A DNA stretch of 64,000 nucleotides from Lentibacillus jeotgali (lineage in GTDB: Bacteria; Bacillota; Bacilli; Bacillales; Amphibacillaceae), in assembly GCF_000224785.1 (NCBI RefSeq), contig NZ_AGAV01000019.1, positions 124,001 through 188,000 of the forward strand, in the 5' to 3' direction. Each line of letters starts with the position of its first letter. Positions within the stretch are counted from its first letter, which is position 1. A model generated the notes under the pieces. It searched no databases. It saw only the letters and a program-made list of their open reading frames with translations, and was not told where the DNA came from. Positions 1 to 64,000 of this stretch are shown piece by piece. The position numbers and the translations under genes are program-made.

Positions 1-1
1 G

Positions 2-64
2 GCGAATTCGTACGTTACCGGGCAATCACTTCTGGTAGATGGCGGCATGGTTAAGGCGCTGTAA
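2..64 (+). CDS. 3' end of a short-chain dehydrogenase/reductase gene (partial)
   Basis: Only the last 20 codons lie in the window. They read ANSYVTGQSLLVDGGMVKAL and then stop. The TGQSLLVDGG segment is the usual C-terminal end of classical SDR oxidoreductases (3-oxoacyl-ACP reductase and glucose dehydrogenase type). The substrate cannot be told from this fragment. An intrinsic terminator follows it, so it belongs to a transcription unit separate from the ribose operon. Confidence 0.7.
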   Translation, partial: ANSYVTGQSLLVDGGMVKAL

Positions 65-87
65 AACTTAATCGTATAGTATAGGTT

Positions 88-125
88 GGAAAAAAGGTTT
101 GAGGTTGTCATCAAACCTTTTTCCA
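88..125 (+). terminator. Intrinsic terminator after the SDR gene
   Basis: A 15-bp stem (GGAAAAAAGGTTTGA paired with TCAAACCTTTTTCC) closes an 8-nt loop and has a T-rich 3' arm. It sits 24 bp after the SDR stop codon and upstream of the rbs promoter. Confidence 0.75.
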
Positions 126-157
126 ATTATTAATGGTAGATTCTATTATCTATTCTA

Positions 158-186
158 TTGACATATCTATGTAATCGCTTTATTAT
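158..186 (+). promoter_or_regulatory. Sigma-A promoter of the rbs operon
   Basis: A perfect -35 TTGACA (158-163), a 17-bp spacer and a -10 TATTAT (181-186), with an overlapping TATAAT at 184-189. The two LacI-type operators lie directly downstream, so bound RbsR would block initiation or early elongation. Confidence 0.75.
170..183 (+). promoter_or_regulatory. Probable cre site (CcpA) over the rbs promoter
   Basis: TGTAATCGCTTTAT matches the cre consensus TGWAARCGYTWNCW at 12 of 14 positions. It lies in the spacer and -10 region, where CcpA binding would repress. CcpA control of ribose genes is known in Bacillus; binding here is inferred. Confidence 0.45.
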
Positions 187-189
187 AAT

Positions 190-205
190 ATGTAACGGGT
201 TACAT
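190..205 (+). promoter_or_regulatory. RbsR (LacI-family) operator 1
   Basis: ATGTAACGGGTTACAT is a near-perfect palindrome of the LacI/PurR type. Its reverse complement is exactly the second operator 39 bp downstream. It lies just after the -10 box and upstream of rbsR, so autoregulation and operon control are likely. Confidence 0.7.
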
Positions 206-228
206 GAATCCGCTATTATTTTATTAAT

Positions 229-244
229 ATGTAACCCGTTACAT
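229..244 (+). promoter_or_regulatory. RbsR (LacI-family) operator 2
   Basis: ATGTAACCCGTTACAT is the mirror image (reverse complement) of operator 1. Centre-to-centre distance is 39 bp. The pair could allow cooperative binding or a small loop. Confidence 0.7.
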
Positions 245-283
245 GAGTAGAGCGAAAAATACATGATAGAAAGGGCTTATTGT

Positions 284-1258
284 ATGGCGACTATCCGTGA
301 TGTAGCTCAGCTCGCCAAGGTTTCGACGGCGACGGTTTCCAGGGTCATTAACAGCAATGGCTATGTGAATGAAGGGACAATAAAACGTGTCAAAGAAGCG
401 ATTGAACAATTGAATTATTTTCCCAATGATGTGGCACGCAGTCTGTTTAAAGGCCGCTCAAAAATGATTGCACTGTTTGTGCCTGATATTACGAACCCCT
501 TTTTCCCTGAACTTGCGCGAGCTATTGAGGATGTTACGAACCGGCATGATTATACCTTTGTCCTTTGCAATACGGATAGCGATATCCATAAAACAACTAA
601 TTACCTGAATGCACTGCAGCAAAAATCTGCTGACGGCTTTATTATTGTTTCAGGCTCACTTACAGAAGACCATCTGAAAAATATTCAGGCACCGATTGTA
701 GCGCTCGACCGCATCATCAGCACTGATATTTCTTCGGTAACTGTCAATAATCGGATTGGCAGCAGGCAGGCAGTAAACTATTTGAGGTCGCTCGGCTGCA
801 GACGGATTGCCCACATTGCAGGACCAGAACATGTCGACAATGCCATATACCGTATGCGGGGGTATTTGGATGAAGTAAAACATGAAGATTGGTTTGACAG
901 CAGTTATGTGGTATCGGGTGCGTATCATTTTGAAACAGCGCGGGAAGCTGCTGTACATTTGTTAACGAACAATCCGAGGATTGATGGAATTTTTGCCGGG
1001 AATGATCTAATGGGTACTGCTGTGCTGAATGCCGCAGCATCACTGGACATAAAAGTGCCAGAGGATCTTGCAGTAATTGGTTTTGATGGGATTTCCATGG
1101 GCGAAAGGGTCACTCCGGCATTAACGACGATGGCTCAGCCTATTTATGACATGGGTGCGGAAGCTGCAGAAATTCTAATAAAACAAATCAGGACACCATC
1201 TCAAAAGGTGATGAGAGAAGCGTTTAAGGTTAAACTAATCGAGCGGCAATCGACCTAA
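284..1258 (+). CDS. rbsR: LacI-family ribose operon repressor
   Basis: Transcription repressor of the ribose operon, 324 aa, the normal LacI-family length. The N-terminus (MATIRDVAQLAKVSTATVSRVI) is the classic helix-turn-helix plus hinge. The rest is a periplasmic-binding-protein-like sugar sensor domain, ending near the VIGFDGISM and TTMAQP motifs. I place the start at ATG 284 because AGAAAGGG (268-275) sits 8 nt upstream and LacI proteins begin this way; an ATG at 263 would add seven unrelated residues. It is the first gene of the rbs operon, 16 bp before rbsK. The two palindromes upstream are its likely sites. Confidence 0.9.
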   Translation: MATIRDVAQLAKVSTATVSRVINSNGYVNEGTIKRVKEAIEQLNYFPNDVARSLFKGRSKMIALFVPDITNPFFPELARAIEDVTNRHDYTFVLCNTDSDIHKTTNYLNALQQKSADGFIIVSGSLTEDHLKNIQAPIVALDRIISTDISSVTVNNRIGSRQAVNYLRSLGCRRIAHIAGPEHVDNAIYRMRGYLDEVKHEDWFDSSYVVSGAYHFETAREAAVHLLTNNPRIDGIFAGNDLMGTAVLNAAASLDIKVPEDLAVIGFDGISMGERVTPALTTMAQPIYDMGAEAAEILIKQIRTPSQKVMREAFKVKLIERQST

Positions 1259-1274
1259 AGAAAGGAGAAAATAC

Positions 1275-2171
1275 ATGGGCCCTAAGTCGAATGTATGCGT
1301 TGTTGGCAGCATTAATATGGATCTGACCGTAACAACCGATAAAATGCCAATGCAAGGTGAAACAGTTCTTGGTGATACGTTTTTCACCAATCCTGGCGGT
1401 AAGGGAGCGAATCAGGCAGTAGCAGCAGCCCGGATGGGAGCTGATGTGAACTTCATCGGTGCCGTCGGTGAAGATGCTTTTGGCAAAACACTTCGCCAGA
1501 ACCTTACCAGTGAAGGTGTTCGGACAACAGGCATGGAAATAGTTCCTGATGTAGCCACCGGGACAGCAACGATTATCTTATCTGAAAATGATAACCGTAT
1601 TATCGTCGCGCCTGGGGCCAATCATCATGTGACACCTGAACTCGTGCGGAATCAGCGCGAGTTAATTAAGAATAGTGACATGGTGCTTATGCAGCTTGAA
1701 ATCCCGATGGAAACGATTGAGTTTACTATGGATGTCGCGGAAGCAAATGGTGTTCCAGTCATATTGAACCCCGCACCATTCCAGGCGCTGCCGGAGAAAG
1801 TTCTGAAAAGCGCTGCTTATATGACACCAAATGAAATTGAGCTTGCATCAATGAAAGAAGGTTCGCTGTATAAATCTATTAAGGAAAAGCTGATCGTAAC
1901 CCGCGGTGATAAAGGTGTGTCGTTTGTTGAGAATGGAATCGGACGGGATATCGGCGGACACCATGTACAGGTAACTGATACTACAGGTGCCGGGGACACG
2001 TTTAATGGGGCGTTAGCTGGTGAGCTTGCCGGTGGCGCGAAGCTTTCAGAAGCAGTCAGTGTCGCAAACGCAGCTGCAGCATTGTCGGTCTCAAAGATGG
2101 GGGCACAAGTTGGGATGCCGTCTAAACAGGACGTTCAAATATTCCTAGAGGAGAGGAAAATGTCCGAATGA
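1275..2171 (+). CDS. rbsK: Ribokinase
   Basis: Phosphorylates D-ribose to ribose 5-phosphate with ATP in the cytoplasm. The protein is 298 aa, typical for a PfkB-family ribokinase. GSINMDLT lies near residue 10, the GGKGANQA substrate-binding loop near residue 40, and the catalytic signature DTTGAGDTFNG near residue 235, whose GAGD aspartate is the base. AAAGGAG lies just before the start. Its stop overlaps the rbsD start as ATGA, so the two genes are translationally coupled. Confidence 0.93.
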   Translation: MGPKSNVCVVGSINMDLTVTTDKMPMQGETVLGDTFFTNPGGKGANQAVAAARMGADVNFIGAVGEDAFGKTLRQNLTSEGVRTTGMEIVPDVATGTATIILSENDNRIIVAPGANHHVTPELVRNQRELIKNSDMVLMQLEIPMETIEFTMDVAEANGVPVILNPAPFQALPEKVLKSAAYMTPNEIELASMKEGSLYKSIKEKLIVTRGDKGVSFVENGIGRDIGGHHVQVTDTTGAGDTFNGALAGELAGGAKLSEAVSVANAAAALSVSKMGAQVGMPSKQDVQIFLEERKMSE

Positions 2172-2563
2172 AGAACACAGGAATGCTAAACCGTGACATC
2201 ACCTCTGTTCTCGCAAGGTTGGGGCATACTGATACGCTTATTATTGCAGATTGCGGGCTGCCCATTCCGGATGAAACGGTGACGATTGATTTGTCAATCA
2301 AGGTGGGGACACCGGATTTTCTGTCTGTACTCGAAGCAATTGCAGACGATATGGTGATTGAGGAAATGACACTTGCGGAGGAAATCAAAACATCGAATCT
2401 GGCGTTGTATAATCAGCTAAAGACGGATTATGCCGGTATTCCAAAAAAATATCTGTCACATGAGAACCTGAAACAAGAAATCACAAATGCAAAGGCTGTT
2501 ATCCGCACCGGAGAAGCAACGCCATTTGCCAATGTTATTTTAAAATCAGGCGTCATTTTTTAG
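2168..2563 (+). CDS. rbsD: D-ribose pyranase
   Basis: Interconverts beta-pyranose and beta-furanose forms of ribose so that RbsK gets its preferred substrate. The protein is 131 aa, the normal size. The conserved N-terminal GHTDTLIIADCGLPIP block with its active-site histidine is present, as is the C-terminal RTGEATPFANVIL block. The gene starts inside the last codons of rbsK (ATGA overlap) with GGAGAGG as ribosome site. Confidence 0.93.
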   Translation: MKNTGMLNRDITSVLARLGHTDTLIIADCGLPIPDETVTIDLSIKVGTPDFLSVLEAIADDMVIEEMTLAEEIKTSNLALYNQLKTDYAGIPKKYLSHENLKQEITNAKAVIRTGEATPFANVILKSGVIF

Positions 2564-2584
2564 CAAACATAGGGAGGTGAAACT

Positions 2585-4084
2585 GTGCCAAATACACCTT
2601 TTGCAGAAATGCAGGGAATCAGTAAATCTTTTTCCGGTAACCAAGTGTTAAAAAGCGTCAATTTTTCGGTGGATAAAGGCGAGGTCCACGCCTTGGTCGG
2701 GGAAAACGGTGCCGGGAAATCAACACTGATCAAAATTCTGACCGGCATTCATAAACGGGATGAAGGTGCTGTCAGGATTAACGGAAAAGAGGTCCATTTC
2801 TCTCATCCAAAAGAGGCTGAACAGCAAGGAATCATGGTTATCCATCAGGAATTGAATATCATTCCGCATCTGACCGTTACCGAAAATATGTTTCTGGGCA
2901 AAAATATCGCTTATGGCAAAACCGGCATCCTCAATACAAAAGAAATGCGAAAACAGTGCAAAGCAAACCTGGAAAGATTAGGTGTATCAACGATCGACCC
3001 GGATGATATTGCCGGGGATTTGTCAGTCGGGAAGCAGCAGATGATTGAAATTGCCAGAGCGGTATCAACAAATGCCGAGTTAATTGTGATGGACGAGCCG
3101 ACTGCTGCCTTGACAGATCGTGAAATTGACAGTCTTTTTGAGGTTATTCAGTCATTACGGAAAAATGGTGTTGCAGTTATATACATTTCGCACCGGATGG
3201 AAGAGATTTTTAGGATTTGCGATCGTATTACTGTATTGCGTGACGGTGAGTATATCGGAACCAAAAACGTTACCGATGTTGATTTCGATGGCATTGTTAA
3301 AATGATGGTTGGGCGCGAACTGGGCGAAAGATTTCCGGAACGCGATTACACAGGCGGTGATGTCATATTTGAGGTGAAGAGCCTGGCCAGAAAAGGGCTG
3401 TTTGATGATATCAGTTTTTCAGTAAAAGAAGGCGAGATTCTCGGTGTCGCAGGATTAATGGGTGCCGGGCGCTCGGAAATTATGGAGACGATTTTCGGCT
3501 ATACCCATAAACAAAACGGCAGCATCCATTTGAACGGAAAAGAATTACCCATTAAACATCCGTCAGATGCGATTAAAGCGGGTATCGGTTTTATAACCGA
3601 AGACAGGAAATCGAAAGGATTGCTCACTGACTTTTCCATCGGGGACAATATTTCGTTAACGAATATGAAATCGGTTTCCAGTAACGGCATTATTTCGGCT
3701 AATAAGGAACATCGATTGATTGCTGAATTGATGGATCGTTTGAAAGTTAAGGCAACCGGTGCCACTCAGGAAGCGAAGGCGTTAAGCGGTGGCAATCAGC
3801 AAAAAGTGGTTATTGCCAAATGGCTTGGAATTGAACCGAAGCTGCTTATTCTGGATGAGCCGACAAGAGGAGTTGACGTTGGCGCCAAGAAAGAGATTTA
3901 TAACATCATGAATGAATTAACCAAAAACGGTGTTGCCATTATCATGGTTTCCTCAGATTTGCCGGAAGTACTGGGCGTAAGCGACCGCATAATGGTCATT
4001 TATGAAGGCAGGATCGCGAATATATTTGATCGCGATCAAGCCGATCAGGAAAACATTATGACAGCAGCTGCAGGAGGTGAGTAA
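2585..4084 (+). CDS. rbsA: Ribose ABC transporter, ATP-binding protein
   Basis: Energises ribose import. The 499-aa protein is the double-length type found in sugar ABC systems, with two nucleotide-binding domains. Domain 1 has Walker [10 protein letters not shown] (about residue 40), signature LSVGKQQ and Walker [13 protein letters not shown]. Domain 2 has the typically degenerate Walker [10 protein letters not shown] (about 298), signature LSGGNQQK and [12 protein letters not shown]. The start is a GTG at 2585 with GGGAGGTGA 5 nt upstream. The 3' end contains the ribosome site for rbsC. Confidence 0.93.
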
Positions 4085-4085
4085 A

Positions 4086-5030
4086 TTGAATTGGAAGGCG
4101 AATCTATTTAAAGATTTTTCCAAATTGGGCCCATTAATCGGACTCATTATAATGGTTATTTTTCTTGGGTTTATGAGTGATGCCTTTTTTACACTCGATA
4201 ACATTTTAAACCTGCTTCGTCAGATTTCTGTTAATGCACTGATTGCGTTCGGGATGACGTTTGTTATTTTGACGGCAGGTATTGATTTGTCAGTTGGCTC
4301 TTTGCTTGCTTTAGGAAGCGCACTAACAGCAGGGCTTTTGACAAGCGGCATGGATCCAATGCTGGCAGTACTTCTGGGACTTTTGATTGGGTTGGGTCTT
4401 GGTGCCATAAACGGATTGATCATTACAAAAGGAAAAGTGGCACCGTTTATTGCGACGCTGGCAACGATGACCGTATATCGCGGTGCAACGCTTGTTTATA
4501 CTGATGGCATGCCTGTAACAGGGCTATCTGACAGTTTTGCATTTGAAATGATTGGCGGGGGATATGTTTTTGGGATTCCTTTCCCGGTAATTTTGATGCT
4601 GGCTGTATTTCTGATTCTGTTTTTTGTTCTCAAAAAGACGGTGTTCGGCCGCCAGGTGTATGCCGTTGGGGGTAATGAGGAAGTGTCGGTGCTGTCAGGC
4701 ATCAAGGCAGACCGTGTCAAAATATGGGTTTATTCCCTAACCGGAATGCTCTCTGTTCTGGCTGGTCTGATACTAACAAGCCGCTTAAACTCAGCACAGC
4801 CTACTGCCGGGGAAATGTTTGAACTGGATGCCATTGCAGCAGTCGTTATTGGCGGTACGAGTCTCATGGGAGGCCGCGGACGGATTACTGGTACATTGAT
4901 CGGCGCTCTGATTATCGGCGTTATCGACAATGGTCTGAATCTCATGAATGTGTCGTCCTTCTATCAGCAAATTGTAAAAGGCGGCGTCATTCTGCTTGCG
5001 GTATTACTGGATAGAAAGTCCAATAAATAA
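4086..5030 (+). CDS. rbsC: Ribose ABC transporter, permease
   Basis: Membrane channel of the ribose importer, about 314 aa with eight to ten hydrophobic segments and the BPD_transp_2 family blocks GIDLSVGS and IGGTSLMGG. I chose TTG 4086 as start: GGAGGTGA (4073-4080) inside the end of rbsA is then 5 nt upstream. A GTG at 4077 would add three residues but lies within that ribosome site. The gene is coupled to rbsA and followed by rbsB after 19 bp. Confidence 0.92.
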   Translation: MNWKANLFKDFSKLGPLIGLIIMVIFLGFMSDAFFTLDNILNLLRQISVNALIAFGMTFVILTAGIDLSVGSLLALGSALTAGLLTSGMDPMLAVLLGLLIGLGLGAINGLIITKGKVAPFIATLATMTVYRGATLVYTDGMPVTGLSDSFAFEMIGGGYVFGIPFPVILMLAVFLILFFVLKKTVFGRQVYAVGGNEEVSVLSGIKADRVKIWVYSLTGMLSVLAGLILTSRLNSAQPTAGEMFELDAIAAVVIGGTSLMGGRGRITGTLIGALIIGVIDNGLNLMNVSSFYQQIVKGGVILLAVLLDRKSNK

Positions 5031-5049
5031 ATTTAAGGAGGCGTTTTAA

Positions 5050-5994
5050 ATGACTCAATGGTTGAAAAGGTTAGGGGTTTTGTCAGTATTGCTCTTAGTT
5101 GTCAGTGCTTGTTCAACAGAAAGTCCCGGTTCATCAGATGAAGGCGGGGAGAGTTCTGAAGGATCTTCAGATGATTCAGTGAAAATTGGACTGTCCATTT
5201 CCACTTTGAACAATCCGTTTTTTGTGACATTGCGTGATGGTGCAGAAACTGCGGCCGAAGAAGCCGGATATGACATTGTGGTAACGGATGCACAGGATGA
5301 TGCGTCAACACAATTAAGTGATATTGAAGATTTATTGCAGCAAAATATTGATGTTCTACTGGTTAATCCAGTCGATTCGGAAGCAGTCGTCACTGCAATT
5401 GAATCGGCCAATTCTCAGGATGTGCCGGTCATTACCGTTGACCGTAGTGCTGAAGGCGGAGAAGTTGTCAGCCATATTGCCTCTGATAACGTGTCAGGTG
5501 GTGAGATGGCCGGAGAGTATATTGCAGAGCAACTGGGTGAAAGTGGAAAACTGGTTGAATTGCAAGGTGTCCCAGGCGCTTCTGCAACGAGAGAAAGAGG
5601 GAAAGGATTCCATAATATTGTTGATGGAATCGATAGTCTGGAAGTCGTTGCCCAGCAATCGGCAAACTTTAACCGCTCAGAGGGCCTGAATGTTATGGAA
5701 AACATCATCCAAAGTACGGACCAGATTGACGCCGTATTCGCTCATAACGATGAAATGGCACTGGGGGCAGTAGAGGCGCTTCAATCAAATGGTATGCTGG
5801 AGGATGTGACTGTTGTTGGCTTTGATGCGACAGACGATGCGGTTGCAGCTGTTGAAGAAGGAACAATGGATGCAACAATCGCCCAGCAGCCGAAATTAAT
5901 CGGAGAAAATGCGATCGACGCAGCTGGATCGGTTGTCAGCGGCGAATCTGTCGATGAATTTATTCCTGTTGAATTGCAGATGGTCACGGAATAG
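5050..5994 (+). CDS. rbsB: Ribose-binding lipoprotein
   Basis: Extracellular, lipid-anchored ribose receptor of the RbsABC importer, 314 aa. A signal peptide with lipobox VSAC puts the lipidated cysteine at residue 21. A Ser/Glu/Asp-rich linker follows, then the periplasmic-binding-protein type 1 fold starting at KIGLSISTLNNPFF. The many acidic residues suit a halophile. It is the last gene of the operon; a strong terminator follows. Placing the receptor last is the normal Bacillus order. Confidence 0.93.
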   Translation: MTQWLKRLGVLSVLLLVVSACSTESPGSSDEGGESSEGSSDDSVKIGLSISTLNNPFFVTLRDGAETAAEEAGYDIVVTDAQDDASTQLSDIEDLLQQNIDVLLVNPVDSEAVVTAIESANSQDVPVITVDRSAEGGEVVSHIASDNVSGGEMAGEYIAEQLGESGKLVELQGVPGASATRERGKGFHNIVDGIDSLEVVAQQSANFNRSEGLNVMENIIQSTDQIDAVFAHNDEMALGAVEALQSNGMLEDVTVVGFDATDDAVAAVEEGTMDATIAQQPKLIGENAIDAAGSVVSGESVDEFIPVELQMVTE

Positions 5995-6007
5995 TTGCTG
6001 TATCGAG

Positions 6008-6047
6008 AAACCGGTCGCTTCACTTAGGTGAGGTGACCGGTTTTTTG
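6008..6047 (+). terminator. Terminator of the rbs operon
   Basis: AAACCGGTC..TTCAC pairs with GTGAGGTGACCGGTTT across a 4-nt loop and runs into TTTTTT. It begins 13 bp after the rbsB stop codon. Confidence 0.85.
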
Positions 6048-6315
6048 GAATTTTAAATAAATACTTGCATATCAAAAACCTTTGTTCTATAACGACTGAT
6101 TATAATGAAACAACACCAGACTATGATGCGCTTTAGAAAAATTGATTGAAGCGTGTATGTTGTTTCTGGTTCCGAATTTGCATCAGAAGATTGACTTCTC
6201 CAAATCGCCTGATTTCCTTAAACAAGAATTCTTCAGTTAAATATTCAACGGAATCTGTAAATTATGAGTGCTAGTATTATGTATACAATATGGCAAGTTT
6301 AGAACACTAATAAGG
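6048..6315. other. Gene-free stretch between rbsB and the small insertion
   Basis: AT-rich sequence with no reading frame that looks real on either strand, no tRNA-like fold and no recognisable regulatory motif. Its right end carries CTAATAAGG (6307-6315), the left copy of the target duplication described for the next element. Confidence 0.5.
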
Positions 6316-6462
6316 GGTTGTTCAAAGAGTCCGGTAAAATGACGCATCGAATTTCGTCGTTGGCTTGTTTCTCCGCTGCTCATGTAATGCATACATTCCG
6401 CTGTTCGAAATAGCGCCGCCTCGAACTTCTCGGTCCTTTTTATCCTCCTTTTTGAACAGACT
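6316..6462. mobile_element. 147-bp MITE-like insertion with 9-bp target duplication
   Basis: The element is flanked by the exact 9-bp direct repeat CTAATAAGG (6307-6315 and 6463-6471). Its ends are short inverted repeats: TGTTCAAA near the left end and TTTGAACA near the right end. It encodes no protein. This is the form of a miniature inverted-repeat element moved by a transposase supplied elsewhere. Families that make 8-9 bp duplications, such as IS256 or ISL3, are candidates. From memory, similar sequence is common in Bacillaceae intergenic regions; I could not check that. Confidence 0.65.
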
Positions 6463-6508
6463 CTAATAAGGAAACGATAATTTAAACAAAGTCGAAGTGG
6501 TGATGTGA

Positions 6509-6817
6509 ATGAAAATCTTTTTCTCTGGAATTACTCTCATGCTTGCAGTTTTCCTGACAACCGGTGTAACGGGAGTGGCCGGTAAACCAACTGAAAATGA
6601 AACCGAGCAGCATAATTGGCAGGAATACAGCACCCATTATGAAACAGTCAAAGTCAGATCACACGATTATACATACTGGAAGAACTTTATCGAAAAAACC
6701 CGGACATGTAATGTTTCACATAAACTGAAAGCAGTTGTCTACTATTGTGATGTACATGATCATACTCATTCTGAAATCTTTCTTGAAGACACCATTCATA
6801 GTGAAAAGCATTCATAG
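6509..6817 (+). CDS. Small secreted protein of unknown function
   Basis: 102 aa. The first 26 residues (MKIFFSGITLMLAVFLTTGV and following) form a good signal peptide, with a likely cut after GVAG. The rest is short, polar and rich in His, Glu and Thr, with a Cys at about position 71 and another at about 84 that could form a disulfide. No family was recognised. The ribosome site (GTGGTGATG) is modest. It stands alone, 38 bp after the insertion's right target repeat, so the insertion may have changed its promoter. Confidence 0.55.
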   Translation: MKIFFSGITLMLAVFLTTGVTGVAGKPTENETEQHNWQEYSTHYETVKVRSHDYTYWKNFIEKTRTCNVSHKLKAVVYYCDVHDHTHSEIFLEDTIHSEKHS

Positions 6818-6941
6818 ATCAGGCATATGGGGTACCTTCGATTTTTCGAATGCACTGAATTTCACCGGATTGCGTTTTCATATGAGTTTATAGTAAACTG
6901 AAAATAAGTTTGTTTCTATTTTTATTGGGGAGGTTATAACT

Positions 6942-8489
6942 TTGGTATTACCATATAAACACGAACCATTTACTGATTTTACCGATAAACAAAATCGTGC
7001 AGATTATGAATCCGCTCTCAGAAAAGTTGAGAGTGAACTGGGGCAGGATTATCCATTGGTTATCGGCGGGGAAAAAATCTATACCGATGATAAACTTGTC
7101 TCGGTTAATCCAGCCAATAAAGAGCAAGTAATTGGAAATGCATCAATGGCGACCAAAGACCACGTAGAACAGGCTATGGAAGCGGCAAAGGAAGCTTTTA
7201 AAGTATGGAAAAAATGGACTCCGGAAGAGCGTGCCGAAGTGATGTTCAAAGCAGCTGCGATTGCACGCCGCCGCAAGCATGAAATTTCCGCTTTGATGTC
7301 CTATGAAGCAAACAAACCATGGGGACAATCCGATGCTGACACAGCTGAAGGCATCGACTTCATGGAATACTACGGCCGTCAGATGATCCGTCTTGGAGAG
7401 GGCCGGGAAATCAATGACCGTCCCGGCGAGAACAATACGTACTTCTATCAACCGCTTGGACCAGGTGTAACGATTCCGCCATGGAACTTTGCATTTGCAA
7501 TCGTAGCCGGAACAACAGTCGGACCTATTGTAGCCGGCAATCCGGTATTGATGAAGCCATCTGAAAATACACCTGTTATCGCTTATAAAGTAGTAGAAAT
7601 TTTGGAGGAAGCCGGTCTACCTAAAGGCGTCCTCAACTTTGTTCCAGGCGATCCGGCAGAAATTGGCGACTACCTTGTCGACCATAAAGACACACATTTC
7701 ATTAATTTTACCGGCTCACGTGGAACAGGTACACGCATTTACAACCGAGCATCTGTTGTTCAGGAAGGACAAACGCACTTGAAGCGTGTTGTGGCTGAAA
7801 TGGGTGGTAAAGATACGATTATTGTAGACAATGAGGCAGATCTTGATCTTGCTGCAAAATCGATCGTTGACTCAGCATTTGGCTTCCAGGGACAAAAATG
7901 TTCCGCATGCTCACGGGCTATTGTTCATCAGGATGTTTATGATGAAGTGCTGGAGAAAGCCATTGAAAAAGCAAAAGCTTATACTGTCGGCAATCCTGGT
8001 GAAGAAGATGTGCCGATGGGCGCTGTGGCTAACCAGAAGCAGTTTGACAAAATCAAAGACTATATTGAAATCGGTAAAAAAGAAGGCGAACTCGTTTATG
8101 GCGGGACAACTGATGATTCCAAAGGCTATCATGTTCATGCCACCATCTTTAAAGACATGGATCCAGAAGGGCGCATCATGCAGGAAGAGATCTTTGGACC
8201 TGTTGTAGGATTTTCTAAAGCTAAAGACTTTGATGAATTGTTGGATATTGCCAATAACACTGACTATGCACTAACTGGAGCGGTTATTTCGAAAAACCGT
8301 GCACATTTGAACCGTGCCCGACATGATTTTGAAGTCGGCAACTTGTACTTCAATCGCGGATGTACAGGCTCAATTGTTGGCTACCAGCCATTCGGCGGGT
8401 TCAAGATGTCCGGAACAGATGCCAAAGCGGGTGGACCGGATTATCTGCTGAACTTCTTGGCTCCTAAGACTGTGACGGAAGCTTGGTAA
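6942..8489 (+). CDS. rocA: 1-pyrroline-5-carboxylate dehydrogenase
   Basis: Oxidises L-glutamate 5-semialdehyde (from proline or arginine) to glutamate with NAD+. The protein is 515 aa, the length of Bacillus RocA/PutC. It is an aldehyde dehydrogenase with the general-base Glu in AEMGGKD (about residue 286), the nucleophile Cys in [10 protein letters not shown] (about 320) and the P5CDH-type C-terminus [10 protein letters not shown]. It starts at TTG 6942 with GGGGAGG about 10 nt upstream. It is monocistronic and ends at a strong terminator. No proline dehydrogenase gene lies nearby. In halophiles it also helps turn over proline used as an osmolyte. Confidence 0.92.
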
Positions 8490-8507
8490 AGTATAGATTT
8501 TAAATAA

Positions 8508-8543
8508 AAAAAAGCGTCGGTTGTTAACCGACGCTCTTTTTTT
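8508..8543 (+). terminator. Terminator of rocA
   Basis: A perfect 10-bp stem (AGCGTCGGTT with AACCGACGCT) and 3-nt loop, preceded by A's and followed by seven T's. Confidence 0.9.
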
Positions 8544-8676
8544 ATATGATGGAGTAATTTAATACAATGACATAAACAGACTCGTTGATGAGGTATAGGT
8601 GCAAGCAATAAAAGAAGTGCCTTAAATACTTTTGTCCCAGCCTCTATTATCGGAATAGCCCATTTTCTTCTCTACT

Positions 8677-9669
8677 CTATTGAATAAATGTTTTATTCAC
8701 AAATCCTTCAAAATCAGGTTTCTCTTTCAGGAATTGGAGGTCATGAGATGAGTTTCCGAATTCCTGGATGACGTCCGCATCGACTTCATACGTAAAGTTT
8801 GTTCGTTCCCATGCATTTTCCATAACGCTTTTTTCCAGCTGCTGATCGGTGATGTCAGCGATGCCTTCGATGGTAATATCGATGGCTTCGTCAGGGTTTT
8901 CGTTTATATACTTAACGGCTTCTTTATGGGCGTCAACTAATTTTTGCACCTGGTCACTGTTGTTTTCGATCATGTCATCTGATGTGACCATGACAGCTGC
9001 CGGCAGTGTCTTACCAAATGAAATTTCACTGGTTGGGATGACAACGTTGGCGTCCACTTTTGCTTCCATAACAGAGGCCCATGGTTCTGGTGCTGTGGCT
9101 ACATCCACATCCCCTTTTTCAAATAAAGACTGGTACCGTGCAGGTTCACCGGTTACGTGCTTCATCGACCCGCCAATCCGTTCAGAAGTGATTCCCTTCT
9201 CTTTCATATATGTTTCGAACTGAACATTGTGTGTGCACCCGACACGCGGTGAAATGAACGTTTTTCCCTTGATGTCTTCCCATGATTTAATGCCGCTTCC
9301 GTCACGGGATACAATGACTGTGCCACCGGTCGATGATGCACCAATGATTTGAGCGTCCACACCGGAAATAAAGCTGTTCATGGCTGGCCCCGGTCCGACA
9401 AGCCCGCCTTGGATTTCACCTGCTGCCAGAGCTTTCATAAATGTGGCGCCATCAGGGAACGTCTGGTATTCGATGTTGACATTTTCCCCTAAGTGATCCT
9501 TATACATTTCTTTTTGTTTCGCCACCATGGCCGGGGCATGGTTCAGGTTAGGAAAATAGCCGATGGTTACTGTTTCATTTTCTTTATCGCCTGAAGCCTC
9601 ACCACTGCCTCCGCAAGCCGCAAGAATCAGAAGTGTGCTGATCATCAATAATCCCAAAAACTTTCTCAA
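8677..9669 (-). CDS. ABC transporter substrate-binding lipoprotein, SsuA/NrtA/TauA type
   Basis: 330 aa. The signal peptide ends in the lipobox LAAC, cysteine at residue 19. The mature part is an NMT1/SsuA-like domain, starting TIGYFPNLNHAPAM and including GEIQGGLVGPGPAM and ATAPEPWAS. The family carries sulfonates, nitrate, taurine, pyrimidine precursors and other small anions; the substrate here is not decided by sequence. The start is TTG 9669 behind GAAAGGGGAT. It is last in a three-gene minus-strand operon with the permease and ATPase genes. Confidence 0.85.
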   Translation of the reverse strand: MRKFLGLLMISTLLILAACGGSGEASGDKENETVTIGYFPNLNHAPAMVAKQKEMYKDHLGENVNIEYQTFPDGATFMKALAAGEIQGGLVGPGPAMNSFISGVDAQIIGASSTGGTVIVSRDGSGIKSWEDIKGKTFISPRVGCTHNVQFETYMKEKGITSERIGGSMKHVTGEPARYQSLFEKGDVDVATAPEPWASVMEAKVDANVVIPTSEISFGKTLPAAVMVTSDDMIENNSDQVQKLVDAHKEAVKYINENPDEAIDITIEGIADITDQQLEKSVMENAWERTNFTYEVDADVIQEFGNSSHDLQFLKEKPDFEGFVNKTFIQ

Positions 9670-9712
9670 CTTGAAAATCCCCTTTCTATTGAAAATGAAT
9701 TATTTATTACTG

Positions 9713-10474
9713 TTACGCTGCTTCTTCCATCCCCCAGCGTTTGAGTACTTTATTTTCGATCCGCTGGAATACAAGCTGATCGACAATCGAACCAATGACA
9801 CCGATGATGATAATGATGCCAATAACGAGACTCATGTTGTTAAAATCCGATGCATAACTGAGTGTGTAGCCAAGCCCAGGACCTGTGCTCAGCATTTCGC
9901 CGGCCATCAGTGCACGCCAGCTGAATGCCCATGCCAGACGAACGCCTGTTACTGCATGCGGAATGGACGCTGGCACAACAACCTTCAAAAATAGATCCAT
10001 TCCTGTTGATCCCATGGTGCGTGCTGCTTTCAGGTATATCGGTGCGACATTTTTGATTCCTATGCGCATATTCATCGTCATGACGAATGTTCCACCGATT
10101 ATGACGACAAAAATGATCGATGCTTCAGTGAAGCCAAACCAGATGATAGCAAGCGGTACCCAGACAATACTTGGAACGCTTTGCAATGCTAAAATCATAG
10201 TGCCAAGCGTTTCGTCAGCGGTTTTCACTTTGGCCAGCAATACACCTAGAAGTGTTCCAATTACGAGCGAAATCGAAAGCCCAATAAGCAGGTGGCGGAA
10301 ACTGGCGATAATGTCATAAACCAATGTCATGTCTGCCAAACCAGCATAGATTGTTTCGGCAACTGTAAACGGACTTGGAATCATAGAATCCGGCCAGAAG
10401 CCGAGCAGAAAAATCCCATGCCAGATTAAAATAAGGGCAACGAAAAAAATAATACGTTTAACGACTACCGGCAT
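9713..10474 (-). CDS. ABC transporter permease, SsuC/TauC type
   Basis: 253 aa, about six membrane spans, with the EAA-like cytoplasmic loop around AARTMGSTGMDLFLKVVVPASIPH, which contacts the ATPase. This is the binding-protein-dependent permease family used for sulfonate, nitrate and taurine. It overlaps the 3' end of the upstream ATPase gene by 17 bp, so the two are coupled, and it has GAGGAG as ribosome site. Confidence 0.88.
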   Translation of the reverse strand: MPVVVKRIIFFVALILIWHGIFLLGFWPDSMIPSPFTVAETIYAGLADMTLVYDIIASFRHLLIGLSISLVIGTLLGVLLAKVKTADETLGTMILALQSVPSIVWVPLAIIWFGFTEASIIFVVIIGGTFVMTMNMRIGIKNVAPIYLKAARTMGSTGMDLFLKVVVPASIPHAVTGVRLAWAFSWRALMAGEMLSTGPGLGYTLSYASDFNNMSLVIGIIIIIGVIGSIVDQLVFQRIENKVLKRWGMEEAA

Positions 10475-11240
10475 ACTGCAACTCCTCTTCCATCACATTT
10501 TCAATCTCTGTCTTCAAAATCGCCATGACGTCCTCTTCCAGTGCAGCCATATCCTGTTGCTTACGCGGCCGTTCTACATTAACCTTAAAATCAGAAATAA
10601 TAGTGCCTGGCCGTGCACTCATGATGATAACGCGGTCCGATAGTTTAATAGCTTCCCGGATGCTGTGCGTGACAAATACGATTGTCTTTTTAGTATCCAG
10701 CCAAATCTTTTCCACTTCATCCTGGAGTACCTGGCGTGTCTGTTCATCCAGTGCACCGAATGGTTCATCCATCAAAAGCAGCCCAGAATCCATCGCAAGG
10801 GCCCTGGCGATAGCGACGCGCTGCTGCATCCCGCCGGAAAGTTCATGCGGGTAATTTTCGGCAAACTGACTAAGGTGAACCATTTTTAAATAATCCGCTG
10901 CCGCTTGTTCCTGCTTCTTTTTACTCAATTGTTTGCGCAGTGGGAAAGTGACATTTTCTTTTACCGACATCCATGGGAATAACGCCGGTTTCTGAAATAC
11001 CATACTTTTGTCCGGCCCCGGTTCTGTAACTTCTTTGTTTTCAAGAGAGACCGAGCCTGATGACGGGTTTGATAGTCCGGCAATCATGGATAAAAGGGTT
11101 GATTTACCGCATCCTGAAGGTCCCAGCAATGAGATGAATTCGCCTTCATTGATTTCCAGATTAATATTTTTCAATGCTTGGAGCGGCTGTTCATCTTTTT
11201 TTTGGAATGATTTAGAGATGTTATTGATGTCCAGGTACAT
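10458..11240 (-). CDS. ABC transporter ATP-binding protein, SsuB/TauB type
   Basis: 260 aa, a single nucleotide-binding domain. Walker A is GPSGCGKST (about residue 39), the signature LSGGMQQRVAIARA, Walker B LLLMDEPFGALD, and the switch histidine lies in VTHSI. It is the first gene of the minus-strand operon (ATPase, permease, receptor). The start is supported by AGGAG 9 nt upstream. Confidence 0.9.
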   Translation of the reverse strand: MYLDINNISKSFQKKDEQPLQALKNINLEINEGEFISLLGPSGCGKSTLLSMIAGLSNPSSGSVSLENKEVTEPGPDKSMVFQKPALFPWMSVKENVTFPLRKQLSKKKQEQAAADYLKMVHLSQFAENYPHELSGGMQQRVAIARALAMDSGLLLMDEPFGALDEQTRQVLQDEVEKIWLDTKKTIVFVTHSIREAIKLSDRVIIMSARPGTIISDFKVNVERPRKQQDMAALEEDVMAILKTEIENVMEEELQYAGSR

Positions 11241-11392
11241 GGTTTCACTCCTGTTAATTTAATTCACATTAACTTTATCGGAAATATGCGTTTTAAGCAT
11301 TTTACCATGGTTTTATTCATTTTCCAACAGAAAACCAAATAAAATTAAAAAATGGGCGCTGAGACAAGGTGTCTGACACTCTGTCCTGACTA

Positions 11393-11426
11393 AAAAAGCC
11401 CATATCCTGTTTAAAAGATATAGGCT
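11393..11426 (-). terminator. Terminator after the dipeptidase gene
   Basis: Read on the minus strand, AAGCCTATATC pairs with GATATGGGCTT and is followed by TTTTTA. It lies 17 bp past the dipeptidase stop. Confidence 0.7.
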
Positions 11427-11443
11427 TCTTCTTGTTTTTATGA

Positions 11444-12493
11444 TTATTTCCATGTATCCCGCAGTACACGCATCCAGTTACCATAGGTGATTTTCTGCAG
11501 TTCACTATCATGAAACCCATGTACTTTCAGACGCTCGATGAGTTTTGGAAGTCCTGTAACATCCCCTAAAGAATCGGGGACAGTCGTGCCGTCAAAATCA
11601 GATCCCAATGCAACATGCTCGACACCGAATTTTTCGGCGATGTATGCTACGTGACGGACAATTTCATCCAGTGAAATATCTGTTCCAAGTCCGCCATCCT
11701 CCCGAAGCATGTTGACCGCAAAGTTGATACCTGCTAAACCGTTTGACTCGGCGATGGCCGAGAGCTGTTTGTCGGTCAGGTTCCGGGCAATCGGGCTGAG
11801 AGCATGTGCGTTGGAGTGGGTTGCCACGAGCGGGGCATCGGTGAGCGCCGCAACATCCCAGAAGCCTTTTTCATTAAGATGGGTGTTATCAATCATAATC
11901 CCGAGCTTGTTGCATTCGCGTACAAGAGCTCTGCCGTTATCGGTAAGCCCGTCTCCTGTGTCAGGGGATGATGGATAGCGGAACGGCACGCCTTCTCCGT
12001 ATACATTTGGCCGACTCCAGACAATCCCGAGAGACCTTAGTCCGGCCTGATGGAGGACATGAAGCGCATCAAAGTTGCTGTCGATTGCCTCGGCCCCTTC
12101 AATATGGAAAATCGTCGCCATGATGTCATGTTCCAGGCAATACTTTAATTCATCAGTCGACCGTACAACCTTCAGTTGACCTTTTGCTTCGAATTCAAGC
12201 TTGAACAATTTCGCTGCAAGCGCGTTTGTGAATGATAAAGCGCGTTCATGGCTGATCTTTGGTGGAAGCGGCACATCATAGCCATCATCAGTCATGTGCT
12301 CTTTAGGCTCAGCTTCATAGTCCTCGTTCGGTGTATAAACCGCAAAAAATCCACCGGCAAAACCGCCTTTTTTGGCACGGGGCAAATCAATATGCCCGGC
12401 TGAGCTTTCCTCGAAAAAAGATGGCGGGTTATCCGACATGTGCAGTCTGAGCAGGGTATCGTTGTGGCCGTCGAATATTGGAAAATTGGTCAT
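11444..12493 (-). CDS. Membrane dipeptidase (peptidase family M19)
   Basis: 349 aa, a zinc-dependent amidohydrolase-fold enzyme that cleaves dipeptides, often with a D-residue or dehydro residue. Family motifs are FDGHNDTLLRL near the N-terminus (His and Asp metal ligands), HIEGAEA (Glu ligand, about residue 130), DNTHLN, THSNAHAL and LGSDFDGT. There is no signal peptide, as in most Firmicute members, so it is cytoplasmic. AAAGGAG precedes the ATG. The gene is monocistronic, between the ABC transporter and a divergent oxidoreductase gene. Confidence 0.88.
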   Translation of the reverse strand: MTNFPIFDGHNDTLLRLHMSDNPPSFFEESSAGHIDLPRAKKGGFAGGFFAVYTPNEDYEAEPKEHMTDDGYDVPLPPKISHERALSFTNALAAKLFKLEFEAKGQLKVVRSTDELKYCLEHDIMATIFHIEGAEAIDSNFDALHVLHQAGLRSLGIVWSRPNVYGEGVPFRYPSSPDTGDGLTDNGRALVRECNKLGIMIDNTHLNEKGFWDVAALTDAPLVATHSNAHALSPIARNLTDKQLSAIAESNGLAGINFAVNMLREDGGLGTDISLDEIVRHVAYIAEKFGVEHVALGSDFDGTTVPDSLGDVTGLPKLIERLKVHGFHDSELQKITYGNWMRVLRDTWK

Positions 12494-12668
12494 AATAGGT
12501 CGCTCCTTTATTTTTATTTTGTTGATATCGTATCATATTAAGATGGAATTAGGTTGCTTTAACTCGACTGTTTTAAAGTCTCTGTATAACATGTTTAAAG
12601 AAGTATAATTGGGGAAGAAATTAAATAGAGTATGCTCAGAATCATTTTAATCAAAAGGGGATGAAAGT

Positions 12669-13385
12669 ATGGCGGAAGAAAAAATTAAATTGGTTAAAAA
12701 GGAAAAAATAGCGGATGACACGATGGCGTTTCACTGGGAGATGCCAGATGGATTTGAATTTAAAGCTGGTCAGTTTGGAGATTTCACATTAATTGATCCT
12801 AGTGAAACAGATGAAAAAGGAAACAGTAGAGAATTTTCCTTTGTATATGCCCCGTCTGAAAATGAACTAGTGACAGCGACACGTATGCGGGACTCGGCAT
12901 TTAAACGGGAACTGGAAAAATTGCCGGAGGGATCTGAAGTAAAATTTGACGGTCCGATTGGCCATTTCACGCTGCATAAAACCGAATCAACTCCAGCTGT
13001 TTTCATTATTGGGGGAATTGGTATTACACCGATAAGAAGTATGATCGCTGAGGCGACAGAACAGCAGACTTCACACGATATGACACTGCTTTTTTCCAAC
13101 ACCAAACCTGAAGATGCCCCGTTCCAATCGGATCTCAAAAAATTTGAGGAGCAAAACCCGAACTTCAAATTTGTCCCTGTCATGACGCAGGCTGATTCGG
13201 ATGAATGGAATGGAGAAAGCGGCTACATCGATGAGGACATGCTGAAACGTTATGTTTCTGATGTGAGTGAACCGATTTATTACCTTTCCGGGCCGGGTGG
13301 TATGGTCAATGATATGTATGACATGCTAGTAGAAGCAGGTGCGAATGAGGATAATATCCGTGCCGAAGAGTTTTATGGCTATTAA
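12669..13385 (+). CDS. FAD-binding ferredoxin/flavodoxin reductase-like oxidoreductase
   Basis: 238 aa, a two-domain ferredoxin-NADP+ reductase fold. The FAD domain (about 1-100) has REFSFVYAP, the flavin-binding RxxS block. The NAD(P) domain starts at IIGGIGITPIRSM and ends in YYLSGPGGMV. It lacks a [2Fe-2S] domain, so it is a stand-alone reductase. The flavodoxin gene 1.2 kb downstream is a possible partner, but that is only proximity. It is monocistronic, with AAAAGGGG as ribosome site and its own terminator. Confidence 0.82.
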   Translation: MAEEKIKLVKKEKIADDTMAFHWEMPDGFEFKAGQFGDFTLIDPSETDEKGNSREFSFVYAPSENELVTATRMRDSAFKRELEKLPEGSEVKFDGPIGHFTLHKTESTPAVFIIGGIGITPIRSMIAEATEQQTSHDMTLLFSNTKPEDAPFQSDLKKFEEQNPNFKFVPVMTQADSDEWNGESGYIDEDMLKRYVSDVSEPIYYLSGPGGMVNDMYDMLVEAGANEDNIRAEEFYGY

Positions 13386-13408
13386 TAGGATGATATACAG
13401 AATTGGAG

Positions 13409-13441
13409 CTATCATGGTGTTCACACCGTGATAGTTTTTTC
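13409..13441 (+). terminator. Terminator of the reductase gene
   Basis: A 12-bp stem (CTATCATGGTGT with ACACCGTGATAG, one G-T pair) with a 2-nt loop and a run of six T's. Confidence 0.88.
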
Positions 13442-13505
13442 TGAAAAATAGGAAGTATAAAATTTAGCAATATATTTGTTAGCGAAATAAGTTGCGTCTA
13501 AGTAC

Positions 13506-13569
13506 TCCCGAAGTTCACAGAGAAATCCCCAAAGTTCACAATTAAATTCCCGAAGCTCATCAATAAATC
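13506..13569. repeat. Degenerate short tandem repeats, about 20-22 bp period
   Basis: Three imperfect units start at 13506, 13526 and 13548. Each begins TCCC(G/C)AAG(T/C)TCA and ends in an A/T-rich spacer. They are intergenic, between a terminator and the EamA gene promoter. Their style resembles the units at 31266-31430 and 33540-33599. Confidence 0.5.
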
Positions 13570-13662
13570 TCACAGCCTTAGAAATATCCTCTGTGCCCAC
13601 TAATCACCTTATCTTTTTTTACGGTTTCATGTATAATAGGTGGGGCGATAAGGGGGAGGGAC

Positions 13663-14550
13663 ATGAATAAAAAAGCTTTTGTGATGGCGTTTATAACAAT
13701 CATTATATGGGGTTCAACTTTCGCTGCTATTCGTGCGAGTCTTCACGGCGGCTACAGTTCAGGGCATCTGGTGCTGACCAGGTTTCTGATCGCCTCAGGG
13801 GCCTTTCTTTTATACGCCTTGTGGCCGGGGACAAAATTCGGTTTGCCTAAGAAAGAAGATATCATTAAAATTCTTGTGCTTGGATGGATCGGTATAACTA
13901 TCTACCATACCGGTATCACATTCGGCGAGCAGACCGTTGCCGCCGGAACAGCAGCAATGATTGTTGCTTCAGCTCCTATATTCACAGCCATTATAGCTAT
14001 TTTTGCATTAAATGAATACCCGAGTGTGTTCGGATGGATCGGGCTTGGCATTGGTTTTGTCGGGATATTTCTGATAACACTCGGCACGTCGGGAACAGGT
14101 TTTAATATTACAGCGGGCGCATTCCTGATTGTGATTGCGGCGTTTGCTACATCAATCTTTTTTGTGTTTCAAAAAACGCTGTTGCCCAAGTACCGGCCGA
14201 TCGAACTGACAGCGTATTTCACGTGGGCCGGGACAGTGCCGCTTCTGATTTTCTCCCCTGGTCTGATAGAAGGTTTGCAGGGAGCGACGCTTGAAGCACA
14301 CTTGTCAGCGGTTTATGTTGGTATTTTTCCCGCAGCCATTGCTTATGTGACATGGGCGATTGCGCTTTCCAGCGGCAGAGCGGGTGCTGTGACAAGCATG
14401 ATATATATTGAACCTGTGTTTGCTATTCTGGTAGCATGGGTCTGGCTTCGGGAATTGCCGAGTGTGCTGTCTGTTATCGGCGGGTTAATTGCTATTTCGA
14501 GTGTGATTGTTGTCAACATTTTCGAGCGAAGACGACGGTCAACAGGATAA
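13663..14550 (+). CDS. EamA-family (DMT) transporter
   Basis: 295 aa with ten predicted membrane helices made of two EamA repeats (about 1-140 and 150-290), the usual drug/metabolite exporter layout. It is expected to export a small metabolite or amino acid, but the family does not show the substrate. AGGGGGAGGG lies just before the ATG. A TATAAT at 13632-13637 is a possible -10 with a weak -35. Confidence 0.87.
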   Translation: MNKKAFVMAFITIIIWGSTFAAIRASLHGGYSSGHLVLTRFLIASGAFLLYALWPGTKFGLPKKEDIIKILVLGWIGITIYHTGITFGEQTVAAGTAAMIVASAPIFTAIIAIFALNEYPSVFGWIGLGIGFVGIFLITLGTSGTGFNITAGAFLIVIAAFATSIFFVFQKTLLPKYRPIELTAYFTWAGTVPLLIFSPGLIEGLQGATLEAHLSAVYVGIFPAAIAYVTWAIALSSGRAGAVTSMIYIEPVFAILVAWVWLRELPSVLSVIGGLIAISSVIVVNIFERRRRSTG

Positions 14551-14568
14551 TGGGAGATCTTTTGACAG

Positions 14569-14615
14569 ATAAAGCGCGAATTCCTGTATTGGTTTAAACG
14601 GAATTCGCGCTTTAT
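14569..14615. terminator. Bidirectional terminator between EamA and flavodoxin genes
   Basis: A perfect 16-bp inverted repeat (ATAAAGCGCGAATTCC and its complement) with a 15-nt loop lies between two convergent genes. It can stop transcription from both sides, although T-runs are short. Confidence 0.7.
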
Positions 14616-14624
14616 ATGATCGGT

Positions 14625-15074
14625 CTATTTTGTTTCAAGGTTCAGCACGGCATCTGCAAATGATTTGCCGTGTTCAATGTCTTTATCGTCAGGCTCAAGC
14701 TCAAATTTAAACTTTTCTTCGTATACAGTTGCGCCCCGTTCTTTTGCTTTGGCGGCAAGTGTGTCAATTGCCGGTCCATATATATCATAATAGGTATCAC
14801 ATGATCCGAATACACCTACCGTTTTGCCGTTAAGATCAATTTCGTCCATATCGAAATAGAAATCCTCTACTTCAAACGGAATGTCGTCATCCCATGAATA
14901 CGATCCAAACAAAATGCTGTCAAATTCCGCTAGTCGCGAAACATCAATCGGATCGAGGTCAAACGATTTATGTGCCACCTCATGTCCGTTTTCTTTCAAG
15001 TGTTCGGTCATGGTTTCTGCCATTATTTCTGTGCTTCCTGTCAGACTTGCGTACAAGACCAGAACATTAGCCAT
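14625..15074 (-). CDS. Flavodoxin
   Basis: 149 aa, a small FMN electron carrier. The phosphate-binding loop is LYASLTGSTEIMAETM at residues 6-21; the later blocks FGSYSWDDDIPFE and VFGSCDTYYD hold the isoalloxazine. The protein is very acidic, as usual for flavodoxins. It can replace ferredoxin in iron shortage. AAGGAG lies upstream of the ATG. It is monocistronic. Confidence 0.92.
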   Translation of the reverse strand: MANVLVLYASLTGSTEIMAETMTEHLKENGHEVAHKSFDLDPIDVSRLAEFDSILFGSYSWDDDIPFEVEDFYFDMDEIDLNGKTVGVFGSCDTYYDIYGPAIDTLAAKAKERGATVYEEKFKFELEPDDKDIEHGKSFADAVLNLETK

Positions 15075-15291
15075 ATGAAATCATCTCCTTCAACATACTA
15101 ACCTTTCTACATTATACCGTCTAATGAAAATTATTTTCAATTAATAGATGTCATATTTTTGAATGTTTCCGTGCTACTTGGTCGTTTGTCGGAAATCCCA
15201 TATTACCACATCATTTTCAGTATAATATCAGCGGATCACTTTTTTGTGATGCAGATCAATTTTGAAGAACTTTACAGCAGTTTTTTAACTA

Positions 15292-15320
15292 TTGAATAGT
15301 TCCAAATCTTTTGATATATT
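15292..15320 (+). promoter_or_regulatory. Probable promoter of the aminotransferase/permease remnant
   Basis: TTGAAT (15292-15297), 17-bp spacer, TATATT (15315-15320). It faces the leader and the truncated aminotransferase gene, and looks intact. Confidence 0.55.
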
Positions 15321-15361
15321 AGTGAATAATAAACAACAGATTAACTGCCAAACTTGATTGA

Positions 15362-15456
15362 CTTTGCTGATGAAGCAAAGCAGTGCCTTAGGTTGAAACC
15401 AGTTCTATTAACAGGTGTATGGTGCATATACCTGTTTCATATAACTGGTTTTTTAT
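15362..15456 (+). promoter_or_regulatory. Structured leader with intrinsic terminator (attenuator or riboswitch candidate)
   Basis: The 5' leader has a hairpin (CTTTGCT with AGCAAAG, 15362-15380). After it comes a long two-part stem, AACCAGTT with AACTGGTT enclosing ACAGGTGTAT with ATATACCTGT. The stem runs into TTTTTTA at 15449-15455. The terminator ends about 17 nt before the ribosome site of the aminotransferase gene, a typical place for attenuation. I do not recognise a known riboswitch class or a T-box. Confidence 0.5.
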
Positions 15457-15482
15457 TTCGAAAAAATACGAGGAGGATGAAC

Positions 15483-15704
15483 ATGAAAAATTTAATCGAA
15501 CTCGACAAAAAGCATTTTCTTCACCCGACTTCCTCAATCCAGCAGCAGCAGGAAAACGGGCCAAAGGTCATTATGGAACAGGGCGACGGAATTTTTTTGA
15601 CTGACAGAAATGGGAACGCATACATTGATGCAATGTCATCGTTATGGAATGTCAATATTGGACATGGCCGTAAAGAGCTGGCTGATGCAGCGGCAAAGCA
15701 AATG
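15483..15704 (+). pseudogene. 5' remnant of a class III aminotransferase gene
   Basis: About 74 codons survive: MKNLIELDKKHFLHPTSSIQ, then GDGIFLTDRNGNAYIDAMSSLWN and ending ELADAAAKQM. This is the N-terminal strap and start of the large domain of PLP-dependent omega-amino acid aminotransferases (family length about 450 aa). The catalytic lysine region is gone. GGAGG sits 6 nt before the ATG. The frame then runs into permease sequence out of frame and stops at 15761, so no active enzyme can be made. Intact relatives next to APC permease genes suggest amino-acid catabolism. Confidence 0.8.
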
Positions 15705-16518
15705 GATTGCAGGGCTTCTGACAGTCGTCATTATGACACCTTTTATGTTCGTTGGATTTGATGTAATTCCCCAGGCGGCGGAAGAAATTAATTTGCCGCA
15801 GAAAAAGATCGGACAGTTGCTGATTGCTTCAGTTGTGTTAGCCATTGCCTGGTATGTGGCTGTTATTTTTGGCGTGTCACGGGTGATGGGACCCAGTGAG
15901 CTCAGTGATTCAAATCTGGTGACAGCTGATGCGATGGCAAACGCTTTTGGCGACAGTCGAATGATGGGCAATTTTCTGGTACTTGGCGGTATCGGGGGTA
16001 TTTTGACAAGCTGGCTTGGCTTTTATGTTGGCGGCAGCCGGGCGATTTTTGCTTTGGCCAGAGCGGGCATGCTGCCGAAATCATTAGGTGTGCTACATCC
16101 AACGTTTAATACACCGCACCGGGCAATTTTGCTGATTGCCGTTTTATCCACTGCCGCACCTTTATTGGGACGGCCAGCACTTGTATGGCTGGTGGATGCG
16201 GGCGGACTTGGACTGGTCGTGGCATGGTTCATGGTGGCGCTTTCGTTCATTATTCTCCGCAGAAAGAATCCAGAAATGGAGCGTCCGTTTAGGCTTCCCG
16301 GAGGTACCTTCATCGGATGGGTTGCTGTCATCATGTCGGCCGGTGTTATGGTATTGTATATGCCCGGCATGCCGTCAGCCCTTATTTGGCCGTATGAATG
16401 GGCGATTGTCGGCCTTTGGGTCATTCTAGGATTAATTCTGTATAAAGTATCATTGTCGAAATACGGAAGGGAATATGCAGATAAACATATGAAAGCTGAA
16501 ATTGATCAAGTCAGTTAA
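15700..16518 (+). pseudogene. 3' remnant of an APC-family amino acid permease gene
   Basis: From KWIAGLLTVVIMTPFMFVGF onward the sequence is the second half of an APC-superfamily permease (about 270 aa, six or seven helices, with the VIPQAAEEIN block). About 200 N-terminal residues are missing. An open frame reaches back to 15610, but only through aminotransferase sequence read in the wrong frame. The junction near 15700-15705 therefore marks a deletion of roughly the last 370 codons of one gene and the first 200 of the other. A terminator follows. An unlikely half-transporter could still be made. Confidence 0.8.
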
Positions 16519-16545
16519 CCAGAACACATACACATCATTGTCATG

Positions 16546-16594
16546 AATCGGAAACAGGACTTCTGAACACGGAGTTAATGTTTCCGATTTTTTA
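16546..16594 (+). terminator. Terminator after the permease remnant
   Basis: AATCGGAAACA pairs with TGTTTCCGATT across a 22-nt loop and is followed by TTTTT. Confidence 0.75.
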
Positions 16595-16700
16595 TTACTG
16601 GGAAGCAGATTAATGGCAGGTGCAATCATTTAAGAACGCGGTTTTTAAAGCTATTTTAAACTGATAAAAAATAAATATTTCAAATTGTTTAAAATTATAA

Positions 16701-16729
16701 TTGACACTGTGAAATTCCGTGAATATAAT
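16701..16729 (+). promoter_or_regulatory. Consensus promoter upstream of the ectoine hydrolase gene
   Basis: Perfect TTGACA (16701-16706), 17-bp spacer, perfect TATAAT (16724-16729). The start codon is 198 bp away, so the leader is about 190 nt. The GntR-type operator follows 16 nt after the -10 box. Confidence 0.85.
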
Positions 16730-16745
16730 GTAAATAAGAAAGCAA

Positions 16746-16761
16746 TTGTCGACAATCGACA
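16746..16761 (+). promoter_or_regulatory. GntR-type operator upstream of the ectoine hydrolase gene
   Basis: TTGTCGACAATCGACA contains the palindrome TGTCGA-N3-TCGACA and the overlapping palindrome TTGTCGACAA, which fits FadR-subfamily sites (GT..AC core). The identical 16 bp recur at 19834 in front of the GntR gene. A repressor here would block the strong promoter just upstream. Confidence 0.7.
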
Positions 16762-16877
16762 AAGAAGTCCAATTGTACTAGTATCCCCACTATCAAACAC
16801 AGCTCTTTTTCAATCAGCATTATCAAATCCATTCCAAAAGCAAACAAGTGGATCACAAATAATCTTCAGCTATAATA

Positions 16878-16891
16878 GGTAAGCGTTTTCT
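16878..16891 (+). promoter_or_regulatory. Probable cre site before the ectoine hydrolase gene
   Basis: GGTAAGCGTTTTCT matches the cre consensus TGWAARCGYTWNCW at 13 of 14 positions. It lies in the leader, just after a TATAAT at 16871-16876 and 20 bp before the ribosome site, where CcpA would act as a roadblock. Confidence 0.5.
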
Positions 16892-16926
16892 GTGGTTTTT
16901 AGCAACACGATGGGGAGGGAAAAACT

Positions 16927-18114
16927 GTGTTAACATTTCCGATTTCAGAGTTTCACGAACGGCTTAACAAAACAAAGCAGCGGATGGCTGACGCCGGGGT
17001 CGATTTACTGATGATAACAGATCCGGCTAACATGAACTATTTGACCGGGTATGATGCATGGTCATTCTATGTACATCAAATGCTTATTGTTATCATTGAT
17101 AATGATCAGCCGGTTTGGATTGGCCGTGAACAGGATGCGAACGCTGCTTTGCACACCACCTGGCTTGAAGAAGATCACATTATTCCTTATGGGGACCATT
17201 ATGTTCAGTCATCAGTCAGGCATCCAATGGACTTTATAGCTGATTTGCTGAGAGAAAAAAACTGTGATCATAAAACAATTGCTGTGGAAATGGATGCTTA
17301 TTATTTTACGGCAAAAAGTTATATGCAATTAACGAAAGGCCTGCCGAACGCGACCTTTAAAGATGGAACCAATATGGTTAATTGGGTACGCATTATTAAA
17401 TCCGACCGGGAGATATCATATCTAAAACAAGCTGCCAGGATTTCCGAAAAAGCGATGGAAGTCGCTTTTGAATCAATAGAAGAAGGGGTCCGTGAATGTG
17501 ATGTCGTTGCTGAAATATCGCACGCACAAATAAGCGGTACAGAGGATTTTGGCGGTGATTACCCGTCAATTGTTCCATTGCTTCCCACAGGTGAAAAGAC
17601 GTCTGCATCACATTTGACCTGGACTGATGACAGGTTTCAGCAAGGCGATCCGGTCATTATTGAATTGGCCGGCTGTTTCCGTCGTTATCACTCACCGCTG
17701 GCAAGGACGGCTGTCATTGGCAAACCGTCAGAGCAGATGCAATATGTTTCGGATGTTGTCCTTGAAGGAATCAATACAACACTTGATGCGGTCAAACCGG
17801 GGATTACCTGTGAAGAACTGGAAAGTGTCTGGCGCCGTGTAATTGAAAAAAGCGGAATCAAGAAAGAGTCCAGGATGGGCTATTCAGTCGGTCTCAATTA
17901 CCCGCCGGATTGGGGCGAGCATACAGCAAGCCTGAGGCCTCAAGATCGTACAGTTCTGGAACCGAACATGACATTTCACCTGATACCGGGTATTTGGATG
18001 GAAAATATGGGAGTGGAAATCAGCGAATCGTTCCGGGTAACCGAAACAGGTGTTGAAATTCTCGCCGAGTTTCCACGCGAACTGATGGTAAAGCCAAACA
18101 TCCGACTGGCTTAA
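16927..18114 (+). CDS. doeA: Ectoine hydrolase (DoeA/EutD type, M24 fold)
   Basis: Expected to open the ectoine ring to N-acetyl-L-2,4-diaminobutyrate. The 395-aa protein has the creatinase N-domain (1-150, with NMNYLTGYDAWSFY) and a pita-bread C-domain. The metal-ligand blocks of true M24 peptidases are changed: the first Asp pair reads IIELAGCFRRYHSPLART, the pattern I associate with DoeA/EutD and not with Xaa-Pro peptidases. This supports a metal-free creatinase-like amidohydrolase. It starts at GTG 16927 behind GGGGAGGG. It shares a 16-bp operator with the GntR gene 3 kb away, which carries the rest of the pathway behind it. A close relative acting on another cyclic amidine or amide cannot be excluded. 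Confidence 0.78.
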   Translation: MLTFPISEFHERLNKTKQRMADAGVDLLMITDPANMNYLTGYDAWSFYVHQMLIVIIDNDQPVWIGREQDANAALHTTWLEEDHIIPYGDHYVQSSVRHPMDFIADLLREKNCDHKTIAVEMDAYYFTAKSYMQLTKGLPNATFKDGTNMVNWVRIIKSDREISYLKQAARISEKAMEVAFESIEEGVRECDVVAEISHAQISGTEDFGGDYPSIVPLLPTGEKTSASHLTWTDDRFQQGDPVIIELAGCFRRYHSPLARTAVIGKPSEQMQYVSDVVLEGINTTLDAVKPGITCEELESVWRRVIEKSGIKKESRMGYSVGLNYPPDWGEHTASLRPQDRTVLEPNMTFHLIPGIWMENMGVEISESFRVTETGVEILAEFPRELMVKPNIRLA

Positions 18115-18175
18115 CATCAAGTGCCGATTTCAACAGCCGGGTTGAAGTTCTCGCTCTCAATATAAAAAAGTTAGA

Positions 18176-18212
18176 GAAAAGCCGTACCAGTGTAGCGTGG
18201 TACGGCCGTTTT
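18176..18212. terminator. Bidirectional terminator between doeA and the hydroxyacid dehydrogenase gene
   Basis: A 9-bp stem (GCCGTACCA with TGGTACGGC) with an 8-nt loop, A's on the left and TTTT on the right, between two convergent genes. Confidence 0.75.
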
Positions 18213-18217
18213 AATGA

Positions 18218-19204
18218 TTATGCGTTCTTATCAAAGGCGTTCGGGTTAACCAGGTTCGGCGGTCTTTCTCCGTTTAGACCGGCTTCAAGATTTTCTCCGG
18301 CAAGTTTTGACATACTCAGTTCCGTCTCGTGCGTGGACGAACCGATATGTGGTGTGCTCACCACATTTTTCATTTTTAAAAGCGGATTATCGGGGTTGAC
18401 TGGTTCCTGCTCAAATACGTCAAGACCGGCAGCCGTAATCTCACCATTCTCTAGTGCTTCAATCAAATCTTGTTCCACGATTGTCTGTCCACGGGAGCCG
18501 TTGATGAAAATGGCGGATTTTTTCATCTTCTGAAATTCACGCTTTCCAATCATGCCCTCGGTTTCTTTCGTCAGTGGGGTAATCATGCAGACAAAATCGG
18601 ATTCCTCCAGTAATTCATCAAGGTCGCGGTATCCGGCATTGAAAGTTTTCTCAGCATCGGGTTTGCGGCTTCGGCTGTGGTATAAAATATCCATGTCAAA
18701 ACCAAAATGGCCGCGTTGCGCAATGGCTTGGCCGATCCGCCCCATTCCAATAATGCCAAGTGTTTTATGATGGACATTGTTGCCATAGTGTTCTTCTCCA
18801 ATTGCTTCGGCTTGCCATTCGCCTTTTTTGACAAAATGGTCCAATTCCGGGATACGTCTGGCTGTTGCGACCAGAATGCCAAACACTGCATCTGCAACTG
18901 TATCTGTCAGGATGCCGGGTGTATTGGTTCCCATAATATTGCGCCTGGTCATTTCATCCAAATTCAGATTATTGTAGCCTACCGAGACATTGCTGACAAC
19001 TTTCAGATTTGGTGCATTGTTCAACAGTTCAGCATCTACAGGTGTTCCAAGTCCGATAATTCCTTCAGCCTCATTCAAATGTTCCAGAAATTCAGGGTCG
19101 TTCTTCGTATCAATGTTTTTAAAAAAACGGACATCATGTTTTTCTTTCAGATCATCCAAAACAGGCTGTTCCACACGGTTGTAGGCAATGACTTTCTTCC
19201 TCAC
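18218..19204 (-). CDS. D-isomer-specific 2-hydroxyacid dehydrogenase (glyoxylate/hydroxypyruvate reductase type)
   Basis: NAD(P)H-dependent reductase of a 2-oxoacid such as glyoxylate, hydroxypyruvate or 2-ketogluconate, 328 aa. The NAD-binding GIIGMGRIGQAIAQ is near residue 150. The catalytic Arg lies in INGSRGQ, the Glu in DVFEQEPV and the His in STPHIGSS. An open frame extends 65 codons further upstream into repeat DNA, but GGAGG lies 8 nt before GTG 19204 and homologs begin there. It faces the ectoine genes; a link to them is only by position. Confidence 0.85.
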   Translation of the reverse strand: MRKKVIAYNRVEQPVLDDLKEKHDVRFFKNIDTKNDPEFLEHLNEAEGIIGLGTPVDAELLNNAPNLKVVSNVSVGYNNLNLDEMTRRNIMGTNTPGILTDTVADAVFGILVATARRIPELDHFVKKGEWQAEAIGEEHYGNNVHHKTLGIIGMGRIGQAIAQRGHFGFDMDILYHSRSRKPDAEKTFNAGYRDLDELLEESDFVCMITPLTKETEGMIGKREFQKMKKSAIFINGSRGQTIVEQDLIEALENGEITAAGLDVFEQEPVNPDNPLLKMKNVVSTPHIGSSTHETELSMSKLAGENLEAGLNGERPPNLVNPNAFDKNA

Positions 19205-19287
19205 ATTCAATACCTCCATTTCGCGCTGTCTATAGGGGCTCTTTCTCTGAAGCTGTTTTTTAAACATGTTTCTAATTGATAAAAAAT

Positions 19288-19682
19288 CCATAAACTGCGA
19301 CACAAAAAACTTGTGTGCGATAATAACGCTTCGGAAATACACTACGCTTTCCGTGGGGGCTGGTGAGCCTCCGCGTGCTGACGCACTGCGGGGTCTCACC
19401 TATGCCTCTGCTCCCACAGGAGTCTCCGTGTATTTCCTCCGCTAAGTTTTGTTCACTATATCTTGGTAAAACAAAATATTTTATGACAGATAAAACTGGA
19501 TTGCTTAACGCTTAAAAGCAGCTGGAATATGCGAGACTCCTGTGGGACAGCGAGCCTAAGAGACCCCACAGCGAGCGTTCTTTGCGAGCAAGGAGGCTCG
19601 TGATGAGCCCACGGAAAGCGAGTATATTCCAGCTGCGTGGTTAGAGGTTCTCGCTAACTTCTGGGTTGTGTCGTAGTTTATA
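19288..19682. repeat. Bacillaceae-type interspersed repeat, two inverted copies with inverted ends
   Basis: The ends are inverted repeats: CATAAACTGCGACAC at the left (19289-19303) and GTGTCGTAGTTTATA at the right (19668-19682). Inside are two diverged copies of one roughly 100-bp module in opposite orientation, at about 19330-19440 and 19508-19636. Each is itself a long imperfect palindrome with CTTTCCGTGGG, GAGCCTCC, GGGGTCTC and CCCACAGGAGTCTC blocks. Nothing is encoded. This kind of sequence is widespread in Bacillaceae. It separates the dehydrogenase gene from the GntR gene. Confidence 0.7.
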
Positions 19683-19788
19683 TCAACTCCGAACTCATGA
19701 GTAACCAATTTAACAAAAAGAGCCTTTCTTTAAAAATAGACGTAAATGCCTTTTAAGTCAATGAATTTTAAATTAATGAAAAATTCAG

Positions 19789-19817
19789 TTGACAATGACA
19801 TGCGTCTAACTTAAGAT
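19789..19817 (+). promoter_or_regulatory. Promoter of the GntR regulator operon
   Basis: Perfect TTGACA (19789-19794), 17-bp spacer, TAAGAT (19812-19817). An operator begins 16 nt after the -10 box, the same spacing as at the ectoine hydrolase promoter. Confidence 0.7.
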
Positions 19818-19833
19818 GAATGTAAGATGTTCT

Positions 19834-19849
19834 TTGTCGACAATCGACA
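19834..19849 (+). promoter_or_regulatory. GntR-type operator before the GntR regulator gene
   Basis: TTGTCGACAATCGACA, identical over 16 bp to the site at 16746-16761 and at the same distance from the -10 box. This points to autoregulation and joint control with doeA. Confidence 0.72.
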
Positions 19850-19887
19850 TAAGACAATTTGATTATGCCAGAAAGGAGCAATTGGTT

Positions 19888-20568
19888 TTGCAGCCTAATA
19901 ATAGCGCTATTATGCAAAAACCATTAAGCGAGCTGATTGCGGACCATCTAAAGCAGAACATTTGGAACGAAAAAATTCAGTTTGGCGAGCGGCTGCTGGA
20001 GACAGAACTTGCAGAACACTATGATGTCAGTCGCAGTACAATCAGGGAAGCGCTGAAGATTCTGGAAAGCGAGGAGCTCGTTGTCAGTCAGGCGAGAAAA
20101 GGGACTTATGTTGCTGATTTCACCGACAAGGATGCGGGCGAGATGATTGAATTGCGCACATTGCTGGAATCACATGCGTTTATGCAGGCAATGCCCCGTC
20201 TTAAATCTGAGGACACAAAGAAATTGGAGGGAATTGTGGGACAGATGAAAGCAAAGGCCGACGAAGAAGACTGGAATGATTTATTTGATCTTGATATGCA
20301 ATTTCATAGTTACGTTGTGGGTCTTTGCGGGAATACAAGAATCATAAAGATTTATGATTCGCTTCAAGTGCAAATCAGAACATTTCTCATGCATCTTGAC
20401 AGGTACTATTCAAGCACTCATGCATTTTATCATGAACACCGGCAATTGCTTGAAGCATTAGTCTCGAATGACGTGCATACATTGAATGGGAGAGTAAGAG
20501 AGCATATCGAATATGTCGAGACGAAACTGCTTGGGCAAAATAATGATATAAAATATGAGGAGGTCTAG
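19888..20568 (+). CDS. GntR-family (FadR/FCD subfamily) transcription regulator of the ectoine genes
   Basis: 226 aa. The N-terminal winged helix carries YDVSRSTIREALKILE, the GntR recognition helix region. The C-terminal part is an all-helical FCD ligand domain with the metal-site pattern of D...H...H. I place the start at TTG 19888, 9 nt after AAAGGAG (19872-19878): an ATG at 19816 would lie upstream of the predicted transcript start and overlap the -10 box. It is first in an operon with the aminotransferase gene (4-nt gap). Known ectoine regulators EnuR are MocR-type, so an FCD regulator would be a different solution. The ligand is likely a pathway intermediate (inferred). Confidence 0.82.
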   Translation: MQPNNSAIMQKPLSELIADHLKQNIWNEKIQFGERLLETELAEHYDVSRSTIREALKILESEELVVSQARKGTYVADFTDKDAGEMIELRTLLESHAFMQAMPRLKSEDTKKLEGIVGQMKAKADEEDWNDLFDLDMQFHSYVVGLCGNTRIIKIYDSLQVQIRTFLMHLDRYYSSTHAFYHEHRQLLEALVSNDVHTLNGRVREHIEYVETKLLGQNNDIKYEEV

Positions 20569-20571
20569 CAT

Positions 20572-21924
20572 ATGAATAGACAATTTGCTAACGTCAAAAC
20601 CGAACTGCCAGGTCCAAAGGCGAAGGAGTTGCTTGAGCGCAGACATAATGCGGTACCACATGGTGTCAGCTATGGCACGCCGACATTTGTGGAGTCAGCA
20701 AAGGGTGCGCTGCTCAAGGATATTGACGGCAACCATTTTATTGATTTTGCGGGAGCCATAGGTGTCAATAACGTCGGGCACAGCCATGACACTGTTGTGA
20801 ACGCTTTACAGGATCAGGCTCCTAAATATATTCATACCGGATTTAACGTTATGATGTATGATTCGTATGTTGAACTGGCAGAAAAATTGGCAGATCTGTC
20901 GCCGGGCAGTTTTGATAAAAAAGTAATGTTTTTAAACAGCGGGGCAGAAGCGAATGAAAATGCCGTCAAGATTGCCCGTAAATATACAGGAAGACAGGCC
21001 GTTGTTTCAGTCACCGGCGGATTTCACGGACGGACCTTGCTGGCGATGTCCATGACCGGTAAAGTTAAGCCGTATAAATACGAATATGGCCCATTTGCAC
21101 CGGAAGTGTACCATGCGCCATTTCCGTATAATTACCGCCGTCCCGATGGAATGAGTGAAGAAGCGTACACGGATGAACTTCTCAAACGGGTGAAGGACTT
21201 TTTCATTACGGAAGTCGACCCGAGCCAAGTCGCTGCATTCTTTATGGAGCCTGTACAGGGTGAAAGTGGCTTCATCATTCCAAATAAAAAATTTGTTCAA
21301 GGGGTCTATGAACTGTGCAAGCAGCACGGCATTCTGTTTATCGCCGATGAAATCCAGACTGGTTTCGGCCGTACAGGCAAGTATTTTGCGATGGACCATT
21401 TTGGTGTGGAACCGGATTTAGTTACGGTTTCCAAGTCAATGGCAGCCGGCTTGCCGATCAGCGGCATCATTGGCAGGCAGGAAGTGATGGATTTCGCGCA
21501 AAAGGGTGAGTTAGGCGGAACCTATTGCGGTACGCCGCTGGGCTGCCGTGCGGGATTGGCCGTACTTGAAGTCATGGAAAAAGAAAACTTGAATGATCGT
21601 GCAGTTAAAATCGGTGAAAAGGTTATGGAGAAGTTCGGCAAAATGTATGACTGTTTTGATGCCATTGGCGACTACCGCGGTCTTGGCGCCATGTGTGCGC
21701 TTGAGTTTGTTAAGGACCGTGACACGAAAGAACCGGATAAAGCGTTGACCGGCCAGGTATTGAAAGAAGCACGTGAACGCGGACTCATTGCTTTAAACGC
21801 TGGTGTCTTTGACAATGTTGTTCGTCTTTTGATGCCGCTGGTAACCACGGACGAACAGCTTGAAGAAGGACTCGATATATTGGAAGAAGCTATAGAGGCA
21901 GCAACAGTCAGTGTAAGAGTTTAA
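20572..21924 (+). CDS. Class III aminotransferase, probable L-2,4-diaminobutyrate transaminase (DoeD-like)
   Basis: 450 aa, PLP-dependent. Motifs are GAEANENAVKIARKYTGR, EPVQGESGF, DEIQTGFGRTGK and the PLP lysine in VSKSMAAGLP. On its own it would be called 4-aminobutyrate aminotransferase. In this cluster it could move the terminal amino group of diaminobutyrate to 2-oxoglutarate and give aspartate semialdehyde, the third step of ectoine breakdown. GAGGAGG lies before the ATG. It is coupled to the regulator gene upstream and followed by a hairpin and the aldehyde dehydrogenase gene. Confidence 0.85.
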   Translation: MNRQFANVKTELPGPKAKELLERRHNAVPHGVSYGTPTFVESAKGALLKDIDGNHFIDFAGAIGVNNVGHSHDTVVNALQDQAPKYIHTGFNVMMYDSYVELAEKLADLSPGSFDKKVMFLNSGAEANENAVKIARKYTGRQAVVSVTGGFHGRTLLAMSMTGKVKPYKYEYGPFAPEVYHAPFPYNYRRPDGMSEEAYTDELLKRVKDFFITEVDPSQVAAFFMEPVQGESGFIIPNKKFVQGVYELCKQHGILFIADEIQTGFGRTGKYFAMDHFGVEPDLVTVSKSMAAGLPISGIIGRQEVMDFAQKGELGGTYCGTPLGCRAGLAVLEVMEKENLNDRAVKIGEKVMEKFGKMYDCFDAIGDYRGLGAMCALEFVKDRDTKEPDKALTGQVLKEARERGLIALNAGVFDNVVRLLMPLVTTDEQLEEGLDILEEAIEAATVSVRV

Positions 21925-21955
21925 AAAACCCCACTTTAGGCTAGAAGTTAATAGA

Positions 21956-22017
21956 AGGCTGGTACAGTGAAAATATAGTCTGGTAATCTTTAAAAAACGT
22001 ACCAGCCTGTCAATTTT
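21956..22017 (+). terminator. Internal hairpin/partial terminator between the transaminase and dehydrogenase genes
   Basis: AGGCTGGTAC (21956-21965) pairs perfectly with GTACCAGCCT (21999-22008), followed by GTCAATTTTT. The T-run is short of ideal. It lies 26 bp before the next start codon and may cut distal expression or stabilise the upstream message. Confidence 0.5.
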
Positions 22018-22039
22018 TCAGGATGGGAGTGACGTGAAG

Positions 22040-23482
22040 ATGGCAGTTAAAACAGATAACTACCTAATGAGTATTAATGGTCAATGGGTTGGCAGCGACC
22101 TTGATACGCTGAACGTTGTCAATCCAGCAAACGGTGAAACGGTCGGTACAGTCCCAAATGGCGGTGAGAAGGAAGCGGAACAGGCTGTGAATGCAGCATA
22201 TGACGCGTTCGAGTCATGGTCTAATCTGACGGCTCACGACCGTGCGGTTTATCTTAAAAAGCTGAATCAGCTAATGCTGGAAAATCAGGAAGAGCTTGCT
22301 CAGATGATGACTATTGAAATGGGCAAACCGATTAATGAATCAAGAGGAGAAGTTAAATACGCAGCTTCCTTTATCGAGTGGTTTGCAGAAGAAGGAAAGC
22401 GCATCGATGGTGCAGTCATTCCGACACATGCAGCGGGAAAACGCCTGCAAGTCTGGAAAAAGCCTGTCGGTGTTGCAGCAGCAATTACACCATGGAATTT
22501 TCCAGCTGCCATGCTGACGCGTAAGATGGGTCCGGCACTTGCATCTGGCTGTACCTTTATCATGAAACCATCCAGTGAAAGTCCGCTGACTGCGGTTAAA
22601 CTGATGGAGTTGTGTGAACAGGCCGGTTTTCCAAAAGGGGTCGTCAACCTTGTGACAGGGTCTTCCTCTAAAATTGCCAAAGTCGTTATGGAAAACAGCA
22701 AGGTCCGCAAAGTAACTTTCACGGGATCTACCGAAGTCGGCAAGACACTGATTCGTCAAAGCGCCGATCAGGTGAAAAAGCTGTCACTGGAACTTGGCGG
22801 TCATGCGCCGCTGGTTGTTCTTGATGATGCAGATGTTGATCTGGCCGTAAAAGGAACGGTAGCATCAAAGTTCAGAAATGCCGGTCAGACTTGTATTTGT
22901 GCCAACCGGATTTACGTGCAGGAAGGCGTTTATGATGAATATGTTGAGAAATTGACAAAGGCAGTGGAGGAACTGAAAGCCGGCGATGGCACTGATGAAT
23001 CCAATGATATTGGCCCATTGATCAATCAGGATGGTTTGGATAAGGTCAAACGTCACGTTGATGACGCTACCTCCAAGGGAGCATCTATTACGACCGGCGG
23101 GAAAGCTGTTACGGATAATGGCGGTCTATTTTACCAGCCAACAGTCCTTAAAGACGTCGATCAATCAATGGTGATCATGGAGGAAGAAACATTCGGCCCT
23201 GTTACACCAGTTGAGAAAATCTCATCTGATGAAGAGGCGGTCAAACTATCAAACGATACCCCATATGGCTTGGCAGCGTACGTGTTTACCAGCAATGTTG
23301 CCCGCGGCTATCAATTGATTGAAAAACTCGATTTCGGAATTGTCGGCTGGAATGAGGGCGGCCCTTCTGCCGCACAAGTACCATTCGGCGGCATGAAAGA
23401 AAGTGGTATTGGCAGAGAAGGCGGTCACGAAGGTATTGAGGAGTTTGTTGAATCACAGTATGTTGCGATTGGCATGGGTTAA
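22040..23482 (+). CDS. NAD(P)-dependent semialdehyde dehydrogenase (succinate- or aspartate-semialdehyde; DoeC-like)
   Basis: About 480 aa, aldehyde dehydrogenase superfamily, GabD-like. Motifs: PWNFPAAM for cofactor, the general-base Glu in SLELGGHAP and the nucleophile Cys in NAGQTCICANR. On its own it is a succinate-semialdehyde dehydrogenase. After the transaminase it would oxidise aspartate semialdehyde to aspartate, the last step of ectoine degradation. ATG 22040 is preferred, with GGGAG about 10 nt upstream; a GTG at 22034 is possible. Confidence 0.85.
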   Translation: MAVKTDNYLMSINGQWVGSDLDTLNVVNPANGETVGTVPNGGEKEAEQAVNAAYDAFESWSNLTAHDRAVYLKKLNQLMLENQEELAQMMTIEMGKPINESRGEVKYAASFIEWFAEEGKRIDGAVIPTHAAGKRLQVWKKPVGVAAAITPWNFPAAMLTRKMGPALASGCTFIMKPSSESPLTAVKLMELCEQAGFPKGVVNLVTGSSSKIAKVVMENSKVRKVTFTGSTEVGKTLIRQSADQVKKLSLELGGHAPLVVLDDADVDLAVKGTVASKFRNAGQTCICANRIYVQEGVYDEYVEKLTKAVEELKAGDGTDESNDIGPLINQDGLDKVKRHVDDATSKGASITTGGKAVTDNGGLFYQPTVLKDVDQSMVIMEEETFGPVTPVEKISSDEEAVKLSNDTPYGLAAYVFTSNVARGYQLIEKLDFGIVGWNEGGPSAAQVPFGGMKESGIGREGGHEGIEEFVESQYVAIGMG

Positions 23483-23508
23483 TGCCGGCAGAAAAGGAGT
23501 GTTGCCAA

Positions 23509-23892
23509 GTGAAAGAGGTTATTGAAACGTTGAACGCTCCAAAACCGAGCGGTCCTTATTCTCAGGGCGTAAAGACAGAATCGCTTATCTTTGTTTCCGG
23601 ACAGGACGGTGTGAAGCCAGATGGTGACTTAGTCGGTACCTCAATTGCAGCACAAACCGCTGCCAGTCTGGATAATATAAACAATATACTAGCAGAAAAG
23701 GATGCCGGTTTGTCAGATTTGGTCTATGTGACCTGTCATTTATCCAATTTGAATGAAGAAACAGTCCGGGAATTCAACAAAGCCTATGAATCTTATTTCG
23801 AGGATGTTGACGTAAAGCCAGCACGTATAACAATTGGCAGCCAGCTTCTTGAAACGGATGTGGAAATGACGGCAATCGCATCTGTCAGCTGA
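23509..23892 (+). CDS. RidA-family enamine/imine deaminase
   Basis: 127 aa, YjgF/YER057c/UK114 family. Conserved SGPYSQGV near the N-terminus, FVSGQDGVKPDG and the C-terminal KPARITIGSQLLETDVEMTAIA. RidA hydrolyses reactive 2-aminoacrylate-type enamines and imines made by PLP dehydratases. The usual catalytic Arg appears in the KPARITI block. The start is GTG 23509, 9 nt after AAGGAG; the open frame begins earlier, overlapping the dehydrogenase stop. Its presence beside an EutB-like dehydratase gene is a good functional fit. Confidence 0.87.
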   Translation: MKEVIETLNAPKPSGPYSQGVKTESLIFVSGQDGVKPDGDLVGTSIAAQTAASLDNINNILAEKDAGLSDLVYVTCHLSNLNEETVREFNKAYESYFEDVDVKPARITIGSQLLETDVEMTAIASVS

Positions 23893-23925
23893 TCTGATTG
23901 AGAGTCAACTATCTTGTAAAACATT

Positions 23926-23950
23926 TGGAATCGGCATATAGCCGATTCCA
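23926..23950. terminator. Hairpin after ridA, weak terminator
   Basis: Perfect 10-bp stem TGGAATCGGC with GCCGATTCCA and 5-nt loop, followed by a mixed pyrimidine stretch without a clear T-run. Confidence 0.4.
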
Positions 23951-23991
23951 TCTCATCTTGTTGTAGTTGATGATGTGGCAGGGGGGATTAA

Positions 23992-25206
23992 ATGGCTATA
24001 ACATATAATGATATACAAACAAGGGCACAGTCTATGTTTGAACAGTTAACAGCGTGGCGGCAGCATTTTCACAGGTTCCCGGAATTAAGTTTTGAGGAAG
24101 TGGAAACGTCACGCATTATCGCTGAGACGCTTAAGAAAATTCCCGGTATGCAGGTGGAAACAGAAAAGGGCTATTCCACAGCTGTTATGGGAACGCTTTC
24201 CTCAGGGGACGGCTCAACCGTTGCGATTCGGGCGGATATGGATGCCTTGCCGATTCAGGAAGAGAATGAATGCCATTACAAATCGGTTCATGACGGTGTT
24301 ATGCATGCATGCGGTCATGATGCCCATTCGGCAATTGGCTTGGGTGCTGCCAGTTTAATAGGGGGGTTGTTTCAGACCGGAGAGCTTGAAGGCACGGTTA
24401 AATTTCTGTTTCAGCCCGCCGAGGAAATGGCGGATGCTTATGGATCGACCGGGGCGCCTTATATGATTAAGGCAGGTGCTCTGGATGATGTCGATTACGT
24501 GCTGGCGCTTCACATGAGCCCTGAAGATCAACTTGGCCATTTTAAGGTTCATGATGGCTACAGTATGGCAAATGTTGATGTCTTTGAGGCGGTGGTTACT
24601 GGAAGCGGCGGTCATGGCGCTTATCCGCATCTGGGGAAAGATCCGGTCTGGATGCTTGGTCCGGTGCTGCAGGCACTTCACGGGATTGTTGCCCGCCGAA
24701 TCTCACCGCTTGATTCGGCAGTTATAAGTGTTGGCAGCATTCAAAGTGGTTCCGCCAGTAATGTAATCCCCTCTGAAGTTCATATTAAAGGAACGATTCG
24801 CAGTTATCATCCAGATGTGCGTGAGATGCTTCACAAAGAACTGGAAAAGGCTTTTTCCGTGGTCAGATCTCTGGATGGCGATTACCAATTGACGATAAAG
24901 CCTGAAGATCCCGCCCTGTATAATGATAAGAATGTGAACCAAACGTTCAGAGAGACATTAAAAGATCTGTATCCTCATTTTAAAATTCTTGATCAGCCGT
25001 TTGGACTGGGTGGTGAGGATTTTGCCCATATGACCCGGACGGTACCGGGAGCTATGTTTTTTGTCGGGTGTGCTGTTGGTGATGACAAAACCCGCGATCT
25101 GCACACACCAAATTTTGATATTGACGAAAATGTATTGCCAATAGGCGTCTCCATTTTAACAGAAGCATCTCGGCGGTTTTTAAGTGAGAAAAGTGATGCA
25201 GGGTGA
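23992..25206 (+). CDS. M20 metal-dependent amidohydrolase, probable N-acetyl-diaminobutyrate deacetylase
   Basis: 404 aa, M20D type (aminoacylase/hippurate hydrolase). Metal-binding motifs are RADMDALPIQEE, HACGHDAHSAIG, the Glu-Glu of FQPAEEMAD and GLGGEDFAHM near the C-terminus; the lid domain carries GSGGHGAYPHLGKDP. In the ectoine pathway the second step removes the acetyl group from N-acetyl-L-2,4-diaminobutyrate. In Proteobacteria this is done by DoeB/EutE of the succinylglutamate desuccinylase family, but an M20 enzyme could do the same reaction. That role is inferred from context. GCAGGGGGA lies before the ATG. Confidence 0.82.
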   Translation: MAITYNDIQTRAQSMFEQLTAWRQHFHRFPELSFEEVETSRIIAETLKKIPGMQVETEKGYSTAVMGTLSSGDGSTVAIRADMDALPIQEENECHYKSVHDGVMHACGHDAHSAIGLGAASLIGGLFQTGELEGTVKFLFQPAEEMADAYGSTGAPYMIKAGALDDVDYVLALHMSPEDQLGHFKVHDGYSMANVDVFEAVVTGSGGHGAYPHLGKDPVWMLGPVLQALHGIVARRISPLDSAVISVGSIQSGSASNVIPSEVHIKGTIRSYHPDVREMLHKELEKAFSVVRSLDGDYQLTIKPEDPALYNDKNVNQTFRETLKDLYPHFKILDQPFGLGGEDFAHMTRTVPGAMFFVGCAVGDDKTRDLHTPNFDIDENVLPIGVSILTEASRRFLSEKSDAG

Positions 25207-25269
25207 AACAGACGGCAAAAGCCGCGATTCGCGCAATAATCATCCTGATCGTTGCAAAGGGGGTATAGC

Positions 25270-26259
25270 ATGACAAGAAAACGCGTCACCCAGCATGATG
25301 TCTGGGCAGCAAAGCAGCGCATCTCGCCGATTGTGTCAAAATCCCCACTTATTTATTCTGAGAAACTATCAGAATATGCGGGAACGCCAATTCATTTAAA
25401 ACTGGAAAATCTGAATGTCAGCAATTCGTTTAAAATCAGAGGAGCGGCAAACAAGATTCTCAGTTTATCACATGAAGAGCGAAAGCGCGGTGTGACAACG
25501 TTTTCGACAGGCAATTATGGGATGAGTGTTGCCTACATTGCTAAACAGCTCGGTATGAAAGCCATCATTTGCATTTCAAGTCGGGTGCCAAAAGCAAAAG
25601 TTGACGCGTTAAAAAGTTCCGGTGCACAGATCGAGATTTATGGTGATTCACAGGATGATGCTGAACAGCGCAGTTATCAGCTGGAAGAAGAGCACGGTCT
25701 CACTGTCGTTCATCCGTTTGATGACCCTCATATTATCGCCGGTCAGGGGACGATCGGGCTTGAACTGCTGGAAGATATGCCTGATATTGACACAGTCGTC
25801 GCGGGATTGTCCGGAGGCGGTATGCACTCAGGATTGGGTGTCGCATTGAAATCTGCTGATCCGGCTATCAAGGTTCTTGGTATTTCAACAGACAGGGGAC
25901 CTGCCATGTATAAAAGCATTCAACAGGGAAAGCCGGTTGCAGTGGAGGAGCAGGATACGCTGGCTGACAGTCTGCTGGGCGGAATCGGATTAAACAACCG
26001 TTATACATTTGATATGGTGCAGCAGTATGTTGACGACATTCAACTGCTTGGTGATGATCAAATTGCCCAGGGGATGGCCTTCATGCTTGATAAACATCGC
26101 ATGATGGTTGAAGGTGCGGCAGCTTCCGGTATCGGAGCGATTTTAAATAATCGCATCAACCTGGGGTCCCGGGCGGTTGTTGTCATCAGCGGATGCAGTG
26201 TTGATACAGCAACGATGCTGAATGTTATGAAGAAATATTCCGATGCAATCCCGGAGTAG
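25270..26259 (+). CDS. Threonine dehydratase-like PLP enzyme (EutB-like hydroxyectoine dehydratase or hydroxyaspartate ammonia-lyase)
   Basis: 329 aa, fold type II PLP enzyme of the threonine/serine dehydratase family. The PLP lysine lies in NSFKIRGAANK (about residue 53), the phosphate loop is in GLSGGGMHSG and the C-terminal block is VVISGCSVD. It has no ACT domain, so it is a catabolic, non-isoleucine-regulated form. In ectoine clusters this family member is called EutB and is tied to hydroxyectoine use; closely related enzymes deaminate 3-hydroxyaspartate. ATG 25270 follows AAAGGGGG. RidA upstream would clear its enamine product. Confidence 0.82.
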   Translation: MTRKRVTQHDVWAAKQRISPIVSKSPLIYSEKLSEYAGTPIHLKLENLNVSNSFKIRGAANKILSLSHEERKRGVTTFSTGNYGMSVAYIAKQLGMKAIICISSRVPKAKVDALKSSGAQIEIYGDSQDDAEQRSYQLEEEHGLTVVHPFDDPHIIAGQGTIGLELLEDMPDIDTVVAGLSGGGMHSGLGVALKSADPAIKVLGISTDRGPAMYKSIQQGKPVAVEEQDTLADSLLGGIGLNNRYTFDMVQQYVDDIQLLGDDQIAQGMAFMLDKHRMMVEGAAASGIGAILNNRINLGSRAVVVISGCSVDTATMLNVMKKYSDAIPE

Positions 26260-26319
26260 TTTTTTTCGTGCAGGACCGTCACGCTGTTGACGTGATACTT
26301 AATAGAGGAGGTATTTTAT

Positions 26320-27174
26320 ATGAGTCAGATGCTATACAATGACCAGATCATGGAACGGGATAACGTTATTGATATTGAGGATCGCGGTTATCAGTTCGGT
26401 GATGGCATTTATGAAGTTATCGGTGTCTACGATGGCGAGCCGCTGATGATGGATGAACACATGGAGCGGCTGGAAAGAAGTGCCCGTGAACTTCGGCTGA
26501 CATTACCCGCTTCGACCAGTGAATTAAAAAGCAATCTCGAAAAGCTGGTGGAGGCGAACGGACTTGAAGAAGGCATTATTTATATGCAGGTTTCACGCGG
26601 CATTGCCTCCCGTGAACACGGATTTCCGGCTTCCCAGACACCAGCTGTAACGGTGGCCTATACACGTGAGGAAGAACGTGAGCCGGATGTTGAAGACCAG
26701 GGTGCCACTGCAGTCCTTGCCGAAGATATTCGCTGGCTTCGTTGTGACATTAAGACACTTAATCTGCTTCCAAACGTCATGGCTAAACAAAAAGCGGTTG
26801 AAAATAACGCCGTTGAAGCTATTTTGCACCGTGGCGGCACCGTTACAGAAGCAAGCGCATCGAATGTTTTTATGGTTACAGGTGGTGAGCTTTATACACA
26901 CCCGGCTGACAACTATATATTAAATGGCATTACAAGGAGAAAAATTATTCAATTATGCGATGAGCTGAATATCAATGTGAATGAACAGACGTATACAGTC
27001 GATGATTTGCTGAACGCGGATGAAGTATTTGTATCTGCCACTAAAATGGATATTATCCCGATTTTAAAAATCGATGATCAGACGATTGGCAACGGAAAAC
27101 CCGGCAAGATAACAAAACAAATCTTACAGCAATTCCGATCACTATATGAGGTGGGTGCCAGAAACAAAGCATGA
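26320..27174 (+). CDS. dat: D-amino acid aminotransferase
   Basis: 284 aa, fold type IV PLP enzyme, close in size to Bacillus Dat (about 282). N-terminal DRGYQFGDGIYEV, Schiff-base lysine in CDIKTLNLLPNV (about residue 146), and EASASNVF plus NGITRRKI for phosphate binding. It moves amino groups between D-amino acids such as D-Ala and D-Glu. GAGGAGG precedes the ATG. It is followed after 57 bp by the alanine racemase gene, making a D-amino acid pair at the end of the ectoine block. Confidence 0.88.
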   Translation: MSQMLYNDQIMERDNVIDIEDRGYQFGDGIYEVIGVYDGEPLMMDEHMERLERSARELRLTLPASTSELKSNLEKLVEANGLEEGIIYMQVSRGIASREHGFPASQTPAVTVAYTREEEREPDVEDQGATAVLAEDIRWLRCDIKTLNLLPNVMAKQKAVENNAVEAILHRGGTVTEASASNVFMVTGGELYTHPADNYILNGITRRKIIQLCDELNINVNEQTYTVDDLLNADEVFVSATKMDIIPILKIDDQTIGNGKPGKITKQILQQFRSLYEVGARNKA

Positions 27175-27231
27175 GGGTAGAAATCAGGTTCTCTGTTGAA
27201 TGATCCGACTCTAAAAGGGGGGGGCTGTTTT

Positions 27232-28365
27232 TTGTCACATCCGTCAACATTAACGGCCTATGGTCCGACTGTAGCTGAAGTGGATCTGGGTGCATTTCGG
27301 GAAAATGTAAGGACTTTGAAGCATTTTGCAGGAAACAGCAGACTCATGGCTGTTATCAAAACAAATGCCTATGGACACGGTGTCGTCCCTATTGGGCAAG
27401 CAGCCGTCCAAGCAGGAGCGGACCGCCTTGGTGTGACAATGGTTGAAGAAGGTGCGCAGCTTCGGGCGAATGGAATTGATGTCCCCATTCACATTTTGAG
27501 CTCCATCATGAGCTGGCAGGCAGCAGATGCTGTTGCATACGATCTGACTGCTTCAATATCTTCGCTTGAGCTGGCAAATGCCCTGAGCAGGGAAGCTGTG
27601 GCACAGAATAAGATGGTATCAGCCCACCTTAAAATTGACACCGGCCTTCACCGGTTTGGTATTGATCCGAATCGGGCTTTGGAATTTTGCCGCCTGTGTT
27701 ATGAATTGCCTGGACTGGAATGGGAAGGGATTTACACGCATTTCTCCAGTGCAGATGAGGGCGAGTGGAAGACAACTGAAGATCAATTTGCTTTATTTAT
27801 GGGAACGATAGCAAAGCTTAAGAGGCATGGCTATCATTTTCCCGTTCGGCATGCCGGCGGATCAACGATTGCCATTGAACGGGAGGATATGCATCTTGAT
27901 ATGGTCAGACCGGGGATTGCGTTATTTGGCTATCCTCCCGAGGGTCGACAGGATCACATGATTTCGTTAAAACCGGTTATGTCCCTGAAATCACGTATCC
28001 TGCATGTACGTGAACTCCCCCCGGGGACACCTATCGGATACGGCGGCAGCTATGTAACAAAAGGCTATGAGAAAATAGCTGTCATACCGATTGGGCATGG
28101 TGATGGCTATCACCGGGCGCTCTCCAATAACGGACAAATGCTTGTACACGGCAGACGTGCTGAAATAATCGGTGAAGTGTCACTGGATCAAACGCTAATT
28201 GATGTGACACATATTGCGGATGCAGCTGATGGTGATGAAGTTATTCTGATGGGGAGGCAGGCAGGTGATGCTATTTCTGCGCGTGAAATAGCCGGCTGGA
28301 TGGACAGCATCGTTGATGAAGTGCTGGCAGGGCTGAAAGAAAGAGTTGAAAGAGTTTATAAATAA
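27232..28365 (+). CDS. alr: Alanine racemase
   Basis: 377 aa, PLP-dependent fold type III. The PLP lysine lies in AVIKTNAYGHG (about residue 39). The second base, Tyr, lies in IGYGGSYVTKG, and IGHGDGYHR follows. It makes D-Ala for the cell wall or breaks down D-Ala. I chose TTG 27232 because a G-rich ribosome site (AAAAGGGGGGGG, 27214-27224) lies about 7 nt upstream; the frame is open further. With dat upstream it may serve D-amino acid catabolism and be a second racemase besides the housekeeping one. Confidence 0.88.
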   Translation: MSHPSTLTAYGPTVAEVDLGAFRENVRTLKHFAGNSRLMAVIKTNAYGHGVVPIGQAAVQAGADRLGVTMVEEGAQLRANGIDVPIHILSSIMSWQAADAVAYDLTASISSLELANALSREAVAQNKMVSAHLKIDTGLHRFGIDPNRALEFCRLCYELPGLEWEGIYTHFSSADEGEWKTTEDQFALFMGTIAKLKRHGYHFPVRHAGGSTIAIEREDMHLDMVRPGIALFGYPPEGRQDHMISLKPVMSLKSRILHVRELPPGTPIGYGGSYVTKGYEKIAVIPIGHGDGYHRALSNNGQMLVHGRRAEIIGEVSLDQTLIDVTHIADAADGDEVILMGRQAGDAISAREIAGWMDSIVDEVLAGLKERVERVYK

Positions 28366-28420
28366 GTATATAATCATAATATATTCTGAAAATTCATTAA
28401 ATTAAAAAGGAGGGTAAACA

Positions 28421-29968
28421 ATGGACTTTTTATCCGTTATACCGCCGATAGTCGCTGTTGTGCTGGCAATCGTTACCAAGCGCGTACTGCTATCATTGTT
28501 TATCAGTATCTGGGTGGGCGGGTTAATCGCTGCAGGAGGGGATCCGTTTGCGGCGGTGGGCATGACGTTTACATGGATGAAAGATGTGATGGTTGATCCG
28601 TGGAATGCCCGCTTCCTTGTGATGACCGCAATGCTTGGCTGTGGAGCTGCATTTATGTTTAAGACAGGGGGATCTCAAGGTCTTATTAACGTTTTGCGGA
28701 AAAAATTGACGACAGCAAAAAGAGTCCAGTTTTTGTCGTATTTTTTAGGACTTATCATATTTTTTAATGACTATGTAAACTCTGTTATCGTTGGAAATGC
28801 CTCAAAAGACATCGCTGCTAAACATAAGATCTCGAGGGAAAAATTGTCATATGTATTGGATTCAACCGCCGCTCCGATAGCAACCATTGGGCCGGTATCA
28901 GACTGGATCGGGTTTCAGGTATCCTTGATCGCCGGTGCGTTTGCCAGTCTCAGTATCGTCGGGCTGCAGCCATACGGTGCCTTTTTACAATCAATCCCAT
29001 GGAATTTTTATGCGATTCTCTGTCTGTTGGCTGTTCCGATGATTATTGCCGGCAAGGATTTCGGACCGATGGCAAAAGCTGAAGAACGTGCTCAGAAGAC
29101 AGGCAAGCTGATACCGGATGGCTCGACACCTTTGTCGTCAGTTGATCAGGATCTGGGTGAACCGCACAACAAAGATGGCAGTGTCTGGAACTTTATCCTG
29201 CCGCTGGTTGCACTGATTGGCGTGAGTATGTGGGGGCTCTGGTATTCAGGCGGCGGACCTGAAGGAAAATCCATTATGGCTGCGCTGGAAGATACCGACG
29301 TTTCTGTTGCCTTGACATGGGGAGCTTTCGCCATGACACTGGTGGGACTGATTCAGGCACTGATACAGCGCATGAGTCTAAAAGATGTTGAGGATACATT
29401 GCTTGGTGGTATACGGACGATGCTTCCGGCTCTGATTATCATTATTCTGGCCTGGTCCATTGGAACGGTAACATCCGAACTTGGCACGGCCGAATTTGTT
29501 GTGGCTGCGACAGAAAGCTGGATGACGGCAGCACTGTTACCATTCCTGATTTTCGTTATTGCCATGTTTATTTCCTTTGCGACCGGTACCTCGTGGGGGA
29601 CGATGTCGATTTTAACACCAATTGCAATTCCGCTTGCATTTACGTTTGGCGGTGAAGAACTTATACCAATAGCCATCGGGGCTATTTTTGCCGGATCGAT
29701 TTTTGGTGACCATGTTTCGCCAATTTCGGATACAACGGTCATGGCATCCATATTTGCAGAATCAGATCACATCGCTCATGTGAATACACAAGCGCCATAT
29801 GCACTCGTCCCGGCTGGTATTGCAGGCGTCTTATATTTGAGCTATTCTTTTATTGGAAGCAGCATGATACTATTGATAACCGGTATTGTTGTTCAATTCT
29901 TTCTGTTGCGTTATTTGGGCAACCGGCATGCGAAGAAATACGCGGATGCTGACAGCAGAATTGCCTAA
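28421..29968 (+). CDS. NhaC-family Na+/H+ antiporter-like transporter
   Basis: 515 aa with about 11-12 membrane helices. Family blocks are FFNDYVNSVIVGN, LDSTAAPIATIGPVSDW, FATGTSWGTMSI and FGDHVSPISDTTVM. It is related to NhaC and to amino-acid/H+ exchangers of the ion transporter superfamily. The first-half DYVNS aspartate and the second-half DHVSPISDTT are thought to form the ion site. As the last gene after alr it could carry an amino acid or Na+. AAAAAGGAGG lies before the ATG. Confidence 0.85.
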   Translation: MDFLSVIPPIVAVVLAIVTKRVLLSLFISIWVGGLIAAGGDPFAAVGMTFTWMKDVMVDPWNARFLVMTAMLGCGAAFMFKTGGSQGLINVLRKKLTTAKRVQFLSYFLGLIIFFNDYVNSVIVGNASKDIAAKHKISREKLSYVLDSTAAPIATIGPVSDWIGFQVSLIAGAFASLSIVGLQPYGAFLQSIPWNFYAILCLLAVPMIIAGKDFGPMAKAEERAQKTGKLIPDGSTPLSSVDQDLGEPHNKDGSVWNFILPLVALIGVSMWGLWYSGGGPEGKSIMAALEDTDVSVALTWGAFAMTLVGLIQALIQRMSLKDVEDTLLGGIRTMLPALIIIILAWSIGTVTSELGTAEFVVAATESWMTAALLPFLIFVIAMFISFATGTSWGTMSILTPIAIPLAFTFGGEELIPIAIGAIFAGSIFGDHVSPISDTTVMASIFAESDHIAHVNTQAPYALVPAGIAGVLYLSYSFIGSSMILLITGIVVQFFLLRYLGNRHAKKYADADSRIA

Positions 29969-30047
29969 TGGATAGGTGTCAGTAAATGCTCGATTCGGTT
30001 CAACTAACTAACAATCAGTGGGGTAAAAAGAAAACCCCCGCTGATTG
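29949..30047 (+). repeat. Two-hairpin interspersed repeat, copy 1 (includes terminator)
   Basis: Hairpin 1: CTGACA (29949-29954) with TGTCAG (29977-29982). Then TAAATGCTCGATTCGGTTCA and ACTAACTA. Hairpin 2: AATCAGTGGGG (30013-30023) with CCCCGCTGATT (30036-30046), which may also terminate the operon. The same arrangement recurs at 53028 and 54188. Confidence 0.6.
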
Positions 30048-30214
30048 CATCTACATTATTCCTGTAAAAAAGTACTGGTCCGGGCGATATATAATAGTCT
30101 AAGAATGAATACTAGAATTGACGCTGTATATTTCGGATCTTTGTACCGTCGTTTTATATTTTGTACAATAAGAGAATGAATTAAATCATGTATGCAGATA
30201 TGGAGGGAATAGTC

Positions 30215-31048
30215 ATGATTCGAAATCTTCAGGATACGGTTATGTTAAACAACGGCGTGAAAATACCCGGTTTCGGCTTGGGTGTCTACAAAGTTGAAGA
30301 CGGTTCTGTTACCGTCGAATCTGTTAAGGCAGCTTTAAATAACGGCTATCGAAGCATTGATACAGCCTCTTTTTATGACAATGAAAGGGGTGTTGGACAG
30401 GGTATAAAAGAATCCGGCATCCCAAGGGAAGAGATTTTTGTTACCTCAAAAGTCTGGAATGATGAACAGGGCTATGAAAATACATTACAGGCATTTGAAG
30501 ATAGTCTTGAAAAACTCGGCACGGATTACCTTGACTTATATCTCATCCACTGGCCTGTCAAAGGAAAGTATAAAGATACATGGAAAGCAATGGAAAAGTT
30601 ATACGAGGAAGGAAAGGTCCGTGCGATTGGTGTCAGCAATTTCCATATTCACCACCTGAAGGACCTGATGGCTGATAGCAGCGTGAAACCTGTCATCGAT
30701 CAGGTGGAATATCATCCGCATCTGACACAGGAAGAACTGAGAGCATTTTGCGAGCAGGAGAACATACAGCTTGAGGCGTGGTCCCCACTGAAAAAGGGGA
30801 GACTGATGGATGAACCGGTAATTGCGGAACTGTCTGAGAAATATGGGAAAACCAGCGCACAGGTTATTTTACGGTGGGATGTGCAAAATGATGTTATTAC
30901 AATTCCGAAGACTACGCATGAACACCGTATAAAGGAAAACGCGGACATTTTTGATTTTGAATTGACGAAGGATGAAATGAAGCAAATTAGTAATTTAAAT
31001 CAGGATGACCGTACCGGCAAAAATCCTGACAGTTTTGATGAACCATAA
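30215..31048 (+). CDS. Aldo/keto reductase
   Basis: 277 aa, the usual AKR5-like length (2,5-diketogluconate reductase/glyoxal reductase type, as B. subtilis YvgN). Catalytic tetrad: Asp in SIDTASFYDNE, the Tyr in the same block, Lys in TSKVW and His in LIHWPVK. NADPH-binding IPKTTHEHRIKEN is near the C-terminus. It reduces aldehydes such as methylglyoxal. ATG 30215 follows TGGAGGG by 7 nt; the frame is open nine codons further upstream. Confidence 0.9.
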   Translation: MIRNLQDTVMLNNGVKIPGFGLGVYKVEDGSVTVESVKAALNNGYRSIDTASFYDNERGVGQGIKESGIPREEIFVTSKVWNDEQGYENTLQAFEDSLEKLGTDYLDLYLIHWPVKGKYKDTWKAMEKLYEEGKVRAIGVSNFHIHHLKDLMADSSVKPVIDQVEYHPHLTQEELRAFCEQENIQLEAWSPLKKGRLMDEPVIAELSEKYGKTSAQVILRWDVQNDVITIPKTTHEHRIKENADIFDFELTKDEMKQISNLNQDDRTGKNPDSFDEP

Positions 31049-31050
31049 AG

Positions 31051-31090
31051 GCCTTTTATAATAAAACTGTTTTCTAAAAGGTCGTTGTTT
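31051..31090 (+). terminator. Terminator of the aldo/keto reductase gene
   Basis: GCCTTTTA pairs with TAAAAGGT and is followed by CGTTGTTTTT. Confidence 0.55.
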
Positions 31091-31100
31091 TTGACAAAAA

Positions 31101-31600
31101 CCATAAACTGCGACGTAGTGACAGGGTTGATTTCTGCTTCGGGTAGTTGCTTTTCCCGCAGGAGTCAACTGCCCTTCGCTCCAATAAACGCTATTTTAGC
31201 GCAGTGTATTTTGTTCACGATTTCTTGGTAAAGCATAGAAGCTCGATTTAAGTACAAGGAATTCTCGCGCGAAATTCGGAGAGCCATTTCGCGATTTTAT
31301 GCAATCCCCGCGCGAAATTCAGAGGGTGTCGCGCGATTTTGTACAATCCTCGCGCGAAATTCGGAGAGCCATGCGCGATTTTATGCAATCCCCGCGCGAA
31401 TTTCAGAGCACCCCACGATCTTGTGCCGCCTCCACCAAATCTGCTTCGAGTTGCGAGGACGTATGCTGCACCAAAATGACTTGCAACGCGACGAGCATAA
31501 AGCACGAGGAGGCTCACCAGACGCCCTAAGGTGCGCGTAGTGTATTTCCGAAGCGGTGTTTAAACGCACAAATTTTCACTATATCGCATTTTATATCAAC
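31101..31600. repeat. Composite interspersed repeat region with inverted ends
   Basis: The left end CCATAAACTGCGACG matches the left end of the 19288 element; the right end (CGCATTTTATATCAAC, 31585-31600) matches its right end in diverged form. A shared internal block, TTGTTCAC followed by TCTTGGTAAA, is at 31211-31233. The right third (about 31440-31560) is a minus-strand copy of the module seen at 36895-37015, with CACGAGGAGGCTCACCAG. Tandem repeats lie in the middle. No real gene is present. Confidence 0.6.
31266..31430. repeat. Tandem array, four units of 42-43 bp
   Basis: Units begin at 31266, 31309, 31351 and 31393 with CGCGCGAA(A/T)TTC. Each has a second half starting near CGCGATTTT, so the real period is about 21 bp. 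Translated, it gives spurious 14-residue repeats on both strands. It is too short and too regular in spacing for a CRISPR array. Confidence 0.7.
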
Positions 31601-31836
31601 TACCAAGAAGCAACAATAATTACGGAAAGAGCCTATATTTAAAATATCGCTATAGAAAAGGGAGAGCATTCATGCTCTTTTTTCGGTATATGGCTATTAA
31701 ATTATGAAAATTTCAATCTACTGGCTACTTCTCAGATAATTCCACCTTGAAATAAACTTCCCAACTATTTTACTTATCTTATTTATCGTTTATGTGTTTA
31801 ATTTAACAACTTGTCACTTTATAATGTAATTTGGGC

Positions 31837-31850
31837 AGAAAACGCTTGCA
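31837..31850 (+). promoter_or_regulatory. Probable cre site before the AbgT transporter gene
   Basis: AGAAAACGCTTGCA matches TGWAARCGYTWNCW at 13 of 14 positions. It lies about 11 nt after a TATAAT (31820-31825) and 45 bp before the start codon, a repressing position for CcpA. Confidence 0.5.
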
Positions 31851-31894
31851 GTTATTCCAAATTATTTGAAAAAACGAACAGGGGAGAATACGAA

Positions 31895-33451
31895 ATGGAT
31901 AAACCGAAAAATGGGATCTTCCAGCGCTTTTTAGACGGGGTCGAGTGGCTGGGGAACAAATTGCCACATCCTATAACACTATTTGCCATATTAGCCGGGC
32001 TGGTGCTTTTGCTGTCCGCCGCTTTGCAACCGCTGGGAATCAGCGTCGAGCACCCGGGCGGAGAAGGCGAAATGGTAGAAATTAAAAATTTACTGAGTGC
32101 TGAAGGACTTGAATATATTTTTGGCAGCATGACCGATAACTTCATAGGTTTCGCGCCGTTGGGTGTTGTGCTTGTGACGATGCTCGGGATTGGGGTTGCT
32201 GAGCGGACCGGTTTGATCAGTGCATTGTTACGCGGTTTTGTTTTATCAGTGCCCACCCGCTTTATCACCCTTGGGCTTGTTTTTGCAGGTGTCATGTCAA
32301 GTGTGGCATCTGACGCAGGTTATGTTGTCCTGCCGCCACTTGGTGCATTGATTTTCGCAGCAATGGGACGGCATCCGTTAGCTGGTCTGGCAGCCGCATT
32401 TGCCGGCGTATCAGCCGGGTTCAGCGCGAACTTGGTATTATCCGGTACAGATGTGATGCTTGGTGAATTGACGATTGCTGCCGCGTCAACCATCGATCCA
32501 GCCTACGCCGAAACGATGAATATTGCCATGAACTGGTTCTTCATTGCAGCTTCCGTTTTCTTGCTGACGCTTATCGGTACGTGGGTAACCGAACGCATTG
32601 TTATTCCACGTTTGGGTGAATATAAAGGGGAAAACGCTGAGGACTCAGTAAATGATGACACCCTTGAAGGGCTTAATTCGACTGAAAAGAAAGGAATTAT
32701 TTGGGCCGCAGTTTCTTTGGCTGTCGGTCTTATATTGACTGCGCTACTCGTGCTGCCAGAGAATGCGCCATTGCGTGGTACGGAAGGCAATTATATGGAC
32801 CAGATCATTCAGTCACCGTTTATGGATTCACTGGTACCGATTATTGCGATTTTGTTCTTCATTCCAGGTCTTGTGTACGGAATGGTTACGAAAAATATTC
32901 GTAACGATAAGGATGTTGCAGCACAAATGTCCGACACGATGGCATCAATGGGGATGTTTATCGTTCTTGCCTTCACAGCAGGTCAATTCGTTGCTTACTT
33001 CAATGAATCCAATATGGGTACAGTGCTCGGTGTATATGGTGCAGAATTTCTCAACAGCATCAACTTAACGGGCATACCATTAATCCTGATGTTTGTCCTG
33101 TTAACTGGGTTTATTAACCTGTTCATCGGAAGTGCTTCTGCCAAATGGGCTATGATGGCACCGATCTTCGTACCGATTATGATGCAGCTCGGCTATTCGC
33201 CGGAGTTGACTCAGATGGCTTACCGTGTGGCGGACTCATCGACAAATATCATCACGCCGTTGATGACATACTTTGCGGTCATCATTGCGTTTGCACAAAA
33301 ATATGATAAGAAAATGGGTATTGGTACGATGATTTCCGTCATGCTGCCATATTCAATTTTCTTCCTGATTTCATGGACCCTCATGCTGGTCGTATGGATG
33401 CTTCTCGGCATTCCGCTTGGTCCGGGTTCACCAATCGAATATGGCGGTTAA
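31895..33451 (+). CDS. AbgT-family transporter
   Basis: 518 aa, 11-12 membrane helices. AbgT family (p-aminobenzoyl-glutamate importer or sulfonamide exporter). Family blocks are the N-terminal FLDGVEWLGNKLPHP, SDAGYVVLPPLGALIF, GFSANLVLSGTDVML and YRVADSSTNIITPL. The start at ATG 31895 is behind AGGGGAG; the open frame extends 28 codons upstream through the cre site. A second AbgT gene lies at 56725. The real substrate is unknown; the family can use Na+ or H+. Confidence 0.9.
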   Translation: MDKPKNGIFQRFLDGVEWLGNKLPHPITLFAILAGLVLLLSAALQPLGISVEHPGGEGEMVEIKNLLSAEGLEYIFGSMTDNFIGFAPLGVVLVTMLGIGVAERTGLISALLRGFVLSVPTRFITLGLVFAGVMSSVASDAGYVVLPPLGALIFAAMGRHPLAGLAAAFAGVSAGFSANLVLSGTDVMLGELTIAAASTIDPAYAETMNIAMNWFFIAASVFLLTLIGTWVTERIVIPRLGEYKGENAEDSVNDDTLEGLNSTEKKGIIWAAVSLAVGLILTALLVLPENAPLRGTEGNYMDQIIQSPFMDSLVPIIAILFFIPGLVYGMVTKNIRNDKDVAAQMSDTMASMGMFIVLAFTAGQFVAYFNESNMGTVLGVYGAEFLNSINLTGIPLILMFVLLTGFINLFIGSASAKWAMMAPIFVPIMMQLGYSPELTQMAYRVADSSTNIITPLMTYFAVIIAFAQKYDKKMGIGTMISVMLPYSIFFLISWTLMLVVWMLLGIPLGPGSPIEYGG

Positions 33452-33457
33452 TGAAAA

Positions 33458-33497
33458 AGTCCTTTCACTCCAAACAGAAAAGTGAAAGGACTTTTTT
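33458..33497 (+). terminator. Terminator of the AbgT gene
   Basis: Perfect 12-bp stem AGTCCTTTCACT with AGTGAAAGGACT, 11-nt loop, six T's. Confidence 0.92.
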
Positions 33498-33539
33498 CTG
33501 CTAATGGTTTGGATATTTTGAGAAGGAGGTCCCGGCCAA

Positions 33540-33599
33540 GAGTGAAAACTTCAGCTCGAGAAAGAAAACTTCACCCCGAAAAGAAAATCCCCGCCCGAA
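33540..33599. repeat. Three degenerate 20-bp tandem units
   Basis: Units at 33540, 33560 and 33580 read GA(G/A)(T/A)GAAAACTTC(A) then G/C-rich. They lie between the AbgT terminator and the yitT gene end. Their reverse complement carries GAAGTTTTC after a CGGGG/CGAGC block, like the units at 13506. Confidence 0.45.
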
Positions 33600-33639
33600 T
33601 AGAAATTCATCTTATGAATGGCACATTAAACCTCGTCAG

Positions 33640-34473
33640 TTACCTCCCCTTATAGCCTTTCCGGAAAATTTCCTGGACGGGATGAACGGTGACATATGCA
33701 TCTGGGTCAATGTCGGTGATGATTTTTCGAAACGGTACTATTTCATACCGGCTGATGACCAGGTAGAGAACTTCCCTCTGTGCTCTGGTATAACCGCCTT
33801 GTCCTTCCAATACCGTTATACCGCGGGCCATTTTATTCGTAACAGCGTCAAGAACCTCGTCAGGGGAGCTGGAAATAATCATGACTGCTGTTCGTTCATT
33901 GGCACCTTCGACCACAACATCAATAATTTTTGCCCCGACATAAACGGAAACAAGTGTGTACATAGCGCGTTCCTGACCGATAATAAACGCTGAACCGGCA
34001 ATGACAGCAATATCGATGATCAGCATGCCCTTGCCGATGGTCCATCCAAATGCCTGGCTGGCGAGCCGGGCAAGGATGGCTGATCCACCTGATGTCCCTC
34101 CTGACCGGAAAATCAGACCAAGGCCGAGACCCACCCCAAGGCCTGCGAACAAGGCTGCCAACAGCATGTCATCATTGATCTCAGATCCCCAATCGACGGT
34201 GATATGCAAGAACAGGGATGTGAAAATAATGCCGAGAATCGTATAGATAGTGACACGTTTTTCAAAAAACTTATAGCCGAATGCGACCAGTGAGGAGTTC
34301 AGCACAAAGTTAACAATGCCGGGGGACCAATCGAACAGATAATAGGTGACAATGGTTATCCCGATGACACCGCCTTCCGATAATCGGTTCGGGATGGCGA
34401 AATAATTAACTCCGATTGCAAATATAAACGATCCAATGATAATCATACATACATCGCGAATTGTTTGATTCAT
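33640..34473 (-). CDS. YitT-family membrane protein
   Basis: 277 aa. Five or six membrane helices (DUF161) with GGVIGITIV and FRSGGTSGGSAIL, followed by the cytoplasmic DUF2179 domain (about 200-277, GITVLEGQGGYT). The function of this family is not established. GGAGGG lies before the ATG. On the minus strand it follows the chimeric MmgE/PrpD frame, whose end overlaps its start by 4 bp, but a strong terminator at 34631 should separate their transcripts. Confidence 0.87.
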   Translation of the reverse strand: MNQTIRDVCMIIIGSFIFAIGVNYFAIPNRLSEGGVIGITIVTYYLFDWSPGIVNFVLNSSLVAFGYKFFEKRVTIYTILGIIFTSLFLHITVDWGSEINDDMLLAALFAGLGVGLGLGLIFRSGGTSGGSAILARLASQAFGWTIGKGMLIIDIAVIAGSAFIIGQERAMYTLVSVYVGAKIIDVVVEGANERTAVMIISSSPDEVLDAVTNKMARGITVLEGQGGYTRAQREVLYLVISRYEIVPFRKIITDIDPDAYVTVHPVQEIFRKGYKGR

Positions 34474-36161
34474 GTACAGCCCTCCTTCGCGGACAATGAC
34501 GTATTCAAAATAATCTGCTGTCTATTATAACGAAACCTTAACCGTTTGAGAAATGGAGAGGGTTGAATGAGGGGCTTATTCACATTAATTCGCGCGATAG
34601 CTTTATATATTGCAAGCGGCTTCCGTAAACCAAAAAACAACCGGGCACTAAATTGTGCCCGGTTGTCAACAGCTCCAGTATACTTATTCATCTTCATTAA
34701 ACGTAATGACACGTCCCCACAAGTCCTTGGTGCCCCAGATGCCGCGGCGGAGCACCTCCAGCTGGACGATCTGGCTGTGATCAACAAACACGTTGACTTC
34801 AGGTCCATAGTTTCCGTTAATTCGCTGATGTGCACATTTTCCAGATTCTTAATAGTATCCGCAATTTTTGCAGCGAGTGTACTGTCGATGTCCCGTGTCA
34901 GTTTATTATATTTTTCCATCAGGACATCCCAGCTGGCAGGCTGTGTTTTGAAGCCCTGGTAATCGCGTTTTTCAACATTAAAAATCCGTCCGTCTTGTGT
35001 TTCAAGTTCGATCCGGCATGCCATTTCATCCGGGAAGCGGCTGCTGTATTCATCATTCGGTTGAACGTCAACTTTTTGCAGCAGATCCTGGATGTCATCA
35101 CGCATGATGCGTTCCGGTTCATATTGTTCGGGCATAACCTGACCATCAAGATAGGCTGCTGCCAGCATATACGGGAGTGAATGATCGGCCTCTTCTTTGT
35201 ATCGGATCAATTTCTTGCTGCCTTCTTCGCCACCACCAATAATGTTATAGGCAACATCAAAAGTTGTGAGCCGTATTTCTTTAATGTTTTCCGGTTTTAT
35301 ATTTTCGAGGCTCCGAATCTCAAGCAGACCTTCAATGGAAGATTGTGAGTGAATTTCGGCATTGAAGCGTTTGATGATTGTATCGGTAACACGTTCAAGA
35401 TCTTCTTTTTCCCAGTTGATTGTAAAATCGTCTGCAATCGAATCCATAAGGCCTTTATTACCTTCAAAAACTTCCCTCGGACCAGTAATGCCGTACTTGG
35501 CAAGCATGCTTGCATGAACTGCTCCCATTGCCGTATTCGGATATGCGAGACCTTTCCAATTTGACAATTCACCGGTTCGCGTTACTCTGAGTGAATTGTA
35601 GCCTGTGCCAGCGATTGAAATCGCATTGGCAATTTGGCTGCTATGAAGCTTCATTGCTCGTGCCGCTCCGGCTGCAGCACCGTATGCCCCCTGCACGGTA
35701 TGATCAAAACCGTGCTTCCGGGCAGGTGCCACATCTGACAAACGGCATTGCACTTGATAAGCAACGGCCAGTGCCAGCAGGAAGTCCTTTCCGCTCGTAC
35801 CGGCATACTCAGCAGCAGCTAACACAGGTGCAATGTTATTGGATGGGTGTCCGGTTTCTTCTTTTGCTAGATATGAATCATTGAAGTCAGGGTAGCGGAC
35901 AGCCGCTCCGTTGTAAAATGTAGCATAATCAGGTGTCGTTTTGCCACCGCCGATTAGCGTGACATGTGATTCATCGCCGAGATGCTCTGTCATCCGGCGA
36001 ATATTTCTGACCGGTTCACCATTAAGTGCACCGATTGCTGTACCGACTGAATCCAGTACACGCCCCTTCAATCCTTCCTTTGCCTCATCGGAGAGGCTAT
36101 TCCAATCGACACTGTGCGCCCATTCGGCTAGCTGTTCGACCATCGTTTTTTCGCTTGACAC
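34470..36161 (-). CDS. MmgE/PrpD family protein with a chimeric tail (3' deletion fusion)
   Basis: Residues 1 to about 449 are a nearly full-length MmgE/PrpD protein (2-methylcitrate dehydratase/cis-aconitate decarboxylase superfamily), with YPDFNDSYLAKEETGHPSNN, HGFDHTVQGAYGAAAGA and SQSSIEGLLEI. From about LTETM the frame enters the 3' end of a different gene in the wrong register and runs about 115 codons more, through a terminator and into the yitT start. The start is GTG 36161, 5 nt after GGAGGTGA. The dehydratase core may still fold. The last codons lie beyond the terminator at 34631-34666, so the normal message would have no stop codon. Confidence 0.8.
   Translation of the reverse strand: MSSEKTMVEQLAEWAHSVDWNSLSDEAKEGLKGRVLDSVGTAIGALNGEPVRNIRRMTEHLGDESHVTLIGGGKTTPDYATFYNGAAVRYPDFNDSYLAKEETGHPSNNIAPVLAAAEYAGTSGKDFLLALAVAYQVQCRLSDVAPARKHGFDHTVQGAYGAAAGAARAMKLHSSQIANAISIAGTGYNSLRVTRTGELSNWKGLAYPNTAMGAVHASMLAKYGITGPREVFEGNKGLMDSIADDFTINWEKEDLERVTDTIIKRFNAEIHSQSSIEGLLEIRSLENIKPENIKEIRLTTFDVAYNIIGGGEEGSKKLIRYKEEADHSLPYMLAAAYLDGQVMPEQYEPERIMRDDIQDLLQKVDVQPNDEYSSRFPDEMACRIELETQDGRIFNVEKRDYQGFKTQPASWDVLMEKYNKLTRDIDSTLAAKIADTIKNLENVHISELTETMDLKSTCLLITARSSSWRCSAAASGAPRTCGDVSLRLMKMNKYTGAVDNRAQFSARLFFGLRKPLAIYKAIARINVNKPLIQPSPFLKRLRFRYNRQQIILNTSLSAKEGCT
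34631..34666 (-). terminator. Strong terminator inside the chimeric PrpD reading frame
   Basis: Perfect 12-bp stem ACAACCGGGCAC with GTGCCCGGTTGT, 6-nt loop, followed on the minus strand by TTTTTTGG. It lies 17 bp after the stop of the phosphosulfolactate-synthase remnant and was probably that gene's terminator. Confidence 0.88.
34684..34815 (-). pseudogene. 3' remnant of a phosphosulfolactate synthase-like (ComA/HSA32 family) gene
   Basis: In the frame one register from PrpD, the minus strand reads GNYGPEVNVFVDHSQIVQLE, then VLRRGIWGTKDLWGRVITF, and stops at 34684. The VNxFVDHSQxxxLExLR block is the C-terminal signature I know from the ComA family and plant HSA32 proteins. Only about 43 codons remain; the rest was lost in the deletion that joined it to the prpD gene near 34813. 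Family assignment is from memory of motif, not a search. Confidence 0.6.
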
Positions 36162-36397
36162 GTGAATCACCTCCAAAATGTGTTCGAAATCCCGTCTTAA
36201 CGGCTAGTGCAAATCTCCGTTTTTTGAATACTAATTAAATCATACTAAATACTTATATAAAGTGATAAGTTTAGGTTTGCAATTGTGGCATAAGCGCAAA
36301 TAAGCTTTTGTAATGACATAAAGTTCCCCGGTGAAGCCAGTACTGATTTTTCTGTCTGCGTAATAAAATGGTATTAGAGATCTGCGGGAGGGCTTCG

Positions 36398-36838
36398 ATG
36401 CGGAAAATAGCTGTTATCCTTGTCGTGTTAATCGGTGGTGCTGCAGTGTTTTTGTTTTTACATCAATCAAATGAACAACAAGCAGCTGAAGCGGCTTCAG
36501 CATTTTATGCGTATGAACAGGACGGGAATTTTTCAGATTCGTGGGAGATGTTTCATCCATTAATGAAAGAGAAGTTTGACAAAATCGATTACTTGCAGGA
36601 TCGTGCGCATGTGTTTATGGATCATTTTGGTGTGGATACTTTTAGTTTTTCGGTTGGGGAAACGACGGAAATCGAGGACTGGGCGTTTGAAAATGATGCG
36701 GACACGATAGATACCGTTTATCAGGTGCCCGTCATACAAGTGTTCAAAGGAAGGTACGGGAATTTCACTATAACGCAAAATGTATTCGTAACTGACGTTG
36801 AAGGTGAATGGAAAGTGCTCTGGAATTACAAAAAATGA
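36398..36838 (+). CDS. Membrane-anchored protein with NTF2-like region, function unknown
   Basis: 146 aa. An N-terminal hydrophobic segment (residues 5-23, IAVILVVLIGGAAVFLFL) acts as anchor or signal. The outside part has EQQAAEAASAFYAYEQDGNF, then DSWEMFHPLMKEKF and ends in EGEWKVLWNYKK. This pattern (helix, acidic sheet, WKVLW end) is common in secreted NTF2-like domains of Bacillus. ATG 36398 lies 6 nt after GGGAGG. No close family name was recognised. Confidence 0.7.
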   Translation: MRKIAVILVVLIGGAAVFLFLHQSNEQQAAEAASAFYAYEQDGNFSDSWEMFHPLMKEKFDKIDYLQDRAHVFMDHFGVDTFSFSVGETTEIEDWAFENDADTIDTVYQVPVIQVFKGRYGNFTITQNVFVTDVEGEWKVLWNYKK

Positions 36839-36894
36839 AGGGGCTGAGCCAAAGAGTTTTTATAATCTGATGTAAGCAGAAAATATGGTTAGTG

Positions 36895-37015
36895 ATACAA
36901 CACGCTCCGGAAATATACTTCGCGCACCTTAGGGGGCTGGTGAGCCTCCTCGTGCTTTATGCACGTCCCGTTGCAAGTCATTTCGATACAGCATACGTTC
37001 CTCGCAAGTGGCCAA
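36895..37015. repeat. Copy of the interspersed repeat module (plus orientation)
   Basis: CGGAAATATACTTCGCGCACC, then GGGGGCTGGTGAGCCTCCTC and GTTGCAAGTCATTT match the minus-strand copy at about 31440-31560 almost throughout. It is a solo module without the CATAAACTGCGAC end. Confidence 0.6.
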
Positions 37016-37109
37016 GCCCCAATTAAGATTGTTTAGTATATTTGCAAGTAGGAGGAAGCTCACAATTTCATTCATATCAGTGTATGCCGCCTTCAGACAA
37101 GATTCAGCA

Positions 37110-38804
37110 TCATCTTAAATACCACGGTTCACCCTCAACCCGGTACAAATAAATTTTATAAATCGACTCGTCATTTTCAAAGCTCCGCTCAAATGCTAGC
37201 TGGTTTTCCTCATGATTTTCAATCGGCAGCGCTGACAGCACATAATCGCCGCCCAACTCACGGAGGGCATCCGTATTGATATTCAGGTTATCGAGAACCT
37301 CATTACTGTTTTTCTTAAAGATATAATTCTTGCCAAGTTCAGCAACATACATATATAAACGGCCGCCCCACGTATCAACATAACTTTCCAGCGTTGGATT
37401 TTTGTCGAGTTCCGGGGCTATAATTTCTCTGAACCGCTGCTTGTATTCCAGCGGATAACTGTTATTATACGTATCCAGTGTGTAAAAACCGTTAAATTGT
37501 GCGATAGTTGGATGCATGGCAATGCTCACCACCCTGTATTCCGACTGATCCTTTCCAATGTACTCCTCGATCGATTCAAACAGTTCTTCGGAATAAAATT
37601 CTTCGTATGTCGGCATTCCGAGACGCTCGTATTTCAATTCTTCATTCAGCCAGAACACACTCACACATTGAGCGATGATCAGAAGGACGACAATGGTTTT
37701 CCCAAATCGCAGATGTTTCCATAAAAGCCATAGCGCTAAGGCAAAGCAGATATACCAGACCATCGGATCCAAAAAATGAATCCGGCTGAAGTTGAATGTA
37801 TTGGCGAGCATCACGTTATCTTTGACAATGCGCCAGCCTTCCCAGTACCAGAATGCATACCAGAGGGAAAGTGCCGCATTGAACAGAAGCAGACTAGCGA
37901 GCAGCGTCGGTCTCAAGCGATTGAAAATGGCTACAACAAATGCTATCCCGATAACAGGCAGGATGATATATGTATGAATCGCCATGTCATGTGTATGCCC
38001 AGTTAGAAAGTTTTCGAAAAACAGGCGGATGGTTCCCATCAGACTGTTGTGTCCCAAATCGAGAGCATCGCGATGGGACGTAAAGCCACTATTTATAAAC
38101 ATGGAATAAATAATCATGTAGTTTTTAATTAGATAAATAGTTGTCATTGCAGCAACAGCCGTGAATAACGCCCAGTTGCTGTGTTTGAAACGAATCCAAT
38201 CCACCAGCCAGATAACACCCATCAGCCCGAGGAAAAAGACAAATGTTAATATAAAGTTTGAGAAAAATGGAATTAGCATCAGCGTCAGCCAGTGATACCA
38301 TGGTGCCCGCCAGCTTCTATCCCGGATGGACAAGAATAGATAGAGTGCAAGTGGCAGCCCAGCAATCGATAAGAGCCCTGACGGCCAAAAGGGGAGCATA
38401 GCAAAAGCCACAGAGACCCCAGCAACAATCCATTTTGAGCTGATAAACCGCCGCAGCAGCAGATACATCCCGAAAAATCCGGCAAATCGCATAATCGTCT
38501 GACCGATTGTGTAGGCGGTCATCGGTTCAAACAGTGTATAGAACCACACCATTATGTCAAATGGTGTGGCAAGGGTACTGCGGGGCAGCCCATTGATGAC
38601 ATTTGGCAGCTCGGACATCGAAAAAAATTGTCCGCTTTCTGCCAGCAGTTTATACCAGACTATATTTGAATCCATATTGTCGTGGACACGAATATGGGTG
38701 TCCTCGCCCAAAATGTAATAGGGTGACAAATAAACAGCTATCACCAGACAGGCCATTAGGATATGTTTATAGTTTGAAAAAATGTTTGATATGGCTGATG
38801 ACAT
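37110..38804 (-). CDS. Polytopic membrane protein, GT-C-like glycosyltransferase (YkoS/DUF6044 type)
   Basis: About 564 aa. Some 11-12 membrane helices fill residues 15-390, then an extracellular domain of about 170 residues. An acidic loop DTHIRVHDNMDSN after the first helix resembles the catalytic first loop of GT-C enzymes that use polyprenyl-phosphate sugars. It resembles B. subtilis YkoS; the biochemical role is inferred. As last gene of the glycosylation operon it would move the sugar from the lipid carrier to a surface acceptor. ATG 38804 is behind AAAAGGAT. It overlaps the WecE-like gene by 38 bp. Confidence 0.75.
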   Translation of the reverse strand: MSSAISNIFSNYKHILMACLVIAVYLSPYYILGEDTHIRVHDNMDSNIVWYKLLAESGQFFSMSELPNVINGLPRSTLATPFDIMVWFYTLFEPMTAYTIGQTIMRFAGFFGMYLLLRRFISSKWIVAGVSVAFAMLPFWPSGLLSIAGLPLALYLFLSIRDRSWRAPWYHWLTLMLIPFFSNFILTFVFFLGLMGVIWLVDWIRFKHSNWALFTAVAAMTTIYLIKNYMIIYSMFINSGFTSHRDALDLGHNSLMGTIRLFFENFLTGHTHDMAIHTYIILPVIGIAFVVAIFNRLRPTLLASLLLFNAALSLWYAFWYWEGWRIVKDNVMLANTFNFSRIHFLDPMVWYICFALALWLLWKHLRFGKTIVVLLIIAQCVSVFWLNEELKYERLGMPTYEEFYSEELFESIEEYIGKDQSEYRVVSIAMHPTIAQFNGFYTLDTYNNSYPLEYKQRFREIIAPELDKNPTLESYVDTWGGRLYMYVAELGKNYIFKKNSNEVLDNLNINTDALRELGGDYVLSALPIENHEENQLAFERSFENDESIYKIYLYRVEGEPWYLR

Positions 38805-39879
38805 GATCCACATCCTTTTCTTTTATTCCATAATATAAAGGGAGACGGAGGAGTTTATTACTTTCAGCCGTCGTATAAACATCATTTCCGGCGAATTGGC
38901 CAAATAGTTGCCCAGCTTCGGATGAATGGAGCGGGACATAATGCGATACAGCCATGATCCCCTGTTCTCTCAGATAATCCATTAATTCGGAACGCCGGTC
39001 TGTTTTAATGTAAAATAAATGACCATTATGTGTGCAATTACCCGGGATAAAGGGGAGCGAAATCGTCTTAATGTCCCGGAGTCCATCATAATATTTCTGC
39101 CATGTCCGAAGTCTGTCGGCCATAATCTGATCAGCGTGCTCCAGCTGGACGGAAAGATACGCTGCGTTCAGTTCGCTTAACAGATAGGAAGAACCGATAT
39201 CACGCCATGTATATTTATCAACCATTCCTTTTACAAATTGCTGCCGGTTTGTCCCTTTCTCCTGCAGGATCTCAGCCCGTTCAACGGCGTCGGGGTGATT
39301 CACGATCAACGCGCCGCCTTCACCGCATATGACATTTTTTGTATCGTGAAAGCTGAACGTGCCGAAATGACCGATGGTGCCGAGCTTTCTGTCATGATAT
39401 GTACTGGTCAGGGCTTGTGCGGCATCTTCAATCACCCATAGACCATGACGGCTGGCGATATCCATAATCGTATTCATATCGCAGCTGACGCCAGCATAAT
39501 GGACAACGACAATCGCTTTCGTATGTTCAGTGATGGCCGCTTCAATGGCATCAGGCGATATGTTCATTGTTTCGTGTTTTACATCAACAAATCGGATAGC
39601 CGCCCCTCTCAATGCAAACGCATTTGCTGTTGAGACAAAGGTATAGGAGGGCATAATGATTTCATCACCCGGTCCTGTATCGGTCAGAAGTGCTGCCATC
39701 TCCAGCGCTGCCGTGCAAGAGGGGGTTAGGATTGCCCGCTCACAGCTAAGATAGTCCTCCAGCCAGGAGGTACATTTTTTATTGAATGGTCCATTGCCGG
39801 AAAGTTTTTGATTCGTAATGGCTTCATGCATTGCAGTTTCTTCTTTTCCAATATAACATGGCTTATTAAAGGGTATCAT
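38767..39879 (-). CDS. dTDP-4-keto-6-deoxyhexose aminotransferase (WecE/RffA-like)
   Basis: 370 aa, DegT/DnrJ/EryC1/StrS family. PFNKP at the N-terminus and the GNGPFNKKCTSWLE block are typical of WecE. EDAAQALTS carries the PLP-contacting residues, and the PLP lysine lies in FSFHDTKNVICGEGGA. It should turn dTDP-4-keto-6-deoxyglucose (made by RmlA and RmlB) into dTDP-4-amino-4,6-dideoxygalactose. ATG 39879 lies after GAGGTG; the frame is open five codons further. It is flanked by the flippase candidate and the GT-C-like gene. Confidence 0.85.
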   Translation of the reverse strand: MIPFNKPCYIGKEETAMHEAITNQKLSGNGPFNKKCTSWLEDYLSCERAILTPSCTAALEMAALLTDTGPGDEIIMPSYTFVSTANAFALRGAAIRFVDVKHETMNISPDAIEAAITEHTKAIVVVHYAGVSCDMNTIMDIASRHGLWVIEDAAQALTSTYHDRKLGTIGHFGTFSFHDTKNVICGEGGALIVNHPDAVERAEILQEKGTNRQQFVKGMVDKYTWRDIGSSYLLSELNAAYLSVQLEHADQIMADRLRTWQKYYDGLRDIKTISLPFIPGNCTHNGHLFYIKTDRRSELMDYLREQGIMAVSHYVPLHSSEAGQLFGQFAGNDVYTTAESNKLLRLPLYYGIKEKDVDHVISHIKHFFKL

Positions 39880-39890
39880 TTGAAAACACC

Positions 39891-40256
39891 TCACAGTGAT
39901 TGACTTGTTACGACGATACCGGCGACAATCAGGCCAAGTCCTACAACTTTTTGTACGGTTACCGGATCGCCAAACAGGAAAGCAGATAGGATGAATACGA
40001 GCACAAACGAAAGACTCATAAACGGATAAGCAAAACTGATATTAAATTTGGTCATCGCTGCCATCCAGAATAAAGCGGCCAAAAACGCAGAAGTGAACCC
40101 GGAAATAATCCACGGGTTCAGTAAAAGCTGAAGCAGGAAAAGAAATTTATCCAATAATGCCTGCGGTAGAGCACCTGCCTGATCAACCTGCCACTTTAAA
40201 ACGAGCTGTCCATAAACGGTGAAGATGACTGTTCCGAATATATATAGGTATCCCAT
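39891..40256 (-). CDS. Small DMT-type membrane protein, flippase candidate (ArnE/ArnF-like)
   Basis: 121 aa with four membrane helices, a half-size EamA/SMR-type protein. In lipid A modification, ArnE and ArnF of this size flip a polyprenyl-phosphate aminosugar. Between the acetyltransferase and aminotransferase genes this one is well placed to flip undecaprenyl-phosphate-Fuc4NAc-like sugar outward. It could act as a homodimer. Its start overlaps the end of the acetyltransferase gene by one base. Confidence 0.72.
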   Translation of the reverse strand: MGYLYIFGTVIFTVYGQLVLKWQVDQAGALPQALLDKFLFLLQLLLNPWIISGFTSAFLAALFWMAAMTKFNISFAYPFMSLSFVLVFILSAFLFGDPVTVQKVVGLGLIVAGIVVTSQSL

Positions 40257-40930
40257 TACAATACCTCGCCATTAAGTTTATGGTAGACGTCAATCGTATT
40301 CCGCAGACGGAAGCCAAGCGCGTAAAACAAATTCAAAGACGCGACATTGGCAGCTGATATGGACGTCTTCAGTTCGTCATATCCGGCTTGGAACTGATCC
40401 TGGCACGCCAGACTGGTATATGCCTTGGCAAGTCCTCTGCTGCGGTACTCCTCACGTATCCCGAGCAGCAGGACTTTATCATTGTCAAACCCGTAAAATC
40501 CGGCTGTATCATCGCCGTATTTCAATGCAATAATCTTCCCGGCATCCAGTAAATCGTTCACCCAGTTCATGTATCGTTTATCAGCCAGCGAATCCGGAAT
40601 GTTGAAGTCACGGTGGAAGCGTCCATGAACGAATGCTTCTTCAGCAATAGCCAGAATCGCATCACGGTCATAGGTTCGGGATAGACTGAGCTCTTCCTTC
40701 TCAAATAGCGTCAGATTCTCTTTTTTGCAAACCGGCTCAATTAATGTATCAACATAATAAAAACCATGCCGGAGAAATGGCTCAGGATTTTCAAGGGGTC
40801 CCACTTTCAATGTGTAATGACCTTTATTTTCATCCGTTTCCCGGAGTGCTTCCTCGTTTGTGCTCATCAGTTCATATGTATTGATATTAAAGTTCCGCTT
40901 ATCCCACGGTGTTTCGCGCAAATAGGTCAT
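40256..40930 (-). CDS. GNAT acetyltransferase, dTDP-fucosamine acetyltransferase-like (WecD/RffC)
   Basis: 224 aa, the same length as E. coli WecD as I recall it. The GNAT acetyl-CoA site is in LLLGIREEYRSRGLAKAYTS, and NVASLNLFYALGF is the typical last block. It should acetylate the 4-amino group of dTDP-4-amino-4,6-dideoxygalactose. ATG 40930 lies 5 nt after AGAGGTGA; the open frame starts 13 codons earlier inside the glycosyltransferase end. Confidence 0.8.
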   Translation of the reverse strand: MTYLRETPWDKRNFNINTYELMSTNEEALRETDENKGHYTLKVGPLENPEPFLRHGFYYVDTLIEPVCKKENLTLFEKEELSLSRTYDRDAILAIAEEAFVHGRFHRDFNIPDSLADKRYMNWVNDLLDAGKIIALKYGDDTAGFYGFDNDKVLLLGIREEYRSRGLAKAYTSLACQDQFQAGYDELKTSISAANVASLNLFYALGFRLRNTIDVYHKLNGEVL

Positions 40931-40934
40931 GTAA

Positions 40935-41885
40935 TCACCTCTGTTCATCATTATCTTCGGTCGTTTCACGGATTAGGTACAGGGGTCTGCCCTTTGCTTC
41001 ATTAAAGACTTTCCCTATATACATACCGAGAATACCGAAGTTGAAAAATATCAGGCCGCCGATAAAATAAAGCGAGACCATCACACTGGTCCATCCTTGG
41101 ACGGGTTGAGCCAGAAAGAAGTAACGCACAAACAAATAAAGACCATACAGTAATGATCCAAAGGCTAATAAGAAACCAAACTGTATAGACAGCCTCAGCG
41201 GTTTATTGGATTGGGATATGATGGCGTCTGTCGCCAGCGTGATCAGTTTTTTGGGATTGTAAGACGTTTTGCCTTCTTTCCTAGCATTATGCTCGACCGG
41301 AATGCCGGTTGTTTTGTAGCCCATCCACTGGATGAACATCGGAAAGAAACGGTTCTGTTCACGCATTTGCCTGAACGCAAGGACAACCTTTCTCTGGCTG
41401 ATGCTGAAATTGGCTATCGTGTGATCGGAGGTTTTCCCGGTAAAATAGTCGTAAACACGGTAAAACAATTGCGATGTCGTGCGTTTAAACCAACTATCCT
41501 GACGCTCAACCCGGTTTGCAAATACAACCTCATACCCAACTTGCGCCTTATCATATAAAGATGCGATTTCTTCAGGACGATCCTGCAGGTCACAATCCAT
41601 GACGACAATCCAGTCGCCGGAGGCATAATCGAGTCCGGCCGTAATAGCGTGGTGTTGTCCAAAGTTGCGGGCAAAATCAATCCCTTTGATCCGGCTGTCC
41701 TGCTTGTTGAGTTCTTGAATTGCTTCCCATGCATGATCAGGACTCGCGTCGTTGATAAGGATAATTTCCAAATCGGCTGGAATCGATTCGATAGTGGTTA
41801 TGATACGATTGCATAGGTCATGCAGACAAGCCCTGCAGCCATATACCGGAATAACAACAGAAATTAAAGGGTGACTTTTTCCCAT
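40935..41885 (-). CDS. Glycosyltransferase family 2, polyprenyl-phosphate glycosyltransferase type (CsbB/GtrB-like)
   Basis: 316 aa. GT-A domain (1-230) with SVVIPVYGC, the Asp in INDASPD, DCDLQDRPEE (metal-binding DxD) and QWMGYKT. Two C-terminal membrane helices (about 235-300) end in GMYIGKVFNEAKGRP. Such enzymes load a nucleotide sugar onto undecaprenyl phosphate on the inner face. The likely donor is the dTDP-sugar made by the neighbours. It overlaps the end of rmlB by 22 bp. Confidence 0.85.
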   Translation of the reverse strand: MGKSHPLISVVIPVYGCRACLHDLCNRIITTIESIPADLEIILINDASPDHAWEAIQELNKQDSRIKGIDFARNFGQHHAITAGLDYASGDWIVVMDCDLQDRPEEIASLYDKAQVGYEVVFANRVERQDSWFKRTTSQLFYRVYDYFTGKTSDHTIANFSISQRKVVLAFRQMREQNRFFPMFIQWMGYKTTGIPVEHNARKEGKTSYNPKKLITLATDAIISQSNKPLRLSIQFGFLLAFGSLLYGLYLFVRYFFLAQPVQGWTSVMVSLYFIGGLIFFNFGILGMYIGKVFNEAKGRPLYLIRETTEDNDEQR

Positions 41886-42877
41886 TGGTCAACATACCAT
41901 TCTACTGTTTTATTAAGTCCCTCATGAAATGTCATCAGAGGTTTCCAGCTTAACGATTCTCTGATTTTATTGTCATCAACTGCATATCGCCTATCATGAC
42001 CTTTGCGATCACCGATATATGTGATCAGTTCTTTGTAACTATGCCGCTTGGGTTTTAAATGATCGAGAATATCACAAATCATCATGGCAAGCTCAATGTT
42101 AGTCCGTTCATTACTGCCGCCGACATTGTATTTTTCTAAAGTTTTGCCTTCATGGAAAATGAGGTCGATTGCCCGGCAGTGATCCTCAACGTAGAGCCAG
42201 TCACGCACATTCTTTCCATCTCCATACAATGGTATCGGCTTGCCACTAAGTGCATTTGAAATGATGGTTGGAATCAGTTTCTCCGAATGTTGACGCGGTC
42301 CATAATTATTGGAACTGCTGGAAGTGACAACATTCATGCCGTACGTTCGAGCAAAGCTTTTTACGAGCATGTCAGCACCGGCTTTCGATGCACTGTATGG
42401 GTTACGCGGGTCATAGGGTGTTTGCTCATGAAATTTTTCGTCTGTTTCCAAATCAAGTGCCCCATACACTTCATCGGTGGAAATCTGGTGAAAACGCCTT
42501 GCTGCCAACTCGTCTTTCTTGTCCCAGTCGTCACGCGCAGCCTGCAGAAGGACATTGGTTCCAAGCACATTTGATTCAATAAAAGCTTTGGCATCATTGA
42601 TTGAGCGGTCAACATGTGATTCAGCGGCGAAATGAATGACACCGTCAACGTCATATTCGGTGAAAACGCTGTTTACCAGCTGTTCATCAGCGATGTCACC
42701 CTTGATAAACTGATAGTTATCAGAAACAGCAGCATCTTGTACATTGGTATCGGACCCGGCATACGTCAGTTTATCCATGTTGATTATCCGGTAGTCAGGG
42801 TACCGCTGCATGATATGATGAATGAAATTGGAGGCAATAAAGCCCGCTCCGCCCGTAACAAGAAGGGTCTTACTCAT
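41864..42877 (-). CDS. rmlB: dTDP-glucose 4,6-dehydratase
   Basis: 337 aa, extended SDR fold. NAD-binding [14 protein letters not shown] (residues 8-21), the catalytic STDEVYG block and [11 protein letters not shown] with the Tyr-Lys pair. It makes dTDP-4-keto-6-deoxy-D-glucose. ATG 42877 has GGAG upstream and homologs start [13 protein letters not shown]; the frame is open 24 codons further into rmlA. It overlaps rmlA by 8 bp. RmlC and RmlD genes are absent, so the product is not dTDP-rhamnose. Confidence 0.92.
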
Positions 42878-43802
42878 TTTGAACCAGCTCCAGTATCGGA
42901 TTTTTATCAATTGTTTCCCAATATTGCTCTGAATGTCTCCGGTTGGCAATTTCCATCAGGTATTGTCCGTAGTCAGTCTTTTTCATTCGTTCGCCTTTTT
43001 CATAAAGTGCCTGTTTGCTGAGATAGCCCATATAATAAGCAATTTCCTCCAGGCAGGCGATTTTGAACCCTTGCCGCTGCTGCGTTATCTTGACGAATTC
43101 GGATGCTTCAAACAGGGATTCATGGGTGCCCGCATCCATCCAGGCAAACCCTCTACCCAGCAATTGGACATCAAGCTGATTGCCTTTTAAATATTCCTTG
43201 TTCAAATCGGTGATTTCTGTTTCGCCGCGGTCGGAATATGGCAGCCGTTTTGCGATCTGTGCCGCACGGTTGTCATAAATGTACAGGCCCGCCGCTGCAA
43301 AATCCGATTTTGGGTCTTCCGGTTTTTCCTCAAGGGACAGAACTTTTTGTTTTTCATCAAATTCGACAACACCAAAGCGTTCGGGATCTTTTACGCGGCT
43401 GCCGAAAATAGTAGCGTTTTTGTGGTTCTTGAGAGCGTTTCGGAAAAGTGTCGTGAATCCTTGCCCATAAAATATATTGTCACCAAGAATCAAGGTGACA
43501 TCATCATTGCCGATAAAGTCCTCAGCCAGGATAAAGGCTTCGGGAATGCCATCCGGATTCGCCTGTTCCATATAATGTAGCCTGATGCCGAATGCGGAGC
43601 CATCACCAAGCATTTCCCTGAAACGCGGCATATCGTCCGGTGTGCTGATGACCAGTATATCTTTAATGCCGCCAAGCATCAAAACAGATAACGGATAGTA
43701 AATCATCGGTTTATCATAGACATTGAGCAAATGTTTATTTACGCCATTTGTGCTGGGAGCGAGCCGTGTACCGCTTCCTCCTGCAAGTACAATCCCTTTC
43801 AT
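42870..43802 (-). CDS. rmlA: Glucose-1-phosphate thymidylyltransferase
   Basis: 310 aa. Joins dTTP and glucose 1-phosphate to dTDP-glucose. [13 protein letters not shown] at the N-terminus (LRP-like nucleotide loop), [20 protein letters not shown] and the C-terminal [15 protein letters not shown]. First gene of the minus-strand glycosylation operon. ATG 43802 lies 8 nt after AGGAG. It is slightly longer than typical RmlA (about 290), with extra residues at the C-terminus. Confidence 0.93.
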
Positions 43803-44066
43803 GCAAACCACTCCTAAAAGGTATAGTCAAAGGTATGGATTACTATCCATAGATTACGCTCGTGATATTATCGTTTATTACCGTTTTTTAAAGAAAATAA
43901 TCTTACAATTTGATTGCGACTTGATTACAAACAAATAGGACTCGCTAAATTAATAGTAATATCAAATTCCTTTTTCTGTAAAGAGTCCTTTTTACTGTTT
44001 TGCAGGGATTTTTACCTGTATGGCGAAATATTAGGAAAGTAACACAAACCAAGGGGGCTATTACCA

Positions 44067-44234
44067 GTGGAGGCAGAAACGATTACAAAACAGCCTGTAA
44101 AGCTTAAGCGTCGTAAAAGAAAATTACTGCTGACGGTTCTTTGGATACTTGCAGCAATCGGCATCGTGCTGTTGATATTCGTAAACGTGTACATAAATAG
44201 ATCGTCAGACGCGACTGGTATCATGATCAGATGA
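44067..44234 (+). CDS. Small single-span membrane protein, function unknown
   Basis: 55 aa, GTG start at 44067 with AAGGGGGC 8 nt upstream. A basic N-terminus (KLKRRKRKLLL) is followed by one hydrophobic helix (TVLWILAAIGIVLLIFVNV) and a short tail. The basic-then-hydrophobic layout predicts the N-terminus inside. No family was recognised. It lies between the divergent rmlA and rpiA and may share a transcript with rpiA. Short length keeps confidence modest. Confidence 0.45.
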   Translation: MEAETITKQPVKLKRRKRKLLLTVLWILAAIGIVLLIFVNVYINRSSDATGIMIR

Positions 44235-44339
44235 ATGACAGGGTAGAAGGAGCATATCACGTGACGCAGACAGATGAACGTGGTGGAATGGAATTAATAG
44301 TGACACCAAATGAAAAATCGACAAAGGAGTGGTGGTGGC

Positions 44340-45038
44340 ATGACGAATCAGAATAATGCCAAGAAACTTGCAGGAGAAGCGTCATTGAAATACATTGAAA
44401 ATAGAATGACAATCGGGCTGGGTTCGGGTTCGACAGTTTATTGGATGATCCGGAAACTCGGCGAACATGTACAAGCTGGTCTGGATATAAAAGGTATTCC
44501 GTCTTCACGTCAGACTCAAAACTGGGCTGAGGCGTTTGGTGTGCCACTCACGGACTTTTCCCAGGCCCGGGAACTTGATGTCGCGATTGATGGTGCTGAC
44601 GAAGTGGACGATCAATGGAATCTGATCAAAGGCGGTGGTGGTGCACTCGTACGTGAGAAAGTCATTGCAGCAGCTGCCCGGAAGTTTGTTGTTATTGTGG
44701 ATGAATCGAAACTGGTTTCCCGGCTTGGGGCTTTTAGACTGCCGGTTGAGATTTTACCGTTCGGCTGGGAAGTGACCGCTGAAAAAATTGCCGAACTGAG
44801 CTGTGATCCGGTTCTCCGCCAGAAAGGTGATGACAGTATTTTTGTATCTGATAATGGGAATTACATTGTGGATTGTGATTTCGGATCCATCAACAACCCA
44901 AAGGCGTTGCATCAGCAAATGAAGCAGCTGACCGGTGTTGTGGAAACCGGACTGTTTCCTGACATGGCTGATGAAGTGATTGCCGGTTATCCTGACCAGG
45001 CGAAATCGCTGTCTGACTTTTTAAATGGGAAGCCATGA
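44340..45038 (+). CDS. rpiA: Ribose-5-phosphate isomerase A
   Basis: 232 aa. Interconverts ribulose 5-phosphate and ribose 5-phosphate. Motifs GLGSGSTVYW (substrate phosphate), DGADEVDDQWNLIKGGGG with the catalytic base region and LVREK. ATG 44340 lies after AAGGAG. It is a functional companion of the rbs operon product but not linked to it. The next frame begins on its stop as ATGA and is a truncated oxidoreductase gene. Confidence 0.92.
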   Translation: MTNQNNAKKLAGEASLKYIENRMTIGLGSGSTVYWMIRKLGEHVQAGLDIKGIPSSRQTQNWAEAFGVPLTDFSQARELDVAIDGADEVDDQWNLIKGGGGALVREKVIAAAARKFVVIVDESKLVSRLGAFRLPVEILPFGWEVTAEKIAELSCDPVLRQKGDDSIFVSDNGNYIVDCDFGSINNPKALHQQMKQLTGVVETGLFPDMADEVIAGYPDQAKSLSDFLNGKP

Positions 45039-45385
45039 ATGTACTCGAATATCCTGAATTCACGGCCACGATTCTTTGTTCAAAAATTACCCAGTCGTCC
45101 AATACATGCGAGATTCATGGTGAAAAGGCGATGTTAGTGTTTGAGAACGCGGGGGATATGTGCAGGCCAAGGATAGTATACAATGAATCCGCGGAAGAAA
45201 GAGTGCTGCAGGCAGACGCCCACCCGAACAATATGGTCCATGAAGCCAGGGAATTTGCCCGGATTATTGAGTCCCGCGATTTGGATGCCTATGAACGGCT
45301 GAAACAGCTCAGTTATGATGTGTTGGCCGTTACAGAAAAAGTCCGGCATGAAAATGGAATTATTTTTGACAGTGAGAAGAAATGA
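45035..45385 (+). pseudogene. 3' remnant of a Gfo/Idh/MocA-family oxidoreductase gene
   Basis: 116 codons that look like the C-terminal third of a Gfo/Idh/MocA dehydrogenase: a beta-sheet core with EYPEFTATILCSKIT, then CEIHGEKAMLVFE and the final helices VHEAREFARIIE and YDVLAVTEKV. The NAD-binding Rossmann domain (about 120-200 residues) is missing. The frame opens exactly on the rpiA stop without its own ribosome site, so it looks like another deletion scar. A stand-alone role is unlikely. Confidence 0.7.
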
Positions 45386-45529
45386 TTGAGGGCCTTGGAC
45401 CGGGTCCTCTTTTAGTATGGTTTTTGAGCTGAAATTTTTGAGAAACAATTGATTCTGAATTTTATTGAAACAAGTGGCAGGCTGGATTATATTAGAGATA
45501 ACCAGAATATAATCAAAAGGAGAACCTTT

Positions 45530-46663
45530 ATGAATATTGTTGTTGCACCGGATTCTTTCAAAGGCAGTCTGACATCGATTCAGGCCTCGGAAATCATGAA
45601 AAGAGCTGTCACAGCAGTTGATAATAACGCCAGCGTTACTTTGAAACCAATGGCTGATGGCGGTGAGGGAACGCTTGAGTCATTGCTTGCTGCCGCCGAT
45701 GGGAAGCGAGTTCATATTAGATGTACAGGATCATTAGGTGAAAATATTGAAACAACATATGCCATCGTTGAGTCAAATACAGCCATCATCGAATGTGCCA
45801 ATATTGCGGGGGTAGTTCAAGTTCCCGAAGATAGACGGCATCCTGATGTTACCACCACGTTTGGAATTGGCGAAGTTATGCTTGATGCACTTGATAAGGG
45901 GTGTACATCCTTTGTAATTGGGCTTGGGGGCAGTGCAACGAACGATGGTGGGCTAGGAATGCTTAAAGCGCTTGGAATGAAAGCATGGGAGCAGAATGGA
46001 AAGGAAACCGGTCAGTTTGGCAGAGATCTGCAGCATATTACTGATATCAGTTTTGCAGAAATTGATCCACGACTTGAAAAAGCAACCATTAAAGTTGCCT
46101 GCGATGTTGATAATCCGCTTTGCGGGGAAAGGGGGGCAACATACGTTTACGGACCGCAAAAAGGGCTGTCGGATAGTGAACTGAAGCAATATGATAACGC
46201 CTTAAACCAGCTTGGGGATACAGTAGAATCAACATTGAACAAAGGGTTTAAAAACATTGCTGGTGCAGGTGCTGCTGGCGGTCTTGGTTTTGCTTTATTA
46301 GCCATTGGAGGTCACCTTGTTTCTGGAGCAAAACTCTTAGCAGAAGTTATAAATATTGAGGAAGCAATTCAAGAAGCTGGTCTTGTTCTGACAGGGGAAG
46401 GGCAGAGTGATGAACAGACACTTTATGGAAAAGCACCGGGCTATATTGCTTCCCTTGCACAGAGAAATCAGGTTCCCGCCGTTTTGGTTTCAGGCAGTCT
46501 TGATGGTGATTTGGATATGTTAAGAGAACATTTTGCAGGCTGTTTCTCAATTGTTAACAAGCCGATGTCACTTAAGGAGTGTATGGAAAAGGCTGATAAG
46601 CTGCTTTATGAGCAAACAAAGCAAGTGATTTACTTAGCAAGTCATTTTCTAGTACGAAAGTAG
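45530..46663 (+). CDS. Glycerate kinase (GarK/GlxK family)
   Basis: 377 aa, glycerate 2-kinase type I. N-terminal VAPDSFKGSLTSIQASEIM, the glycine block GLGGSATNDGGLGML, ACDVDNPLCG and the C-terminal TGEGQSDEQT. It phosphorylates D-glycerate, linking glyoxylate or sugar-acid breakdown to glycolysis. ATG 45530 follows AAAAGGAG; the longer open frame adds 27 unlikely residues. The hydroxyacid dehydrogenase at 18218 could make its substrate, but the genes are far apart. Confidence 0.9.
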   Translation: MNIVVAPDSFKGSLTSIQASEIMKRAVTAVDNNASVTLKPMADGGEGTLESLLAAADGKRVHIRCTGSLGENIETTYAIVESNTAIIECANIAGVVQVPEDRRHPDVTTTFGIGEVMLDALDKGCTSFVIGLGGSATNDGGLGMLKALGMKAWEQNGKETGQFGRDLQHITDISFAEIDPRLEKATIKVACDVDNPLCGERGATYVYGPQKGLSDSELKQYDNALNQLGDTVESTLNKGFKNIAGAGAAGGLGFALLAIGGHLVSGAKLLAEVINIEEAIQEAGLVLTGEGQSDEQTLYGKAPGYIASLAQRNQVPAVLVSGSLDGDLDMLREHFAGCFSIVNKPMSLKECMEKADKLLYEQTKQVIYLASHFLVRK

Positions 46664-46703
46664 CGTGATTAAGACTTTATCGGAAAACAGGATACTTATA
46701 TAT

Positions 46704-46737
46704 AAAAATAAGGACAAGGTCGTTGCCCCGTCCCTTA
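46704..46737 (-). terminator. Terminator of the HAD phosphatase gene
   Basis: On the minus strand AAGGGAC pairs with GTCCTT around a G/C-rich inner part and is followed by ATTTTTAT. The stem includes the stop codon of the gene. Confidence 0.55.
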
Positions 46738-47526
46738 TGCATGCTGAAATAGACCAAGTTGTTTAAGACCATAGGCGATGCCCTCATCGGCAACAGTCGC
46801 TGTTCTGTGCTTGGCATAACGAAACAGATCTTCATGGGAATTACCCATGGCAAATCCCTCACCGACAGCGCCTAGCATTTCCTTGTCATTCATACCATCA
46901 CCAAAGGCAATGGCCTGATCACGGGAGATGTCCAGCAGGCTGAGAATTTGTTCTACTGAATAACCTTTGTTCACGTTTTTTCGCAGAATATCATAACTGT
47001 GCTCCGCTCCATTGACATGAACAGGAGAAAGGCGCAGATTGGATTCAATCTCATACAGGCGGACTTTTTCCGTTGACACATTAAGGACTGTCGCACCCAG
47101 TATCTTGTCCATGATGTCAGGCGTGAACACTGCATTCTTTTTTAGATCAAATATGTCGATAAATTGGCTGATAAATGGTCGATCAAGACTTGTGAAATAA
47201 TTCTTGTCACGCGTGTACATGATCAGTTCGTGGTCATTTTTCTCTGCGATATCAATAAATTGCTCTATGTTTTTCAATGGGATTGGTTCATTTACGATCG
47301 TTTTTCCCTGGTGAATGGCAAAAGCACCGTTGTATGCGATAAATGAATGGACGTCCAGTTCCTCTGCCAGTTCGCTGATTTCATGAAGCGGCCGGCCTGT
47401 CGCAAGAAAAACTTCAACGCCCTGTTTTTTGACAGAAGCTATCGCCTGCTTTGTGATGTCAGAGAAAGTGTGGTCCGGTTTTAAAATCGTTCCGTCAATA
47501 TCGAGAAATAAAATCTTGTATGCCAT
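46735..47526 (-). CDS. Cof-type HAD-IIB phosphatase
   Basis: 263 aa, haloacid dehalogenase superfamily with a C2B cap. Motif I FLDIDGTIL (nucleophile Asp), motif II FLATGRP, motif III Lys in VNKGYSVEQ, motif IV AFGDGMNDKEML. The family dephosphorylates sugar phosphates and flavin precursors; the substrate is not known here. ATG 47526 is behind AGGGAG. Monocistronic, convergent with the glycerate kinase gene. Confidence 0.9.
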   Translation of the reverse strand: MAYKILFLDIDGTILKPDHTFSDITKQAIASVKKQGVEVFLATGRPLHEISELAEELDVHSFIAYNGAFAIHQGKTIVNEPIPLKNIEQFIDIAEKNDHELIMYTRDKNYFTSLDRPFISQFIDIFDLKKNAVFTPDIMDKILGATVLNVSTEKVRLYEIESNLRLSPVHVNGAEHSYDILRKNVNKGYSVEQILSLLDISRDQAIAFGDGMNDKEMLGAVGEGFAMGNSHEDLFRYAKHRTATVADEGIAYGLKQLGLFQHA

Positions 47527-47803
47527 GTTGATCTCCCTAGTCAATATAGTTATAAAAGCATTTTAGCATAGAGGTTGAAATTTTGCGAAGAAATGTTTTG
47601 CTGTAAATCTATTTGGATGGCGGAGTGGGCGCGGGTAATAGCCTGATTTGCTACACTTCACAATTTCAACGGGACCGTTCAAACATGAGGCGGCCACTTA
47701 CATATGCATATTTTAACAGGGTTAAAGCGCCGTTAATACCAAAAACTAATGATGAACAGATTAATTCAAGATCTGTTCGAATTCCCACGAGGAGTGATCA
47801 GTT

Positions 47804-48001
47804 GTGGCAAATAACAAAAATGATTTGTTGGTGTCTGGAGCAGAGGATGCAATGGAAAACATGAAAGAAGAAATTGCAAATGAATTTGGTGTCCAGCCCG
47901 GAGCGGATACAACTGCACGTGAAAATGGCTCTGTGGGAGGCGAAATGGTCAAGCGCATGATCAAAATAGCCGAATCAGGCATGTCCCAAAATAACAAATA
48001 A
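47804..48001 (+). CDS. Alpha/beta-type small acid-soluble spore protein
   Basis: 65 aa. Binds and protects DNA in the dormant spore. The two family blocks are present: [20 protein letters not shown] (with the EFGV germination-protease cleavage site) and [15 protein letters not shown]. Start GTG 47804 behind GAGGAG. It is monocistronic and ends at a strong terminator, as usual for sigma-G-controlled ssp genes; I could not pick out a clear sigma-G promoter. It shows that the organism forms spores. Confidence 0.92.
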
Positions 48002-48024
48002 TTTATTAAGTGGGCTTGCACTGG

Positions 48025-48061
48025 AAAAAAGCCGTTTCAGTTGTCTGAAGCGGCTTTTTTG
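48025..48061 (+). terminator. Terminator of the SASP gene
   Basis: 10-bp stem GCCGTTTCAG with CTGAAGCGGC (one G-T pair), 4-nt loop, flanked by AAAAAA and TTTTTT. Confidence 0.92.
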
Positions 48062-48182
48062 TTTATGAAGAAAAATTTTTAAGGTGGTATTAATTTCATC
48101 TTCTATTCATGCAAATAATATGAGAAGATATGACATATATTCTTAACAAGTATGTCCATTATTTAGGAAGGGAGAGTAAAAT

Positions 48183-49733
48183 ATGGAGTTTGGTATCCTG
48201 TCGCTGCTGCCTCCCGTCATAGCAATTGTACTGGCTCTCATTACCCGTAATGTTATTCCTGCCTTATTTGTCGGGGTCTGGCTGGGAGCGACAATGATGT
48301 ATGACTGGAACCCGTTCATGGGAGTGTATGCAACCTTTAGTGACTTTATTATTCCCAGTGCGGGTGATCCATGGAATGCGACTGTGCTGATTTATTGCGG
48401 ACTTTTTGGTGTATTGATTGCTTTTTTGCAAAAGACTGGTGGTGCAGAAGCTATTGCCAATGCCATTTCCTCAAAAGTTAAAACACCAAGAGGTGCGCAA
48501 GGCTCGACGATGGTGTTCGGGCTGATTATTTTCTTTGAAGACTATTTTAACGCGCTGACAGTTGGAAGTGTGATGCGGTCGGTGACTGACAAAATGCGTG
48601 TATCACGCGAAAAATTAGCCTATATCGTGGATTCCACATCTGCACCGATGTGTCTTTTAGGCCCGGTGTCGACGTGGGTGGTTTTTGTAATGGGGCTGAT
48701 CGGGGCACAGTATACCGAAATGGGAATTTCTGAATCGGAATACATGACCTATATTTTTTCAATTCCATTTAATTTTTATGCTATTTTAGCTATTATCCTT
48801 GTTGGAATCATTGTTTTCCTGAAATGGGATTTCGGACCGATGGCACAAGCGGAACATCGTGCGCGCACTTCCGGTAAAGTCATTCGGGATGATGCTGAGC
48901 CGCCGTCTGATGATCAAATGGCTGAAGTTGACATGCCAGAGGGTTATAAGCCTAAAATCCGCAGCATGGTTGTTCCGATTATTGTACTGGTCGGTATGAT
49001 TCCACCGCTGTTCCTGTGGACCGGGGGATACCCAGAAAAAAGTTTTGTGACGGCATTTGGGGAAGCTGATGGCGCAACATCGATTTTAATCGCTGCATTT
49101 GTGGCCGGAGTTGTAGCACTTGTAATGGGAATGCAGCAAAAACTTTACTCATTTAAAGAATCCATGTCCATCATTGTCAGCGGGTTCCGTAGTATGATGA
49201 TCGTTTACATCATTTTGATATTAGCCTGGTCTATCGGCAGTGTCACAACAGAAGTTGGAACGGCAGAATATATCGTTCATTTTGTTGAACAGACAACATC
49301 AACTGCCATTATTCCGGTACTGCTTTTCTTGATCGGAGCAATTGTTGCGTTTACGACAGGTACTTCATATGGAACATTTTCAATCATGATTCCGATTGCT
49401 ATGCCGCTCGCTGCATCAATGGATATTTCGATGTATTTGGCAATTGCTGCCGTATTTAGCGGCGGAATCTTTGGGGACCACTGTTCACCAATTTCCGATA
49501 CGACGATCCTGTCCTCGGCAGGATCCGGAAGCGACCACATTGACCACGTGAATACACAAATTCCATATGCGATTACGGCGGGAATCAGTGGTATCATGTC
49601 ATTTCTCACAGTTGGACTCTCAGGTTCCCCCGTACTGGCTATCATTGTCGGAGCTGTTGTCTTATTCATTCTAGCCTTTATCATGAATAAAGTGTGGGGA
49701 AGACAAATACCCAATGAACAGGTAACCGTGTAG
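48183..49733 (+). CDS. NhaC-family Na+/H+ antiporter-like transporter
   Basis: 516 aa, 11-12 helices, a paralogue of the protein at 28421. Shared blocks are FFEDYFNALTVGSVMR, VDSTSAPMCLLGPVSTW, FTTGTSYGTFSIM and FGDHCSPISDTTILS. In place of the DYVNS aspartate of the paralogue it has EDYFN, so ion or substrate choice may differ. GGAAGGGAG lies before the ATG. Monocistronic. Confidence 0.88.
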   Translation: MEFGILSLLPPVIAIVLALITRNVIPALFVGVWLGATMMYDWNPFMGVYATFSDFIIPSAGDPWNATVLIYCGLFGVLIAFLQKTGGAEAIANAISSKVKTPRGAQGSTMVFGLIIFFEDYFNALTVGSVMRSVTDKMRVSREKLAYIVDSTSAPMCLLGPVSTWVVFVMGLIGAQYTEMGISESEYMTYIFSIPFNFYAILAIILVGIIVFLKWDFGPMAQAEHRARTSGKVIRDDAEPPSDDQMAEVDMPEGYKPKIRSMVVPIIVLVGMIPPLFLWTGGYPEKSFVTAFGEADGATSILIAAFVAGVVALVMGMQQKLYSFKESMSIIVSGFRSMMIVYIILILAWSIGSVTTEVGTAEYIVHFVEQTTSTAIIPVLLFLIGAIVAFTTGTSYGTFSIMIPIAMPLAASMDISMYLAIAAVFSGGIFGDHCSPISDTTILSSAGSGSDHIDHVNTQIPYAITAGISGIMSFLTVGLSGSPVLAIIVGAVVLFILAFIMNKVWGRQIPNEQVTV

Positions 49734-49771
49734 CGTAAGAGGGCGATGAAAAACGTATGTATACTAAAAGA

Positions 49772-49808
49772 AAGGACTGCTGGAATTGATAGCAGTCCTT
49801 GTAGTTTT
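49772..49808. terminator. Bidirectional terminator between NhaC and PepF genes
   Basis: Perfect 10-bp stem AAGGACTGCT with AGCAGTCCTT, 9-nt loop, T's on the right and A's on the left, between convergent genes. Confidence 0.85.
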
Positions 49809-51494
49809 TTAACTGTTTTGTTCAAGCCACTCTTTTATGGGTTTAACGACTGAATCAACACAGCCATCTGCAAACGGGGAAGTGAGGTTGGCTGATTCAA
49901 CCAGTCCAAGGAATGATTTGGATCCGCCCAGTTTGCACAAATGAAGGTAGTCTTCCCAGGCAGCTTCCGGTTCTTCGCGTGATCGTTTCCAGAACTGGAA
50001 GGCACATATTTGCGCTAAAGTGTAATCGATATAATAAAATGGCACCTCATAAATATGGCCCTGTCTCTGCCAGAATCCGCCATCTTCAAGGTATGGAATT
50101 CCGTCATAATCGCGGTGCGGAAGATAAATTCCTTCGAGCTGTTTCCATGCATCTTTGCGCTCGTCAGGCGTCCAGTCTGGATTTTCGTATACAAGATGCT
50201 GAAATTCATCCACAGCGACACCGTATGGCAGGAATTCCAGGCCTTCTGCCAAATGCGCGTATAGATATTTATCGGTTTCTTCTTCGAAAAATAGTGACAT
50301 CCATGGCCATGTGAAAAATTCCATGCTCATTGAGTGAATCTCAGCTGCTTCACTTGTTGGTATGATGTATTCCGGAATGCCGATTTTGCGGCTGGAGTAA
50401 AACTGAAAGGCATGCCCTGCTTCATGCGTCAGTACATCAATGTCACCTGACGTTCCATTGAAATTGGAAAAGATGAATGGTGATTCGTAGTCCTCGATAA
50501 AAGTGCAGTACCCGCCTGCTTCCTTGCCCTGTTTCGCTTCCAGATCCATCAGATTACGGTTAAGCAAAAACTGGAAAAACGTCTTTGTTTCAGGCGACAG
50601 TTCGGCATACATTTTTTTGCCGTTGTCAATAATCCATTCAGACGACCCTTTTGGAGTGGCGTTGCCATCAGGGAACTCGAGATTTTCATCGTGAAATTTA
50701 AGTTTGTCCACACCGATTCGCGCTGCCTGCTTCTCATAAAGTTTTGTAACGAGCGGTACAATTGATTCCCGCACCTGCTTGCGGAAGTTAGCCACCATAT
50801 CTGCATCATAGTCAATACGCTGCATACGAAGATAGCCGAGCTCCACAAAGTTTTGATAGCCTAAGGCGACAGCAATCTCATGACGTGTTTTCACAAGCTG
50901 GTCATAAATGTCATCAAACTTCTCAGCGTTTTCGGCAAAAAAGCCGGCACTGGCTTCGACAGCTTTTTTACGAATGGAACGGTCCGTATGTTCCGTAAAA
51001 GGACTTAGCTGAGCAAGTGTGTATGTATCACCGTTGAATTCCATCTGGGCTGAGGCGACCAGCTTGGAATATTCAGTCGACAACTTGTTTTCTTTTTGCA
51101 GTAATGGCATGACTTCCGGTGAAAAAATTTTTATTTCGGATTCAGCAATTTTAAACAGCTGTGTGCCCCATGTATCTTCCAAATCACGTCGAAAGGGGGA
51201 CCCCAGCAGTTCTTTGTAAAATGTCGTGGTCATTTCCTGTATTTCCGGTTCAATATCATCGAAAAAATCACGTTCTGCCTGGTAGTAGTCATCGTTCATA
51301 TCAATTGAGGCTCGAATATAAACCAAGTTTTCAAGTGTTGCCAGCCGATTGCGAAAATCGTTAATCTCGGCAACCGCCTCATTTTGTTGATCGATGGTTG
51401 AAGCGGCCCTGAATTTTTTCAAAAGGTTATGGAATGTTTCTTTTTCCCGCTTCATATCAGGCCGTGTGTATTTGTAATCTTCAAAAGTCTGCAT
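49809..51494 (-). CDS. M3 family oligoendopeptidase (PepF type)
   Basis: 561 aa zinc peptidase that cuts short peptides in the cytoplasm. The HExxH motif lies in LTHEAGHAFQF (about residue 348) and the third ligand in the following SEAAEIHSMSMEF block. The all-helical architecture and length match the shorter M3 oligoendopeptidases of Bacillus. GAGGAGGAG lies before the ATG. Monocistronic. Confidence 0.9.
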   Translation of the reverse strand: MQTFEDYKYTRPDMKREKETFHNLLKKFRAASTIDQQNEAVAEINDFRNRLATLENLVYIRASIDMNDDYYQAERDFFDDIEPEIQEMTTTFYKELLGSPFRRDLEDTWGTQLFKIAESEIKIFSPEVMPLLQKENKLSTEYSKLVASAQMEFNGDTYTLAQLSPFTEHTDRSIRKKAVEASAGFFAENAEKFDDIYDQLVKTRHEIAVALGYQNFVELGYLRMQRIDYDADMVANFRKQVRESIVPLVTKLYEKQAARIGVDKLKFHDENLEFPDGNATPKGSSEWIIDNGKKMYAELSPETKTFFQFLLNRNLMDLEAKQGKEAGGYCTFIEDYESPFIFSNFNGTSGDIDVLTHEAGHAFQFYSSRKIGIPEYIIPTSEAAEIHSMSMEFFTWPWMSLFFEEETDKYLYAHLAEGLEFLPYGVAVDEFQHLVYENPDWTPDERKDAWKQLEGIYLPHRDYDGIPYLEDGGFWQRQGHIYEVPFYYIDYTLAQICAFQFWKRSREEPEAAWEDYLHLCKLGGSKSFLGLVESANLTSPFADGCVDSVVKPIKEWLEQNS

Positions 51495-51628
51495 CTGTTC
51501 ACTCCTCCTCAGAAATAAGTATTCGACATTTTCTTGAAAAATCCTGTTTATGTAAGGATTAAATTGACTTTGTTTAAACGTATAGATAAAATGTAATGTA
51601 GTAAAATAAAGTTTGATGAGGTGAGTTT

Positions 51629-51904
51629 ATGTTTTTTGTGGCCCTGACTATCAGTATTTCGATTCTGGTGGTCATCATGATCGCCAATATCATTGTTTCC
51701 CTGGCATCATCTAATGGGGGTGTGGGTATTTTTATTCCCATGGCTATAGTGTCTGTTGCCGGTCTTATCATGGTGGCGATTTCATCATTTGCAAAAATCG
51801 AAATGATGGGATTAGGCTTTGGCGGATGGGGCGGAGCCAGCCTGTTTGCTGCAGCACTCGCTGGAATAGCAACATCCCTTGTCGAAACCTATCGCCATTC
51901 ATAA
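51629..51904 (+). CDS. YesK-like small membrane protein
   Basis: 91 aa with three hydrophobic helices, glycine-rich in the last (GLGFGGWGGASLFAAALAG). The pattern resembles the YesK-like family of Bacillus, whose function is unknown. GAGGTGA lies before the ATG and a terminator follows. Confidence 0.75.
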   Translation: MFFVALTISISILVVIMIANIIVSLASSNGGVGIFIPMAIVSVAGLIMVAISSFAKIEMMGLGFGGWGGASLFAAALAGIATSLVETYRHS

Positions 51905-51923
51905 TCTAAACGTATTAAGAACA

Positions 51924-51956
51924 GATATCTGCCTGACTGAAAGGCGGATATTTTTT
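51924..51956 (+). terminator. Terminator of the YesK-like gene
   Basis: ATATCTGCCT with AAGGCGGATA, 6-nt loop and six T's. Confidence 0.85.
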
Positions 51957-52024
51957 ATCTTCCGGCAGAACCGAAGAATTATCACCGGGAGAACGAAAAT
52001 ATCAACAGAAGGACAGTATTTTAT

Positions 52025-52049
52025 GCCCGGGGAAACGTAATCCCCGGGC
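52025..52049. other. Very stable GC-rich hairpin downstream of cvfB
   Basis: GCCCGGGGA pairs perfectly with TCCCCGGGC around 7 nt, 34 bp past the cvfB stop on the minus strand. It has no T-run, so it may stabilise the message end and not terminate it. Confidence 0.5.
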
Positions 52050-52082
52050 CTGAGCTTTGACCGCAATGCTGTTTTGCCAAAA

Positions 52083-52925
52083 CTAAGGCTGAATTAAATA
52101 GGTTTTCCCATTGCGCTGCTCAATCTTCCCTTCTTTCATTAATTTACCTAGCGCGCGCTTAAATGCGGCCTTGCTGATGCCAAACGTTCCGCGGATGTCT
52201 TCAGAATCGCTTTTATCGCTAAAGTGGATGACGCCGCTGTTTTGTTCCAGCTGTTTTAGAATGTCGTCTGCGTCTTCCTGCATACTTTGCTGCTTGAGCA
52301 GTCTGAGGGAAACATTCAATGTCCCGTCCGCTTTTACTTGGATCACCCGTCCTTCCACCCATTCCCCGAGACGCGGTTCCTGTTTGCGCTCAGTATGATG
52401 GATAAATCCGCGATAGCCGTGTTCAGAAATGATGGCAGAACCTTCCTTGTTGGCATTGTAAACGCGTCCGCTGATGGGTTTATTAATAAGTTCTTCGGGT
52501 GCTAGTTCCCAATGTTCCGCGAAAAATTTTTCAGAAGCCGGTTCTGCTAGCAGCCGCCCTTTTTTGTCTGTTGTAAGTGTGACAAACAGCATGTCGCCTT
52601 TTGCTGGCCAAACACTTTCAAATCGCGGAAGGTCATCGCTTGAAACAAGGATGTCCTTTTCGATACCAATATCAACAAAGGCTCCCAGTTCGGGAATCAC
52701 CTCAATGACTTCAACCCAGTCGTACTCATTTACTTGAACTGAGGGGTGATTTCCTGTTGCGAAAATACTACCTTTTTGATCGTGATAGAGAAACACATCA
52801 ACTTTCTGGCCTGTTTCCAGGTCTGCTTCGATCGTCTGAGCAGGCAGGAATACATCGTTTTGCAATATGTAACCTGCTTCTGTTTGCCGCATCACTTTCA
52901 TGGTTTGAGTTGTTCCAATTTTCAT
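52083..52925 (-). CDS. cvfB: CvfB-type S1 RNA-binding protein (YitL)
   Basis: 280 aa. Three S1-like OB folds (about 1-60, 65-140 and 150-215) followed by a winged helix (225-280, GTFGISKAAFKRALGKLM). CvfB in Staphylococcus binds RNA and affects virulence; in Bacillus the role is less clear. ATG 52925 lies 8 nt after AGAAGG. The 5' region contains a hairpin (AAAGGGGTAC with GTACCCCTTT, 52957-52989) that could regulate it. Confidence 0.88.
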   Translation of the reverse strand: MKIGTTQTMKVMRQTEAGYILQNDVFLPAQTIEADLETGQKVDVFLYHDQKGSIFATGNHPSVQVNEYDWVEVIEVIPELGAFVDIGIEKDILVSSDDLPRFESVWPAKGDMLFVTLTTDKKGRLLAEPASEKFFAEHWELAPEELINKPISGRVYNANKEGSAIISEHGYRGFIHHTERKQEPRLGEWVEGRVIQVKADGTLNVSLRLLKQQSMQEDADDILKQLEQNSGVIHFSDKSDSEDIRGTFGISKAAFKRALGKLMKEGKIEQRNGKTYLIQP

Positions 52926-53027
52926 GATCATGCCTTCTTTCCTAATATGTATTGGAAAAGGGGTACCCTTACTTTAAGAGTACCCCTTTATATTTCAAAG
53001 TAACACATAAGTTTTCACTTTTACCTC

Positions 53028-53140
53028 GCATTTATGGACAGTAGGCCGCCAAAGAACGGCAGCTAACTGCCCATAAATTCCCGATTCGGTTCAACTAACA
53101 ATCATCGGGGAAAAACGTCATACTGATTGACGTTTTATTA
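53028..53140 (+). repeat. Two-hairpin interspersed repeat, copy 2
   Basis: Hairpin 1: ATTTATGGACAGT.GGCCGCC with CGGC..ACTGCCCATAAAT (53029-53079). Then CCCGATTCGGTTCAACTAAC (53080-53099). Hairpin 2 follows from ATCATCGGGG, with GACGT pieces around 53116-53135. The core matches copies at 29949 and 54188. Confidence 0.55.
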
Positions 53141-53317
53141 TATGTTTTTTGACTCTAAAGCTGATATTGTTTCCAGCATTACGCTCGTGACAACCTTGGT
53201 TAGTGTTGTAACCGTTACAGTGCTGTTGAATGTCGTAATCTGAAAAACGTTATGTTTTTTAGTCTGTCATTCAGGGAATGTGGTGGTTAAACAGCGATTC
53301 CTGAAAGGGTGAAACAG

Positions 53318-53386
53318 ATGATTCGAACGATTTTAATGGTGATCGGCGCAATTGTCGTTATAGGCTGGATTATTTCAGTTTTATAA
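53318..53386 (+). CDS. Tiny hydrophobic peptide (22 aa), possible
   Basis: ATG behind GAAAGGGTG encodes MIRTILMVIGAIVVIGWIIS plus VL. It is entirely one membrane helix with a basic residue near the N-terminus. Such tiny membrane peptides occur in Bacillus, but length alone makes this uncertain. It lies in the 500-bp gap between cvfB and ytaF. The rest of that gap holds the repeat and nothing else I can support. Confidence 0.35.
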   Translation: MIRTILMVIGAIVVIGWIISVL

Positions 53387-53427
53387 TTCAAGGCATCACA
53401 AATTTTGTGTCATTCAAGATAAAACGA

Positions 53428-54069
53428 CTACATCATGTTCAAAATTCCAAGGATCATGAGCAAAAGTGGAGGTAGCAGTGTCAATTGCTGCATCCATTTT
53501 TTTTGTGACAGAAAGATTCCCGTTTGCACACCGCATATGACAAATAACCCGCTCATGAAAGCAATGGAAGCCGCTGTTATGATGGGTGAATACCCGAGCA
53601 TGGCGGCACCCAGCCCCGCACCGAATGCATCGATTGCCAGAGCAAATCCTAAAAACACAGCCTCAGACAGTGATATACTCCCTGATTGGTCCAAATCTGC
53701 CTGATACGGTTCTTTCATGACGGTTTTAAAATTATCCCATGTCTCCTCATCGGAAACTATTGCAGAAGGGGCCTCCTGTTTGGAACGAACCACGTTATAT
53801 AAACAGTACAACCCAATGGCCAGCAGTATAATGCCGCCGATGTTATCGGTGAGAGCAGGAGTGATTAGTGACTTAATCATATCACCGATTATCATCGATA
53901 TATAGACGATCAAACCTGAACAAAGCATTATGATCCCCAGAGCTGCGAGTGGGACATGAACACGCCGAAGACCATAAGAGATGCCAGCTCCAAATCCATC
54001 GATACTGACGCCGATAATTAAAAGAATAAGCCCGGTATAATAAAGCACCGATATCATTTTCCTTTCCAT
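53428..54069 (-). CDS. ytaF: Sporulation membrane protein YtaF (MntP-like)
   Basis: 213 aa, six membrane helices in two repeats, each with a conserved Asp-Gly/Ala-Phe-Gly-Ala motif: VSIDGFGAGISYG near residue 21 and LAIDAFGAGLGAAM near 146. This is the YtaF family, related to the Mn2+ exporter MntP and linked to sporulation in B. subtilis. The start is uncertain: ATG 54069 lacks a good ribosome site, while ATG 54057 has AAAGGA very close. Confidence 0.85.
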   Translation of the reverse strand: MERKMISVLYYTGLILLIIGVSIDGFGAGISYGLRRVHVPLAALGIIMLCSGLIVYISMIIGDMIKSLITPALTDNIGGIILLAIGLYCLYNVVRSKQEAPSAIVSDEETWDNFKTVMKEPYQADLDQSGSISLSEAVFLGFALAIDAFGAGLGAAMLGYSPIITAASIAFMSGLFVICGVQTGIFLSQKKWMQQLTLLPPLLLMILGILNMM

Positions 54070-54187
54070 ATCTGTCCCGTATATTCCAATACCTAAGATA
54101 TTGTATGGAATCGGGCGGGAGGTGTGATAACGGCGTAAAACTGTAAATTGTGTTACAGTAGCATCACAAAGAATATCCCGCTTGTAA

Positions 54188-54312
54188 CTGGCAGGAAGGA
54201 CCCCTTCAAGATGATAAGGAAGAATAATGGGGATAAGCGGGGTCTAACTGCCAGTAAATGCCCGATTCTGTTCAATTAACATTCCGTGGAAAAAAACGCC
54301 CACTGAATGAAG
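54188..54312 (+). repeat. Two-hairpin interspersed repeat, copy 3
   Basis: Hairpin 1: CTGGCAG..GGACCCC with GGGGTC..CTGCCAG (54188-54254). Then TAAATGCCCGATTCTGTTCA and ATTAACA. Hairpin 2: CATTCCGTGG with CCCACTGAATG (54281-54308). It ends 31 bp before the topB start codon. Confidence 0.58.
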
Positions 54313-54342
54313 TTTCACTCTATTCAAGAAAGGATTTATGAA

Positions 54343-56502
54343 ATGAGCAAAACTGTTGTATTAGCTGAAAAACCTTCTGTCGGCCGGGATATTGCCCGAG
54401 TCCTGAACTGCACTAAAAAGGGCAATGGCTTTCTGGAAGGGTCGAAATATATTGTGACATGGGCGCTGGGACATTTGGTAACGCTCGCAGATCCCGAAAT
54501 GTATGAAGATAAATGGAAAACGTGGCGTCTGGATGATCTGCCGATGCTGCCGAACCGACTGAAATTAGTTGTCATCAAAAAATCCGGCAAGCAATTCAAT
54601 GTGGTGAAAACCCAGCTGAACCGCAAAGATGCGGGTGATGTTGTTATTGCAACTGATGCGGGGAGAGAAGGGGAACTCGTTGCCCGCTGGATTATTGAAA
54701 AAGCCCGCGTCAACAAGTCTGTAAAGCGGCTATGGATCTCCTCGGTCACTGACAAGGCAATCCGTGAAGGCTTTAAAAATCTAAAACCGGGCAAACAATA
54801 CGAAAATCTCTATGCTTCGGCCGTGGCTCGTTCTGAAGCCGACTGGTACGTCGGGTTGAACGCCACACGCGCGCTTACGACTAAATTCAATGCCCAGCTG
54901 TCTACCGGACGGGTGCAGACACCGACACTTGCAATGGTGCGGGCAAGGGAAAACGAGATTAACGAATTCCAGCCACAGACATTTTACGGTCTTGAAGCGA
55001 AGACAAGTACCGGCATGACACTGACGTGGCAGGACAATAAAAATAACAGCCGGATTTTTTCCAAAGAAAAAGCGGAAAAACTGCTCACTCAGCTTAAAAA
55101 CAAACCGGCGAAAATCACAAATATTAGTAAATCATATAAAAAGAAGCATGCACCGCAACTATATGATCTGACTGAATTGCAGCGTGATGCGAACCGGATT
55201 TTCGGATTTTCCGGAAAGCAAACACTGTCGCTGATGCAAAAGCTGTATGAGCAGCATAAAGTTCTTACATATCCGAGGACTGACTCACGCGTGCTGTCGT
55301 CGGATATCGTGCCGACACTGAAGGACCGTGTGAAAGCTGTCAATGTGGATCAGTATGCACCAGTAGCGGGTAAATTGATGAAAAAAGAATGGAAACTTCC
55401 TAAATCAGTTGTTGATAATGCAAAAGTATCCGATCACCATGCGATTATTCCGACAGAAGAACGTGTCATACCGGCAGATCTGAATGACAAAGAACGGAAG
55501 ATTTATGACCTTGTCGTCAAGCGCTTCCTGGCTGTGTTGTCAGAACCATATGAATATGAACAGCTGACAATCGAAACTGAGATTGGCGGTGAGCATTTCA
55601 TTGCTAAAGGGAAAAATGTTAAAAAGCAAGGGTGGAAAGAAATATATAGCGATAACGGTACAGACGGCGATCAGCAATTGCCCGATGTGCAAAAAGGTGC
55701 TGAACTTTCCGGTATCAAAATCAGTCTGACGAATGGTGAAACCAAGCCCCCCGAACGTTTTACAGAAGGGGCGCTCCTGCAGGCAATGGAAAATCCGGTG
55801 CGATATATGAAACAGGATGAAAAGCATCTGGCCAAAACGATCAGCAAAACCGGAGGCATCGGTACCGTCGCGACCCGGGCTGATATCATCGAAAAATTGT
55901 TCAACAGTCAACTGATGGAGTTGCGCGGCAAGCATATTTTTACAACATCGAAAGGCCGGCAGCTGCTTGAACTTGTTCCGGAAGAACTTAAATCGCCGGC
56001 ACTTACGGCAGATTGGGAAACGAAGCTGGGTCAAATTGCAGAAGGCAAATTAAATAAAAATCAATTTATCGGCGACATCAAAGGCTATACAAAAGAAATT
56101 GTCCGTCAGATTAAAATGAGTGATGATAAATTCAAACATGATAACCTGACCGGAAGCAAATGCCCGAATTGCGGGAAACTCATGATGGAAATCGATAACA
56201 AAAAAGGTAAGATGCTTGTTTGTCAGGATCGTTCATGCGGCTACAAAAAGAATATTTTCAAGCGAACAAATGCCAGGTGCCCGAATTGCCACAAGCGGAT
56301 GGTGTTGCGCGGCGAGGGTGACGGCAAAACATTCACGTGCCAGTGCGGTTTTTCTGAAAAGCTGTCCGATTTCAATAAACGGAAGGAAGAACAGAAAAGT
56401 GCGAAAGTATCCAAAAAGGACGTCAACAAATACCTAAAAAATCAGGATGACGGGTTTAAGAATAATGCACTTGCAGAGGCACTGTCCAAACTAAAAGAAT
56501 AG
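54343..56502 (+). CDS. topB: DNA topoisomerase III
   Basis: 719 aa type IA topoisomerase, decatenates replication intermediates. Toprim domain from VVLAEKPSVGRDIARVL with the acidic DAGREGELVARW. The active-site Tyr is in VLTYPRTDSRVL (about residue 311). TGRVQTPTL and GIGTVATRADIIE are further family blocks. The C-terminus has a Cys-rich region (CPNCGKLM, CQDRSCGY, CPNCHKRM, CQCGFS) that can hold two zinc ions. ATG 54343 is behind AAAGGA. Confidence 0.95.
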   Translation: MSKTVVLAEKPSVGRDIARVLNCTKKGNGFLEGSKYIVTWALGHLVTLADPEMYEDKWKTWRLDDLPMLPNRLKLVVIKKSGKQFNVVKTQLNRKDAGDVVIATDAGREGELVARWIIEKARVNKSVKRLWISSVTDKAIREGFKNLKPGKQYENLYASAVARSEADWYVGLNATRALTTKFNAQLSTGRVQTPTLAMVRARENEINEFQPQTFYGLEAKTSTGMTLTWQDNKNNSRIFSKEKAEKLLTQLKNKPAKITNISKSYKKKHAPQLYDLTELQRDANRIFGFSGKQTLSLMQKLYEQHKVLTYPRTDSRVLSSDIVPTLKDRVKAVNVDQYAPVAGKLMKKEWKLPKSVVDNAKVSDHHAIIPTEERVIPADLNDKERKIYDLVVKRFLAVLSEPYEYEQLTIETEIGGEHFIAKGKNVKKQGWKEIYSDNGTDGDQQLPDVQKGAELSGIKISLTNGETKPPERFTEGALLQAMENPVRYMKQDEKHLAKTISKTGGIGTVATRADIIEKLFNSQLMELRGKHIFTTSKGRQLLELVPEELKSPALTADWETKLGQIAEGKLNKNQFIGDIKGYTKEIVRQIKMSDDKFKHDNLTGSKCPNCGKLMMEIDNKKGKMLVCQDRSCGYKKNIFKRTNARCPNCHKRMVLRGEGDGKTFTCQCGFSEKLSDFNKRKEEQKSAKVSKKDVNKYLKNQDDGFKNNALAEALSKLKE

Positions 56503-56511
56503 TCTTATGCT

Positions 56512-56545
56512 CAGGATTCTTGCGGTGGCAGGGATCCTTTTATTG
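56512..56545 (+). terminator. Probable terminator of topB
   Basis: CAGGATTC pairs with GGGATCCT (imperfect) and is followed by TTTTATTG. Confidence 0.5.
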
Positions 56546-56724
56546 TGTGTCAATTCCTGTTATATTCAAGTGACACTTATTTTAAGCAAAAAGATGATAC
56601 TTTCACAAAATACTGAATAACACAGACTAGTTTCATAGGGATTATAGTGTATGTTATTTTATTAAAATAATAAGTTGCTAATAATATGGCAAACTATTCG
56701 TGAAGTCAACAAGGAGGAGCAGCA

Positions 56725-58251
56725 GTGATGGCGAACAAACAAAAACAGGACAAAAACGCCGGCTTTCATCGATTTCTGAATGGCATTGAACGAGTGGGAA
56801 ACAAACTGCCTGATCCGTTCATGTTATTTGTGTTGCTTGCGCTATTGGTTATATTCATATCCGGCTTTATTTCATTATTTAATGTAACGTTTACACAACC
56901 TGGCAGTGATGAACAGTTATCGATTAAAAGTCTCTTGTCTGCTGCAGGGCTGGAGTTCATGGTAACATCAGTTATCGACAATTTTGTGGGTTTCAAACCA
57001 CTTGGCATTGTGCTTACCATGATGCTTGGTGTCGGGCTTGCGAATAAAGTCGGGCTTCTGGAAACGTTTATCAAAAATACAATACTTCGTGCACCAAGGG
57101 CACTTATTACCTATGCGGTCGTTTTTACCGGAATTCTTGGCAACCTTGCTGCAGATGCTGCATTTGTTATTGTTCCACCGCTTGCAGCTATGGTTTTTTA
57201 TAATGTTGGGAGACATCCGTTGGCAGGATTGGCCGCCGGGTTTGCCGGCGTCGGTGCCGGTTTTACGGCTAATATTATTGTTGCCAATACAGATGCTGTT
57301 TTATCAGGAATATCGACAGAAGTTATGCAGACTATTGAAGGTGCGGCAACGGTTACACCGGTTGATAACTGGTACTTTATGATTGTTTCGACACTGGTGC
57401 TTACGACGATGGGCGGACTGGTCACGGAAAAAATTGTTGAGCCGAGACTTGGCCAATATGATGGTGGTGTGACAAGAGAGTTTGAAGAAACAACACCTCA
57501 GGAAAAAAAGGGCCTGCGCAATGCTGCTATTGCTGCTTTTTGCTACATTGCTATCCTGGTATTCGTTCTGGTCTGGCCTGACTCACCATTACGCAATCAA
57601 GAAGGCGGCATGATTCCGTCACCATTTATCTCCGGTATTGTACCGATTATTATGCTGTTTTTTATTACGATTGGTGTTGCATACGGGGTAACCTTGAAAA
57701 AAATCGAAAATACCAGGTCCATTGCCAAATATATGGGTGAGTCGATGAAAGACATGTCAAGTTTCATCGTGCTCATCTTTGCTGTGTCCCAGTTTATTGC
57801 CTATTTTGAATGGACGAATATCGGCTCATGGCTAGCAGTGATCGGTGCATCATTTTTAGAGTCTGTTGATATGACAGGTCTGACGGTTGTGGTGCTTTTT
57901 ATATTGCTGACAGCTTTACTGAATCTGTTGGTTTTCAGCGGGGCTGCCCAATGGGGGCTTGAAGCCCCCGTGTTTCTTAAAATGTTTTATTTTTTGGACT
58001 ACCATCCAGCTTTTATTCAAGCTGCCTATCGTATCGCCGATTCATCGACAAATATCGTGACGCCAATGAATCCGTACTTCGTTATTGTCCTCGCCTTTAT
58101 GCGGGAATATGATAAAAAGGCGGGATTGGGAACCCTGATGGCGCTTATGCTTCCATACAGTCTTGTCTTTTTGACCGTCTGGATATTGTTGTTCCTGGCA
58201 TTTGCCTTGCTGGGTATTCCATTTGGTCCAGGCATCGGTGTTTATCTATAG
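56725..58251 (+). CDS. AbgT-family transporter
   Basis: 508 aa, a paralogue of the protein at 31895, with FLNGIERVGNKLPDPFMLF at the N-terminus, AADAAFVIVPPLAAMVF and YRIADSSTNIVTPMNPYF. Family role is p-aminobenzoyl-glutamate uptake or sulfonamide efflux; the substrate is unknown. GTG 56725 lies 7 nt after GGAGG; ATG 56728 is the alternative. It is followed after 114 bp by an NhaC-like gene without a clear terminator between them. Confidence 0.88.
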   Translation: MMANKQKQDKNAGFHRFLNGIERVGNKLPDPFMLFVLLALLVIFISGFISLFNVTFTQPGSDEQLSIKSLLSAAGLEFMVTSVIDNFVGFKPLGIVLTMMLGVGLANKVGLLETFIKNTILRAPRALITYAVVFTGILGNLAADAAFVIVPPLAAMVFYNVGRHPLAGLAAGFAGVGAGFTANIIVANTDAVLSGISTEVMQTIEGAATVTPVDNWYFMIVSTLVLTTMGGLVTEKIVEPRLGQYDGGVTREFEETTPQEKKGLRNAAIAAFCYIAILVFVLVWPDSPLRNQEGGMIPSPFISGIVPIIMLFFITIGVAYGVTLKKIENTRSIAKYMGESMKDMSSFIVLIFAVSQFIAYFEWTNIGSWLAVIGASFLESVDMTGLTVVVLFILLTALLNLLVFSGAAQWGLEAPVFLKMFYFLDYHPAFIQAAYRIADSSTNIVTPMNPYFVIVLAFMREYDKKAGLGTLMALMLPYSLVFLTVWILLFLAFALLGIPFGPGIGVYL

Positions 58252-58365
58252 GAAAAATGGTTTTTAAACACGATTCATTTTTTATTCATAATTTTCAAAA
58301 GCTATGATAAACTGTATGAGGGTTTAAATATTCTTGAATTACTAAGATATAAGGGGGGAACGACA

Positions 58366-59841
58366 TTGTCTAACAATGAAGAATTGGATCGCGCTACAGG
58401 AGATAAGACGATTCATAAACTAGATTTCCGGCTGGGGCCATTCGGAGCTGCGGTTCCTCTATTGTTTTTTGTAGTCTGGGCAATTACAATCAGTGTGATG
58501 CAGCTATCGTCCGAGGTTGCACTTGTACTGGGAGCTATTATTGGTTTGACGCTGGGATTGTTGTTGTGTAAAAGCAAATGGGAGGACTACGCACAGGGGT
58601 TATTCGACGGACTGGCTCAGCCTGTCGGCGTTATTGCAATGGTGGCATGGTTTTACGCTGGTATGTTCGCGCAGGTTCTGCAGGTTGGCGGACTCGTTGA
58701 AGGGCTGGTCTGGATAGGTTCCGTAACAGGTGTTGAAGGTGGTATGTTCGTCGCATTGACCTTTCTGCTGGCAGCAACCTTTTCAACTGCTGTCGGTACC
58801 GGGTACGGCACGACGGTTGCGTTTTGTACTCTAATGTACCCAGCAGGGGTTGCTGTAGGGGCAGATCCAACATTCATGTTTGCGGCTATATTGGCCGGAG
58901 CGGTATTCGGCGATAACCTTGCACCGGTATCAGATACAACAATCGTATCAGCAACAACACAAGATGCCGATGTTCCCGGGGTGGTACGCAGCCGTTTTAA
59001 GTATTCAATCGTCGCTGCTGTACCGGCGGTTGTCTTATTTGCAATTTTTGGCGGTGGTGGAAGTTCCGCGGCCGGTCAAACTTCGGTAAGTTCTGTAATT
59101 GAATCTGTCAATGCGAGCGGACTGATTATGCTGGTGCCTTTTGCGATTGTACTTATCCTTGCTTTATCCGGTCACCATCTGCTGACGTCATTGACATGGG
59201 GCCTTATATCAGCTATACCGTTGATTCTCTTGCTGAACTTAGGAACATTCGGGGATATATTAAGTTTTAATCCGGATTCTGATGCGGTTGTTGAAGGTGC
59301 TTTAGTTTCCGGACTGACAGGCTATTTTAATATGGCAATCCTTATCCTGCTTATAGTAGGTGCTGCTCACTTAATGAGACTGGGTGGAACGATGGCAGCT
59401 ATAACGAAAGGTCTGGTCAAATGGATCAAAAACTCCGTCCGAAAAGCCGAAGTTTCCATATGGGCAATTGTCGCACTACTGAATAGTTCTATTACTATCA
59501 ATACGGCGGCAGAAATTGCGGCTGCACCATTCGTGAAGGAAATTGGTTCAAAATACAAAATTCACCGCTATCGGATGGCGAATATGCTTGATGCTGTAAC
59601 ATCGGCATTAGGTTATATTTTCCCATGGGGGGCACCGGTGTTATTAGGCTGGTCAACCATTCAAACGATGAAGGAACAATCATACGAATGGCTTCCAGTC
59701 GTTGAGCCGGCCGCAGTGTTTCCGTTTGTATTCCAGGGTTGGTTCTTGTTCATTATTATGCTCGTTGCAGCACTGACTGGCTGGGGATTGCGCTATGAAG
59801 GAAAGAACGGCGAGGAATTAAAAGAAAAGCCGAATGACTAA
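58366..59841 (+). CDS. NhaC-family Na+/H+ antiporter-like transporter
   Basis: 491 aa, 11-12 helices, more distant from the two other NhaC proteins of the window. Blocks: TAVGTGYGTTVAFCTLMYP, FGDNLAPVSDTTIVSA and the second-half LNSSITINTAAEIAAAPF. TTG start at 58366 behind AAGGGGGGA. Monocistronic or co-transcribed with the AbgT gene upstream. Confidence 0.86.
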   Translation: MSNNEELDRATGDKTIHKLDFRLGPFGAAVPLLFFVVWAITISVMQLSSEVALVLGAIIGLTLGLLLCKSKWEDYAQGLFDGLAQPVGVIAMVAWFYAGMFAQVLQVGGLVEGLVWIGSVTGVEGGMFVALTFLLAATFSTAVGTGYGTTVAFCTLMYPAGVAVGADPTFMFAAILAGAVFGDNLAPVSDTTIVSATTQDADVPGVVRSRFKYSIVAAVPAVVLFAIFGGGGSSAAGQTSVSSVIESVNASGLIMLVPFAIVLILALSGHHLLTSLTWGLISAIPLILLLNLGTFGDILSFNPDSDAVVEGALVSGLTGYFNMAILILLIVGAAHLMRLGGTMAAITKGLVKWIKNSVRKAEVSIWAIVALLNSSITINTAAEIAAAPFVKEIGSKYKIHRYRMANMLDAVTSALGYIFPWGAPVLLGWSTIQTMKEQSYEWLPVVEPAAVFPFVFQGWFLFIIMLVAALTGWGLRYEGKNGEELKEKPND

Positions 59842-59864
59842 AATTTTAAATATGAAGCGAAAAG

Positions 59865-59900
59865 AGGATGAAGCAGTCATTTGGCTGCTTCATCCTTTTT
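59865..59900 (+). terminator. Terminator of the NhaC-like gene
   Basis: Perfect 12-bp stem AGGATGAAGCAG with CTGCTTCATCCT, 8-nt loop, five T's. Confidence 0.92.
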
Positions 59901-59981
59901 ACTGACAGTGAGGTGGCACCTTCTGAAATGGGATAATTCCTATACTATGATAGAGTAGGGTAGAGAGGAGATGGGATTTCT

Positions 59982-60293
59982 ATGAATATAAAAGGAGCAA
60001 TCGACGACGAAACGCGCTGTGAGCACTATCATACTGAAAACGATAGAATCGCGATAAAATTCTATTGCTGTGGTGAGTATTTCCCGTGTTATCAATGCCA
60101 TGAACAATACGGGTGCGGTGAGATTAGGGTCTGGCCAAGGGAAGACTTTGACCGGAAAGCCATCCTTTGCGGGCATTGTAAAGCAGAACTCACAATAAAC
60201 GAATATCTTGGAAGCAGTTACCGCTGCCCCTCATGTCAAGCAGCCTTTAATCCGGGTTGTGCCCTGCATTATCAACTGTATTTTAAACGATAG
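59982..60293 (+). CDS. CHY-type zinc finger protein
   Basis: 103 aa. The conserved set of Cys/His ligands is visible: CEHYHTEND, CCGEYFPCYQCHEQ, CGHCKAELTI, CPSCQAAFNPGCALHYQLYF. It should bind three zinc ions. Relatives include yeast Hot13 and Staphylococcus/Bacillus CHY proteins; the role may be metal or redox handling. GAGAGGAGATGGG lies before the ATG. Monocistronic. Confidence 0.88.
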   Translation: MNIKGAIDDETRCEHYHTENDRIAIKFYCCGEYFPCYQCHEQYGCGEIRVWPREDFDRKAILCGHCKAELTINEYLGSSYRCPSCQAAFNPGCALHYQLYFKR

Positions 60294-60346
60294 CGTGTTG
60301 CAGGCAACTTTACTGGAATTGCTTTTTTGGTGACCGTTCATGATAG

Positions 60347-60400
60347 ATGAAAAAACCCTTGTTCATATCATTCGGAGATGTGGTACGAGGGTTTTGTTTC
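60347..60400 (-). terminator. Terminator after the 16-aa minus-strand reading frame
   Basis: On the minus strand AAAACCCTCGT and ACAAGGGTTTT form the closing stem of a longer imperfect hairpin that runs into TTTTTTCATC. Confidence 0.55.
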
Positions 60401-60408
60401 CGGGTGAG

Positions 60409-60459
60409 TCAAAACTGGGAAAGCATGTCTTCCATCCGTTCCAGACGTTTCTCATTCAT
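60409..60459 (-). CDS. Very short reading frame (16 aa) with perfect ribosome site, possible
   Basis: Encodes MNEKRLERMEDMLSQF. AAAGGAGGTGA, a full anti-16S match, lies 5 nt before the ATG, and a terminator follows. The sequence resembles the first helix of longer coiled-coil proteins, so it may be a truncated gene, or a real small protein. It lies downstream of the 45-aa gene on the same strand. Confidence 0.4.
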   Translation of the reverse strand: MNEKRLERMEDMLSQF

Positions 60460-60516
60460 TTACTTCACCTCCTTTAACGCATTATACTGTTTTTTTACCA
60501 AAACACCATTGGTTAA

Positions 60517-60654
60517 CTATTCTTCTTCAGCTTCTTCCGCAATTTTGCTGGCAATCCAGCGCTCGGCGGTTGATTGTTCTACTTCATATACTTTGCCTGC
60601 ACGCAGCAACTCACCGTGGTACATGGTCTGCACATTCATTTTAACTTTCTGCAT
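60517..60654 (-). CDS. Small protein, phage-like (DUF7210-like), function unknown
   Basis: 45 aa: starts MQKVKMNVQTMYHGELLRAG and ends in an acidic tail (KIAEEAEEE). The pattern, a short beta-strand unit 'xxxYHGELLRAGKVYEV' followed by a helix and acidic tail, looks like small phage-encoded proteins. AAAGGAG lies 7 nt before the ATG. It may form an operon with the 16-aa frame downstream. Confidence 0.6.
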   Translation of the reverse strand: MQKVKMNVQTMYHGELLRAGKVYEVEQSTAERWIASKIAEEAEEE

Positions 60655-60766
60655 GGGGAATGCTCCTTTGAAAATATCTAATTCTATAAGTTTAACATAT
60701 TTAGGCTGCTTGTTAGGGAATGATGCTTAAAGTCATTAGAAAACCCCGGCATATTTTCTTAACTGC

Positions 60767-60801
60767 CAAAAAAACCGCTCAAGTTCATAACTTCAGCGGT
60801 T
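60767..60801 (-). terminator. Terminator of the yyaL gene
   Basis: Stem AACCGCTCAAGTT with AACTTCAGCGGTT (one mismatch), 3-nt loop, then TTTTTTT on the minus strand. The stem includes the yyaL stop codon. Confidence 0.85.
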
Positions 60802-62865
60802 CTCCTGTATGAATTCCCAGGCTTTTTCTGTATCTGTCGTCGGCTGATGACACGCAAAATTTTCACAGACGTAAATCGTGAGTGCATTATCCAACTGCCT
60901 ATATTCGGAGACGAACGGCGCGACTTCACCGAGCTTATCAGCATTATTGCCGGCCAGGAGTGTCACATCAGGCAAGAATGTTTGCTGAAGGTCGACTGTA
61001 AACGGATTCGACTCTCCAAGCACCACAACTTCTTTTGTCGGATTTTCCATGAGCATCAGACTTTGGATGAAGTGGACGCCGGCAACGGGGACCTGGATGA
61101 TATCTTCATAAAAGGTGTGATACATTTCTTCGAGCTTATCCAGATAGTCTGTATCGCCGGTCAGATACCCCATTTTAACAAGCATAACACCTGCGACACC
61201 ATTACCGGATGGAAGTGCGCCATCATAGACTGCCTTTTCCCTTGACAGCAGCTCTTCGCTGTCATGGCCATTGAAGAAAAATCCACCCTGGTCGTTATCC
61301 CAGAATAAATCAATCATGTCATTGGCCAGGGTGCGTGCCTGTTTGAGATATTTCAGTGAAAACGTCGTCTCATACAGTTCAGTATAAGCCCACAAAAGAA
61401 AGGCATAATCATCCAGGTAGCCGTTATATTTAACTTCACCGTCACGATAGCGGGCCATCACTCTGCCATTCTGAATAAGGTTCTGTTCGATGAAATTCAT
61501 GCTGTTTTCAGCAGCTTTGGTGTACTTTGGTTCAGCAAAGGCTTTACCGGCTTTTGCCAGTGCGGCAATCATCATGCTATTCCACGATGTCAGGATTTTG
61601 TCGTCCACGTGTGGATAAACACGTTTCTCGCGTGCTGACAGCAGTTGCTCTCGTGCTTCGTCGAGTCGGTGATGAAGTTCTGAAACGCTCATGTCATTCG
61701 CTTTGGCGATGGCTTCTGAGTCGGTGTTCAACAGGTTTGGAATGTTTTTACCTTCAAAGTTGCCATCAGGCGTTATGCCGTAAACAGCTGCATAAATATC
61801 ACCAAGTTCTTCGCCGAGGATGTTGAATATTTCATCGTAATCCCATACATAATATTTGCCTTCAATGCCTTCTGAATCAGCATCAATCGCCGAATTAAAG
61901 CCGCCTTCAGAACAGTGCATTTCTCTCACCACAAATGTGATAATCTGCTCGCTGATCGTTTTGTATAATGGATTTTTGGTGATCTGGTAGCATTCTGTAT
62001 ATGCCATCAGCAGCAATGCATTATCATAAAGCATTTTTTCAAAGTGCGGGACGAGCCATTTCTCATCGGTGGAATAGCGTGCGAACCCGAATCCGACATG
62101 ATCGTAAATCCCGCCTTTTGCCATTGCCTGCAATGTACTTTCTGTCATTTTCAAAGCAGCGGTGTTGCCTGTGAAATGATAGTACCTCAGCAGATACAGC
62201 AAATTTTGCGGAGTGGGGAATTTTGGTGCCGAACCAAATCCGCCATACGTAAAGTCAAATCGTTTTCCGAGCTGTTTGAAAACCTTGTCAGTCATCTCTT
62301 GGGTGAGGCGGTTTTCACTTTTGGCTGTAACAGTCTTCTCCAAGGCATCGGTTACACTTTTGGTCACCTCATCGATATGATCTGGTTCCTGTTTATATCT
62401 TTCGTAAAGCTGGGTAAGAACATCCATGATCCCGGGCATCCCGTATTTACTGACACGCGGGAAATAAGTTCCCGCATAAAACGGCACTTTATCCGGTGTC
62501 ATAAAAATGGATAACGGCCAGCCGCCCTGACCGGTCATCATCTGGCAAACCTTCATGTAAACTGAGTCAATATCCGGCCTTTCCTCGCGGTCGACTTTTA
62601 TAGCCACGTAATGATCGTTTAGGTAAGAAGCGACTTCCTTATCTTCAAACGACTCATGAGCGAGAACGTGACACCAATGGCAAGTGGATTGTTAACCATG
62701 CTAGGAGTACCCTATAGAGAGGAATATAGGCTTATTTTCAGCTTTTGCCATTGCAAAAGCCTCATCGCCCCAGGGAAACCAATCTACAGGGTTATAAGCA
62801 TGTTGCAACAGGTATGGACTTTTTTCATTGATCAATCTGTTGGCATGACGATGCTCTTTAGACAT
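60793..62865 (-). pseudogene. yyaL: yyaL (DUF255 thioredoxin-like/glucosidase-like protein), broken by an 18-bp insertion
   Basis: The intact form would be about 684 aa, like B. subtilis YyaL. An N-terminal thioredoxin-like domain ([46 protein letters not shown]) is followed by an (alpha/alpha)6 barrel domain to the C-terminus. Between GYS and TCHWC lie 18 extra bases with in-frame TAG and TAA. Reading frame is the same before and after. So the product either stops after about 54 residues, or restarts downstream (for example GTG 62607) without the CxxC motif. ATG 62865 follows AAAGGAG. Confidence 0.82.
62686..62703 (-). other. 18-bp insertion with two stop codons inside yyaL
   Basis: On the minus strand the codons read TAC TCC, then TAG CAT GGT TAA CAA TCC, then ACT TGC. 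Removing the 18 bases restores the family sequence GYSTCHWCH exactly. The insertion is flanked by TCC on both sides, like a 3-bp target duplication left by an excised element. Confidence 0.75.
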
Positions 62866-63099
62866 GGTGACATCAACTCCTTTCATAATAAAGAATCTAG
62901 CTTTAGTCTAACAACTCACAATGGAAATATCCAAAATATAGAAGGTAACATAAGAGGCTGGAGCATTATGGTACATAAATGATGGTTCGAGGTGTCATTT
63001 TTACTGGAATTTTTGTACAGCCTCTTAACTGCTAGTACATAACATAGGTAAATATTGGGGATGGCTAAAGTAACATGACAGGTTATTGGAGGGAGAAAA

Positions 63100-64000
63100 T
63101 TGGAACCTGAAAAGGATGTCAAGCTGACTTCAGCAGAAATCACACAGCTTTGGACAGCATACATGAATGAAAGTGCAAATATATGTCAATTTCAATATTT
63201 TTTGGCTAAAGTCGAGGATAAGGAAATAAGACCTATTATTCAACATGTTTTGGAGTTGGCTCAGTCACATATTAACAAAATAACTGAAATTTTTAATAAG
63301 GAAAATTACCCAATCCCATATGGGTTTAAAATGGAGGAAGATGTTGATATAACTGCCCCTAGACTTTATGCTGATACCCTTATTTTGAACTACCTTCATA
63401 CAATGGGAGGAATTGTTATACAGGCATATGGACTTGGTGTACAACTGGCTGTTAGGGCGGATGTTTACAGCTTTTTTGCTGAATGCCTTCAACAAGCCAC
63501 AGAAACACTGAGAGAAATAAGAGAATTGATGTTATCAAAGGGGATTTTCATTAGGATGCCAAATCTCCCCATACCAGAAAGTTATGATTTTGTAAAAAAT
63601 AAAAGTTTTCTTTCTGGTTACTTTGGAGAAAGGAGACCATTGACAGGAACAGAAATAACAAATCTTAACTTAAATTTTCAAAGAAATGCCTTAGGCGCTG
63701 CAGTCATGATCGGATTCAGTCAGGTGGCAAAGTCTAAAGAGGTAAGGCAGTTTCTTGTCAGGGGAAAGGAAATTGCCCAGAAGCATTGTGAGGTTTTTGG
63801 CTCAATTTTGCATGAGGATGATATACCTGTGCCCATGACATGGAATACAGAAGTCACAGACTCAACTGCGTTTACCTTTTCAGATAAGTTTATGATGTTT
63901 TTAACAACAGCTTTAATTGCCTTAAGTGTTGGATTTTATGGAACGAGCATGTCAATGAGTCCTAGGCGAGATTTAGGAACACAATATGGCAGATTATCAG
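63100..64000 (+). CDS. DUF3231 family protein (partial, runs off the window)
   Basis: The first 300 residues, open to the window end. Two related four-helix, ferritin-like halves (about 1-160 and 175-300), the usual DUF3231 double layout: first LTSAEITQLWTAYMNESANI with AQSHINKI, then LTGTEITNLNLNFQRNALG with GKEIAQKHCEVF. These proteins are often found in spore formers; their function is unknown. TTG 63100 is behind GGAGGGA. The coding DNA is more AT-rich than neighbouring genes. Confidence 0.82.
   Translation, partial: MEPEKDVKLTSAEITQLWTAYMNESANICQFQYFLAKVEDKEIRPIIQHVLELAQSHINKITEIFNKENYPIPYGFKMEEDVDITAPRLYADTLILNYLHTMGGIVIQAYGLGVQLAVRADVYSFFAECLQQATETLREIRELMLSKGIFIRMPNLPIPESYDFVKNKSFLSGYFGERRPLTGTEITNLNLNFQRNALGAAVMIGFSQVAKSKEVRQFLVRGKEIAQKHCEVFGSILHEDDIPVPMTWNTEVTDSTAFTFSDKFMMFLTTALIALSVGFYGTSMSMSPRRDLGTQYGRLS

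Follow-up and report, generated by a model that had tools for sequence, protein, structure and literature searches.

What becomes of a gene when a deletion removes its stop codon and leaves it reading into, and past, a transcription terminator that formerly served its neighbour? This question is raised by a minus-strand locus of Lentibacillus jeotgali, situated in a stretch of 64,000 nucleotides that was analysed as a whole (the window; positions 124001 to 188000 of contig C13 in the genome G000). A gene of the MmgE/PrpD family, here prpD, is joined to the tail of a comA-family gene, and the combined frame stays open as far as the start of a YitT-family gene (Table 1).

Table 1. Features of the prpD locus, in coordinates of the window
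Feature	Coordinates	Strand	Remarks
Extended prpD reading frame, 563 codons	34470..36161	minus	GTG start at 36161; first in-frame stop TGA 34472-34470
Native part of the MmgE/PrpD-family gene, about 450 codons from the GTG	34812..36161	minus	last 11-14 ancestral codons missing
Deletion junction GG/AA/A, 2 nt microhomology	34811..34814	minus	about 740 nt missing relative to the relatives
comA-family last 42 codons and TAA stop	34684..34812	minus	out of frame with prpD; TAA 34686-34684
Intrinsic terminator, inherited from comA, now within the prpD frame	34635..34668	minus	U tract to about 34630
YitT-family gene, downstream	33640..34473	minus	ATG overlaps the TGA of the extended frame; promoter-like site 34552-34524 ahead
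Weak promoter-like match, TTATCA-18-TATGAT, 9/12	36239..36268	minus	5' of prpD; consensus match only

The extended reading frame

The minus-strand frame ending at 34470 encodes 568 amino acids from a TTG at 36176, or 563 from a GTG at 36161. The GTG is taken as the better start on account of the standard ribosome-binding site, GGAGGTGA, which just precedes it. Both Pfam domains of the family, MmgE_PrpD_N at residues 9-250 and MmgE_PrpD_C at residues 266-440, score above the curated cut-off (238.2 and 135.7 bits against 32.1). An initial, sequence-only reading of the window had described the core enzyme as complete; this is borne out for both domains, while 11-14 codons have been lost from the C-terminal end. 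The name prpD is a loose one, since the native part of the protein (447 amino acids) scores far under the cut-offs of the NCBIfam equivalogs for 2-methylcitrate dehydratase PrpD (152.7 against 950, 114.2 against 575 and 92.6 against 458 bits). Its closest solved relatives by sequence are cis-aconitate decarboxylases, followed by 2-methylcitrate dehydratases. At its far end the extended frame closes on a TGA that overlaps the ATG start of the YitT-family gene (ATGA, 34473-34470); the overlap is taken as chance.

The gene pair and its relatives

A search of 60 genomes found a close prpD (at least 75% identity) in 13, including G000, while the remaining prpD matches were distant (at most 29%, with one short match of 32%) or absent. 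The prpD frame aligns over its length with the 12 relatives so identified, namely 11 of the same genus and G030, which belongs to another. The sequence-only reading had proposed comparison with a relative that keeps both genes, and in this respect the relatives are uniform: an intact comA directly follows prpD in all 12, and in each case the adjacent gene scores above the Pfam ComA cut-off. With the NCBIfam model for ComA phosphosulfolactate synthase, TIGR03849, an intact gene of the L041 locus falls below the curated cut-off (101.2 against 280 bits). G030 has, besides its intact pair, a second remnant of comA that contains an internal TAA (C11:1090666-1090749). Short repeated motifs resembling GCGCGAAATT are found 3' of comA in L003, and repeated peptide motifs in translations of 31248-31529 of the window look similar to them.

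Beyond the genus, 14 of 26 loci from named genomes have, close to prpD, a comA relative whose match covers most of its length; three loci (L060, L061 and L066) gave short comA matches only and the other nine gave none. Neighbouring prpD-like and comA-like genes were seen in several phyla (L045:3601-7377; also L044, L046, L055, L057, L058, L062, L063 and L065). In Aerococcus a citrate synthase adjoins the prpD-comA pair, and this, together with the adjacency itself, suggests a shared pathway. The eight Streptococcus loci lack a comA match within the locus DNA searched, and the one of them examined (L048:7390-9896) has a PrpF gene and a CitMHS-family (citrate-transporter) gene beside the prpD-like gene. 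A literature search returned no paper joining phosphosulfolactate synthase with MmgE PrpD.

The deletion and its junction

Measured against nine of the 12 relatives, the deletion amounts to 740 nt (L002, L003, L004, L006 and L012), 741 nt (L005, L010 and L013) or 744 nt (L007). The other three (L008, L009 and L011) were dropped when the motif used to find the tail had no match, though tblastn finds the comA tail there as well. Of prpD the deletion has removed the C-terminal codons mentioned above, and of comA everything except the last 42 codons. Since 740 is not divisible by three, prpD reads this scrap in the wrong frame. A query of 401 bases spanning the junction is continuous in G000 alone among the 12 genus genomes searched. 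In the other 11 it splits into two matches, the second starting at base 188 or 189; the first ends at query base 179-189 in ten genomes and is shorter in G005 (28-107).

The two sides of the junction have only AA in common, and the deletion, taken to be illegitimate, fused the end of prpD to the comA scrap. The claim of the sequence-only reading that prpD lost its own stop through a deletion near 34813, into a ComA-like tail in another frame, is upheld, with the junction at 34811-34814. The genome has another comA-family gene, on C25; its simple replacement of the lost gene is unlikely, being only 26% identical to the lost type.

The terminator inside the frame

The terminator, which a loose scan placed at 34667-34636, consists of a hairpin of 13 pairs, 8 of them G-C, followed by a T run, and the region folds at -28.4 kcal/mol (z -6.9), with none of 200 shuffled sequences folding equally well. 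It had been placed at 34631-34666 before, a position within four bases of the one adopted here, and the accompanying claim that it lies inside the extended frame, with the first stop beyond it at 34470, agrees with the sequence (TGA 34472-34470). That stop lies some 55 codons past the terminator.

The loose scan, which covered 33500-37000, gave 6 terminator-like sites against 3.5 +/- 2.3 in shuffled sequence, so a bare match in such a scan means little. Under stricter criteria, applied to the window on both strands, 24 sites reached -10 kcal/mol or lower, five of them within open reading frames of at least 150 amino acids; at a cut-off of -14 kcal/mol, 3 of 18 terminators were inside reading frames. 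The terminator in the prpD frame is the sole one so placed among the 12 sites at or below -17 kcal/mol, a cut-off chosen after the table had been seen. The stronger argument is homology with the terminators that follow comA in the relatives. The hairpin ACAACCGGG...CCCGGTTGT, or a close version of it, is found after comA in L002, L003, L004, L005, L006 and L007; L012 has a different hairpin at this place, and one of the ACAACCGGG...CCCGGTTGT type is not evident in L010 and L013.

Predicted fate of the transcript and protein

The sequence of events considered probable is a recent deletion, a non-stop mRNA and its clearance by trans-translation, with the loss of both genes. An illegitimate deletion of about 740 bp took the end of prpD and all of comA except its last 42 codons, and the wrong-frame reading of the scrap reaches the old comA terminator without meeting a stop. 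Transcripts would then end in the U tract, at an estimated position of about 34630, and would contain about 510 sense codons but lack a stop. Ribosomes arriving at such a 3' end would be released chiefly by tmRNA-SmpB, and RqcH would serve in reserve; the PrpD fusion, once tagged, would be degraded, so that in effect prpD and comA would both be lost. The sequence-only reading had likewise predicted the tmRNA step. The DNA establishes the deletion, the frame, the sequence of the terminator and the presence of rescue genes, and it supports a recent date for the deletion, whereas the expression of the fusion, the efficiency of termination, the tagging and the degradation are inferred from it.

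The genome is equipped for such rescue, with one match above the family cut-off for a tmRNA gene, whose tag is GEKEETPALAAA, and genes for SmpB and RqcH. The window and the loci of five relatives together contain 27 terminators at or below -14, of which 16 are outside open reading frames and have a gene stop no farther than 150 nt upstream. In this small sample, 12 of the 16 start no more than 21 nt past that stop. Such short spacing fits a species in which RNA polymerase outruns the ribosomes. This is the case reported for B. subtilis, where terminators a few nucleotides past stop codons are given as a signature of runaway transcription (PMC7858274), and the phylum Bacillota is placed in the runaway class (PMC13323073).

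The main alternative is that a ribosome following closely behind the polymerase blocks formation of the hairpin, so that transcription reads through, translation stops at the TGA at 34472-34470 and a 563-residue fusion is made, with some transcription continuing into the YitT-family gene. In E. coli, ribosomes are reported to repress, in part, terminators that come late in a coding sequence (PMC4824070), so some readthrough to 34470 is possible; the hairpin is some 1.5 kb from the start of the frame. Against this stand the runaway classification of the phylum, the short distances from stop to terminator and the internal terminator of brfA, which is reported to work in B. subtilis, though at only about 62 codons into the gene (PMC6881298). 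Readthrough as the principal outcome is thus considered unlikely. Taking together the runaway class, the stop-to-terminator spacing, the brfA precedent and the presence of the tmRNA, SmpB and RqcH genes, our view is that the fusion product would mostly be tagged and removed.

Age and reality of the deletion

The comA scrap is well preserved in its own frame. Translated, 34815-34684 aligns with positions 215-242 of the 243 in Pfam ComA (E 2.3e-7). Compared over 36 codons, the scrap shows 15 codon differences from L003, none of which alters an amino acid; for L002 and L004 the codon differences number 16 and 15, with one amino-acid difference each. Across nine relatives the amino-acid differences range from 0 to 6, with most in the farthest relative. 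Only two bases in the scrap are unique to the window, and neither alters the translation in the comA frame. A long period of drift free of constraint would have produced more changes of amino acid; the deletion therefore looks recent relative to the divergence of the species, or limited to the sequenced culture; two unique bases being few, it is dated only loosely. Pairwise dN/dS of prpD is 0.077-0.086 between the window copy and L002, L003 and L004, against 0.049-0.068 among those three. The slight rise is indecisive with regard to relaxed constraint, as most of the divergence is probably older than the deletion.

That the deletion is absent from the population, as an error of assembly or library or as a mutation of the one culture sequenced, has to be weighed here. 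A single genome, one of the 12 of the genus, carries it, and the scrap looks as if constraint had only just been lost. A junction that shares no more than 2 nt makes repeat collapse unlikely, and collapse as its origin was rejected for this reason. The contig also continues for at least 158 kb to one side of the junction and 29 kb to the other. An artefact or culture mutation is on balance regarded as quite improbable.

Expression, chance and selection

If the recent deletion did yield a non-stop gene, the fusion might be seen as a natural, in-place test of coupling, in which PrpD would be made or discarded according to the lead of the polymerase and the load on trans-translation, appearing when rescue is saturated; this is advanced as a long shot. 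It may also be that prpD is little expressed, given that the promoter-like match 5' of it agrees at 9 of 12 positions and that the region's count of such matches lies within the range expected by chance (9, against 6.5 +/- 3.2 in shuffled sequence). Taken to its end, with the gene simply silent and the arrangement never meeting a ribosome, this weakness of the promoter-like match is set against a standard ribosome-binding site and a stop-free frame of about 450 codons that aligns with 12 relatives, and a silent prpD is considered very improbable.

The deletion reading also raises the matter of how easily chance produces such an arrangement. Of nine relatives tested, one (L006) has the corresponding frame open beyond the terminator; L003 and L013 have it open beyond the comA stop but closed before the T run. 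When any phase is joined to any point in the last 60, 150, 300 and 750 nt of comA, 16, 12, 7 and 3% of the joins, respectively, remain open past the T run. These percentages are means over the nine relatives, L008, L009 and L011 not being among them; in L010 and L013 the T run used sits 110-124 nt past the stop and possibly does not belong to a terminator. With the scrap of the window itself, 124 of 372 joins were open past the T run, equivalent to one phase in three, and the non-stop outcome is thus unremarkable once a deletion ends in the scrap. The arrangement is real, but came about by luck.

Retention of the arrangement as a regulatory device of the brfA or arfA kind, with PrpD building up only when trans-translation fails, is scarcely credible and was rejected: the anatomy is that of brfA-type non-stop genes, with a strong intrinsic terminator within an open frame and a stop codon beyond it, but the arrangement is found in one of 12 genus genomes, only one of nine relatives has the corresponding frame open beyond the terminator, the comA remnant bears no sign of time spent in a new role and the product belongs to the MmgE/PrpD family rather than to the ribosome rescue factors.

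The locus is regarded as a clean but ordinary accident, with no sign of selection for the arrangement. It offers a natural example of how a single deletion can make a non-stop gene in a genome where terminators sit some 10-20 nt past stop codons. A frame finder reports a complete protein of 563-568 residues here, so annotation might include a look for terminators that precede the called stop. Interest is limited by the known precedents, by the single genome and by the lack of any indication of selection.

Comparison with known systems

Ordinary deletion pseudogenes and gene fusions arise when an illegitimate deletion, with little microhomology at its ends, joins two adjacent genes, as in the prpD fusion. 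Unlike these, the frame shift in prpD also places the stop behind a terminator. The non-stop mechanism itself is already known, from brfA, from arfA and from engineered terminators. A narrow search of the literature on gene fusion or deletion, stop-codon loss, tmRNA and nonstop returned, judging by titles, no natural fusion of this kind; the BrfA paper was among the matches.

Among engineered cases, the E. coli construct W38p has an RFP frame extended past the terminator tR2, whose efficiency is reported to fall to 40% of the reference (PMC4824070). The prpD fusion resembles it in having a terminator late in the frame and a stop beyond, but W38p is a plasmid construct in E. coli, whereas the fusion is natural and occurs in a species of the Bacillota. 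The arfA gene of Escherichia coli is described as a precedent for the non-stop mechanism (PMC6881298); it is a rescue-factor gene with a regulated function, while the prpD fusion looks like a broken gene. The closest comparison is with brfA (yqkK) of B. subtilis, in which an in-frame intrinsic terminator is reported to give a non-stop mRNA, the product being SsrA-tagged and degraded (PMC6881298; reviewed in PMC8012679). In both genes an intrinsic terminator lies within the frame, ahead of the stop. However, brfA is a rescue-factor gene of 71 sense codons in which the arrangement serves regulation, whereas the prpD fusion is a metabolic-enzyme gene that acquired it by deletion, in one of 12 genus genomes and with no regulatory role indicated.
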